From NCBI RefSeq assembly GCF_000003815.2, contig NC_049979.1:9570267-9634266 (forward strand): DNA of 64,000 bases. Reading direction: 5' to 3'. Every line of letters begins with the position of its first letter. Positions within the stretch are counted from its first letter, which is position 1. This document shows positions 1 to 64,000 of the stretch, in pieces. Below the pieces are notes generated by a model, which was not told the DNA's origin, did not search any database, and saw nothing but the letters and a program-made list of their open reading frames with translations. The stretch is from Branchiostoma floridae. Taxonomy: Eukaryota > Chordata > Leptocardii > Amphioxiformes > Branchiostomatidae. A program made the position numbers and the translations under genes.

Positions 1-469
1 TGCTATGACTAATGCCTGCCCCTCCATGGCTCAGTCCTGAGGACATCTTGGCCTTGGTACAGGATCAGGGCAGGTTACAGCCGCTACAGCTGGGTACTTT
101 CTACCCTGGGTCCGGGGACTTTCCACCAAGCAGAGGAGAGAAACTTGTTCTCAGTGTGTCGCTCAGAAGCAAGTCTTCATGATGCTTCATATGATTCTGT
201 CTTTAATGCACTCCTTATAAATGGGCGTTATCTTTGGTCATTTTTGCTTGTGGGAATGAAGAAAAAAGCCTATTTTCAAATTTACCTGTTAACTCTTCTA
301 CTATGAGGGAAAAACTTCTTGAAGTCATTACTCACACTTTTAGAAATTTTTTCTAGCCATATATGAGCTTATATCACCATTGCAGACACTGTAATGCTAT
401 ATCTATATTTGTAACATAAATTATGATAATGACCTGCCTCATTAACATAATTACCCACCATTCCTACAG
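1..469. other. Intronic sequence upstream of the SCYL1 3' exons
   Basis: I see no convincing exon here. The stretch ends in the polypyrimidine tract and AG acceptor (468-469) of the SCYL1 exon that starts at 470, so it is read as an intron of SCYL1. Confidence 0.5.
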
Positions 470-1326
470 GCATCGGCCCCATCCAACAACCCGCCAAAAC
501 TGGTCTCCTCCAATGCCTGGGATAATGAAGACTGGGGAGATGACATTACTACATCCTCAGCCTTACCTCCTGCTAGCTCCTACAACTGGGGTGGCAGTGG
601 TGGGAATGATCCTTTCTCAGCAGTAAGTCTTGATACATTGCTTTGGGTCTGAATTTGTTTTGCGATGTTTTCAAATACTGTACATTCTTCATTTTCTCTA
701 TCTTGCGCAATTGATGCAATGTTTTCCTCACTCAGAGCTCTGATACCAAGTCAGCCAAATCCACCAGTGTTTTAAGAAGTTCTTCTAGAAAACAGGACGA
801 CTGGGGTGAGGTGGACAATAGCTGGGACTCGTGGGACAGTGCTGGAAGTAGCCAAAGTCAGTATTGCCGATTAGTCGATTCACATACTTCACATGAACTT
901 CTGAAATAAGTGGCAGTATACTATTGTAGCCAATTTTGATTACTTGTTTTGCAGGTTGTAGTGTTTTTTTTACTTTCATTTTAAATACTTACAGCATTTT
1001 TGTCTTGCAATCAATCAATCGTTAAAATGTTAACCATTGAAATTACAGTACTAGTTTCACTGTTCATTGTGATGTATCTTATAAACTGGTATCAAATCAT
1101 ATCCACTAGTTTTTCAACTGACATAGTAGCCATTGACTGATGATCACACTGTATGTACATGTACATTGTTTATCCTTCTGTTTCAGGTAAAGGTAAAGAT
1201 GATGCCAGAAGACAACGGGAAGAGAAGCAGCAGCAAAGACGACAAGAGATGGAGAGAAAACGTGCCGAGAAGAAGTCTGGCAAAGGAGCCATGAAGCTTG
1301 GAGCCAAGAAAGTCGCTGTGGATTAG
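470..1326 (+). CDS. SCYL1: SCYL1, C-terminal part (N-terminal kinase-like protein), 3' exons
   Basis: Three coding exons are visible: 470-622, 736-856 and 1187-1326 (stop TAG 1324-1326), joined by GT-AG introns in consistent phase, giving the last 137 residues or so. The first exon carries the Trp/Asp-rich linker with NAWDNEDWGDD; the second repeats it as DDWGEVDNSWDSWDS. The last is a strongly basic, Arg/Gln/Glu-rich helix ending in KSGKGAMKLGAKKVAVD. This matches the end of SCYL1, a pseudokinase that binds COPI coats at the Golgi and ERGIC, in which the extreme C-terminus is the coat-binding tail. The kinase-like and HEAT-repeat parts must lie left of the window. The human tail ends in a dibasic RKLD; here the last four residues are VAVD with KK two residues further in. 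Identification rests on the tail pattern and is fairly secure; SCYL2 and SCYL3 lack this tail. Confidence 0.85.
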
Positions 1327-2092
1327 ATGTCCTTAGGTCATATCACATCAACTGTTTACAATTTTAGTTTTAACATTGTGGGACTGATAAATCAGGTGGG
1401 GCGGGTACATCAAAAGCACTGGGACAAATGCTTGACAACGGTACATCATATACTTTCCATAGACAAGAAAATTTGATGATGACTCCAGGAATGTTGCTTA
1501 GAACAGAATCATGTCTTGACCGAACACCTCATAACAAACCTTTCCATTCCACATACTGGTAAACAGAAATTTGAGGCAACTGGCTTCTCTGGAATACATA
1601 TAGACTACAATAACATTGCAGAAATGGCCAGATGTAGTGCAAAAGCATATATTCTGTACAGTGTGTAATGTAAAAGTACTATGAGCCATTTATTTGTAAA
1701 TCTCAAATATTTTAAACGTAGATAGGAATTAATCAATGGAAGATGTGAAAAAGATGTAAGATGATAAAATTGTACCTTCTTCGGCTTCGTCTTAGTTGTA
1801 TTCATGATCAATCATACTCCACTATAGCAAATATTCGGACAACTTTCTTAGGATCTACAAATGTTAGTCTTCCTTGTTTTGTCATGAAATCATTAATTTT
1901 AAATGTGCAAGGCATTGATATATACCAAGTCAAAAGTAAGGTTAGGTACCATGATGTATGTGTTCTATTGCTGGTACAATAGCACAATGCTTTTGCGATT
2001 GTCTGTCAGGTAACTAATATTTTGTGCATGCTACTAACAAAAAAGTGGAATATGAATACTGTAACTTGTACATGCTTTTAATCTATAATAAA
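1327..2092 (+). other. SCYL1 3' UTR with poly(A) signal
   Basis: The AT-rich sequence after the SCYL1 stop has no further exon signals. An AATAAA at 2087-2092 is the first canonical polyadenylation signal downstream and probably ends the transcript near 2110. The rest is low-complexity UTR-like DNA. Confidence 0.5.
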
Positions 2093-2610
2093 AAGATATG
2101 CACATGTTAAAGATTTCCACATTGTTTCTGTGAATTATGAAGTAGTTTTCTGAGTCCAACACACTTCACTTCAAATTCGGGGAATCATGAGTATCTACTT
2201 TCAGAATATTTTAGTACTCTTGATCCGCTCGAAGCACATCACTAAGGGTACAAAAATCCTCACTTGTTGTCCCAACACTCAGGTTGAAAGAGTAACAATG
2301 ACTTGGACAGCCTCTTGGTACCAAGTGTCTTACAAGGTACATGGATGTTACATGGATTGCGGCCTAGCAAACCACAATACGTCTTAAAGAGATATTTCTT
2401 TGTTTAGACCCAGTGGGATACCCGCAAATGTAAGTAACCTGGCATACAACTCATGTAATGGTTATAGAACTTCAGGCCCATATTCTGTCATGAAAAAGAG
2501 CCGCAGAGTATCCTTGCTACAGCCGTATGGGGAAGGGAGCTTGCTCTGCTCTGTCGGCTGCATCTTGCCCCTGGCCTGCCATCTCCATCTTCTGATGAAA
2601 GCCCACAACA

Positions 2611-3597
2611 TCACGTTTTACTGTACTTTTGCAGCTCACCCTTCAGAGCAGCAGCTTGTGACGTCAACTGAGCCGTTCTCTGGTTTAATCTTGATAACAC
2701 ATCTGTTGATAAATGAGATATTGTAACGTTATACAGTAAAGTAAAGTAACACCAGGGAAGACTATTGTATTTACAATGCGGTGTCAGCACAATTCTTTTC
2801 AAAAAGAAAAACAACAAACACCATTTGTGACAGATTTAGGTAACCCAGTAATCAAGAAATAGAAAAGTAACAAGCACCGACTGCTTGCTTTGTAGATTGT
2901 ACATTCAATTTTTTTACTTCTGAAGTAGCTACAACACCTGAAACCCATTTTTGTTTGTTCTACGATGGATTTCTATCATGTGTCCAGGTGGATACAGTTG
3001 AACCTTTGTAGTATGAACGCAACAGGACACTGGAGAGCTTTTCTTGTGCGTCATAGATATGGTATTAGACAAATTTAGTATTACCAACTACTGTACATAA
3101 AGATATCTATGTCTTAAGGAAACATGGAAAATGTAGAAACCTTCAAACAGCTGTGGGTTGTGCTGCAGCTGCTGACAGATTCTAGCTGCTTCCTGCCCGG
3201 GGGAAGGGTGAGTCTGCCCCCTGTCAGTAGTGTTCCACTTCTGCTGCAGGTACATGGCCTCAACCTCCTGTTCATTACAAAAAAAATCAAACATTTTTAA
3301 CTGTATTTGTGGTGAAGTACGTCAGTACCCTTTAATAATGATAGACTCGGAGTCTCCTACATATACCTTTGCTAAATACGAAACTATGCCAGATGTATTA
3401 TACTACATTTCTAATCTCAAAATCACCATATACTTGTCAGTGATCTAACAAGCTGCGTCATCTGTCATTACCTGTGACAGCGTGTGTATGTCTGTTATCA
3501 GCTGCCGGATGACCGCCTGCTTGATGTCCACCTGTTCCTCCAAGTGTGCGTTTTCCTGCATCAGCTGCTCATACTCTTCCCGTTCTTCCTTAGACAT
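2611..3597 (-). CDS. Small coiled-coil protein, 114 aa, family not recognised
   Basis: Three minus-strand exons splice cleanly: 3472-3597 (ATG at 3595-3597), 3141-3267 and 2611-2702 (stop TGA). Phases are 0 and 1 and all introns are GT-AG. The product begins MSKEEREEYEQLMQENAHLE and ends GELQKYSKT. It is almost entirely charged, Gln/Leu-rich and heptad-like, with two helical stretches (about residues 3-55 and 68-110) separated by a short Thr/Pro-containing linker with TTDRGQTHPSPG. No signal peptide, membrane segment or catalytic motif is visible. The ATG is preceded by a pyrimidine-rich tract ending in AG, so an upstream non-coding exon is likely. It converges with SCYL1 and diverges from RRP36. 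I do not recognise the family; a cytoskeletal or scaffold adaptor would fit the composition, but that is only inference. Confidence 0.7.
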
Positions 3598-4509
3598 CTT
3601 TTAGAGTAGAGTAGAGTAGAGTCCTTAGGTTTGGCTTTGAACCTAAACTGGCTAGGATTTAGCAACGACAAACTGGAATGAGAAAACACGCTGGCTGGAA
3701 TGAGAGAAGACCTTTCAGAAGGAATCAACAAACAGATGTACATGGCCTTCTCCCAGTACATTGAGAGTACACACCGTTTCAACGCACTCTCCTAGAAACT
3801 CCTCCAGCAACTCTCAAGCACAAGGAACCAAGAGCTAAATACCAAGAGAGACTATTGACTCAAAAGCGAACCATGTGTTACCCAGCACCAAGAGACCACG
3901 TCTAGCGAAATAATAGACGTTAAATGAGGACAACAACAACAACAACAAACTTAGAAACAACAAGATGATTTGGAATGGAAATCTAGAGAACTTTCACAGC
4001 ACACCTAGCTACAGCACCTAACGATGTAGTTGATGAGACAGAAGTGACCACCTCTAGGCTCTACCTTGATCTTGAGGAAGCTCTAGCAGAAAAATAGACA
4101 ACTTTAAGTTGGTTTCAGACAAACCTGTTGTTTGCAACTGTAAGAAATCTAACATTTGAGCCAAGGATAAAGTTTAAGTTTCCGATCGCCACGGTGACTT
4201 GCAGAGTTTAGTCTTGCAAGGAAGTCTTGTCCGCACGTGCTGCTCTTCTGGAGACGTATTTTTGAACTTTAACCTAGGGACAAGTCGTTAACATTTATTG
4301 GTACTGCATAGATTGTTTTTTTCATCCATTGGAAGACAAAATCTCCATAGAACAAAATTTACAATGTTTGCATAGTTGAAAATATGTGTCATATAGGCGT
4401 TCATTGACGCTAAAGTTGACAGAAGAGGCACAAGTGTTATTCTATCATCCTCTCCTATAATATCTTGCGTGGTCCCTGCTGAGGCATAGTGGGAAATTCC
4501 ATTTTCAAC
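3598..4509. other. Divergent intergenic region between the coiled-coil gene and RRP36
   Basis: This 0.9 kb separates the start codons of two divergent genes and probably holds both promoters and a 5' non-coding exon of the minus-strand gene. It contains a short pentanucleotide run (repeated AGAGT at about 3603-3623) and a CAA trinucleotide run near 3920-3939. I see no TATA box or coding exon. Confidence 0.4.
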
Positions 4510-7341
4510 ATGGCGTCTTTTCAACACACTGCTGACGAGTCAGGCGACGTTTCATCGTCGGTAAGTAGATTGTAGTCCTGCTATGACCTGTATTTGCTGC
4601 TATCATCTGCTATATGATATGTTGATCATATGATACATTGTTTCGTTGTTATAGAAGTAGAAACGAGCTTTTCTTCCCAGCATACAGTTGTAACGCCATA
4701 GATCTATGGGGAGGGGGCACAGAACACAACATTTTTACAGAAAATTATATGGAGTTTTATTAAAGCCCGTTCTCGAAATCGAGCATTTTATACCCGTATC
4801 TAATCGCTGTATGTATCTGGTTCTGACAGGAAGAGATGGATTCAGGATCAGACTCAGAAGAAGAGCTGGGGGAAGGTTCTGAGGTACAGAAGGCAGGAAG
4901 TGATGCTAAGAGCGGAGTCACAACTTCGTCCACAACGACAGCTGAAGCGGTAATATACGTAACTTTAAATGTCGTTAATCAGTGTCCATGGCACAATATA
5001 CAGTTTCATTATCTTTGCCAACAGGTTTTATTTCTTGTTGATTTGTGTGGCTATGTTTTTATCTCTTGTCCTGTGTTTTGTTTCAAAGACGTCCTAATTA
5101 ACTGGTCGACACTCAAGTTCCTCAGATGTTTACAACCGTCAGCAAAAAGTGATGTTCATTGCGCAGTTATGACTTTTTCCCCTTGCACTATTTGTAATTA
5201 ACTCATTTCTGTTTTTCCTTTTCCATTGCAGAATACAATGAAGAAAGGTAAGTGCTGGTGCACTAACTTGTATTACGTTGTAACATACTAATGATATTTT
5301 TCAATCAATGTTATCCTCGTTGACATTGATTCAGTGCGTTGACAATCACCACATCATTGTCATATCAGTGATTTTCAAAATTATCTAATATCAGACAGAG
5401 AATTAAATAACATTATCTTGTCCTTTTCTTTCTTTTTTTTTCTTTCCAAATAGAGTTGTCAACAATGTCATTTGAGGATATTCAAAGACTCAGGGACAAA
5501 ATAGGCACAAAAACGTAAGTATTTTCACATGTGCATTTGACATGATACTGCAAAAATGAATCAAGTTTGCAGGGGGTAGTAGGAAGCAAAGTAATGATTT
5601 AAATGGACCTGGGAACAAAAAGTCACTGCAAATACATATATTACAGTTTACATTATATTAAGTATATTGTCTTAACAGTTGTGCAATAATTTGTTTTTTT
5701 ACATCTATTTTTGTTATAATGATTTTCTTTCATTCCTACAGATATAACCAAGCTCTCCATGGTTCAAACAGCAAGAGGGATCAAAATAAAGTATTCAAGA
5801 GAGCCAACAAAAACAGGTAACCTTACAAATACATGTACTTTAGTATCTAGTCAAATTCTTTTGCTTATTTCTTGTTGATCACTTCTCAGCATTACCATTA
5901 AGCAGGACACATCATAGGTTTCTTTCTTTCTTTTCTCACTTAAAGGCCAGTAGAGATGTCATCCAAATGTCCACCTCCAAGGATAAGACAGGTGGTTCCA
6001 ATAAAAAAGAAGGTATGTTTATTTTTCAAAGCTATAACATGGGTAGCCTGTGTTTACACAAGCTCTCGCTGGCTGGAGTTAATTAGTAGGGCCGGCCACG
6101 ATTTTAGGCTATAACATGAGATTTTATAAATTTACAGTTTTAATAGGTAGAAATGGACTAATGCAATGATTTTGTTGTTTCTCTGCTGCACTTTTAGATC
6201 CACAGAGACCCTCGTTTTGATGACCTGTCGGGAGAGTATGATGAGAAGATCTTTGAAAAGTCATACTCATTTTTGGACCCAATGAAGGCCAGAGAAAAAA
6301 AGGTCAGTTGATTCTCCTAGGTATAGTTGCATCTCCTTGTTGAAGACATTATTTATCTGTGTATGTTCCATTCTGTGCTGTCTACGTATCATACTACTAG
6401 TACATGTGTAGCCTCAATCGGTCATTCTATTTATACTACGTACTCCATTAAGAATGGTGACAGTGAAACCCTTCGCATTGGCAATATCCTTAGTATGGTG
6501 AAGACCAACAACTAAATTGGTTACATTGACTGCCCAATTGCCCTTTCCTGGGATTGATCTTTTGTTATCAAGACTAGAAACGTTGTCACCTTGGTTCTTA
6601 TACATGTTTTGATTGGATACAATCCTTCTACAGTACCTCGAGAAGCAGCTGCGGAAAGAGAAAGATGAGGACAGAAGAAGGAACATTCAAAAGCTCATTA
6701 GAAGAATGGTAAGTCACAGTTTTTGTGAGGTCAGTTGTGTAACTGTCGTTATTACTTTTTGTTCATCATGTCTGTCACTACAAAATTGTAACAGAAAATG
6801 AACTCAATTCCACTGCTCTTCTTGACCCATTTAACTTAGGAACAACAAGAAAGAACCAAACGGCAGGAGGACATCAAGGAAAAGGCCCTCAAGGAGTGGA
6901 AGGCTAAGGAGAAAGAGCTGGTCAAACAGGGAAAGAAACCATACTTCCTCAAGAAATGTAAGAACCATTTGATTTTGTTTTGCATCATTTGCCCCAAAAT
7001 TCTCCAGTTTGCCAACTTAAAAGCTTGATGACATTGTCTGTGTCAAATTTCCATCTCATTTTGATATACAGTACAAAGTTAAAAGTAAGACCATAACCCA
7101 TACTAACAGTACATGTTTTAAATATCGCTAGACCACAGTTGACTGTAATACATGTACATATTGATACTTTGTCAACTGACAATAAATGTATTTAAAATGT
7201 TTTTCAGCTGATGAGAAGAAGCTGGTGCTTGCACAAAAGTTCAAAGAGCTGAAGAAGAGTGGCAAAGTGGAGAAGTTCTTGCAGAAAAAGAGAAAAAAGA
7301 ATGCAGCAAGAGACCGCAAACATCTGCCAACAGACTCTTGA
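4510..7341 (+). CDS. RRP36: RRP36, ribosomal RNA processing protein 36 homolog
   Basis: Ten exons splice in frame to a protein of about 273 residues (human about 259): 4510-4560, 4830-4949, 5232-5247, 5454-5514, 5742-5816, 5946-6012, 6198-6302, 6634-6708, 6840-6957 and 7208-7341 (TGA). The N-terminal third is acidic and Ser-rich (DSGSDSEEELGEG). The conserved core starts at the seventh exon with DPRFDDLSGEYDEKIFEKSY, followed by a long Lys/Arg/Glu helix, then QGKKPYFLKKSDEKKL and the basic tail RKKNAARDRKHLPTDS. These are the hallmarks of RRP36, a nucleolar factor for early cleavages of pre-rRNA leading to 18S rRNA, acting with the U3/90S pre-ribosome. One exon is only 16 nt (5232-5247). The gene converges with MRPL11; AATAAA at 7603-7608 probably ends the transcript. 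Confidence 0.93.
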
Positions 7342-7602
7342 GATTTTGGCACTTGAAAGCAGCGTCATTCATTCATGTCGCTCAGCAAAAAAGTGGAAAT
7401 AACAGCCAACTCATCAACATGTTTTATAACAAGAAAACTTGTATTTTGATTGTGTATACTAGTATTTCACAGTGTAAAATTAAACAAATGATTATGACTA
7501 TCAGTGTCGTGCTTCTTACATTTTGCAGGTAAACCTGGATATTTTTCTGAATTTTTTTAATGTATGCCCTTCAGTACTTCATCATTACATGTACATATGA
7601 CC

Positions 7603-7608
7603 AATAAA
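7603..7608 (+). terminator. Poly(A) signal of RRP36
   Basis: AATAAA lies about 260 bases after the RRP36 stop codon and before the MRPL11 stop on the other strand, so the two convergent transcripts end close together. Confidence 0.6.
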
Positions 7609-7805
7609 CTGCCAACAATCTTTCTGGCATAATATTGTGCCCAGGTACGAGTTAGTGTACTCTAATTGGAGTCCTTTGAATCTAACAAAGAAACACTTTC
7701 CCTGTTTCAAAATCTTGATATCGTAAGAGCCAAGTAGTCAGTTCTCTCAAGAACAGCTGAACACTGATGAAACATTGGAAGTACTCCAGACTGTCTGTCC
7801 TGTCA

Positions 7806-10800
7806 TCATCTCATCCCTTTCAGTGCTTCTTCTGCAGCTGCTGCCTTCTCTTCTGCCTCCCTTACTCTTCTCTCAGCCAGCTCCTGTAGGAACACCCTAT
7901 ACTCCTCTGCCCCTAGCTGGTGAACAACCTGTACATGTAGAAACACAGTGATCAACTGCTAAGTTACAACATTCATGTGACAAGAAATGAACAGCCAGCA
8001 CAAGTTGTGCCTATCACCAAAAAGAATACAGAAAAGGATAAGGTCATATCAAGATGATGAATGGAGGAATGTGTGTAAAAAATACACAGCCCTGGCTTCA
8101 GGATATACAATATAGGCATAACACAGAGTCCACCATAGGTGTTAGAAAATCTACCAGACCAGACCACTTGTAAGTTTTAGCAATTGTGTATAAACCTTTG
8201 AAATCATTAACTTTAAATCATGTCTCTCTCCCCCAAGACCTTCACATTTATTAACATTTATTAAGTGAATTTCAATTTGGTCAAACCTTTTAGAAAATTT
8301 GTTACTTATGATCAAGACATAACCAAGAAAAAGTCCTTTAACTGTTTATACTGTTTGTACGTACCTGAATTCCCATGGATCTAGCCTGTCCAATGATGGT
8401 TTTACACATCTGTTCAAGATTCATATGCTTCAGGTGTTCCTCTTGACCTTTGACTTTGGCAATCTCATATATATGTTTAACCGTCACGATTCCTCCAATT
8501 TCATGTCCTGTGCAAGTGAAGAAAAACATAGATACAATGAACCACACAATTATATATATGTATAAATACCAAGAAAAACATTTATTACACACATTACCTG
8601 TATTGTTGATTGTATTCTGTAGGTCAATAAATCAGCATGAAGGAGAAGTCACGGGATGTTTAAGGAATGAGCCAGAGATTTTGATCGCACTCATGCATGA
8701 AATACTGTAAATGCAGAAATGTTTGCGGTGGATTAATGTTCGCGGTTTTCGCGGTGACCACTTCACCGCGAACTTAAACCACCGTGAACATTTTTCTATT
8801 GTGGCATTAGACTGCAGTCTATGGTGTTACCGCGAACTTAAATCCACCGCGAAAAGTCCATTTTCCCGCTACTGCGAAATTAAATCCCCGCGAACTTAAA
8901 TGCATTTACAGTACTTCATCCTTCGCTTCATGTCTCTTCACAGCATTCATCACTTGCATCACCATTTCCCAGGCAGTCACAGACTTTGATGCACTTTATT
9001 GAACACATACCATATGACAATATACTTGCTTCCAGAATATGGATCACCTACACATGGAATCGTAGCAATACAGTGCATTAAAACTCCCTAGGTGCTTCAC
9101 CCCAACTGAGGAGTGGTGCCCATTACTAGAGCAAGATTGCAAGCAATAAAAACTTGACAGTAGACACTTTAAACTCCACTCACCTGTGCTGTGAGCCCCT
9201 TTAGCCACACCTGCTGCAGCCTTCAAGAAGTATGACACTGGAGGCAGTTTGAATTCAATGTTCCATTTCCTATTGGGCTGAATAGACAGATTGTAGTCAA
9301 TACCAAATTAATAAGAAGCTTTGCCACCTAATGTATCCAGCAATAATCCATTACCAATCGCATTATCTTAAAGTTAAAGCAATTCATAACATTTATTTCC
9401 AAAGTGTGATGAGTAGCCTTGCTTCTTTATAGAACCTTTGCTTTGAATTATGGTACATGTTGGATCAAATTTTGGTGATAATTTTGGTGATAATGTCATT
9501 GGCATTTTTTTTTTTTAAATCTTGCATCATGAAAATTTATACAAAAAAAAATATCATTGATATGTTACGGGGAAGACATGACTTACCAATATTGTTATCT
9601 TACATGGCATTGGTACACCCTCCTTAATGTGCTTTGTCTTCTCATTGAAGTCCTTGCAAAACTGAGCTATAGGGATTCCTCTCTGTAAAACAAAAACTTG
9701 GATGTAACATTACATGTCATGTAGGACATCCTATTTAAACACAAACTGATCAAGTTTATTATATCTGCCCTTGAGTTTGCTCTCTAATGTCTGATGTCTC
9801 TTTAACCTTTTTGGTCATGCAGTTATTGATGCTAAACTTTCTTCCAACACAAAGGTATACATACAGATCAAATTTTCAACGACCAGTGTTGTCTTCTTCG
9901 GGATCAATACTGATGACCAATCACTTCAGAACGTAAACTCACGAGAGTAACAGACACGTGGTCTTATATAAATATGTGATCTTGCGGATACGTAATGTCG
10001 ACAATTGGTCAAACGTGCCATTTGTGCCAAGAAGTTTATAACGCTCATCTCTGGACTATGGCGCCCCAGTTTGCTGTCATCGGAAGTCTCTCAACACATC
10101 CACACTGAATCCCTGGCCCATAACGTTTCACTGGACAGAATACTGGATATTCAACAGGCCATATATCAGATATAGTAAGTTGTCAAATAAGTTAATATTT
10201 TTTTTTATTTTTTTATTTTATGGTTCTCCTGTCGATTCGACAGATGAGCAGGCAGACAGGCAATTACCTGTTTTGCCTGACCTGCACATGACTTTTTATG
10301 GTGAAGGAGGGGTGTGCAATTCCTTCTCCACCCTCTCGTCTACTGGAGCACTAAGTCTCACAGGGACAGAACTGTATGACACGTGTGAGACGGCTTCAGC
10401 AGATGCAGCTTTGTTATTCGGAGTTTCCATCTCCTAGGAGGACTTCAGACCAAGGATGTAAGGAGTTCCTCCTACCCCCGATCACGTGACTCGTGTGTCA
10501 TGGCGGGTGCGTCATGCCCGAACATGCCCCTAAGGCCTGTCTCGGCCACAAAGCCCCGCCAAGGCCACTAGCCGCAGCTAGATACTCATTTACACCTGAG
10601 TTAAGTGAGGAAAGTCATGTAAAGTGCCTTTCCCAAGGGCACAAGATCGGTGACACGGCAGTCGGATTCGAACCCGCCACCTCTCGGTCTCGAGCCGAAC
10701 ATGCTGCCACTGCGCCACGCGGCCCCACTAAGTTGTTGTTTAATATCTAAGGCCGTCCAGCCAAAGTTTACTGAACAGAGACGGTGGGCGTTATAAGCTT

Positions 10801-11095
10801 CCTGGCACATTTGACGTCAAGTATCCTCAAGATCATGCAGGCACGGGCTCCCTGTAACTGGAGTCAACACTCCTACCTGGCTGAAACTACTCTACTCTAC
10901 TCTTAAATCCTTCCAAGAGTGTTAGAGCAATATCCCAACTATCAAAGACCATCAAACAGTTTATAATACCTGTCCTAGAATCGGTCCCAGAGGCGGTGCT
11001 GGTAGGGCCTGCCCAGCTGGTACTATACCCTTGATGAAGTTAGGTCCTCCTGCCGCCTGTACCATTTTCTTGGCGGCCTTGGCGCCCTTAGACAT
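7806..11095 (-). CDS. MRPL11: MRPL11, mitochondrial large-subunit ribosomal protein L11 (uL11m)
   Basis: Five minus-strand exons give a 193-residue protein (human 192): 10970-11095 (ATG 11093-11095), 9587-9682, 9184-9277, 8365-8507 and 7806-7928 (stop 7806-7808). The first exon encodes the L11 N-terminal domain with [15 protein letters not shown], continuing into [16 protein letters not shown] across the first junction. The third exon has [20 protein letters not shown] and the fourth the rRNA-binding C-terminal domain with [10 protein letters not shown] and [14 protein letters not shown]. The protein forms the base of the GTPase-associated stalk of the mitoribosome and binds the large rRNA. 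The N-terminal [16 protein letters not shown] is basic and could double as part of the import signal. Introns hold a MITE (8703-8913) and a dispersed repeat followed by a SINE (9833-10726). It shares a short bidirectional promoter with SF3B2. Confidence 0.95.
8703..8913. mobile_element. CGCGAA-rich MITE, copy 1
   Basis: A 211-bp element in an MRPL11 intron with 13-bp perfect terminal inverted repeats: TACTGTAAATGCA at 8703-8715 and its complement at 8901-8913. The inside is built from repeated GCGAACTTAAA / TTCGCGGT blocks in both orientations, so the whole can fold into a branched hairpin. The terminal TA on both sides may be a TA target duplication. It has no coding capacity and is related to the copy at 58541-58712. 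Confidence 0.8.
9833..10040. repeat. Dispersed repeat R1, copy A
   Basis: About 200 bp that match 29702-29890 in the same orientation, starting with AAACTTTCTTCCAACACAAA, continuing through a shared block with TGATGACCAATCACTTCA, and ending near the shared GTCAAACGTGCCA. Several small indels separate the copies. Neither terminal repeats nor an ORF are visible; it is probably a fragment of a retroelement of unknown class. Confidence 0.7.
10500..10726 (-). mobile_element. tRNA-derived SINE (minus strand)
   Basis: Reading the minus strand from about 10726, the head GGGGCCGCGTGGCGCAGTGG contains a polymerase III A box (TGGCGCAGTGG). About 30 bases later comes a B box (GGTTCGAATCC), as in a tRNA. 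The body continues with CCTTGGGAAAGGCACTTTA, a tail block shared by many metazoan SINEs and also seen in the remnant at 51860-52075. The 3' limit is uncertain. It lies in the first intron of MRPL11. A functional tRNA is unlikely because the acceptor stem does not close. Confidence 0.75.
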
Positions 11096-11428
11096 GGTGT
11101 TTTCTTCTTAGTTTGCCACACTCTCACTCAGCATGTGTAGTTCTAGGTCACTGGGGTTACAGCACGGCATTGTGGGGGAATTATTAGGCCATACCATTAA
11201 GAGAGGGGTAATTATGTTCACAAAACTTTGTTTATACCTTAATGTGTCACAATTCATGCATAAGTAAAACATACACTGTAGAATGTTAGAATAATAGTAC
11301 TGTCTACCTTTGTGAATATGCACAATATATTTTTTTTACTACTTTTTTTGTGATACAATATCGCACACTGTTTAAACAACACCTCTCTACATGGTATCGT
11401 CAGTGCGTAGCTTGCACGCTCGTACAAA
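11096..11428. promoter_or_regulatory. Bidirectional promoter region, MRPL11 / SF3B2
   Basis: Only 333 bp separate the divergent start codons of two housekeeping genes, so both promoters and 5' UTRs must lie here. I see no clear TATA box at a useful distance; poly-T/A tracts at about 11330-11350 are the main feature. The role is inferred from position only. Confidence 0.6.
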
Positions 11429-14400
11429 ATGGCCGACATGCCGACTCCGACGGTGCAGGAGCTCCAAAAGTTGAGGGTTACAGACCTGAAAGCCAAGTTG
11501 TCAGAACTTGGCTTAGCGGTATCAGGTAACAAACATCTGGTGCACGTTTTGTAAGGAAATAGGTTGTTTCAGTTCGTCAGTTATTGCTGAAAATAAACAT
11601 TCAAATTTGCCCCCCTCCCCAAAATAATACACTCTCCACCAAATTTTCCAGCTCGATGATGTGCTGTGACCAAAAATTATGATCGCTTCAACTTTGACAA
11701 TTTAAACAGCGTGTTATGGATAGCTCTTATAACAACAACACCGTTCACAGCTATTTTTGTATACAAAATATGCTAAATCACAACAACATCCTGGTAACTG
11801 GTTATACATTTGTACAACTTCACATTCACAGACAAAAGGTTGGTTGGACAATCCTACAAAAAAGTACAGTTTGTCTTTTCATATCTAAATTCGGATATGT
11901 CTACAGGTTCCAGGTAAGATTTCTTTCTGTACTTGACCTTGTTGTATATGATTATGATGCTTAATGCATAGTAGTGATCGATTGTAGATATGCTTAACAC
12001 ATTTGGACATCTGCTTAACACAACGTGACGTTGAGTTATTAGAATGGCAATTTGGACGTTTATTTTCAGCATTACTGTACTATACTATTTTGTATTTAAT
12101 AGGTATATTTCTTTAAAAGATTCTCCATTACAGAATGGAGGGGGAGTCAATACAGGCGATCAAGCTGAGGAGAGCCCCATTAGCAATAACGGTTTTGTGT
12201 ATCTGCTGCATGAAGATAGCTTTTTCCTCCGGTTTTCTGCACGTCCCTGGCTTCCCTGAAGTCTTACATACCATGCTGGAGGGTTAGCCATCTTCAAAAA
12301 CCCCTAAGTACTCCACAATGCGACCTGTTACAAACATTTCTCACTGTTCAAACTACCGGGTCGCCGGTCTTGACTATTCGGCACCGCTCCCCGAAATCTT
12401 CCGAAGCGTTGTCGGTCAACGTAGGGTTACCAGTTTATGTGCAGGACGGTCAGTTAGCAACATGACTGCATTTCAAGGTGCACCATGCAAAAATTAGTCA
12501 ATAATAATAAAACTATAAATGTGTTTTTCCCATTGAAAACCCTTGCAATAAATGTTGCACAATTTTCATGGAAGATCATGGGCGCATGGTGCCTGGGTCC
12601 ACTTTACGTCAAGTTCTACTGAGGCAAATTCGGCGGTCCAACCTCATTCATCACTACGGCGCTACTGCAGGCGATGGTGGGGTAGACACAAAAATTTTAC
12701 TGTGGTTTGTTTATTTACCACTTTTGTAATATTTTGCAGCAGGTGTTGGATATGTGTGCTTATAGGTAGAGCACTACAAGAAGAAAGACTCAAGTGACCG
12801 TTAATTGGTCACCCTAGAACAATTCTTCACTGCCAAGTGCCAACTACTCCATTTTTACATGCTGGTGCGCAGCCAAAGATGGAGTGAAAAAATAAATTAC
12901 CATGCACTTTTTTAACAGACAAACTACTGTTTCTTCAAATGGGTTAAATATTTAATTCTGCCAAGGCATTTCAGAACAATAATCATTTTCCATAATTCGA
13001 CCGTATACTGGTAAGTGGTAACCTTATAGGTAAGTGGTAACCTTTTGGTAGTGATTCCGAGCTTCCCGAAAGGTACCCGAACATGACCAACGAAGATTTC
13101 GGGGAGATTTTGGGTGCACCACTTAAATTTAAGTAATAATCAAATAATAAAACTTAGTTACAAGCTATCAAATTCTTAAACAAGTACCATGACAGACATT
13201 TTTATATCTTTCTAACACTTAGATGTCAAGAATATGATGTATACTAGGGCTGGGTATCGGTACATTGTACCGGTACAAAACCGTTTTTTCTTATTGGACC
13301 GGTCCAGAAAAACTGGACCTGAAAAAATTAGGTGGACCAGATCTTGGACCGATTAGAGAATTAACAGATTATTTTATCAGGCATTCACACGTTTTGGCGC
13401 TTGCAAGTGGAAGAAAAGTAACAAGAGCGAAGTAGAGTAGAGCTTATAGTAATTTCTACCAAATTTTACAGCCAATCGCACAGGTGCAGTTAGCGTTGTA
13501 GGGTTTCAAAACGCCAGTGTAAGTCTAATACTCCACCAAACAGATTTCTTTGTAGTGAAATGGACCATTGGCATGAGTCATACTGCATCAGGTCCAGGTT
13601 CAGGTCCGGACCTGAACCTGATCCTTTGGACCTGAACCGGACTTGGACCTGAATTTTCTGTACCGGTACCCAGCCCTAATGTATACTGACATACTTTAAT
13701 ATCTTTACATACATAAACCTAAGAAAATATTTAGGTGCACCCTGTGCACCCACAAAAAATAATTGGGTGTACAGCTCCAATTTTGGGTGCACCTGGGTGC
13801 ACATGCACCTAGTATTTCGAGCCCTGTGATGACCAAATCTAACCTATGCAATTCCAAACATACCCACCTGTATTATGTTGCTGATGTGGTCATCAAAGTC
13901 TTGATATACATGTATAAAAGAGATTTTCAATGCTGGAACAATATACTTGCCTACATGTAAGTATTTTGGCTCTTTGAACTTTGACTGATTGATATCTAGC
14001 CAACAGCCAATTGAATGACAAGCTTCATTATCATAGGTCAAGGATGTCTACTGCATGTCTACCACATGTCTGAAAAACAAAAGGTCTACACATTCCATCT
14101 CGTTCAACTGGTTTATTTTGGTTACTTGATGTATTCACCCATGCAGTTTTTGGCCATGTAAATACTACTAATCCATAAGCTACTTGTAAATGTAACAGTG
14201 TTAAATTCATTCACCAGAAACCTTGTAAATTTTGGATCAATAAGTATTGAAAGGGATTTGGTGAGTTTCAGTGTTAGATTAAAGATAGTACATGTAACAG
14301 TGTCAGTATGCAGATTTTGTTGTGGATGGCAAAGATGCCTGTTGAACTCTGACCTCCACCATATTCTACTTGGCTTCTGACATGCTACAGTTTGATTTAT

Positions 14401-17400
14401 TGCTGCAAAGCTCATAGTCCTTTTAGCATATAGTCAGACACCCTGTATCATGGTTTTGTTCCAATGGTCAGTCAGGAAGTTCACATTACTTAAGCATGAT
14501 TGAAATATCAGACACATTTCAGTATCTAGTTCTATTAGTATGTCTATGCATTTGAGATCATTGGGAACAGCAAAGCCTCTGGCAATCTCCCATTTTTGAA
14601 ATGTTGTTCAATACCCTTTATAGAACAGTGTGACATGATATAATATCATCCATGGATTTGTAATTGTATCAATGTTACTCTGTGAGCTGCCCTTTTATTT
14701 ATTCTTGTTATTACATGTATATTCATATGACTGAGTATTGAAAGTGTCTGTGACTATTTTTCAGGTCTGAAAGCAGAACTGGTGAACAGGCTTTTTGAGT
14801 TCTACAAAAGGGTCAGTTGTCTCTACATTTGTACTTTACAAGTTTTTAGTAAATTTAGTTAGATAAAAAGCACAGCACTTATGTTGGATTTTTGTGGATG
14901 CACATGTAGAAAAGAGAAATTGTCTGAGTTGCTATGTTATGCATGCTTTTGATGTCACACAATGATTAGTATGGCAAGTATGAAAACACGAGACATTTTT
15001 TAGCTAATACCTACTGTTAACAAAAGGGTCAAACGTAGTACCAAAGCTGTTGTGCAGGTGTGAGATGGCATGTTCCTTTTGGATTGAAAACTATCTGGGT
15101 CTTTTCTCTGTAGCAAGCCCAAGCAGCACAAATGGAAAGAGAGAGAGAAGCTCAAGCACAAAGGGAGCAAGCAAGTAAGTATCTATCTTTTCTGTCCATG
15201 CGCAAAGCATACAAGTGTGTATTTAATACATATTATAGCAAGGATTGAAAGTACTATTGTTCATGTGAAATTGAGAAATGCTTAAAAACTTCTTTGTGGA
15301 AATTATTTTCATAACAGGTACAGTTTTGTAATATTATTGTAATGGTATTGTGGAATAGGAATAGGTAAACAATAACAAAACAGTTGTCAATAAGCTGGAA
15401 AACAGGTATTAATGATATTTCTATGAAGCGGGTAGATCCTAGTAATTGGCAGGAACCCACCACACTTTTAACAGTATAGCCCATACTTAAAGAAAAGTTT
15501 GTTGCTCCAGTCTTTTTGTGAAGTTGTTGGTTCTTCAGTCGACATGGGCCGTTAATTGTGATGTTCTAGCTCAGCCCTATGATTTATAAATATGTAACTT
15601 AATTTGCAAACTCATGTCCATAGGCTAATTGCTAGGGTACATACAGACACAATGACTATATGATTTATTACATATAAAAGCACATCTCACACTTACCTGT
15701 TCTCCAGTGGCCCAGCAGCAGCAGGCAGCAGTGATCCCCCCTCCCCAGCTGATTCAGCAGGAGCAGGCCCCCCCACAGCTGCCACCCGTCCTGCAGCAGG
15801 CCCAGCAGCCGGAACCCCCTGCACACCCTCCCCAGCCTCCTTCCCAGCTGCAGCAGATGGCTCCCCAGGTCCTGCAGCAGGCACCCCCCCAGATGGTCCC
15901 CCCTCCACAGATGGTCCCACCCCCTCAGATGGTACCCCCCCAGTCTCAGCCCCAGATGGCGCCCTCCCCTGTCTCGCAGCACCAGATGATGCCGCCGTCC
16001 TCCACCCAACCTCCCGCACCCAGGCAGCTCCAACCCCCTCAGATGACACAGGCCCCCCCTATGGGTGCGCCTACCCCCCAGGTGTCCCAGCAGCAGCACG
16101 TTGCCCAGCTGGCCCCACCCTCCCAGCCGTCGGCTCCACCACAGATGGTTCCCCCTCCTCAGCTGCAGCCGGCCAGCTCTCAGCAGATGCCTCAGGTAAG
16201 ACATGTACCTTAAGTCCTTAACCTGCTTGGGAAATAAGCTTGACATCCAAACCTTTTACAGTTGATTGTCTTTGTACTCAAATCTATTGTAGCTGTCGAG
16301 TCCTTTCTCATGGAGAGTGTACGAAGTGACTCCGCAGCTATAACAGGTCCTAGGTTTGGATACCTGGCTTATTGAAGTCTTTTTTGATGTTCTCTTTCTT
16401 TTACAGCTACATGTACTATCAAAAGCCATGAATATCCCATCTGTCTGTAATAGTACACATTTAAAAAGCCAACACATGTGATGCATGATATTGTGTTGCA
16501 AATATCATTATGTGTTATACATTCTGCTTAAACCTCTGTGTGGAGGCTGTTTTTAGAAGTACACTTGAATTGAGTTATTGAGCAGCTGCTGTTTTACTGT
16601 CAAACTTTTATGACCAAATAGTTCTAGGTATTGCATTAACAATTCATGCACAGCTGGTATGTATAGAATGTGGTCCAGTTGAAATATTGAGAGTAAGGTC
16701 CATGCTACCTTACTACAGGTTCCTGCTGCAGCTCCACCAGCCAGCCAGACAGCTGTCCTCCCCCCACCTGGCCTGGTCATTCCAACTCCTCCCAAGGTAG
16801 GTCGCTTTAGAGCATAAAATGTGTCAGTAAATGTGTAGTCTTGTCTTTTATGATATTCCATTCATACAGTTGTTCTACCTTTGTTATCAGTAATATGGCC
16901 ATGCAGATTTGATAGTTGGTTTAATAGCTATTATTCTCATAATCTGTTGGAGTGAGAATGAGAAAAAAGTGGTAATGTCATTAGAATACAGTGCAATTTT
17001 GTTGGGCAAGAACTATGGTAAAGGGGCATAACATGTATCTGTCCAAGGGATAAATGTATATTTATGGTCTGATGTAAGGGTTTTTGAAAGTTGCAAATGA
17101 TGATAAAAATAATGGCAAGATATTGCTTTTACTGAAATATGATCATAAAGGTTAGATTGTAATTGTTTACCCTAAAACATAGAAGGGTAATTTTACACAG
17201 GAGACTAAGGTTTCATTGCCTATGATTCCAGCTTTTCTCTTAGTTAATTTTCAACAAATGAGTTTATTTGTTATTGCAACACAGGAAACTTCAGGTGAGG
17301 AAGTGAAACTGCGGCTGGCCCAGGAACAGGCTCGTATCCTGGCTGAACAGGAGCAGCAGCAGAAACAGGTGGGTAGGGAGGAAATGAAAACAGACTGATG

Positions 17401-20400
17401 ATGACAACATTGGTCAGTCTTACCAGCAACATGAAGTAAAGCTGGCATCTCACAGTCAATGGGCTAATTTTTTTGTCATCAGAAGGTTACAGAATTGCTA
17501 GAGGGACTAGAGGATATCTTTTTCCTGAGAATCTAAAGATACATTGGACAGTTCTCAGTTACCTGTAAGCACACATTTGTGCATCCCTAAAATTGCTCAG
17601 TCATTGAGAGGGCACCAGTCGTATTCTAGCAAAAATTGTCCATTACAACTTTTAGACTCTTCTGGAGAGCTGATGCTGGCTTAAACTTAAGAGAGTTTGT
17701 AGTTAGTTATGTGCTTGTACTTAATGTCTTTTCAGTTAAATACTTTCTGACAGGTTAGATTACATTGCATGACCTGTCACACACAACCTGTGCACATCTA
17801 ATTCTAGGCATTATTGAAAGGTATCCAATGAGAATGCCTCAGCTGTGCTTGCTGACTACCATTATGAGAGCTCTTGGAAGATAACTATTGACATGCTTAC
17901 ACTTGCTTGCAGGTGCAGGAAGACCAGCTGTTGCAGCTGGGCCGTGCACAACAGCAGCTGCTGGAGGTGGAGAAGATCCGTCAGCACCAGGCCCAGCAGG
18001 TGCAGCAGGTGCAGGAGGCCCAGCGGAAGGCCATGGAGGAGCACCGCCTGCTGGAGGAGCAGAAGAAGGCCCAACAGATCCTGGCAGCAGAGCAGCAGCG
18101 CAGGGTAGGGACAACTGGCATCTATTTCATCTCCTCTCATCTTGTTTATTTGTTTATTGGACTTTCGATTACAAAACGGTGAGACAATACAGGTTACGGG
18201 TCACCTCTACAAGTTGTCTCCCCGATGTACAAGTTGTCTCCCCGAGTTTTATCTATCCCTTAGTCTAACTATTTAACCGCTAGGGCACCACAGAAGATCT
18301 GGCAACTGTTTTTCTCCAACCTTCTCAGTTTTCTGTTTGTTTTGTAATGTTTCACTCAGTATAATTCAGTTCATTCTCTTTTATTATCCGCCCATCTTTT
18401 TTGTCATCCCATCCAGTCTTTCTCTAATATGATAATATGCCATCCTCACCCTAAGACCATGTTCTGTCCAATTCTTCTGGCACGAGGACACACTCTTCTT
18501 TTATTGTTTCTGGTTTTTTGCTTCCTTCTTTGCCAGGATGTTGCCAGTATTTTGTTCGTAGGTTTTTGTCTATGGTGGATTGCCATGTCAGTTTTATTGA
18601 TATACAGTAATGCAAAGAAAACGTTTGAGTTTGGTGTGACTTCATGTGTCTCCAGCTCGCTGAGCAGCAGCAGCGAGCCATGATGGAGCAGCAGGCTAAA
18701 GAGCAGGAGCTGATGAAGCTGCAGCAGCAGGTGGGATTCATCCTCCTAACGCCCAGTCCCCAACGGCATTACCTTATGGGGCCCTGCTATCCCATGCCCT
18801 ATCAGTGGTTATTATGATTGTCGCCACAAACAAGCTGTCAACCAATCAGAGAATAGGCCTTTCTTGGGCTTGTTGTTGTCGCAAGCTGTCTCGCAAAGGC
18901 CGCTGGGAAGCTATCAGCCAATCATGTTACGTATTACCATGGCTTTGTTTGCTCACCATGCCTACGCCCGATCCCCAACGGCTGACTGCCCATATAAGGG
19001 CAAGCTCATTGATATTTATAAGTAGGGCGCTCCCTAACTGGTCTGATTGCACAAGAAAGCAGAGGTAACACAAGTCGTTTTGACACGACTGTGGTTCCTC
19101 TGTGTAGGAGAATGGTGGGATTGCACTCACTGCATGTCACTTTTATGTCTGTAAGGTGTAGGCAACTTGTTGGTGTAGGGAGATGCCCACATTTTGTGTA
19201 ATTGATGTCCTGAATTTAGGACAGTGCATTTTCAGTCCGACTTGATTAAGCAGGTTTGTTTGGTAATTAATTAAGCAGGTGGGTCTGCATGTCACTTTTT
19301 TTATAACGTGTAGCAACCTTTTGACCTAGTGAAGTGTCCACATTTTGTGTAATTGACTTCCTGAACCTAGGATAATGCATATTCAGTATGACTGAATTAT
19401 GTGTTAAGCATTGAAGGAACCCAATTGCAGGCCCTCTTTCATGAGCATGTTCACAATTATTACTACAGTTGTCATCAACTATAGTAGATGTTATGCTAGG
19501 GTGCAGTTCTACTGTACTCCACTAGGTGCAGTGCTACACTGCCCCAACTGTCACCAGGCAATGCACTGGAGGGTCAAGGACGTTGTAATGTCTTAACTAA
19601 TACGTGTAGCAATTCAAGCAACACAGGCAATGTTTGATAATTCCAAATATTTGTAATTTTGTTTGGTTAAGACCATAAGCTTATTATATACACCAAACGT
19701 ATTATCCTGGATGGATGGATGGATGGATATTATCCTGTACCTCAGGAAGGTCCCCTCCCAATGACCTGTGTTGTTAACTCTGCCAGGCTCTGATGGAGAA
19801 ACAGAAGGAGGAGCTTCAGCAGGCTCGCCGGCAGCAGGAGGACGCCATGAGACGTCAGGAGCAGGAGCACAGGGACACCCCCCCTCCCGACATCCCCCCA
19901 CAGATCCCCCCTCCAGGCCAGCAGGTCCCCCCACCCCCTGGAGTACCACCACAGCAGCAGAGAAGTAAGGAAGCTGATATGGTTTTCTGTGGGTTTGGAA
20001 GTAATCAAATTAATGGAACTTTGGCAAAAACTCTGACAAAAAGACAATTGGTGTTTCCTACCTAAAATCATGGGCTCTGAATAACTGAAGTATTTTGTTG
20101 TTGATGTTAAAATCGTAGTTTTATATTGTTAACCTATTTGCTGGGAAACTGTGGTACAAAGTTCATGCTGAAATAAGCCCTGTGAACTTTTTAAAAAAAA
20201 GTTTATTGCTCACTAATGTTTTTCCTTTTGACAAAGACATGGATGCCCCAGGACCGCCGCCTAGGATGAGAATGATGCACCAGGAAAGACGTTAGTAGAT
20301 TTGGTCTTACCTGAAGTCAACTTCTGATCACAGATCCTATCATTGAGATATTACTGTACCTAATACTATAAGATTGTTCTTCAGCTAGAAGAGAGTTATG

Positions 20401-23400
20401 CATGTACAACAAAACTTATTAAGGATCGTAATTTTAGCAATCCAAAGATGTAATTTTGAAAAGTATTCTTGTTCTTTCGTTGAAGAGATTCACAACAGTA
20501 ACTTCTTTTTAAAGGTATACACAAGTACCTCCAAATTTTCAATGGCTATCAGTCCATCTTGTTCATGGAGTGACCTATTGTTGTTCTATCCATTCTGTAG
20601 ATCCCCTGCTGCCCACCCCACCCCCTGGCCAGCAGCCCCCGGGCACCTCATCAGGACTTCTCCCTCCCCCTGGTACCAGGGTACCGCCAGGAGCGCCCCC
20701 TACCCGTCATCCACCCCCAGGAACACAGGGACCCCCTCCTCGTGGCCCAGCACCCGGGCAGCGTGGGCCGCCCCCCTCCCAGCAGGGACCCCCTCCGTCG
20801 GAGGATGATCGTGGTGAGGACGCCCCCCCTCCTCCCCCCCAGCCTGAAGTCAAGCTGCCACAGGCTCTGGAGAAGGTCCTGTCCTTCAAAGTAAGTTTGA
20901 CTTATGTTATGGTCTGTGTTTAGTTGGGACTTTCTGTTAAAGCAGGTCTGTTTTTCCAGGCAACTGTACCGAAGGATGCCTTTTTTTGTAACTTAAGAAA
21001 CCAGTATTACAGTGTAGATGTATTGATGCCAGATAGTGATGTATAATGATGCCAGAGGCAAATATTCATCATGCTAAGAAAAATGTCTGTTTATGCTCAG
21101 TGGAAGATGTTTTGCTTCTTCTTTTAGCTGCATGTTGATGTTCCTTGTGCCAGTTTTTACCAAAGTATGCGAAGGAAGTCAGCAAAACATGTAGAGGTGT
21201 TGACATGTGTGTTAACATTGATGAAAAAGAAATACAAACATGTGCTTCTTTTTTTGCTGTATGTGGACGTTCCTTGTGCGTTTGTGTGCCAAAACGTGTT
21301 TTGTACCAAACAACTACAAAGGCTTTGTCCTACAATGTATATGAAACATTTTGTTGAAACACACCACCATGTGTCATGATGTACTGTAGAGTGCCAGAGA
21401 ACAGGAGATTGCAGCCATGCCTGAACCTGAACCTGAGGAGGAGGATGCAGACATGGACGAGCTCGAGTTTGAAGAGCCATCCACAAAGGATGAAGCACAG
21501 AATAAGAAAGAGGTGAGTCAAATTATCCTGTGGTCTGTGAATAAGGCTACTGAAGGTTGTATCTATCTTTGGTAATTTTTCTGTCTAAATTGCATCAGTG
21601 TTTTGTATGTGTCTTACAAGTATATGCATTACTTGTAAGACACATGTGTATTGTATATGTCTTAATTACGTGTGTCTACCTTGTTTGTCTCCCTGCTGCC
21701 TAATCCTCTAACCAATAACTGTGGAAAGGCTGCCTTAGAAGAGAGTTTAACCTGTTTGTGAAAGAGATTAATGCAACTTTCTGTATCAAACGTAAGCGTT
21801 TCCTTATTCTTTTTCTGTGATCATCTTAGGTACTATTTTGACAAATTGGGGGCATTGTTACAAAACGGTTTCTGTCTAATATAGTATATATGATAATGGT
21901 CTAAAATGATGACGCTGAATGCTTCCTCAGTCCAAGAACAAGCAGCGTAAGAAGAAGAAGAAGCGCAGGAAGGCTCGAGCCCGTCTGGAGCAGGAGAGGA
22001 ACGAGCGTAACCTGGAGCTGCAGCGCGAGGCCGAGCCCGACGATGTGGAGGTGGAGTACGTCACCGAGGCCGTGCACATCAACAACCCTGCGTACGCTGA
22101 GTTCAACAGGATATTTGAAGCCTTCAAGGTATGGGTAGACTCCTTCTATACAAGTAGATTTTTATAGTAATTTGTCAAGGCACAAGTAGATGAATTTGTT
22201 ACATTGTTTTGACATTCAGTGTGCTGATTGCTTTGAAGTTTGTCAGAGAACAAGGTGACAGCAGTTGCTCCTATTGAGTAAATTGGTCTGTAAAGATTGC
22301 CTTATGTAGTAGACAGTAACATATATCTGTACCTTATATGCTGCTTTACATCAAAGGGGAATCATCATCCATAGAGATTTATTGTTGTACAGGAATATGT
22401 GTTATTCCATTGCAAACTATGCCAGCAGTAAGAATTTGGTTTGTGTTGTTGTTTTTTTCCAGCTGAATGAGCCAGCCAAGGAAAAAGACAGGGGGGATGA
22501 AGACCATGCCTCAAAGAAAGAAGAGCCAAAACCAGAGAAGAAGCAACTTCTTGACATGGAAGACCTGATAGAAGATGACATGGAGGAGGAAGTAAGTACT
22601 GGATCTTCGTAGGAAAGGAGTATTTTTATGAGGGTTGTATGGAGTTGTAAGGTGTTAGTAAAGTTCAGTCAGAACTGGCCAGAATGATAACTCAAGGGAA
22701 AAATGTTTGTGTTTCTTTTCTCATCTCATTTACATTCAATTCATAATTATGGTATAAAACCTGCTTTCCAACAGATCTCATTGTCACTGAAGAAAGCAAA
22801 TGGATGCTACCTAAAATGGCTGACCGTTACCAAAATCATATCCAGTTGCTTGTGTAACTGCTATTTGGGGTATCTTATTACCTGGCTGTCTAACCTTTAT
22901 TGACGTGTTTGTGTTTCTCTTTAAAGAAAAAGGACGATGGCCCAAAGCTGTCCAAGAAGAAGCTCCGGCGGATGAACCGTCTGAGCGTGGCTGAGCTGAA
23001 GCAGCTGGTACAGAGGCCTGATGTGGTGGAGATGCACGACGTCACCGCACAGGACCCCAAACTGCTGGTCTGGCTCAAGGTACGCACCACAGGGGAATTG
23101 GTTACGGGATTAGGCATCAGGGAGAAGGTTCAAAACTATACAGGGCTGGAAATCCTTTTCCTGATTTGTATTGTAAACTAGAAAATGCACAGTTTTTAAG
23201 TGCAGCAATCAATGTCACTTAAAAGATATTAATGAACTTGATTGAAACATAGAATTGTACATGAAAACCTCTACAGTTATAGCTAAGAATAAGGCATGTT
23301 TATTGATACTACATTACAGCCATGATTTTGCTATGAATCATTTTCTGTGTATTCCCAAAGATTGTTAGTATGTCTCAGCTGAAGTGGTACCATGACATTT

Positions 23401-26400
23401 CTTGATGTTTCATTCTAAACCGCTGCCAAGAATATGGGTCTTGAATACACTAAAAATAGCAAGTTTGAAGACATTGTATGAATCTGATGGATGTTGTTTG
23501 ACATGTGTTTTTTTTTATTTAGGCCACCAGAAACACCGTCCCAGTCCCCCGTCACTGGTGTTTTAAGAGGAAGTACCTACAGGGGAAGCGTGGTATTGAG
23601 AAGCCACCGTTTGAGCTGCCTGACTTCATCAAGAGAACGGGCATCATGGAGATGAGAGCAGCCTTACAGGAGAAGGTTGGTCAGGAGTGGGGGGATGACA
23701 CACTTGGTTATTTAGATGTCTTGCTAGATTTCCAGTAGCACAAACATTAGGATACAGTCAAACCTGCTCTTTAAGACCATTAACGGGATTGAGGAAAAAC
23801 TTATTCACGCGGGTTAGTTGTTGCTACAGACAAATGGGTTGGTTGGCTGAGGGAAAAATAACAACATTTGTACAATACCCAAGTTACATATATTTCTCAG
23901 AACACATATCTGCAAGAGATGCACACAGTTTATAAACTCTGTATTGTTATTTAGATGAACTTCCATGAACCATTGTTTTACCCTCAGAGCCATGTGTACT
24001 AGAAAGATTTAAGTCATAGCCAACTGAACTTTCATAGTAACCATACATTGAAATAAAGATTGTTCAGTCGTCCCACTTTTGTTGCCAGTTTGTTAGCATT
24101 GCCCACCTTGTTGCAAATTTTTGCTGAAAGAGAAAAATGTTACAGAGAATGCAACACCTGGAATATTTTAATCCTTTTTCTAGTTTCTTTTTCACAGAAA
24201 GTACTAATTGTCCATGCCACCTTTTTTCCTGGTGATCAGGAGGACCAGAAGTCTCTGAAGGCCAAGATGAGGGAGAAGGTTCGACCCAAGATGGGAAAGA
24301 TTGACATTGACTACCAGAAACTACATGATGCCTTCTTCAGGTGGCAGACAAAACCTAAGATGACCATCCATGGCGATTTATACTATGAAGTAGGAACTCT
24401 TGTGTTACTTTCTATGCAAACACACCAGCCACATGGTGCTGCAGCAGCTGGTTGTATTGCACTAGTCAACCTGTCACACCTGACTTTTAGAAATTTAGCT
24501 GTGAGCATTTTTGAAAGCTATCTAGTTAGGATAAACATTGTTGCTTATGTTGATTCAAGGTAGCATGGTGTTGACAACAGGAAGGTGCTCGAAATGTTCA
24601 ATTTTCAATATTCTTTTGCATATAATGTATGGTCATGTTGTAGTCATTCAGCATTAATTGACTAGTCTTCGAAGAGTTTGTGACAAACACATAAGATTTT
24701 ACCACTTAAGATCCTTTGTATATATCATGTATCATATAGCAAACTGCTGATTGTGGAATATTCCTACTATGTGCAGGGTAAGGAGTTTGAGACCAGACTG
24801 AAGGAGAAGAAGCCAGGAGACCTGTCAGATGAGCTCAGGATTGCCTTAGGCATGCCCGTAGGACCTGTAAGTTTTCAACTCTTTCATCTTTCTACAATTC
24901 ACTAGTGACATTTAACTCTGCCTTGTGCAAATTGATGGATTCTAACAATTTCATTCTTGTTTTCTTATTTTGTTTTAGTTTAAACAGTGGATTTTTTACA
25001 CTTCCAAAGTATTGCACTGATATGGCCCAACAGAGTGGTCTCTGAACAAAGAAATTCACTTCAAAGAAGGGAAAGATTTTTCTGAAATGGCATATACAGT
25101 GTATACCTGAACTTGACATACTGCAGCCAACATTGCATCTGTTGAACACTCTTTGTTGACTTCCTTCTTTCCAGAATGCCAACAAGTACCCCCCACCGTG
25201 GCTGATTGCCATGCAGAGATATGGCCCCCCTCCATCCTACCCTAACTTAAAGATACCAGGTCTTAATGCACCCATTCCGGAGGTAAGAAACAGGCTTTGT
25301 TACATTGTAGGGTAACTAATTTTCCAGCAGCTGTCATTGCAGCTGTCACTGTATTTGGCTACATGACATGGTTTACAGCTGTTGTTAGTGAAAAATGTTT
25401 TCTGTGCTTTTTGGTGTGTAGGGGTCCGTCTTACAGTACTAGGGCAAGTTGTGTTAATACAACTTTTCATAGGTGCTATGTAGAGAAAGCAGTATGTACC
25501 ATCTTTGGTATGACCCAGTCACTGTTTAACAGATAAGACCCCCTAGGCCACTGCACCTTGCTTTGCTTCATATTATCTAAATGACTTGTTTTTTCCCCAC
25601 CATTTTCCCAGAACTGTTCCTTTGGTTACCATGCTGGAGGCTGGGGAAAGCCCCCTGTGGACGAGACAGGGAAGCCCCTCTATGGGGATGTGTTTGGTAC
25701 TAATGCTGCAGATTTCCAGGTAGGAGTCATAATACATGCTATTAAATGCTATTGAGCGTGTAAACTATTAGGGTTTTCTTCCCTCTTCTGATCAATTTTC
25801 TATCCCACATGTCTTTAAATGTCTTAATTAATATTTGACTAGAAATGTGACTATGGTACAGGGAAAGTTTTTTATCCATTTGAATCTTCAGAGTCATGTA
25901 GCAAAGCTCTCACCATACCTGTCTCAAGAACAAACCTTGTAGGACATTCATACACACAGTAATCAGTGCCTGGAATGTGCCTCTGGACCGTGTGGTTAGG
26001 GACATGAGCAACAGTGTGTCCTGCACCATCTTCCTCATTATACGTCTCTAAGTCACAAAAACTCTTGGTAACCGTAAACCATGGCGTAGCCCCTTATCTA
26101 GAGCACTATACAGAGCTTCATAGCCTATTTATGCTCGTTCACTGTAACACTTGATAGGAGAAATAAAGCCTTGCTATGTTTGTGAAGACTCAAGTAGAGG
26201 AGGAGCCTGTGGAGCGCGGGCTTTGGGGAGAGCTGGAGTCGGAGTCTGAGGAGTCCGAGTCTGAGGAGGAGTCAGAAGAGGAGTCTGAGGAGGAGCCTGA
26301 CAGGTCTGGCCTCATCACACCTGGAGAGGGGTATGTAACTTGTTCATCTGTGTCTTTTGCTTCATCAGTCTTCACCCTGCGAGGTGTACATGTGGTGCCA

Positions 26401-29400
26401 GATTTGTGGCTTCTGTTCTGTACTAGAAAAAACTCTGCCTTAAATTGGAGCATCACACCTTGGACAAGAATGGGATGGTGGCCAAAACATACCGAACGAG
26501 GCTAAAAGTGAAAATGCAAAGATTATATAAACAAGTCGCATATACTAGCCTCAACAGCTGAGCAGCAACAGGGAATGTAATTGGTATAGTATTATATACA
26601 CATTATATACATATTTGTTTCTGGTGTCCATCCTGCTTTGCTTGGATTTAAACAGAGAGGAATACACAGAGCTCATTTGTAACCTTTTTTCTGACGATTG
26701 CCTGACTATGACCTTCATTGTTGTTGCAGCGGCTTGATCACTCCCAGTGGCACAACCTCCATCCCCACCGGCATGGAGACTCCAGACATGATCGAACTCA
26801 GGAAGAAGAGAATAGAGGACGCCATGGAGGGGTGAGTCAGAAGTTGATATCTTTCACCTGTGTGCCAGTAAATTCATTATATTTTTTTATCAGCGATAAG
26901 ATTTCCAGCCCTGTAGTCTTCAATGGGTTCACCACAACTGGTGTTAAGATTTGGAGCCCTGTAGATTTCCATAGGTTCACTACAAATGGTGGTAAAAATC
27001 CTACACCCCTAACAACCACAAAAACTCAGCTTTTTGGCCCTAATCAGAAAGTAAAAACCCTCCCCTGTCACACCCACCTCAAAACTGCCAGGATTTCTAC
27101 CCATTTGACCAGGAAAAAAATCTTGAAATTTTAGACCCTGAACTACATTGGACCAACATCAATTTGCATGGCGGATTGACTGGTGGATCCCCTATAGGAA
27201 CACCACAAAACAAAGTCTTTGTATGATTGAAAGGATCAATTTTGTTCTTAAGCCACCAATCTGTTTTATTGTTAGTAATAAAAAAACTAATATAAAAGCA
27301 AATTTCATGAGATTTAGAATGTTCATATACATTGACTCTTTCTGTCATAAAGAACAAAAAGATAGGGGCATAAATTGATGCAAATCCGAATCTGATATAA
27401 GTTATTTCAGAATCTCATGAAAACATGTTTGTTGTTGCTATTGTATAAAACTTAGAGGACAAGGTTCACTAGTTATGATGAAGTTGCAGGATATTTTATA
27501 TGATTGAATTCCTTTATCTCTGAAGTATAGCAGTTGTTATTAATTCCCTTTTATTGCCAAGTTTATTTCAAATCTTCAACAGGAATTATTCCAAAATCAT
27601 CTTCTGATGGTTAGGTGTTTATTGCCGCTATTGTATATAGATGATAAGGTCTAATACTAGTTATAGTGGAATTGCAGAATATCATATATAATTGAATAGA
27701 AGTTATAGGAGATTTTGTCAGTAATGGTTCATCAGAGATAAGATCCGTTAATTTTCCTGTTGACTGAGTCTGCGAGTTTTGCTGCCTGCAGGGGAGAGAC
27801 GCCCACCCTGTACACAGTCCTGCCAGAGAAGAAGGGCGGTCCTGTGGCCGGGGCCATGATGGGTTCTACACACGTGTACGACATCGCTGTGAGTCTTCTT
27901 CCCTCTTACACCCCCTCTCCGCTCAGGGCTGCAACCATGCTGCCACCAAAAATAGACCAAGAACAGAAAAAAATGTTTTAATTTTATATGTGTTGTCTTT
28001 AAATGATACTTTTACGTTGTATTCGAATTATAAAAACAAGGTTCGCACAAATACATTTTTGCTGCATGTTTTGGTCGCTCAGCAGTTGCCGTCTAGTGGA
28101 AAGGGGGCCTTACATACAAGATGCAGGGAGATAGCAGAAATAATGGATGTGCTGTTAAAGCTTTATCATGGAATGGGTTGTTTCATATCTAGATATGCAT
28201 CTAGAAATGCTGGATACTGAAAATTACTTCATGAATATGCTGTATAATTATGATTTTCAGAGTTATCTCACACGGACTGCAAAAGTGCTTAATTAGCCTA
28301 TTACGGTACCTTCAATGAGTATCCATTCTAGATAATGTGGAAATAATAGATAATAGGAAAAAAAGTTTTAGAATTGAATATGATGTCACCAAAACTGCCA
28401 ACAGGTTTTGAAAAGTGTAAAGAACACAAGTTCCTTTAATAGCTAACTTCAGAATCTTAAACAAGAAATACCAGAAATTTTAAATGTCAAGAATATGCTC
28501 ATCATCATATGCTTTATACAGTTGTTTTATACAATGGTACCTTTACATAATGTAACAATACACAAATATCTAGGTGCACTGGCACACTCACAGTCAGAAC
28601 TTAAGTGCACAGTTCCTTTTGGCACCTTTGATTGTTGTACTTCCGGCTGATGTCCTAATCCCATTCTCCCACCTGTCCCACCCCCTCCAGGCTGTAGCGG
28701 GAGGTAAGAAGGCAGACATGGGGGAGGCAGGAGGAGTGGAGATTGCCCTGGACCCCAGTGAGCTGGAGCTGGACCCACAGGCCATGCAGACTAAGTAAGT
28801 CCTGTCACATCCCTGTACAGGTGTAGATCTGTCTGCATGTGTTTATTACTGTATCTTCATGAATATGTATTCTTTCAGCATACCTGCACTGGTGTGATAA
28901 CATTCTAAATTACCTGCACCAGACAGACTTTTTAATGGGTTTCTTTAAAGCAAGGCCACTTCTAGGCAATGAGCTAAGGTGGTGGATTGTGGAAATTATC
29001 ATGCAAGCAGATAGCAGTTTTGAAGGCTTGCAGATTATATACAGGAGGGAAACGGTTATCTCCATAGTTTGGCAGTCCGAGGAAAGGGGTTTTTGCTGTA
29101 GAAGGACTTTGATACTGGTAATAGTATGACAATGTGAGGTAGAGGAAACCTACAAAATGAACAAATATCCACACGTGCTTCTGTACCCAGCACGAGCCAG
29201 GTAGACATAAAAAATATGTGCGCCAGTTTGACCTGCACTAACCTGCTCATGCAGGTATGTTTGGATCCCTGAATATGAATCTGTGCTGCTCACCTGTTGA
29301 CACCTGTGGGCTCACCTGTTGACACCTGTGAGCTCACCTGTTGACACCTGTGAGCTCACCTGTTGACACCTGTGGGCTCACCTGTTGACACCTGTAAGCT

Positions 29401-32256
29401 CACCTGTTGACACCTGTGAGCTCACCTGTTGACACCTGTGAGCTCACCTGTTGACACCTGTGAGCTCACCTGATGACACCTGTGAGCTCACCTGTTGACA
29501 CCTGTGGGCTCACCTGTTGACACCTGCCCACTCACCTGTTGACACCTGCCCACTCACCTGAATGTTTCCCTCCCAGGTATGAGCAGCAGCTGAAGGAGCA
29601 GCAGAGTCAGTTGGAGAAAGAGGACCTGAGTGACATGGTGGCAGAACATGCTGCCAAACAGAAGGTCAGTGCCAAAACAGCTTTGGTTTGTAGTACAATG
29701 CCAAACTTTCTTCCAACACAAAGGTATACAGGGATCAAATTTTCAACGACCACTGCCAGGAAGTCTTCAGGATCGGTACTGATGACCAATCACTTCAAAA
29801 CGCAAACTCGCAAAGAGTTACAGACGTGATATTGTGATCTTGTGGATATGTCATGTCAGCAATTTGTCAAACGTGCCAGGAAGTCTATTGTGCTATAATT
29901 ACTACCAACACAGATGAGCTTCCATGATAACTTTGGTTTGTGTTTTTGTTTCTGACTCAGAGATCCTTAACTTAACTTTCACCTCCTGAGGTAGCTGTTT
30001 GGCTTTAAGTTTGTTTCGGTTGCCAATTTAGGCTTCTTAGGCATTATGGAGGTTGAGTTCTTGTAAGTTGTATACATCATATATTTCCCTTTTAGAGACA
30101 ACTGGTTTGTTATTAGTGGCAGTTTCATCAGGGGTTATACCATACTGAGTTTGGTAAAGACTTGCTATAGAAGCGATCACTGTTTTTGTTAACATCTGGG
30201 GTAGTCTACGACTGGTACCTCCCAGCATGTCAGCAGATTAGATTACTAGTTGATATTTTAATTTGCAGATCAAATTACAAATCAGTATGTAAATTTATCT
30301 TTTGTCTACCGCCTGCTTTTTGCCTGCCAGTGCATCACAGTCACATCGTGAGCACTCATATTGCATATCATATTTCCAAATGACATTTGAAAACACTGCT
30401 GTTGTGATTTTCCACATTAAGGCAGTTTCATTTCTGAAACCAATTTTTTAATGCCTTAATTTTGTTCGTTTGAAAATAAAAAAATAAATGTATGAGAAGA
30501 ACAGGCATGCAATCTCATTACTGACTGTTACTGTCTCACAGCCATATTTTTTACCTTAGGAAGTAATACATATGGTGATGTAATCTTGCATTCTATTTTG
30601 TCCCATGCCCAACAGATTGGATTTTGTTTATAATTTAGGCCTGGCAAAAGAAAATGTGATAGATGTACAGATTACAAATTTGTCTGACTGTGTCCCTGCT
30701 CACGATGTGATTGCCGTGGTGCAATTTTCCTCCTAGCAGAAGTGGGCCAGGGCCAGGGAGAATAGATGAAGTTATTATGGACAATCATTACATAAAATGT
30801 TTTCTGGGAATTTCACCCTTCAATAGATGGACTGTATGAATAACACATAGATGCTGAAAAGACACGTGGTGGGTTGATGCTGGCGGGTTTTAGCAGTGAC
30901 GTCTGGTGTGAAGTTAAATGCTTGCTCAGTCTTCTACCCACCTATCCCCTTGTTTCCTCTGTGAACTTAAAACCATCTCAAATGCTGCATTTTCTCTCTG
31001 CCATGATATTAAATCCATAAGGACTAAAAGGCTTTCACAGTATCTCATATAAAAGATGATAGTGATTGAGAAAGAAAAAAATATTAATCTCTAATTGCAT
31101 AAGAATCAGAGGCAATATCTTCTCCTTCACTTGAAAATAAATGCACAACCCCTTCACATAGGGCTGTGATTTCAATTTTACCAGCATCTTGACAACTTTG
31201 TGTATTCATTTCACATGAGATGTTAATTTTGTGACAAAAATTGATATAAAATGAAGTGATAGCTGCTCCCTCATCTCCCTTTTTGTGTTCCAATTTTTCC
31301 TCTAATCACCCGGCTCGTCGTTTTGTAATGGCCAAATGAAGTTACAGGTTCCCACTTTTGTCAATTAGACTACAAAAGAGATGGCTCTCTGTATCAGGTG
31401 ATGTAATAAAGCCTGTGAGACAAATGTCTGTACCCTTTAGAGATAAGACTGATTGTACCAGCAGAGGGATGTAATTGGAATACAGACTAACCACATCTTG
31501 CTTACCAACTCATTTGGAATAGTTAATGTACATTTGGAATTCCCAGGGCAAATAAAGGATGGTATGATATGAGAAAAAAAATGGAACAACAAAGGTAGAA
31601 TGAAATACAATGTAGAAGTAAAAAAAGTGCTGTTACCATGTATGGCTTTTAAAATCAAAGGGCCTTGATATACACGTGTTCCCCTTTTCAATGTCATCAT
31701 TTTGTTGTTTGATGGTGACCTTTATTTGATATACGAGGTATCTTTTTAACTTCAGACATTCCGAATGTTCTCATTTTGATCAAGACAATTGAAAATCTCT
31801 TTCTTAGATTCCCATAGAGGTTTCCCTGTTATATTACAATAGGTTGTAAAAGACTTCATTATGATATAAGGTGGAATGTCAAGGTCACAGCTGCCTGTAA
31901 GTCATTGTCAAGTGTGAACATCTGAAGGCAAGATGTGCAGCAGATTTGTTGTACATACGTCACAGTCAAGTTTCTGAAAATAAGCTGAAGGCCTAGAGCT
32001 GAGCAATTTTTCACTTGTTTGCCATAGTTGGCTAAGCTTGTTACAATACATTTTCTGGTGGACTTGTCTACAATAACAATTGAAAAAGGAAAGATGAATA
32101 ATCCAAATGTATGTGAACCATTTTTATGAACAGTACAGTAACGTAATTTGTTGTTCAAATGTCTTAAATGCTCGTGTCTTTCATTTCCAGAAACGCAAAA
32201 AGGCACAGCAGGATAGCGGCAAGGCTGCCAAGAAATACAAGGAGTTCAAGTTCTAA
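11429..32256 (+). CDS. SF3B2: SF3B2, splicing factor 3b subunit 2 (SAP145)
   Basis: 26 coding exons: 11429-11525, 14765-14811, 15114-15174, 15708-16195, 16719-16796, 17285-17368, 17913-18104, 18656-18730, 19787-19964, 20237-20290, 20601-20890, 21390-21512, 21931-22128, 22463-22591, 22927-23079, 23523-23675, 24240-24389, 24777-24866, 25175-25282, 25612-25719, 26188-26330, 26730-26831, 27792-27888, 28691-28794, 29577-29664, 32191-32256. Phases agree throughout, giving about 1151 residues (human 895). Order: SAP domain (about 9-48), a long Gln/Pro/Met-rich region (exon 4), Gln/Glu coiled coil, Pro-rich stretch, acidic and Lys-rich segments, DUF382 (about 705-830, RPDVVEMHDVTAQDPKLLVW), PSP domain (about 881-935, PPPWLIAMQRYGPPPSYPNL and GYHAGGWGKPPVDETGKP), acidic SESE run, C-terminal KKYKEFKF. 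The protein is an SF3b subunit of U2 snRNP near the branch site. The extra length relative to human is mainly the Q/P-rich region. Small terminal exon follows a 2.5-kb intron. Confidence 0.95.
13245..13678. mobile_element. Non-autonomous hAT-type DNA transposon with 8-bp target duplication
   Basis: A 434-bp element in SF3B2 intron 1. Its ends are TAGGGCTGGGTATCGGTAC and the near-perfect inverted copy ending CCCAGCCCTA. It is flanked by a perfect 8-bp direct repeat ATGTATAC at 13237-13244 and 13679-13686. An 8-bp duplication with TAGGG-type ends is typical of the hAT superfamily. No transposase ORF is present; the inside has repeated GGACC/GGTCC blocks. Confidence 0.9.
18770..19080 (+). other. 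Promoter-like insertion in SF3B2 intron 8
   Basis: This stretch holds two CCAATCA boxes (18841 and 18920 areas) and a CATATAAGG TATA-like box near 18992, in an order and spacing that resemble a compact polymerase II promoter. A diverged block with CCCCAACGGC occurs near its left side (about 18755) and again near 18975. It could be a solo LTR, the head of a retroelement, or a gene-promoter copy; no ORF follows. The class is not resolved. Confidence 0.35.
19131..19440. repeat. Diverged tandem duplication, about 155-bp unit
   Basis: The unit beginning TGCATGTCACTTTT at 19131 is repeated at 19286. The copies share CCCACATTTTGTGTAATTGA-like text, a following TCCTGAA block, and TTAAGCA near the ends, with many substitutions. 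It is intronic in SF3B2, with no coding potential. A short GGAT microsatellite follows at about 19709-19728. Confidence 0.65.
25915..26165 (+). pseudogene. Decayed LINE-like 3' end in SF3B2 intron 20
   Basis: One frame of this stretch reads FIHTVISAWNVPLDRVVRD, like the C-terminal reverse-transcriptase tail of CR1/L2/Jockey-type LINEs (hydrophobic block, W-N-x-L-P, then a Val/Arg helix). A stop and a short tail ending in AATAAA at about 26160 follow. It is truncated and not open for long. It abuts the 3' splice site of the exon starting at 26188. Confidence 0.4.
27430..27710. repeat. Diverged tandem duplication in SF3B2 intron 22
   Basis: A block with GCTATTGTATA, a central ACTAGTTAT and a closing ATATGATTGAATT (about 27437-27510) recurs about 190 bp later (27630-27700) with substitutions. 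It is AT-rich, non-coding and of unknown origin. Confidence 0.4.
29289..29560. repeat. 22-bp minisatellite next to an SF3B2 splice acceptor
   Basis: Twelve full copies and one partial copy of a 22-bp unit, consensus CTCACCTGTTGACACCTGTGAG, lie head to tail. Copies 1-10 differ by single bases; copies 11-12 end in CCCA. The array stops 16 bp before the AG acceptor (29575-29576) of the exon that starts at 29577. Each unit holds two CACCTG motifs (E-boxes), and the opposite strand reads CAGGTGAG, a perfect 5' splice-site sequence in antisense. Confidence 0.92.
29702..29890. repeat. Dispersed repeat R1, copy B
   Basis: Second copy of the repeat at 9833-10040, same orientation, in the last intron of SF3B2 starting 38 bp after the donor at 29665. 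The copies share the AAACTTTCTTCCAACACAAA start and the GTCAAACGTGCCA end. Flanks differ, which fits transposition rather than segmental duplication. Confidence 0.7.
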
Positions 32257-33126
32257 TGGGGGTGTTGATGAATAGACCACACGTGAAGGTCATACCACAG
32301 CCCAGGGAAACTTAATTTACTGTGACAGCTGTACAAGTGCTAAGATCAGCTCCACAAAACTCCCACAGTTTATTGTGTGGAATGTAAAGGGGACGTAATT
32401 AGTTGGCTGGGTACACCGACAGGTGGGACTGCTGATTGGGAGGGGGGTGAAATTGGAACAAACAGCATTTTAAGGAACAGGCAGAGATGTACAGATGTTT
32501 TTGTGTGTTAACGTTACTCAGAGCTCAGTCAAAGTGACTTGTTTGTTAACTTTATAAACATGCTATTGACATGTGGTTTTGTGCAGTTAGTAGTCATGTG
32601 TCATTTTGAAACAGGTTGTCAAATACTCCTGCAATTTTTCAAGTATTTGATGGGGGAATCCCAAAGGTTGATTGGAGTGTGAAATACAGGAGCGCAATGT
32701 CAAAAGCAGCTTATTTTTTGGTGCAAGTGGCATTGCACTAAACGTAGCTCTTCTCTAGATAAATCATGTCAGAATTAGCTTAGAAGAAATTTATTCTGTG
32801 TCAGCTCCACAGCTGCAGTGCTTTAGACTTGATGTCGCAGTCACTTCCTTCCTTTGTTTTCCTACTTTGTACTCAAAATGAGAAAATGAGCAGCTGTGGT
32901 TAGATCTACTTCCCCAATGTGCACATTCCAACTTGGAAAGAATTTTACAACATATAAGACTGGAGCACAAATTTGCTATAGAACAACTGATTGTATTGAA
33001 CTGAAGTAAGTTCTGTGAAGTATAACTTAAGTAATTGACTTCCCCCTAACAGTACAATGTATGCAACAAGCATCTCCTATGCCCTAGAGGTAGGGAGTCA
33101 TATTGTATAAAACTTTTTTCAATAAA
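32257..33126 (+). other. SF3B2 3' UTR with poly(A) signal
   Basis: UTR-like sequence without ORFs or splice signals follows the TAA at 32254-32256. The first canonical AATAAA is at 33121-33126, so the transcript probably ends near 33145. Confidence 0.6.
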
Positions 33127-34655
33127 TACACCCCAGGCAAAGAAGAGATGGCAACTTGTATTTTACAAGATGTACTCCAAGAGTAGACATGAAAGTATCA
33201 CAGGCAACATTACAACAAAGCTCCATTTTCACCTTGACATTCTTTCAGACTTTCACCACACTAATATACACAGTATACACTGATATACCAGATATACACC
33301 CATGAGAAGTGGCGATAAGAGACCCAATGTTGCAGTAAGCTTACAATATTATCTTCAAGCTAGCTCAGACTCACTGGTTCCGTAAATTCCCCCATAGATT
33401 AGAATCATATCTTTTCAATGAATATCACATTGAAATGAAAACTGGTGCAAAAAGTGATGTTTGCCCTTGAGAATGACATCAGAAGAGATAAGCAAGTACA
33501 GATTTAAACATGTCTCTAGAAATATTTCCATTGATGACACTAAAGTGACAAATACAGAGATACATGTACAGTTAGTAAAGCCACTGGTGCATGCAAGCAT
33601 GTAGGAATTAAACCATTCTTACTAATGTGCAGATTTACATGGCAACTTCAGTCACCTGTTAAATTACATTGGGTAGAAGCTTAAATTTCAATTAATCAAA
33701 TGTCATTCCAGTGTTGGGGATAGTTTTTGATTTCCCCAAATCAGACTGGTACATGTATTTTGTTCTTGCACACATCTACTGAATTTAGTTTCGACACATT
33801 TCCATAGTACAAATGTCACTGTTTCAGTCAACTTACTGGTACTACACATTTGACAGGTCATCCACAGACACCACCTAAACTCCAATACAGACTTATTACT
33901 CACCAGAAGATTTAGCACATGAATGGGATAAAGACGTTATTACTGAAGACTCAAAACTGCCTCAACACATCTGTCATGATTGCCATAGTAAAGGAACCTG
34001 TGGACTACAAGTGGTGACTTTCAGACAACATCTGTATCTTAACAGCAGTTAAGGGCAGTCCCAGAATGACCCAGATACATCTTGATAGTGTTGGTATATG
34101 TACTCAACATGGACTGACATGACTCAGGGTGATGTGCTGTTTAGAGGTAACGCCTGTGTTTCCAGCGCACACAAATTATTCCCTGTATACCAATGTAGAT
34201 AAAGTGAGGCTGAGCCTGATTGCATCTAGGAATGGGCTTAGGTCAGCAAAGCTGTTGCCTGACCTCTGACCCGTAGTGGCGGGAAATGTGTCAGCTGTTC
34301 TTCTGCTTACCCTAAAACAGTGGAGATGTTACCCGGTGCTACGAGTATAAACATTTCACAGTACACAAGGCACATTACACGGAGACTTTCTGTTCAAAAC
34401 TTGCCACAATACAGCTACCCCTTTCGGGAGACTATCTGCAGGCCAATTTCGTTTTGTGGATATGTTATGAATTAATGAATAGGTATTATCTGTACAGACC
34501 AATTGTAATCAAAGGTCCCTAGTCTAAGATAGGAGATATGACGCTACTCTTCATGGTTGCCATAACAACGGATGCATAACGCTAGGCACGTGTAGGCCCT
34601 CAAGTTACCCCGTTATTACGTGTTATGATTTCCGCTGTCTCAAGACGGTATTTTA
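33127..34655. other. Intergenic region between SF3B2 and the GPCR gene
   Basis: AT-rich sequence with no supported gene between two convergent genes. I see no RNA gene or convincing repeat here; the MITE at 34656 begins at its right end. Confidence 0.4.
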
Positions 34656-34854
34656 TACTCTCCAAGCAGAGGTCAGGCTCCGGCTGTTTTTGTTTTTTTT
34701 TAACGTTTTTTATGCGTTTTTATCGGGCTATCTATTTTGTTCTGTTTTCTTGGTGTCTCGTGGCATTTTAAAAAGTGCAAACTAGAAAGCCCGATAAAAA
34801 CTCATAAAAAAACGTTTAAAAAACAGCCGGAGCCTAACCTCTGCTTGGGGAGTA
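34656..34854. mobile_element. CTCCAAGCAG-family MITE, copy 1, with 9-bp target duplication
   Basis: A 199-bp element that is almost one long hairpin. The left arm starts TACTCTCCAAGCAGAGGT, and the right arm is its complement, with about 70 bp of imperfect inverted repeat including AGGCTCCGGCTGTTTTT. The direct repeat GGTATTTTA flanks it at 34647-34655 and 34855-34863. Long inverted repeats with a 9-bp duplication suggest a Mutator-like non-autonomous element, though an 8-bp duplication plus one chance base is also possible. Confidence 0.85.
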
Positions 34855-35216
34855 GGTATTTTACTCTCTTGGTCGGCGAAGTTGCTGGGTAGTGAGTGTG
34901 TCTGAGCAGTGTAATGTGCTGCCCACGTAACATGGACTGGCTGAGCGTTGGTTTGCTTTGCTGCGGGTTTGATGCTGGTTTGCCAGAAGATCGTTGTTAT
35001 ATGACCATTTACATGCACTGTATGCATTACCCAGAGTCAAAGCCTGCTCCAACTGTGTTAGTTTTCTTTTTGTGGGACTGTCTGCAATATTGACACATTT
35101 TCCATGCTATTTCGATTTTATGAGCATTGGACGGTAATCGTAGACGACTAAGTTGTTGAACGCAAAGTAAAGAAGATGGCCTGCAGACATGAACAGGTGA
35201 AGTCAGACCGCCTAAA

Positions 35217-35337
35217 TACTCTCCAAGCAGAGGTTGGATCGCGCAGATATAGTAGTAGTCGGAAAAATTACACGGGCGCTCTATGCGTGTTGAGGCAGAG
35301 GTAGGAAGAGCGCCCATGTAATTCTGCTTGGAGAGTA
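35217..35337. mobile_element. CTCCAAGCAG-family MITE, copy 2
   Basis: A 121-bp hairpin with ends TACTCTCCAAGCAGAG and CTGCTTGGAGAGTA. An inner inverted pair, AATTACACGGGCGCTCT and AGAGCGCCCATGTAATT, follows. I see no target duplication. A lone right-end sequence, CTGCTTAGAGATTA, lies just outside at about 35370. It sits downstream of the GPCR stop codon. Confidence 0.75.
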
Positions 35338-35522
35338 GGAAACCATAACGGTTCAGTCTCCCCAAACATCTGCTTAGAGATTAACAAGTCACAACTGTGT
35401 GCGAAAGGTGTGGTACATTGGAGGGCAGACGAGATTATCAGCTGATTATTAAGGGAGACAAAATCATTACATTTCATGATATCACGTCGTTCATCTCTTA
35501 CTTTGTCTCGAGGGCGTTTATC

Positions 35523-38135
35523 CTAGAAGTCCTGCCCTGTCACTGTTTTCGTCAGGACGGCTCTACACTTCCCGAGCATGACGAACAGACCGTTTCTCAG
35601 CTGTTTGTTCATGAGGGAGTAGATGATGGGGTTTATACAGGCGTTTAGCCATGCCACCATGGCGCACAGTTTGTACAGCCAGACCTGCCCGGAGTTCGCC
35701 TTGTCCACGATGCTCAGCACCATGTAGGGCAGGAAACACAAGGAGAAAGCCACGAACACGGCGAACGTCATCTTCGCCAGCCGGACGTTTCTGCTGACTC
35801 TGTTCTGGGCTCTAATCCTGCGCGCCGAGCTGTCTGGGTCTGTGCGGTCGCCGCTGCTCTGCTGCCTGCTGCTGTCATCCAGATCATCCCCGACGCTTTC
35901 AAGATTACTTGTCGGGTCTGTCTCTGAGAAGTACGCCCGTGCCCGACCTGCCCGAGACGGCGAAATTTCTCGACGACCAGAATGGTCTAAGCCTAAACTG
36001 TTCCGTCTGAACGACCGCCCACGGAGCGACGCTTTTCTCTTCTTCGACTTCGATGTTAAATTCGGTATCGTTATCAAGCTACTGGTTCTTGTTCCTATGT
36101 TCCTCTTCTCTTTAGGGGAGCGGTCGTTGTTTAACTCGGGATTTGAGTTGCTGTTCTTGTCAGTTTGCTTCTGCTTGGATGAAGGTGAAGAAGCTGTGCA
36201 TCTCTTTATCCCTCCGGTGGAGTCGCTTCCCGCCACTATGAACACGTCATCCATCTCCAGATCCACGGAGATTTTTACATCAGGCGGTTTCTTACCGTTC
36301 GTCTTGACGGTGGTTCCCTCACTTAAACTATTTAGTTCGGACGCATCCGAGAACATGTTGTTGTTCTTTTGGCCCCTTTTGTGGACCCTCTTCTTTTTGC
36401 TAAACTTGTTTGCGCTGGTACGAACGGTTCTGAGAATGCAAGCGTAGGAGAAGCACATGACGACGGTCGGGACGATGCAATAAGCGGAAAACAACGCCGT
36501 CGTGAACGACGCGCTGACCTCACGGTCAAAGCTACAGGTTGAAACTTTATCGAAGAACGTAAAGCGGCCCCAGACGCCCAGGGCCGGAGGGAGGAGGGAA
36601 AGAGCCGGGAGCAGCCAGGATACGCCAATCATCACAGTCGTCCCGGTCTTGTTGTAAATGGACCTGTACTTACTGGGATGAACGATCAGGAAGTACCTGT
36701 TGACACAAAGGGTGTGAAGTAAAGGTTATGTTCTCTTTAAAAGTGCAAACAACACATAGTAAAGCTGCAAACAACACAGAGGCCATACACAGCCCCCGAG
36801 GATGTTTGACTGGTCCCTTTCAGCTGTCGCTACGTCGTATGTCTTGAAAGATAAAAGCCGTAATAGGAGACTTCGCAAAAGCTTTTGCATCCGCCATCTA
36901 GCACGTATTAGGGGGCTAACTACAAAGCCCAGTCTGCCGATTCTGGGTTTTGTGTTTGGGAAACCTGTTCCAAACACATCGGATTACTCATGGATTATCC
37001 CCTTACACAAGTTGCAATTAAACATAACACGCCGATCCTGAAAAGGCGACAAACAGATTCGTACTGACATTTCTAAAGCTTCAGACACCAACTACTCCGT
37101 ATACTGAACAACAAATGCAATAATGTCAATGGAATTCGAGTTTCTTGCACTTCACAGAATTGCCTTGACATCATGACGTCAACACTCGCGTGCCGTAATA
37201 TTGCGGAGATTCGGAGGCATTCTAAATAACGTGTCATGGACATTTTTTGCCATGTCATGCCGTCTGCGAATTTTGATTGTTGTCTTTTATTATCGTGACG
37301 TCAAGAAAATAGCTGCAATGTTGCTGCAATGCTTTTAATTAAAACATGAGAAAATTTGTCTGAAGTGAGAAATGCATTGGGGTCATTGCATGGAGGCGAA
37401 CAATGGTTGCTGTAGCGTAATGTCCGCAAGGTTTAATACACTATCTTACCTGCGGTACGATCTTTACTCCGTTTGACAGGCGTTTGGAATCGGTTATTTT
37501 GGGCTTTTAATGAAGTATTTCAGCTGTGGCTATTGCAGCCCGCTGTAGGCTAGAAATTTGCTCGACGAAATGATTTTATATCGTAAATACCTTAAAATAT
37601 CCCTGAGCTATTATAGCTAACTCCGCTGTTTTGATAAAACAGAACCGTGAGAATGTGTAACACGTAGTCACCGCTGCTGTTGTCCGTCCACACCAGATGG
37701 CCTACATCAAAACACACTCAAACACATCAAGAGGGACTAAGAGTTTCAACACTCCGTTAGTCTATAGTAACGGAGCGGGCAATAACTGGCAAACAGGACA
37801 GTTCAAGAGACGTGGAATGCGCACCTGTTTAATGCCACGGCACACAGGGTCAGCTCCGACACGCCGAACAGTAGGAAGAGCACGTAGCCGAAGACGCTGC
37901 AGAACACGGGGCCGAACTCCCACCGGCCCGCGATGTAGGAGTGAACGGTGATAGGCTGCAGCACGGCCGAGTACAACAGGTCCGCCACGCTCAGGTTGAC
38001 GATGAAGGCGGTGGACACCGTCAGGAGTTTCCTATTGGACGTGATGGTTGCTATTGTGGCGATGTTCCCTACCGTCCCCAACACCGTCACCAAGATGCCT
38101 AGAGCTACGCCGACGAACTCGATAGGCTGGTTCAT
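35523..38135 (-). CDS. Class A G-protein-coupled receptor, Tre1/Moody/GPR84-like orphan
   Basis: Two minus-strand exons, 37825-38135 (ATG 38133-38135) and 35523-36696 (stop TAG 35523-35525), make 494 residues. TM1 (about 8-30) has GTVGN; TM2 has NLSVADLL with the conserved Asp. TM3 ends in NRYFLIVHPSKY, so the usual DRY is NRY and the splice site falls inside its Arg codon. TM4 and the loop have LGVWGRF and STCSFD; TM5 is about 169-193, and the third cytoplasmic loop is very long (about 194-408), basic and Ser-rich. TM6 has FSLCFLPYMV and TM7 NACINPIIYSL (NPxxY, 459-463). No signal peptide. The NRY motif and the WGRF...C loop resemble insect Tre1 and Moody and vertebrate GPR84-type receptors. 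The ligand is unknown. A melatonin-receptor-like assignment is the main alternative. Confidence 0.85.
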
Positions 38136-39815
38136 GGTTGCTCTAACTGATCCTCCGTTCTTCTCAATTTCTGGTGAAGTACACGCGTTTTAAGAACCCG
38201 ACACGGGGCTGTAGGCTAGCGGTGCGTCATTATCGAGCTTCCCGTCGTACTGCGTACGCCGGATGGCCTTTTGTTCAGCAGGGCAGAATGTATCACCATG
38301 ATTACATGCAACAGGCTGCAGGCAACTGCGGGTCTCGCACGCGCACGTTTTCGCACCAGTGACAGGCGCTAAACTGGTTTGCCAGTGTTTCATCACATGA
38401 CGTAGTAAGTTAAAGACGTCGCCGGTTGGCAGCCCTTGGGAGGGAGGTAAGAGAGCGCGAGTCGGCGTTCTGTATCAGCAGCCAGGGCTTTTCGTGTGAC
38501 AAGTACCGGACAGGAGACAAAAAGCAGAAACACAGTATGATGACATAACACCAGTAGCTGACTGTAATTCCCACAGATGTCAAAGATACTTCTCATCGAA
38601 CGTACAATTTCATGGAAAGGAACCACAGAGCCGTGCCGCACCAGTGGTATCGGGTTCGACTCTCAGTCTGCGTCATCGCCCTGTACTGCAGCATAAATCA
38701 TTTCCATTCAGTCACGACACTCGGTATAGGCTGTACTCGAGGTTATTCACACATCGCTCTCCTTGGAAGAATCTAGCTCACGTTTCCTGACATTGCGCGC
38801 GGCTCAGAGGTTGGCAAATTTGTCGGACAGACATTTCGGACATGCCGGAGGGGCACGACCAAATTGTCTCAGCCTCCCAGGAGGAACGACAGTCGCTCCG
38901 CAGAACTCCAAGTATGGGCGGTGTCCTCCGGCTAGTAGATGTAATCTGAACGCTTAAAGCACGGTCTCGTCGCTAATCCCCGCAGATGGACCTGTCTGTC
39001 CGTCAAGATAGCCTTCACTACGTTTTATTTGTTTTCCGTGCCGACGTTTTGACTGAGGTGGGCGGGGCAGTGGGTCCATACTGCATCCCTGGAAAATCGC
39101 TTATTTTGCCAGGACGAGCTCTCCGATTGGTTGATCTCCGTAACGGCATCAGTCGTAATGCATGTCGACTACTGTGCGACTGTAAATGGTTCGTAAACAT
39201 GCAAAATGATCAGGTCTACTTAGTGCTGTTCATGACGATATGAAGTCCATATATAATCCAAGTGATGATTCCGATGTTGGTTACAAAATGAAGATGGCTG
39301 CTGCCCCAATGACCCAACGTGAATTAAATGATGAGAATTCGTCCCCAATTCATTTACATGTATATAGTGAGGATTACGGAATTGGGGGAGTGTGACAAAA
39401 ATGATGCATCAATCGTTGATTAAACGATAGCCTACTGACCTGACGACAGGAGGCGAGTCTGGCCTATTCATCATCAGAGGTCAAAGTACCAGTACATGTC
39501 GGACTTTGAAACGATATCGGTCTGTCAGAAAGAAGCGTAAGACATGAGGCTGGGATGTAACAAAAATTAAGACCTTGTACCGACTTCTTTAGTGTAACTG
39601 ACCTACTTCATTCTTGTGGATTGCGTGAGATTTGTTTATCTCCGCCCCAAACATTGAGGGAATGACTAGATAAAGTGTCCGATACACCTGTCAACAGCGG
39701 CATGCACACTTCTTAAATCGTATTCTGATTGACGAGAACACGGAAGTCAAAATGCTCAGCGGGCAACCAACATACAGAACATTGTCATTGACCCCCTCGC
39801 AAGCGACATGTCGTC
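38136..39815. other. GPCR 5' flank and intergenic DNA
   Basis: Upstream of the GPCR start codon the DNA is more GC-rich and CpG-containing to about 39000 (for example around 38190-38350 and 38750-38960), as expected for promoter and 5' UTR. I found no further exon. A GGTTCGACTC near 38650 resembles a polymerase III B box but has no partner A box. Confidence 0.4.
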
Positions 39816-39974
39816 TGGTCTCCAAGCAGATGTTGGGGTGGAAGATCGTAACGTTGTCTGCCTGCCTGGCTTCGATCGTTGACAGCTGTGTTGTGGGTAG
39901 CTGGTACTGACTCAGAGAAGCCCGGCAGTCAGAAAGAGTTACTATCCTCCATCCTAACACCTGCTTGGGGATTA
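39816..39974. mobile_element. CTCCAAGCAG-family MITE, copy 3
   Basis: Left arm TGGTCTCCAAGCAGATGTTG and right arm ending ACACCTGCTTGGGGATTA form a long imperfect inverted repeat of about 70 bp per arm. No target duplication is visible, so it is an older copy than those at 34656 and 45879. Confidence 0.7.
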
Positions 39975-42900
39975 CAGAACGTTTTTGCAGTAGAAATCAT
40001 GTGATGGGCTGTTATCCGGATCTCCGTTGGTTGATGTCGACCGGCCCAGATAAGCAGCATTTCATCGCTGGGTACATCTGGAAAGACTCTCTGCCCTATA
40101 GACACAGACAGGAGTCACTAACTGAGGCCGACGATATGTGCATTGTGTGTATTGTCATGGCCATTTGTATGTTCCAATTCACAGTTACATCGTGAATTAT
40201 CAATACATAAACGGTACGCTGATAGAATACTATTTGGCTGTCGGACACACTGTTGAAAACCAGTCACAACACCTGATTGACTTCAGCGGAAAATATGCCT
40301 TATTAGTATAGACTTGGGGAACAGAGTAGTTGTAAGGGTTTCTATGGGCGATGATCCCTCCTTTTCCCCCGCTCTTGTAGGTATTAGTAGTCGAGCCAGG
40401 CATGCGAAATTTTTATGACATTTTTGATACTAATGCGCAATAATGCTTTCTAGATCATCGCGATTTTTAGTGTCGGTCGATGCTTGCAGGTCACCGAACC
40501 CCGTTTATGTAAACATGGTAGGGTAGACTTCGAGGCGAAAACTACGCACGACCCTCTGTTCATTTTAACACCGGGTGACCTTCAATAAATACGGCCAAAC
40601 CTCGTCAACTCTGTGATAGTGGCTTACCGATGGTTATCATCGATGCAGCACATTTGGAATACAGATCACCGTTCACGCGTGGTTGCCTTTAGGGGGGATA
40701 AGCTGTGTTCCATCTGCTTAAATCCGGAAAACAGATTTCCAAACATCCGGTCTCATGGTACTTAAGTTGAGATTAGTTTGCGTTTAATCGACTTAAATCC
40801 AAATTTCAACGTGCCAAAGAAGCGTAAATACGCTTTAAGTACGGGGTGGGCCCAAATCTGTCCAAAATCTGTCGAATGGTTCGTCTCATTTACAAGACAT
40901 AAACACAAACCAAGCAGAACAGAACAGTCACCCCCATTACACATTAAACTATAGTAATTAACATTTGTACTAGGACTTAATTGTGTTTTCCATAAGTCTC
41001 CATCAAAGTTCAAGGCTTAGTGTTAGGATCTGTTAGCGCTTAGTAGTAGTAGTGCAATCTCCTCTTTGTTGTACTCTCCAAACAAAGGTCAACGTTAGGT
41101 TCTGACTTGCTTTTAACTTTTAGGCGTTTTCGCCGGGTTTCCTTATTATTCGGCAGCCAAACGGTTGGAGAAAATGAAAATCTGACAAAATAGAAAGAAA
41201 ATGAAAACCAAGAAAATGAAGAAGGGAAGTGACACTACTCTAGCAACTGTAAAAGAAAAAACTATCAAGAGTTCAGAAATAAAAATAGACCTGTAATCTA
41301 CAGAGATACATAGTATTATCATATATCACATTCAGCTTTCTGCACTATGCAGAAGTGGATCATGCCAAATCTTTATAAAGTAGATGTCTTGTGCGGTCGC
41401 TTTCACGTCATCACCCTCATCTGGATCCTTTGTGAAATCTTCTGGACTATGTCTGTAAGTCGGATTACAGACCTAATCCACCGCGTAAGAGCGTGCAGAC
41501 TAGCTTTACTTTCCCTAGAGAGGTAGGCTTAACATGGTATCGTCAGGCGTAGGCGTGGTCACCTGTCGCCATGGCGACCATGCACCTGCGTTATGTTAGA
41601 AGTTGGTTAGGGCGCAATGATTGAAATAACAAAATGTAAAATCCGTCATAAAGCCGGGTACAATTATGCGCTCTGGGATGACAAGGGAATAGGCTACTGA
41701 TATCAAACTTTCATTTCCACTTGTACAAGTCGTGTTGAGAGGCACAACTACGATGCACACGTACGACGACAAAATTAAACTCCCGCCTGAAATTTAAAGC
41801 CCATCGGGTTATATTTCGCCTGTCCCATGAGTGACTTATACCGATTGGCATTTCGCCCACACAGAAAAAAAAAACTCTCTGTATGTGCGGTCTACTCCAC
41901 CAAATTCTTATACCACCATAAACCTGTACGGTCATGAAATGCTGCTGCATTTAATACATGACAATTTTCAGCAAGTTGAATTTCAAGGAGAGCAAAACGT
42001 ATGTGGTATATACTATTTAACAAAATACGTTCTGCATTTAAAGAATAGCTTTATTGAACACAAGAACTTCGGACAAAGCCAGATCAATTAGTGGAGCTAT
42101 ATGGAAATTACATAATTAACCTCTGGGTAACCTCCTTTGACGTATAAGGTCATTAAGACTGGCCTTGCCTTCTCCTGTTGCTGGAATACAGCACATGTAA
42201 TGGCTCTCCCACCACAATAATTGTTCAAATTACGGTAATTACCCACCCCAACATCGTGACCCGAATGATCTCCGGGCGCAATGACGTCATTGGCAGATGC
42301 TGTAACCGAGACCGAGGAAGTGATCTCGCTCCCAGCGGGGAAACCGTACCCTTCTCTGGCCTCAATCTCATTCCGACTCTCATAGCTAATCCTGCTAACC
42401 TTTTCTCACATTTCACGTTGTTTGACACACAAGATTATCAATTTTCTTAATTTCCGAAGTTGAGATGTTCAAGGCCTTCCGAAAGTAACCTCACTCGTAA
42501 GAGAGTAATTAAAGAAAGGCAACAAAGCCGCAATATTGAAAATACGAGACGATCATTTTCATTTGCAGTATTGCCGATGAACCACAGGGATAGGTTTACT
42601 ACAATTACCAACACTATATGAGTGGACTTGTGATTTGGGCGCCAGGGTGTCTGATGCATGATCGGAACATAGCCATGCATTAATCCTATTCTAGATCAGG
42701 CTCTCATTTGAACGCTTCCCAGTCAAATCAAATGTATTCTGCGCGGAAACGATCGAAGAAGGACAATGGAGCTAGAATAGGATAAAGTCCAAGCTTATCA
42801 GAACGCACCAGTGGGTGATGCGATTTGAAATCATTTTCACATCGTGTAGGATGCTGCTGCCGCTTGATAGTCAACTGAGAGATAATTGGGCTTTCCCTCT

Positions 42901-43648
42901 AATAAATGTATTGCTCTAAAATTCATTGTACGTAGTTCAAAGGGAAGTTTTGACGTGTATTAAAGTCATTTTCTTGAAGGCGCATAAAACTTTTATTAAT
43001 TAGGAACAACGTACCTTACCGTAATATCCACGTCATCAGAGCAGTAAAACTAGAGAACGCATCACACTTCGCACCGAGAAGACTCAGCTCCACTCCCCCA
43101 TTAGGAGATGGACTGGCATCTTAGTGGCCCTTATAGATCCCTGTCCGGTCAGTCGTACTTCAAAGGGCCAGAGTTTGGTACATTACGTGTCGACACAGCC
43201 AAAAGGTCTCTTCCTCTGACATCAGACTGCTCCGTAATGTGTCTTCAATATCAACCAACCCCCTACACAACCAGGACGTGCTGATGCTTCATGACAAAGG
43301 TCTACGTTAGTTCAATCAAGGAAGAGTTGAAAAGGCAACGCAACCCTGTTAGCTCAGTATATGGGCAGAGGGGCGGGGGAGGAAAGTAAAATCCACGGCG
43401 TGTTTGAATTGCTCTTACTTGTGCGTATGGCGGTGCCCATCTCCGTTTCCTTTAGCCACCATATGCATACAGCTTTGTGCAATCAATACAGCAAAGGGCT
43501 AGTCCACTGATTGTGACGCTCAACTTTCACATTATTTCCCAAATGCTGAGCGTTAAACAGAGAACACAGCATGTACCATTTTAAGTCCTTGGTAGGACTA
43601 GGCGAAACACTCATGACCTACCGAATGTAAGGCGGACACTCTACTCAC
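39975..43648. other. Intergenic region without supported genes
   Basis: About 3.7 kb with only short, low-quality ORFs on both strands. One half-element starts at about 41071 (TACTCTCCAAACAAAGGT, a diverged left end of the CTCCAAGCAG family). I see no RNA gene. Confidence 0.4.
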
Positions 43649-43819
43649 GTGGCCAATGCACCGGTAATTGTCCACCTGGTGCTTGGCAATCATCACAGCT
43701 TCCAGATGGGCGCCGTTTCTCATATCCTGACCTTTCAAGAAGTCCTTTTCGGGGCGCGCCCAGAAGTCAACCTCTGACGCAGGCGCCGCACAGTGGTAGT
43801 TGACCTTCCCTTTCTCCAT
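43649..43819 (-). CDS. Isolated coding-looking exon, family unknown
   Basis: On the minus strand, an ATG (43817-43819) opens 57 codons starting MEKGKVNYHCAAPASEVD and ending DNYRCIGH, followed by a strong donor GTGAGTAG at 43648. Third positions are GC-rich, in contrast to the surrounding AT-rich DNA, which supports coding use. The frame stays open upstream to a possible acceptor (pyrimidine-rich, ending CAG next to 43843), so this may be an internal phase 0-0 exon of 65 codons (43649-43843) rather than a first exon. No partner exon was found to the left down to the GPCR. The calpain A gene upstream already has its own terminal exon, so this is probably a separate gene. The composition (two Cys, WARPEKDF, MRNGAHLEAVMIAKHQ) matches nothing I can name. 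Confidence 0.45.
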
Positions 43820-45817
43820 TGATCTTCTTCGCTCAGCCCGCCGCTGGTCAGAACAAGTAGGTCATAAATGAAAACTGCTGCTCTATGCCGGGTTGAATAG
43901 GGTTTCGAGATTGAACAAAAGATTATAGAATTCTATAGAAATGATTGGTTTGTAGTGATGAAAGATTACAGCTTGGTCTGAGACACACAGCACGATTATG
44001 GTTGAGTACTACCAGTGCAGTAACAGAAGGGTGTAAGTGCAATATTTTGTTTTACCATAAAAACTCTCGAGTATTGTCATTAGGTGAAACTGTGCGGTCA
44101 AGAGATGACAAGTCTGCATGCTTTCTCTACTGCGCCATTACAGGAGAAACGACAAAGCGCCATCAAATCATGTATAGTTCGAAAGAACCTAGAAAACCTC
44201 CGCGAGCGCACCTGTAGCATCCTCTGATGCACATTGCACTCTCATGTCTCAGAAGTAGAGAAATAGGCCACTCAAGATTCTGTAGCTAGCCTCAGCAGCC
44301 CATTTGTGCCTGCTCCATTTATGGGAGCCTTTTTATCTTACAGTCGTGAAGTCCTGGACTTGAACTTACAAAGTTACTCTCCGATGGGCACTTAGCCTTT
44401 CCAGTAGGATAAGTCAAGGATTTAATGGCTCGCAGAAGTCACGAAACAGCCTTCAACATAAACGTGGTGGGACCCATAGACCCAGAACTCAGCAATCTCT
44501 TACAGAGTTAAATTCTTTGCGTAGGAGGGAAGTTGAACTTTTTTACAACTAGGAACATCATATTAACAGGACACGTAAGTGCGTTTTATATTTGCTATAT
44601 TCTGGTTCACCGTGACGTTGGAAGTTTTCACAGTTAGGAGTATTATATGAACAGTATTGTAGAGCTCGGTGTCATTGTTGTTTCCAGCTGCTGCGGACAA
44701 ATTTCGGACACCAGTATGCTTACGCAAGATAGGCAAGCGGACAGAAGAACAGAAACGCACTTACGCTCAAAGTTTCCTTTGCTATTAACCTGTATGCTGT
44801 ATATAATGGAACACTTTAATAATTTTACGGCTCCCAGAAGTCACAATAAATGCGGCAAGAGTGGAGTGTAACTGCCAAAGCGGAAGCCGATTATTCCCTC
44901 CCTCCTTTGTGGTTACCGACTTGTACTAAGTTTAATGCGTGAGGAGATCATTGATATTCTAATCTTGAGTACGCAGATGGCAGAGGGGTACTCATGATCA
45001 GACTGAGGCAATTTGGTTAGAAAATCAGACGGATAAGTTATCAGCTTAATTGCTATCTCTTCGTTTGCATCTGATGTTTTTATCTATAAAATTGTTCATT
45101 CTATCTAATTCCCTACCCTTTTATTTAAGCCACGTCGTGGTAGGTAGCTTGCAAAAAGTGGTAGTGGCAAAAACACAAAACAAATCAAGACAAAAGACAC
45201 AATATAGTTGCATAATCATGGATCGTATTATTTCTTAAAAGAGACATGATCAAGTCTCTAGCCCTACTTGCGTCAGTACTTCTAGCGGATGAGTTCCCCT
45301 TGATGGCCCCACATTCACACAATATGTACAATAGCTAATGGGGTGGTAACGTTACATGCTTACGGGACGTTTAGCGAGTGTTAATGTACAGCATCAATAC
45401 ATACACAAACGGTCGATCAAACAAAACGCACTTAGTACAACAAATCGGATGTTGTTTATCATGTCTCCAAGACATACCGTGAATTATGTTAGCTAGAATC
45501 TAATCAGAGGCTTATGTCAATCAAAATGTTCACACAATGTCAGATTGTGTTCAACGTAATACCAGTAGTGTATCTGATGGCTGACCATATGCTCTGCAAT
45601 ATAACAGTAATTAGTTATTATATTATTGTTTTAGAATATGCTGATTGAAAACATGCCGTGTTCAACATCCATCTTTCTAATCAGCTGTGATAAGATGGTT
45701 TCAGAAGGTTCTACATGGACAGGAAACTGTGAAAGTGCCCCCCAATAGTTGCTCTCCGGTTGCGGATGGCGCCGTGCCTGTACCACCGCCAGGTCAGCAC
45801 CACGGACAGGCCACGGA

Positions 45818-48800
45818 CTAGGCATACAGACACAGATGCAGCAGCTGGAGGTACAGAACCAGGTACAACAGTCAATTCTAGTCTCTAAGCAGACCTATCG
45901 GTGGGAAGGCAGTATCTCAAGGACCACAGGCCTCATGTGGCCTGTTGGATACTGGATGGCCACCGATAGATCTGCTTGGAGATTAGTCAATTCAACGTTC
46001 TGACATTCGTGTACATCTTGGATAAATGCAAATCTTAGTAAGCAAAGTGCACTCTTGTACTGGGTATACTGAATGGAAAAAATTGTCAATCATCTGCTGT
46101 ATGGTGTATAATTCGTTTTCGTTCTTGGGTGATGATTCAGAATGTAATGTTACGTGAAATTGCCTAACGTGACAAATTCAATGTACCTCTGAGCATTCGT
46201 AGTAGAATTAGTCTGGAGCAGCTTTCCAATTTCCCCGTAGTTAACTTTAACCCAGTCCACTCAGCTCCTCATGCTTGAGGGTCAGGTACTAGTACTATGG
46301 TAGCACCTTATGATTTATGCATTCAACATTTTCACCACCGTCTTTGTTCCTTCTGCAACATTCGCGAATGACATGCTTTTGCACCGGCGCCATCCACTGG
46401 GACAACCATATTGCTAATAATCGTTTTCCCTTGCTATGTAGTGGCTATTTCAGAGATTTGTTAACCGATCTTTTGAGCTGTCTGGAGGGTGAAAAAAGTT
46501 TCTCAGAGCTGTTAGCGTTGACCTTACACCCCGACCGCTAACTCAGCATTACTCTGATGATCACAATGACCATTCTCTGCACTTTGCCACTTTCTCACAC
46601 CCATTAGATACATGATTGAACGGGCCGGTATCTGTACCACGCAAAAACAGTTTTGACTTTGCCTTAGCACTGCGATAATGTTACCCTGTTGAAATCGGCA
46701 TTCACTACACGTCGGTCTCTGTAAGTCATGCGGCCTATTTGTGGCAACACAAGTGAAAATTCCTGTAGATCCCTCTGAGTCAGTAATTTCCCTTCGGCTG
46801 TTCTGACTTCCATCCCTGCAGAAATCACTTTCTCTTGGTAACTGGAAGGAAAGGGCGCAAAAGTCTTTTCACTAAAAAGAGACCTCCCCGACCTACTTGG
46901 CTTTGTAGTGTTCGTGTTGCGAGGCTCCTCTAATGTACTTAATGCAATTTACCTGTCGCAAATCCATCTTGGCGCTATCCTCTAGGGGGTCCTGGTGACG
47001 CCGGTATGCCGCTGTAATGGTAAGAAAGGCATGTTCACTCGGCACTGGGACATTAACGGAAAGTCACGTCAAACAAATGTGCTCAACAGGCGACTTCTAT
47101 CTCTGCATCGGCATTCCAATTGCAAGCACCGCGCACTGTAAGAATTTATCATGTATGTATCAACAGACCTATCTTTACACCACTCTCTTTTCTCTCTTAC
47201 GGAGATTGTGCAATTTTCTTGGCTTATCATCCCCAAATATGTGCCCACTGTTTAGTACTTTTAGTAATGTTGATATAGCGTTCAGCTGGTGCTCAGTTCT
47301 CTAGGCAAATGTCAGCCGAAAAAAACATCTTCCACTGAAGACTTCGGCGACAGCTGTAATAAACACCCAGGGCACAAATTGGTGTCAACTTTGGAAGAAC
47401 CTTTGTTAACCTCAATCTGCTTCTTGCAAGGATTCATCCTTACCCGGTCGAAGGTGAACATGGGTTAAACTAATCACATCTTTATGTAAAAATCAATATC
47501 CATGTTCTTCGTAGCACCTAATCGACGTTGTGTGACATATAGCTCTGACAATATGCTAGAAGCCAGGTACCGTGATGATATTTCGATAACTTTCTTTGCT
47601 AGTGAATATATGATACCCTGCAGAGATATGATCTCCACTCTTCATGGATACTGGATACACAGAAGTTCTACGTCATACAAGGGGAGGCCGCTGAACCACA
47701 TTGGCCCGGTATAGTGGCAAAAATTAATCTGCAAATCGCGTGTTTCTCTGAAAGAACAATATTTCTAAAAAACTATATTTTTTTTTTACATTTTAGTTGA
47801 TCAACCTACCCAGACTGCTCTTGAGACGACACGCACAGAGAACAAAGCTTTCAAACGACAGGTTGTGGTGTTCGTCAGCAAACATCAGGTACAGGCACGT
47901 CAGGGTAGTGGAGTCGGGAAGAAAACCTAACAGTGACACAGAGATTATTAGATCATTCAGCATCATCCAACGCTTCGTGCTTGGAAGCCCCACCCCCTCG
48001 CTAACGACTTGAGTTGTATTTTGTGCGCCTTTTTGTATTTCGTAGGCTTCGCTCTTTTTTCCGTTCAATCCATCCGTAGACATGACTTCTCGGTAAAAAG
48101 CTACTTTCTGAGAAAAATGTATTAGTGTTCCCGTCCCACGCTTGTACCTTGTGACAAGACTTCCCGTTAAACAGTTACTTTTTCTCAGAAAATTTTTTTT
48201 TTGGGTCGGCATGATTGACGTAGCCTGACGTCATGCCGACAGGTGAGATTGGAACCTCTGCGTGAAAAATGATTGCGTGGACTCCCGGCGGCGTTCACTC
48301 GGGGAGCGGCGCTGGATCATCACTGCGCGCGGTTAGGTTCGCTACGGGAGGGAGCTTCTTATATAACTTTTAATCACACTGTTGTATTAGATCTAGATCT
48401 ACAGTTAAGACACGTTCTTTCGGCGCAAATACACACGTAAGGTTCACTACGGGGGATACATTCTTATATAACTTTTAATCATTAGGACTAAGACAAATTT
48501 TGTACAAATACATCAGTTGGGTTCTCCTCTGGAGGTAGCTTAAAGAAAAGCTTCTTACAGAAATCTTAGATATAAGGAAGACACATCAAATAAAGTTACA
48601 TAAGAAGTAAGGGCACAGAAAGGAGCAATGAAATCTTTTGCGTCAAAGTATATGGGTCGACAAAAAGACATGGGCATTATTATGCCAGGTGATATTTTGC
48701 ACCGTTATCTGTACAATTATTCACTCTTCTATCTAAGATCGTCCATGTCATGGATGTATTTTCGTGACATAAATCGGAGCTGATCACAATAATCCTTGGC

Positions 48801-51800
48801 CTGCAGCTCGCCTTTCCAGGAAAGCTGAACAGTTCCCGGAAATGGCGCGTCGTGACCTAGACAATTTGACGCGAAAGATTTCCTTGCGGCCGGTTCGCTG
48901 ACCTGGTTAGTGTTCTCTTACATAAACTGGCGTCTGAGTGATTGGAATTAATTTTCAAACTTCACCTATGCCCTACATCAAGTGGTCGTGGATTGGGACA
49001 ACTTTTAGCTTCAAGAGAAATCTTTGCCATAATAAACGTACGGAATATATAAGAATCTCTTCCAAACTTTAATTTTAAGTCCATGAAAACAATACCTAAC
49101 CACTAACCACTTCTTCGATGGTTGGTGAAACTTCAATCGTGTAACGTTTTTGGCATACCATATTTGATATTAGGTTCATCGAAAACATAATTTTTCAGTG
49201 ATGCTTTAAAAACGTACGCCGACATAGCCACGACACGGGTGAATTCTTTATTGGACGTTTGGTACTTCCTGGGGACTTTTATATCCCTTCCTTGACGTAC
49301 ACCTGGAGATATCAGAAAGAAGGTAACACGAGGCCATATCCTTAGCCTCCCGAAGCAGTCTCTGACCGGGGCTTTTTTGTTGGGGGGGGGGGGGGGCAGT
49401 TCACGATTTTTCAACGTTAGCTAGGATCTCTTATGCCGGGAAAGGGAGTTTGTCGAGGAGGGGAGTTTGCTGTGGAAGGGAATTTTGCCCCGGTTCGGTC
49501 CAAACCGGGTTACGGGAGGCTACCAGATCCCGGCCTCTCCAGCCATGCATTTCTAAGCGAGCTACGAGCCAACATGAAGTTAGTTCTACAAACTTTAGCA
49601 CTGATTCCACTGTGCACTAGATTCCAAGAGATGATGTATGAGAAGAGACGCTCACCTATGTCCTGAAGCGCCATGCCCAGGTACATGGCGGGGAATGCGT
49701 CACACTTCGCCCGGTCATACTTGTTGAAGATGTGCTGTAAGATTGAAAATAATATCTCTTAAAACCCTTACATTCTGCATAGTTGGCGAATAGACTGATG
49801 GATTGATCAATAATCTGTTGTTTTGGCGTGGCCGAAACAAAACAATTAACGGAACACATTCAGGACCTTCCCACGACATTGCTTCCAACCAAATCAAGGT
49901 CGGCACTGGGTTGGGAGTAGGGTGGGATCCACTCTCTTTTGGCCCGTTTGCTCATCTGATCACGGATATTACATTCCCGAGTTTCATTATTTATCAAAAT
50001 TCATAGTCGGATACCGCATATAACTTTTAAAGACTATTTTTTATCCTCACCTACCAACTCCCAAACACTCCCTACCGCTCACGACTAACTCCTAACCATG
50101 GTCTGGAGATGCTGTGTGTGACAAGAGTTATTTTGTGTCCCTCATAGGCCGGTACGCAGCATGTTTGCCTGTTGCTAACGTGCGGATAAACACTGGATGT
50201 GCCTCCCTCCCCCGACACCCTTATTTAATTACTCACCTTCCACAACAGCGTATCCAGTAGCATAGATCTGAACTCCTCGTACGACATCGTGCCTCTGTGA
50301 TCGACCTGCCGTACGTTAAGGACTTTTCAAGAATCGCCATATCTTAGCAATGTGTAATTTTAATAATGTCTATTTTATGATCAAAGGATCTTGGAATGAA
50401 AGTTCTAGTCCACCTTCTACTTTATCTAAATTTAGATAAAGCCTCATAACGTCTTTTTGTGAACCAGATCATCTATAGTCAAGCTGTTTTATCGATCCGT
50501 GTCTACCATAGATTAATTAAGGAGAACGCACGCACGCTTGTCACGCAATTCATCGATGACGATCTGACCTAATCAAAGTTAAATTTAAAAAGTGACTTTA
50601 TGGTGTCGTCACGGGTACAAGAAAGTTCCGCGTGTAGACAAGGTAGTTTATGTGTGCGCGCGCGCGTGTGTGTGTGGGTGTGCATTATGGTGAAAGGATA
50701 CGTCTCTCAAGGCTACTATATGTCTGCAGGCTTTAAGCGTGAAATGTCTTTGGTTCATATCTGAAAAGAGAACAAGAAAAATCAACCCAAATGTTTTAGT
50801 CAACAGCTGAATCTTATTCTTAGAAAACTCTTCGTCATGCCCCTTGAAATATAACAATCCTCGCTCCTTGCTTCTGGAAACGAACGAAAAAAAAAACGAC
50901 TGATAAGACAGTGCTGACAAAAGTATTTCAGCTGGTTCAACAGCGCCCCCTGTGACCGTCCATAAATATGCACCTTGTAGTTGTACATTTATAAATTGGG
51001 GCATCAAAATACCAACTTCCTGACTGAAAACACAACAATGTTTTTCTTGATAAATATATTGTCCTCGAAAAACATCCAATTATAACGTTAGGTCTGTTTT
51101 TTCTGCACCCATACACCCTTACCTTTGTTTCCGACAATGTTTAAGAGCTCCACAAGTTGGTAGGGAGTTACCTCCATTGCCTGTGGGCAGGTGGAAATGG
51201 ACAAAGAGACATACATGTATATGGTTTGGTTTGAAATGTACAGTTATATATGAAAGTCTCATATGAGATATGGGGTGCGACGATCAATATCATCGGAACG
51301 GAACGGTAGTCATGAACCGATAGCAAAGTGCAACCTGTGAACTAAAATTTGAACCCAGACCCTTTTGTTAACACCTACCTCGCCTGAGACGTTATAGAAA
51401 TACTGCCTAAAAACCTCCTCCTGGCCTCGCAACTTCTCTGGGTCTAATGGTATCTGTATCAAGATAAGGGTGTTATTAAAACATGGACCCCAGGCCTGTG
51501 ATTTGGGCTTAGCATTAAATAAAGTCTCCTTCAACCATCGAATTCTTACTATTGTATGGATAAAGCGTAAGCTTGTTACCATAGTGTTAAGCGTAACACA
51601 CATTAAAAGTCGTTCTTGTAGCCGTGTTGTTGAGAGGTAAATGATTATCTTCACGCTTTGCCTGGAAGAAGTAATTCGCGTACACGCATGTGACATACCT
51701 GGCTTAAATGACATCTTCAAATGGACATACCTGTACCTGGACGGTCATCTCTCGTGGTTTGTCTAGAACATCTCTGAAAAGTTGAAACAAATTTAACGAG

Positions 51801-54800
51801 TCTTTCATGCTGTCAGCCGTGCGAATGTTACAGTAGATAATATGGTAGCATGTTGACTTTGAATTGTAATGTCTGATTTTAAATCAATGGGTTCGAATTC
51901 CCAATGCTGAGTCCTCGGCAAAGTAACTTAGCGCCGATATTCCTACTCGACGTATGTGAAAATGGCACATACCCGATAGATCTATGTGTCCTCTCGAATG
52001 GGACGTAAAATGAACAAGCAAACAAAGAAACAAGTCAAAAGACAAACAAGCAAAATAAATAAGCAAACTATTACTCCAGGCTACCTCAACACTGCGTTAC
52101 TGCCGCTGCAGACCCTGAGAGAGAAGAGTCCGTCCTCGTGAGGGTCGTACGTGGACGGGACGATGATGTACTCGGCAGCAGGCAGCCGGACCCGCCGGGC
52201 GACCTGCCTCAGGCTGACGTACTCCGCGGACCGGGCCACAGACGCGTGGGACGAGAAGAAGTCGGGACCCAGAGGCAGGCGCGCACCTTTGGGCTGTTCG
52301 TTGCAAAAATGCAAAGATGATTCTTGCGGATTTCATGTTAACACAGATGTGGTGAATATAGACAAAAGTTAGCCTTACTTCGACAGTTGGCAGCTGTCTA
52401 TCCGTGGTGCATGTAATATTGTAATTTTGAGTATCATTTACCTACTCAGTCTCAATTGTCCACACGTATCAAGACCCAAATGCCATTTTAAGATAACAGG
52501 TTACTTAAACGGCTAGAGCCGCCTAGGTCTTCTGAAACAATATTTTGCAGAATCAGAGTTAGTACTTCGTTTTCAGGGTATTTCGAATGTGGTATCGCCG
52601 TTTACATTGACTTATATGCATTCATGTGTAGTCTGAAAGCATGATATTGCGATATCAGAATTCCTTATTTCGCGGAAGTGTTAAACGTACATTATAGACA
52701 GCAAATCCTATCGTCCTCAGCGGCTTCCCCCTTCTCTGTCTCTGGCGGAGGGATATGACGCAGCTACATCCGGGCTCTTCTCCCGGGTTCGCATCCTTGT
52801 CGTTCTCCACTAGATGTAGCCTGAACTGTGGGTTGATCCAGAACGTGTCTACAGTACCATGGAAGGACGGTAGGATGGTTAGGGCATCAGCTAAACAATG
52901 GTATGAACAAAAAGGACTGAAAAGAATTTAACATACTTCATGAGACAAAGAAATTGCTCTAACGAAGTGTGAACGCTAATAGCTCTTCCTCAACTTCTGG
53001 TATAAAAAAGGTCGAATTAGCTTGCATATCGGCAACGAGGGATAAAACATCTAGAGTTGGAAAGTTTCTGGAAATGTATAAGGAATCTTCACTTGAGGCA
53101 AGTGAAGAGTCTGATGTTCCAGTTTTAATGATGCTGTTGGTTTATGCTAACTTGAAACAACCGAGCAGTACCACAACCTCCCACCTTTGACTTGTGAGCA
53201 CCCTCCTGCGGTCAGTCCCTCCGTCCACTGCCCATGCGCGCCGGCCATGACCCATCTCTTGCGCTGATCCCTGATGACCTCAGGAGGCACGTGGCAGATC
53301 TCCAAGTACGTGAACTGCTTTACAAAGTCATCAAGGGCCATCCTAGTGCGAAAAGAGCGGTGATCGGTTTAAAATAAGTCACAATAAGTCATGGGCTATA
53401 GTAAAAACCATTTCAGCACCAAGGACAGACTCCAACTTCCCATCTTTATGCGCCATGCACTCTTTACTTAACCCGTAAAAAGATGCGATTATTTGTACAC
53501 TAAAAGTAGTTAATAAGAGATTAGATCCTTATCAAAATGGTATTGGTTGGTTGCCTATGTTCTTAACTACTGCGCTTACAGTCCAACATCTTAACAAATT
53601 CACATGTAACAACATTCCACATTACATAACCAGCAGAAATTTCTACCTACAGTCGACGTAGTTGTGGACGTGCCATGCGTTGTTTCAGATACTCACCAGA
53701 CTTCCCCTGAACTGTCAAACGTCAGGCCCATCATTTCTCGCTGTTCGTTGGATATACTCTTCCATTCTATGGATCTACCGAAGAAAGAAACAAAATATGA
53801 TGTCTAGATGAAGGTTAAACACCCAGGTAATTAGATACGCCAAATCACAGTTACTCAAGAAACTGGATATGGTTTTTCATTGTCTGACAAAGATTATCAA
53901 GAACTCGAAAGGACTTCTGTTAGGTGCTGTTTTACGATACTTATTGCCTCCTCGTGTTTCATGAAAAACGATAAATTTCTCTCTACCTATAGTGGAGATG
54001 CCAAAATATTTCAGAAAGTTTGTGCAGATCAGATCCTTACTCCTCACTCCAGGAACCCTTCCAGTCCACGGTCTCTCCGTGCGGACTGCGCAGTCGCAAT
54101 AGAGGAATCTCTCTGTCGTCACCCCTCGGTGTCCTGACTCTTACCTGTAGGCGCATATCACACGTCACTTTGGACGTACAAACATTTTTTCTCAAACAAC
54201 GATCAAGACAGCAATTTTTGGCAAAGTCTTGACGAGGATCGCCTTTGTTAGAAGCACGTGATTGAATAAAAAGTACACCATTGATAACAATATTTCGTAA
54301 GTGCCATATGATACCTCATTCCATTTTAGAAGCAGATGAATAGTTCAGTGGTTAACACCTGATTTTCTGACCATTTTGTTGTTTTCGTTTGTTCTTGTAT
54401 ACAGTCAATATACAATAGAGTTCGTACCTTGGCCAGTGCAGATATCGCGTAGGCCTGCTCAGCATACAACCCACTGGCTGTCAGCTTTCGCTGGGGCGGT
54501 TTTTCTGGAGACTGAATACAGGTGAAACATGAAGTCAAGTCAGTTAAAGAGAGCCAATGGATTAAACAAGTGTTTGATAAAATATGACTACGTTTCCGAC
54601 TCTCTACAGCACATTTTTATTTCTTATTTTCTGTTTGTTTGTACAGTACTAGTCATCAATTTACTGTATTCCGCGATACTTATAATTATTTTTGTCATTG
54701 AGGGTAATGTTCTGCAGATTTGTATCTTCCTTCGCATAGCATTTGTTCAACATTGTCGCCCGTGCTTGTATCGACAAACATTATAGGGTATAAGGGCAGA

Positions 54801-57489
54801 TATCTTTTAAGCTCACCGAAATGTAACAGCTCAGCAGAGAATAACGCTCAAACGCCTTCTGAATGAGACTAAAGAAATGGCCGGGAAGTTTTTCCTTGAG
54901 AAAGTAGACCTCGGAGATGCCTCCTGTCCAGTCTTCGACGGCGTCTGTTGTTGACAGCTCTCTCAATGCCGCATAGCTACCCAGAAGCCTATAGGCAAAA
55001 TATGAATAAAATTGAGTTCAAGTTTTCTCTATACATCTGTTATCGATACATGTGTATCTTCATGAAATCAAACGCAGTCAGTGTGACCCTACATCATCAC
55101 ACTCTAGACAATCTAATTAAAAACTCGACATAATTTTGATACGATGAAAGAATTCATAATTGGATTAATTTCTTTATCGGTGACATTAGTGGATGTGATC
55201 TCGCCGCAAATGAGCCACAAACATCGACTTCATATAGCGGCGAGAAGCAGGGACCCAGTATGAAGCTCTGAGGAAGGTGTCTGAGAGACACCGAAACGTA
55301 AGCAAAGTGAGCACAAACAGGTTGTGTAAAATAATTCTTCAATATCCGACGTAATGGAGTTTCTGTCTAATGTAATGTCTGTAATGTCAACGTACTTTGC
55401 GTAGGCCTTCTCCAGAAGCGACGCCCAGAAATGCCGCTTAGACACGGAGTGTGCGAACACGAGCTTCCCGTCTATGGTGGGGAGCCTGTCGTCCACGGCT
55501 ACTTCTGTCCACCTGGAAAAAACAAGTGATTTCTTTTGTTGAGTTTGAGGATTACTTTGTGGTAACCAATGTACTGATGTTGTATTGAAGTACATGATTT
55601 GCGCATTTTGCCTTATCAATACTGTGATTCTTAATTTTTGTGTGATGTGAATCCAAGAAGTGAAAGATGTGAGACTTTTGCTACGCGTATTTGTTACTTT
55701 AATACTCACCCGTCAGGTCCCCACAGTCGAAAACTGAAGAGCCCGCAGTAGCCCTCGGAGAACCCCTGCAGTTCCGGCTGGACCGCATGGCGGAACAACT
55801 TGGAGTTCTGGCACACAGACGACATGCTGGCGACTATCCGCGCGCTCCCTGTCAGGATGACGATGGAACACAGATTTCAAAAATCGTACGCTATTGTATG
55901 TTGCCCTTAATTACTTCCACTTGTAATCATGCCCGTTCTAATCGCCTTTCAAAATTTACGAAGAACTTCAAAAATACTAACGGTGCAATGGCTTGTGAAT
56001 GGAGTGTTCGCTTTGAATTTTGAATGCTTTCTATTTTGTACCCCTTTGTTCATGTACAAAGTAGATAGTCCGACAAATCGCCGTAGACACGTCAATATAA
56101 TTTCTGCCTGGAGAGTATCCTCACCTAGTTCTCCCGGGTCGACGTCAAACGAATCCGTACAGCTGCCCAACTGCGGACTGTTTGTCAGTTCCTACAGGGG
56201 AACGAGACTTGATCATTCACCAAATCAACAAACAGACATACATAATTTGATGATTCAATGACTGATTTAAGTCATTCAAAAAACATTCAAACTGACGATC
56301 GCATGTCGTACGATTGTATTGAATTTAAGGTGTAATATGTAGGAAATTAGATTTGTCATGATGCTGATTATGTTGTTCTGGCGCCACGTTGTATGAGTAC
56401 TTATTGTATAGTACTTAGTGTTTGTCCCGTATTTTTCACAGCTACGAAGGTATCATGGAAAACAGATGTGGGAAATTCCATTTCATTATATCAAATGTCT
56501 TTGAATTCAGATATGGATGACAACCACACAATCTCTCTAGACTAGCCAACGAGTGAAAGTTATAGCGGTTGTTTTTTTGCCTCAACAACTTCCTTAATGT
56601 TCCCTCTGTACGCATTTCCGGGTCAGAGCTCGGTAAGGTAATCTTGATCTAACACCTGTGTGTCCCTGCTCTTGCCTACAACACACGTTATCAAGGCTTT
56701 CGGGTCAGTGGAGTAACTTTGTACCGCCGCCTACAGGTCAAAATACAATCCTACCCAGGTCAACATACAATCCTACATGTACTACCGATGTTCATGTAGT
56801 GGTAATTCAGTTGAAATTGTTGACATAGTTGATGCAGTGTGAATGATGGCCCCACCCATATACCTGCTCAGCCCTTAGTTGGACAGGCAGACACAGTCAG
56901 GTTACCGTGTTCTATATCCGTGGCAGGTTTGTCGGACAAGGTTCCCTTCTTTGCGGGACAAGACGATTATGTGTGCACAAACGTGGTGTAAACACGGGGA
57001 CACGTCAGTGTATGGGCGATCCTGAACAATTGGCTGGCAATGGGCCGTAACACGGGGTAAAGAAAACACAGCTACCGAAATGGCGCACCCAGTAGCAGTA
57101 AGGTTCATTATCGGGGGCATCTAGCTATATGGTTGGGTAGAAATCATCATGAGTTCTAATGTTGTTGCTGTTAAACGTTCATGACAGTTGTTTTGGGGGT
57201 TTTACCTTTGAAATGAATAAATGCCCAAATGACGTATACAAAGACCTTTCACGGGTTACGTACACCATTTGGGATTCAGGTGAGCGAGTAAAGAAAGAAT
57301 GTCTGTACGTAACATTACCTTCGGTCGTCTCCAGAAGACTTGTCTACCGGCCAGTCTTGGGTCCCCTTGGGGTGATATGGAGCGATCTGACGCCGGGAAC
57401 TCATCATCCTTGAACAGCACACCGTCCCTGAAGCACCTTTCCCTCAGCGCATCCACGTTCACACCCACCTGTTGTCTTCGGACCGCCAT
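45818..57489 (-). CDS. Calpain A: complete calpain-like protein without the catalytic triad
   Basis: Twenty minus-strand exons: 57319-57489 (ATG), 56125-56191, 55710-55848, 55396-55512, 54817-54988, 54428-54511, 54041-54144, 53697-53774, 53185-53342, 52691-52848, 52085-52293, 51731-51773, 51379-51453, 51123-51180, 50702-50760, 50237-50305, 49656-49734, 47810-47926, 46953-47011, 45818-45844 (TAG). Phases agree, giving 680 residues (human CAPN1 714). Order: N-terminal anchor with [10 protein letters not shown], CysPc core (about 20-345), CBSW/C2-like domain (about 350-490, [20 protein letters not shown]), penta-EF-hand domain (about 505-680) ending LLHLCLYA. The GDCW site reads GSAR (Ala82 for Cys), GHAY reads EQAY (Gln241 for His), RNPWG reads RSPHG (Ser270 for Asn). 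EF2 (564-575, [12 protein letters not shown]) keeps Ca ligands; EF3 (594-605) lost most. The protein should fold as a classical calpain but cannot cut by the known mechanism; a regulatory or scaffold role, as proposed for CAPN6 and fly Calpain-C, is inference. Splice sites are intact, so it does not look like a decayed pseudogene. Confidence 0.93.
45879..45985. mobile_element. CTCCAAGCAG-family MITE, copy 4, with 8-bp target duplication
   Basis: A 107-bp hairpin in the last intron of calpain A. Ends TAGTCTCTAAGCAGACCTAT and the complement ending GCTTGGAGATTA pair over about 26 bp. A perfect 8-bp direct repeat GTCAATTC flanks it at 45871-45878 and 45986-45993. Confidence 0.85.
48335..48482. 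repeat. Direct duplication of a TATATAA-containing block
   Basis: About 42 bp at 48335-48376 (GGTTCGCTACGGGAGG through TTCTTATATAACTTTTAATC) recur at 48440-48482 with few changes. Both carry a TATATAA core. The pair sits in calpain A intron 17, just left of a GC-rich patch. It might be a remnant of tandem LTR or promoter units; no ORF is attached. Confidence 0.55.
49382..49396. repeat. G15 homopolymer
   Basis: Fifteen consecutive G residues on the plus strand in calpain A intron 17, about 260 bp from the exon at 49656. The length may vary between individuals or be affected by sequencing error. Confidence 0.8.
50306..50701 (-). other. U12-type (minor spliceosome) intron in calpain A
   Basis: The minus-strand donor after the codon for Asp564 reads GTATCCTTTC, the exact U12 5' splice-site consensus. 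The branch-point consensus TCCTTAAC occurs at 50315-50322, about 10 bases before the CAG acceptor, the close spacing expected of U12 introns; there is no long polypyrimidine tract. A GT/GC alternating tract (50651-50676) lies near the donor. The paralogous intron at 62976-63382 has the same signals at the same codon position. Confidence 0.88.
50651..50676. repeat. Alternating TG/CG dinucleotide tract
   Basis: A 26-bp strictly alternating purine-pyrimidine run (TG)n(CG)n(TG)n, with an inner CGCGCGCGCG, in calpain A intron 15. It starts 26 bp inside the intron from the U12 donor. Such tracts can adopt Z-DNA; no function is implied. Confidence 0.85.
51860..52075 (+). mobile_element. tRNA-derived SINE remnant (plus strand)
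   Basis: A B-box-like GGGTTCGAATTCCC near 51889 is followed by GTCCTCGGCAAAGTAACTTA, a decayed form of the metazoan SINE tail block, then AATGGCACATACCCGATAGA and TGGGACGTAAAATGAAC, with an A-rich tail to about 52070. The A box is not recognisable. It lies in a calpain A intron between the exons at 52085 and 51773. It resembles the tail of the SINE at 10500-10726. Confidence 0.65.
55175..55345 (+). mobile_element. Retroelement debris with a hammerhead-ribozyme-like core
   Basis: In calpain A intron 4, the plus strand at 55268-55297 reads CTGAGGA, then a stem GGTGTC-tgaga-GACACC, then GAAAC. This is the order of a hammerhead ribozyme core (CUGAUGA, stem II, GAAA) with one core change (T to G). 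Such motifs are known in terminal repeats of Penelope-like retroelements. The partner strands for stems I and III are not clear, so it is probably an inactive remnant. Borders are approximate. Confidence 0.45.
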
Positions 57490-58540
57490 TTCGCGGTCTC
57501 AACTATCCCTCCTCTGTCAACTACCGTTAGGATAAGAGTGTGAAACACTGCCGGGAAAACCGCTAGCTCTCAGAGGACTCTGACAGCGAAGATATGGCTG
57601 CTCACCGGTTCTTTCTACCCCGGAGAATGATTCAGCGGGTGTTGTTGGTGAAAGCTTCCACCCGGGCGTGACACACGGGTATTAATGACAGGGTGGGCAG
57701 GTCCAGTTTCATCCCGCCACTCAGCCGGAATGGGGAATGAATGGAGTCATTGCCACAGGACCCAATAATCATGATGGCGCACATTAGCTAATTGTGCGCC
57801 CGGTTAGTAGTTGTTGGCGCGTCAGACAGGTAGTGATAATAGCCGTACAGAAGCCTGCCACATCTACTTCTTGTGCGCATGAAGGGTTAGCCAATAATCC
57901 ACAGACAAGGGTGCCTGTGTTTCCAAGAGAGGCACTCCTGTCTATAGGTCACACGTTGACAAAACGACGCCGAGTACATGAGTAAAGAGAATCTGAACAA
58001 CGGCTAATACCGAGCAGCATACTCTTCAAGTTTGAAACCAGGACCATGGTTTATTGTGATAAATTGAAGCTGATAACCCTGAGGATGTAGTGAAGAATTT
58101 CGGGACGGGCGCTCAGAAGGCATGCGGCGCTGTGTACACACAAACAAAACTGTGTAACATGAGTGCAGTAACGATAGCCTCTTAAGGGCAACTCTCATAA
58201 CCCACCGGGCAGAGGATCAGGCACTATTGTCCAGATAATCCTCGCCTTAAGCTAGGTAGTTTACATAATCTGACCCCAAATCATAGTTCTTCGCCATCAA
58301 AACTCTGATGCCATCAGCATTCCGACTGCCCACTTCACGTGTCACATTAGATGTAGCTCGTCATATGATATTAATCTCGCAGAAGTTTCAAGCAGGCTGT
58401 GACATTACCAACCGCAGCCAATGATCTAGTCAACATTCCTGTAACTTTCTCGACTATCTTAAGAATGCCCTCAGTTTGCGTGCGACAATCTCAATCACCC
58501 ATACACCGGCAAACCTCCTTGTAGCTTTGCTCTTACCTTG
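57490..58540. other. Calpain A 5' flank and tandem intergenic DNA
   Basis: About 1 kb between the calpain A start codon and the MITE at 58541. The first 200 bases are GC-rich and likely hold the 5' UTR and promoter. No TATA box at a convincing distance, no further exon and no RNA gene were seen. Confidence 0.4.
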
Positions 58541-58712
58541 TGCAGTAATGTTCGCGGTGGTTTTATGTTCACGATTTTTGCGTTGGAAATTTTCCACGAC
58601 TTAAAACCATCGCGAACATTTTCCCATGGCATTAAGACTACAGTACATGGTGCTACCGCGAACTTAAAACCATCGCGAACAGTCCTTTCCGTCTATCGCG
58701 AAATTACAGTAC
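58541..58712. mobile_element. CGCGAA-rich MITE, copy 2
   Basis: Same family as 8703-8913. It begins GCAGTAATGTTCGCGGTGG and ends with the roughly inverted ATCGCGAAATTACAGTA, with internal CGCGAACTTAAAACCATCGC and its complements. It is shorter (about 172 bp) and its terminal repeats are less perfect than in copy 1. Confidence 0.75.
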
Positions 58713-58893
58713 CCACTTCTGAAGTGTACTGTTCAGATCTAGAACGCGGATGAACACGGGCAGGATTCAGTACATGTAAGCCCTGTATCAGTGCTTCTAG
58801 TAGTATTTGCAGGAGCTTCCTTAGATGACACAATCCTTCTTGGATAACGTAATAATTCAAACATGACTCACAATCGTACCGACAGACACCTCT

Positions 58894-60784
58894 TTTATTG
58901 AATCATGATAATATCGTCACCATCTGTTCCAATGTATGAAGTAAATTCCACCACTTTGCATTCCACCACTAGCATAGCACTAGCTTAATCAATTAAAAAC
59001 ACCATATGTGGTGATTCATACATGAAAATAAAGAAAATGCCAGTAACTTACAGACTAACCAAAACTTTCCTGCCAGACCATGGGTTCCTGTTTCCTAAAA
59101 TACTTAATATTGGCATACACCAGTAGGTGTTCATAGAAGTGTTCTCTGACTCTGTATGTACATTCACTACTGCACAGAACCGGTATTCCATGTACTCTAT
59201 CATCATGGTAGTTGGGCCAGTTAAACTGGATTTTTGATTGGAACTGAAAGAAAACTTCAACATGGACTGGAAGATAGATGTTGATTTTCCCAAACTGAGG
59301 TAGAGAGTTCACAGACAGCATTGGTATCACTGCACATGGCCCCTGGATTTTTGTCCCATAGTTGGACTACTGCATCACTGTACCAATAAATCTTGTATGC
59401 CAAAGCTAGAATTGACTACTGCTACAAATGATGTGGGTGGACTTATAGACAAAGTGTTGACAAAAAAGCCAACCTTTGTATACGTAATTTCAAGAGAAGC
59501 AAATACTGCATCATAATATACTCTCTTGAGTGCTTTGTCATTGTTATTGCCATTATGGAACCAGTATTTGGCCAAAGTGAATGTAACTGATATGTATAAA
59601 AGGTTGCATCTCTGTACTGTCTAAAGTCTTGTATTGGTCAAAATAGTCACACTTCATCCATATTTCTGTTGAATCTTTTCTGTGGTATGGTACCCAGCTA
59701 AAAAGCTACAGATATGTGGCCTGAATGACATCGTTTATAACAATGCTTGCTTCTATTGATTAGTGAAAAGCACACACATTTAGAAAATATTTCGCCAGGA
59801 GTACAGCATATCTTCTGCCATTCTGTGTTATGCCTCCTCTGTAGGAAAAAGTGTAGAAACTCCCCATTTTCATGAAGCCATATACATGTAGTTAGAACAG
59901 TAGAAAGAGACTGTTGCACAACTCTGTCATGGTTAGAATACAGTTGGAAGCACAATTCCTACTTCATTGCAATACAAATCCTTAAAAATCTCCATCAATA
60001 GAATTACATTTTCCACAAATCACCATGGATTAGTTAATTATCATTCACTTCTTATTCACCATATATCTTTTAAATGATAACATCATTAGCATAATTTAAT
60101 CTTGCATATATATGTTCATTTCCAAATCTGACACATACTAAAAATTGCACAGCAAGAATAAGAAAAAGAACTGCAAACCCCTTTGCCTGAAAAGAGTAAT
60201 TAAAATCAACATAACATCAAGTAACTCTTTATCAAAATTTACATTCATTCAGCTATCTGGAATGTAAAGAAGTTTTAAGGACTATAAAACTCTGTTAAAT
60301 ATAAATAATTGCAGTCAAAAACACACACCAATTTGCTACTAATATATACCAAAATAGTTTCTGATTACAAACAGTAATTCATGACTATTCCTAGTAACCA
60401 AATAATTCCCAACAACTGCTAAAATGTCCGTCCATACTGCTAGTCCAGCTATACCAAATCGCTACTTCAACTTACTAGCACTTGGTTTGGTCCTCTGCCT
60501 TCTGCATAAAGAAAAACAAATGCTGAAAATTACCTAAAATATTTGAATGAACGACCCAGGGAGTATCCAAAGTACTGTTGAAGTTATCTAACACACACTG
60601 GGAAAGAATAATGCGGCACCTTCAGCTTAACACTACCACTGTTACAACACCGACCCTTTAAGTACTGTACTATACATGTGTATATTACTGTGGCTGTATT
60701 GGGTAAGGGTTTTTCAATTGATTCCACTATTCCGCTCTTCATGTGTTAATGGATGGTTAACATCACATCCACATGTCATTCTCC
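58894..60784 (-). other. Probable long 3' UTR of calpain B with poly(A) signal
   Basis: On the minus strand an AATAAA lies at 58894-58899, about 1.9 kb after the calpain B stop codon. The stretch between is AT-rich with scattered short ORFs and no splice signals I trust, so it is read as one long 3' UTR. Earlier, unnoticed poly(A) sites are possible. Confidence 0.45.
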
Positions 60785-63700
60785 TCAGCAGTACATGGTA
60801 ACTGTCAACCACTGCAAGAAACAAAGAGGAAACCTGTTAGTACAGCTCTTGTCTTAATACAAGTGTATTACCACCCAAAAACTTTTAAAATGGAACCTGA
60901 ACAGGAGTCCTGTAAAACCTTAAGACATTCTTCATACAAGACAACAGAATTTTTTGAGGGAGAGATGGGGAAAGAGGAGACGAGAAAGAGGAGAGAGAGA
61001 AACAGTGCTTGCACAAACCTGTTTTCCTGTTATCCTCTATTCATAATGTTGCAGTTTTCCTAAATAATGGCTTAAAGCTTAAGTTCAAGTCATTCATTTA
61101 TGTGAAATTACATCAAAAGCATCAAGTGGTAGATGATACAGGAAACCACTTTGGACAGGATGTAGAATAGGAGGAACTCTGCAAGTAAGATTGGTAAAAC
61201 CACAACAAAGCTTAATATTCATGTTCTACAATTTCTATAAGGGCTAGAATACTTACATCCTCCAGTCCTAGACTGGCCTTGTTGCCATCCATGAATGATG
61301 CGAAGGCCTCTGTTGGTTGCAAAAGACAAGTATTATTGCACATGAATCAAGAGTCACAGCAATACAACAATACTCACCATTTCCGCCCCTTAAACAACTT
61401 GTCTCGCTCCTATGTATAAAATACACTTTGCACTCAAAAAATACAAACAAGATATAACACTAGTTCACCTTCATCCATCGGGTAACCTATATCCGTTGTT
61501 TTTCAAAACAGCGCATTTAGTGATATCCTAGTTGATTGACGACGGTTTCAAATTCTAATATTTTCAAAACATAGCAGTTTGAACTCACATTTCGTCAGCA
61601 TGATAGCCCTAAATACCCTGCTTTTGAAAACATCGAATATAGGTTATCCCGCTGATAAAGGTGAACTAGCGTTATGCATAAAATACATAATACATAATGC
61701 AATGCACATGAATGTGCTCATCAAACTTTTATGTGTCCTTCCGTCATGTCATCAAATTACATTGCACAATGAATAAGAAATATATACTCTGAGTCTGCCA
61801 ATGTGTTTGAAATAAACAATTAACGATGTTTACAAATTTAACTACAGTCATACTGGTATTGAACAAGCGTACTTACTGAACATGGCCTTGAGGCGAATGG
61901 TGAGTGCGATGAAGTCTGGGAAGGAGATGGTCTGGTCGTCAGCCTGGTAACGCAGCACGATCTGCTGGAATATGGTGTTCTTCAGCTTGAAACCTACAGA
62001 ACAAGATGGAAAAAGGAGAAACAAAACTTGATTCATGGCAACAAAGATATTGCAAATAGGTTATAAAACAATAACATATTTCCTCATTAATCTCGTAACA
62101 TACCCTTTACAAATAAAATTCCACACTGCTAAGTACTGACTTCAGTGCTCGAAATACTTTTTTCAGCCTTGTTGCCCAGGCGGCAACCTGAGTCAAAAGC
62201 CAGGTTGCGCCATCAACTTTTCAGGTTGTCCCCACTTCCAAGTTATTACTTTCTTCAAATTAGCTACTTATCCATTATCTTTTCTTCCAGTAATGGTCTT
62301 CCCAACTCGCTACTGTAAAACTTATACATGTAGGTGGGGGAAAGCGGTGTTCCAACTGCAAAATTTCAGGTTGCCCAATGTGCAACCAGGGTTTAAAATT
62401 AAGTTGCGCAAAGCAAAATGTGGTTGCAATTGCAAGTGGGTATTTCGAGCACTGGACTAAGTCTTACATTTGTGAAGCTGGTGTATTATGCCAACAGGCA
62501 GTTATACCAAATATATAGATACATCTGATACAGAAATTGTCTGTTACTCACCCACATGCTCCAGAGCTAGGCGGAGTTCATATGTGTCAAAGTCTCCAGA
62601 CTTATCAGCATCAAACATCTTGAACACACCCTGCATACCAAACATAAATTTCTTTGTTAGCTTGTTCTCCTATACTCAATGTTGTACAAAGGCAAGGCAA
62701 TTCCCATCTTAAACCTGGGTTTAAGACTGAGGTTTTATTGTCAGCAAGGCTACCATTTCAACAATGACATGATTGTACAAACTGTTTATTGTAAGGGCAG
62801 GGCAAGTTTACACAAGGTCCGCAGTCACAAAGGTGTCAATTATGTCATAAGCCTGTGGATTCCTCACTCTAAAGAATATAACTTAAAAGGCAGAACAGGT
62901 ACTTACTGTCCACAGCTTGATGTCTGACCACAAGTCAAAGAACTCATCGAGTCCGAGCATTCCTGACTTGTCGTCCTGAGGTGGAGTTAAGGTGACAAAA
63001 CAGGGCAGAAAAGGGATGAGGCTCAAACTACACTGTACCACATGCATACATGTAGGAGTGGGTAAACTGTTTTGGGATGTCTACCTGCATCTCACTGGCC
63101 CACCACAAAACCAACCCTAGTATGACGTAACATACATCCAGTAGAGGCTCAAAACATGCCTACAGATATAACATGTTTGTACAGCATAGATTTCTACTTA
63201 AGGGCCACATTTCGTTATATGCATTCCCTTCTAATAGATAGTTTTTCCAATGGACGCATGCATAAAGAATCCTATCTCTAGTGACCACCTTTCCACATAG
63301 ACCAGATATTATTGCTACCCCAAGTAGTCTTTTGCGTTAGTTTTGACTGTACATCAATGGAGGTTGACAGTAGAAAGGATACATCCATAAGGGCCACCAT
63401 GGAACGGCACAGCTCCACGTTGAACCCGTTGAATTCAAAATAGGACAGCTCTGTAAGAAGTGAACAGACATCATTAGTGAACACCTTCAACATTTCAATC
63501 TTAAATGCTTTGTGAGTGGTGAGATTGAAGATTTACTTAAATTCATTTCTGTTTTAATTAGCCAAGGTGGCCCATCTCAATGGCATGTTTCTGCTTTTTA
63601 GTGAAGTCCTGCAATTTACATGTAATAATAACATAGAAGTATAAACATATAAAGCTTAACAGGTTAGGCCATAATGTACAAGACATCAGATTTTATAAGT

Positions 63701-63914
63701 GAAGAAGGAAACCTATATAGTAAGTACATGTACTGCATAAATAAACAGTGTGACTTAAAATGCCTTTTTTTTTCAACTTGCCAAGTCACAAAGCATGCTG
63801 TTCATTGTGACATCACACATCAGTAACCCTTTAGTAAATGAACTTGAAATGGTCACCTTTTTTCAATGCCTGGTCCATCATTTTCTTCAGTTCAAAAGCA
63901 TCTATCTCCATATC
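60785..63914 (-). CDS. Calpain B, C-terminal penta-EF-hand exons (gene runs off the right edge)
   Basis: Seven minus-strand exons: 63857-63914, 63383-63450, 62907-62975, 62552-62630, 61877-61993, 61257-61309 and 60785-60811 (TGA 60785-60787). They encode the classical calpain penta-EF-hand domain: DMEIDAFELKKMMDQALKK (EF1), GFNVELCRSMVALMD then DDKSGMLGLDEF (EF2), MFDADKSGDFDTYELR (EF3, canonical loop), YQADDQTISFPDFIALTIR (EF4), MDGNKASLGLED (EF5, the dimerisation hand) and the terminal WLTVTMYC. Exon lengths 58, 69, 79, 117 and 27 are identical to calpain A. EF2 and EF3 keep their ligand residues, unlike calpain A, so calcium binding is expected. The protease core lies beyond 64000 and cannot be judged here. 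CAPN1/2/3/8/9-type calpains are the best match. Confidence 0.93.
62143..62454. mobile_element. hAT-like MITE with CAGTGCTCGAAATAC ends
   Basis: A 312-bp stretch in a calpain B intron bounded by perfect 15-bp inverted repeats CAGTGCTCGAAATAC (62143-62157) and its complement (62440-62454). CAGTG-type ends resemble hAT elements, but the flanking 8-mers do not match as a target duplication. The inside has repeated AGGTTGC / GCAACC blocks. Confidence 0.7.
62976..63382 (-). other. U12-type (minor spliceosome) intron in calpain B
   Basis: The minus-strand donor reads GTATCCTTTC (exact U12 consensus) directly after the Asp codon of EF2. The branch region reads ACCTTAAC, one mismatch from TCCTTAAC, and ends 10 bases before the intron end (CAG). 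Position and phase are the same as for the intron at 50306-50701 in calpain A. Confidence 0.85.
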
Positions 63915-64000
63915 CTGTAGGTCAAACTCAATGTTAACTCAATGCTATCTCCATATCCTGTCATCAAACTCAATGTTAAAAATGAAAGTCATAATCATTA

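Follow-up and report, generated by a model that had tools for sequence, protein, structure and literature searches.

A calpain gene of the lancelet Branchiostoma floridae, here called calpain A, raises the question of whether a calpain without its catalytic residues is the remnant of a gene in decay or a protein that is still maintained and, if the latter, as what. It lies on the minus strand of a 64,000-nucleotide stretch of contig NC_049979.1 (the window, whose coordinates are used unless stated otherwise), running from its ATG at 57489 to an EF5-like exon ending at 46953, with the domain order CysPc-C2L-PEF. The region 54041-55848, to which the loss of the catalytic residues was originally assigned, comprises exons 3 to 7.

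The gene model was built by hand from a six-frame translation and then checked by script. It has 20 exons; exons 2-20 are each preceded by an AG acceptor, and exons 1-19 are each followed by a GT donor. As a second method, a custom splice-aware aligner was fed calpain sequences from a solved-structure search; without being given any borders, it returned identical ones for exons 2-9, the three active-site exons included. Two of its proposals were adopted: the start of exon 10 was corrected to 52848, and a 15-nt micro-exon encoding LPTVE (52393-52379, minus strand) was inserted as exon 11 within the C2-like domain, which makes this stretch as long as in human CAPN1. Downstream of exon 10 the hand borders were kept. 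The two methods differ there (the long C2L exon ends at 52101 by the aligner and 52085 by hand, the exon after it starts at 51762 and 51773, respectively, and a further exon ends at 51117 and 51123), so that the PEF part of the model is less certain than the CysPc part; the aligner also stopped short of the last two exons. Its proposal of an additional 15-nt exon (50111-50097, HLQTM) was rejected, since without it the spacing of EF2 and EF3 is that of CAPN1. The 318-nt last exon of the hand model is doubtful, because its GC3 of 0.40 is like that of introns and because reading through exon 20 provides an alternative C-terminus, with a stop after 19 extra codons. The initial annotation had described the reading frame and the splice sites of all 20 exons as intact. 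This holds for exons 1-20 as numbered below, but the start of exon 10 has moved, the micro-exon had been missed and the last exon is in doubt. The features of the gene are as follows.

46953-57489, minus strand: coding exons 1-20 of calpain A (numbering with the micro-exon), GT-AG introns, one open frame, 677 codons
57319-57489, minus strand: exon 1, N-terminal part ending in VFWRRPK (tblastn E 5.8e-6)
56125-56191, minus strand: exon 2, with Asp73 (CBS-1 Asp96) kept and Pro76 at the position of CAPN2 Gln99
55710-55848, minus strand: exon 3, GSAR for GDCW; Ala82 codon GCG, Arg83 codon CGG
55396-55512, minus strand: exon 4, conserved CysPc core (ending in LLEKAYAK), with His153 replacing CBS-1 Glu175
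54428-54511, minus strand: exon 6, EQAY for GHAY; Gln241 codon CAG
54041-54144, minus strand: exon 7, RSPHG for RNPWG; Ser270 codon AGT, His272 codon CAC; also Asp277 and Glu284 at two CBS-2 positions
53697-53774, minus strand: exon 8, near the CysPc end, with Ser307 at the presumed CBS-2 position Asp321 and Glu309 (CBS-2 Glu323) kept
52085-53342, minus strand: exons 9-12, CysPc end and C2-like domain (Calpain_III hit)
52379-52393, minus strand: exon 11, the micro-exon LPTVE, restoring CAPN1 length
46953-51453, minus strand: exons 14-20, penta-EF-hand region with degenerate Ca2+ loops, no EF-hand model over cut-off
46524-46841, minus strand: doubtful last exon of the 20-exon model, with intron-like GC3

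The identity of the gene as a calpain is not a matter of chance, since two Pfam profiles score far over their cut-offs on the 20-exon model: Peptidase_C2 (PF00648) with 271.6 bits against 23.8, covering positions 1-297 of 297, and Calpain_III (PF01067) with 109.3 bits against 21. The latter bears out the C2-like domain that had been read from the sequence at the start. With phmmer, calpain A aligns to CAPN1 and CAPN2 from residues 8-11 to 675-680 (numbered on an earlier model), and its residues 525-672 align to the PEF domain of CAPN3 (4okh; E 1.1e-21). The order of the three domains is the same as in human CAPN1 and CAPN2, which are active classical calpains; the difference is that in calpain A the catalytic residues and most of the Ca2+ residues are replaced. 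A phase-1 intron just before the Asp-Cys block (alignment column 90) is present in calpain A, in its tandem neighbour calpain B and in the lancelet paralogue C4a, and absent from the paralogues C11b, C8 and C12. That it is common to A, B and C4a supports a classical calpain type for A.

All three members of the triad are gone. The active-site blocks in exons 3, 6 and 7 read GSAR, EQAY and RSPHG instead of GDCW, GHAY and RNPWG, and the hand model and the aligner agree that Cys, His and Asn are replaced by Ala82, Gln241 and Ser270, exactly as first reported. Judged by its triad residues, calpain A is not an active-type calpain. An error of splicing model or assembly that conceals an active enzyme is extremely improbable, since each of three separate exons lacks its residue by both methods and since no alternative exon restoring the catalytic blocks, a possibility already raised in the initial annotation, was found in the window. 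No reading frame on either strand of the window contains GDCW, DCW[LFI], G[HQ]AY, HAYS or NPWG, and tblastn with 11 calpain queries detected no restoring exon there. This search produced 48 matches with E<5 outside the exons of A and the region of B; the best of these lies near 24.3 kb of the window (E 0.014), and among the best 25 of the 48 two are inside introns of A (E 1.5 and 1.9). What speaks for such an error is that a short alternative exon could be missed, tblastn being weak on short exons: 5 of the 21 exons of A have no match from other calpains, and 7 more have E >0.5.

The pattern of replacement within the CysPc domain was assessed in an alignment of calpain A with ten calpains that have intact catalytic blocks (lancelet B, C4a, C11b, C8 and C12; human CAPN1, 2, 3, 5 and 9). 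Sixty of its 311 CysPc columns are invariant in the ten comparators and present in A, which keeps 45 and loses 15. Thirteen were classed as functional (CAPN2 numbers): the triad C105, H262 and N286; Q99, W106 and W288; and Ca2+ positions 91, 96, 175, 292, 299, 321 and 323. Gln99, Trp106 and Trp288 have roles in the cleft, and D321 is included as what we take to be a ligand of CBS-2; the remaining Ca2+ sites follow Rawlings 2015 (PMC4631099). Calpain A has lost 11 of the 13 catalytic, cleft or Ca2+-site positions and 4 of the 47 other invariant ones (P = 2.7e-7), keeping 43 of the latter, while the ten active-type comparators, each omitted in turn, have lost none of the 13 functional positions and 0-7 of the others. 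As the functional list was partly chosen after the losses had been seen, narrower tests were run. With the triad and the invariant Ca2+ sites of Rawlings 2015 only, 7 of 9 are lost (P = 4.5e-4), and with the triad columns removed the Ca2+ sites alone give 4 of 6 (P = 0.015). The distant paralogue C7 has an intact triad; it entered the tree but was kept out of the invariant count. It differs at 5 of the 13 functional positions and at 8 of the other 47, so that a change at some of them is no proof in itself that function has been lost.

The Ca2+ switch of the protease core is affected along with the triad. Only 96 and 323 are kept out of nine listed Ca2+ ligands (CAPN2 89, 91, 96, 175, 292, 299, 319, 321 and 323), and of the seven that are invariant in the ten comparators A loses five, although the changes E292D and D299E are mild. 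On these residues calpain A would lack the CBS-1 and CBS-2 sites of an active calpain protease. The cleft is likewise altered beyond the triad, its glutamine and two tryptophans being replaced by Pro76 (at Gln99), Arg83 and His272. These changes bear on the idea that calpain A acts as a decoy whose dead cleft binds the substrates of calpains, or inhibitors like calpastatin, in competition with active calpains. The substitution of Ala for Cys, which leaves no nucleophile, and the retention of the fold positions of CysPc would suit such a role. However, with these cleft residues replaced and both Ca2+ sites damaged, Ca2+ binding there being an aid to the alignment of the triad (PMC3315469), calpain A is unlikely to shape a groove as active calpains do, and a decoy function is distinctly unlikely.

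The penta-EF-hand region is the least conserved part of calpain A, with 38 of 150 residues (25.3%) identical to B, compared with 40.0% between B and CAPN1. The best score of any EF-hand Pfam model is 13.7 bits against a cut-off of 25.4, a weak control in that the whole protein of B reaches 24.4 bits, which also falls short, and only a 93-aa fragment of it exceeds the cut-off (27.8 bits). In the alignment, taking the assigned loop positions to be the ligands, EF1 of calpain A has Asp-to-Ala and Glu-to-Gln changes, EF2 has Arg at the fifth position, and EF3 has lost its third, fifth and twelfth ligands. The EF-hand domain, described as intact in the initial annotation, is thus so in frame and length only, the ligands being largely replaced.

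This region would matter most if calpain A were a regulatory partner that pairs through its penta-EF-hands with the active-type calpain B, or with another calpain, and tunes it. The small subunit CAPNS1 is the model for a partner of this kind, and EF5 is the element of dimerisation. Calpain B lies on the same strand, head to tail with A and about 3.3 kb from the start of A. Its C-terminal part is within the window:

60785-63914, minus strand: EF-hand exons of calpain B, ending in WLTVTMYC at 60811-60785

The catalytic exons of B lie beyond the window (C1:9638918-9641771) and read GDCW, GHAY and RNPWG, an intact triad. The tandem arrangement, the PEF region that both proteins have, the intact catalytic blocks and canonical-looking EF loops of B, and an intron at column 440 (phase 1) that among six lancelet models is common exactly to A and B would all fit a regulatory pair. 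Against it stand the low conservation of the PEF region, the replacement of most of its Ca2+ ligands and the gap between the EF-hand scores of A and B. In the CysPc domain calpain A is no closer to B (40.3% identity) than to human CAPN1 (39.6%), and an intron at column 148 (phase 2) is common to A and C4a and absent from the model of B. A scan of about 5 kb for exons in phase 0 with W near the start found no last exon of A resembling WLTVTMYC, only two poor candidates. A tree that forces A and B together is neither favoured nor rejected (AU p 0.268). On this evidence the two genes may or may not stem from a recent tandem duplication. Regulation of the neighbour by EF-hand dimerisation, as initially proposed, is thus weakly supported, and we regard it as unlikely. 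A search with the PEF region of B for a gene of a small calpain subunit returned five of the exons of B and four weak single-exon matches elsewhere.

Two other open frames were noted in the window. One, at 35526-36725 on the minus strand, encodes 400 aa and matches a rhodopsin-type 7TM receptor (PF00001, 96.2 bits); the other, at 15656-16213 on the plus strand, encodes 185 proline-/glutamine-rich aa and has no Pfam match at E 0.1.

Across the genome, a profile search gave at least 36 exon-level calpain matches; it also gave a short match on contig C405. Ten loci other than A were spliced. B, C4a, C11b, C12, C8 and C7 have all three catalytic blocks intact, while in C4b, C4c, C11a and C10 only some blocks are readable, and those are intact. 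Calpain A is the only one of the spliced loci in which lost catalytic blocks were seen. Seven of the 11 spliced models were aligned; those of C4b, C4c, C11a and C10 are incomplete and were left out. On contig C4, the region 28.34-28.47 Mb (L013-L016, L027, L028) contains a cluster of four or more calpain genes, all on the same strand, with two copies near 28.39 and 28.417 Mb whose His and Asn blocks are nearly identical. In a 12-sequence tree the placement of A is weak, with a support of 27.8/39. Six constrained topologies were compared (A with B; A with the classical calpains; A with C4a; A within B and CAPN3; A with CAPN5 and C12; A with all PEF types), and none is rejected (AU p 0.117 to 0.692). 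Two weaker measures in that comparison, bp-RELL and c-ELW, exclude the placement of A within B and CAPN3 and no other.

Whether the gene is maintained can be judged from its coding sequence. The 677 codons of calpain A contain no stop. As 3.95% of random changes would create one, indels aside, 4.0 stops are expected after 0.05 substitutions per site (probability of none 0.018) and 8.0 after 0.1 (probability of none 0.0003), although their absence is partly by construction, above all in short exons, since exons were picked as open frames. GC3 is 0.653 in CysPc, 0.702 in C2L and 0.646 in PEF, while intron GC is 0.403 and the five paralogues with intact triads have GC3 values of 0.618-0.725. The CysPc branch leading to A measures 1.25 substitutions per site, and an open frame at the end of such a branch suggests that most of the history of A passed under constraint on the frame. 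Moreover, 11 functional losses with only 4 others are unlikely to have arisen in a brief phase of neutral evolution, which makes the inactive state probably an old one, as far as sequence can tell.

The contrary case is that of a young pseudogene, whose function went recently and in which stops have had no time to accumulate. It can draw on the missing catalytic residues and the doubtful C-terminal exon, on the branch of A being the longest among the six non-outgroup lancelet copies in the tree, and on a dN/dS comparison with five lancelet paralogues in which synonymous sites are saturated (A and B have pS 0.713 and dS 2.26, with 20 of 69 four-fold third bases identical). However, the concentration of losses on functional positions suggests long constraint on the remainder, the splice sites of exons 1-20 are intact, and GC3 stands at the level of the paralogues with intact triads. 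Recent decay is thus very unlikely. The proposal that calpain A is a maintained pseudoprotease and not a decaying pseudogene is supported by the intact frame, the coding-like GC3 and the kept fold positions, and on this evidence it is very probably right.

A DNA search for a second, near-identical or haplotype copy of A, meant for a look at polymorphism, listed A itself and 53 repeat matches; scoring covered only 40 of 1391 candidates and may have passed over a diverged copy. A protein search for such a copy gave nothing outside A above 53% identity. The repeat is a dispersed element of about 150 bp in intron 4 of calpain A (window about 55190-55350). The 53 matches listed for it have about 75-86% identity and lie on many contigs, with several close inverted pairs.

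Calpains without a complete triad are common. Joyce 2012 (PMC3315469) aligned 1234 proteins and, after removal of fragments and splice variants, reports 344 calpain-like proteins with an incomplete triad, of which 100 come from animal phyla. The count in Rawlings 2015 (PMC4631099) is 29 of 267, with amphioxus left out for doubts about gene assembly. According to Hastings 2017 (PMC5650170), a Branchiostoma member of the classical family C has lost critical catalytic residues and is likely to be inactive, as are the family C members of Drosophila and Daphnia, while in the lophotrochozoan members the triad is retained. The bootstrap value of this clade is 36. The Branchiostoma member is apparently BRACCAL2, and it is probably calpain A itself, given that A is the only triad-deficient locus seen. 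The passages of Hastings 2017 that deal with it do not discuss Ca2+ sites, gene structure or maintenance.

Two inactive calpains had been named as precedents, human CAPN6 and Drosophila Calpain C, and the literature agrees for both, with the restriction that CAPN6 is inactive only in placental mammals (PMC3731218, PMC5650170). Calpain C, the defining member of classical family C and described as catalytically inactive (PMC5650170), resembles A in being without the triad residues; its His is replaced and its Asn has become Asp (PMC4631099), whereas A has Ala, Gln and Ser. Placental CAPN6, like A, is a calpain that has been kept without proteolysis, with roles in microtubule dynamics, actin reorganisation and muscle differentiation; in marsupials and birds CAPN6 still has the triad, and the inactive form is described as unique to placental mammals (PMC3731218). 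Placental CAPN6 differs from A, which has a PEF region and no triad residue left, in its CysPc-C2L-C2 organization and in its Cys-to-Lys change. As the Cys of CAPN6 was lost only in placental mammals (PMC3731218), the loss in A is independent of it, in line with the independent origin first suggested. The part of that suggestion that concerns Calpain C is conditional, resting on a family C clade with the bootstrap value given above (PMC5650170).

Overall, calpain A is best explained as a former protease of the classical type that has been kept as a non-proteolytic protein with a Ca2+-independent role, a reading that as a whole we hold to be probable, with some reserve. It would have ceased to act as a protease long ago while its CysPc-C2L-PEF body was kept. 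With the nucleophile, the base and the cleft glutamine and tryptophans gone and the Ca2+ sites damaged, it should neither cut nor switch with Ca2+. The kept CysPc core and the C2L domain argue for a protein-binding body, which by analogy with placental CAPN6 and its links to microtubules and actin may serve as a Ca2+-independent binding or scaffold module; for this part of the explanation the balance tips only slightly in favour.

A broader view, which we consider doubtful, places calpain A in a bilaterian family C that lost proteolysis repeatedly, in the ecdysozoan and in the lancelet lines but not in lophotrochozoans, with the triad and the Ca2+ switch dismantled jointly in the lancelet line. 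If this were true, an ancient non-proteolytic, Ca2+-independent job would have been preserved at each loss of the enzyme.

As a discovery calpain A matters little, since inactive calpains are common and a Branchiostoma one was already noted in 2017 (PMC5650170). What appears to be new is mainly the joint loss of catalysis and of the Ca2+ switch in a gene whose coding sequence has been kept. Coding-intact but without its blade and most of its Ca2+ switch, this classical calpain is a natural experiment on the role of the calpain body once proteolysis is gone, which the CAPN6 paper (PMC3731218) and Joyce 2012 (PMC3315469) also ask about.
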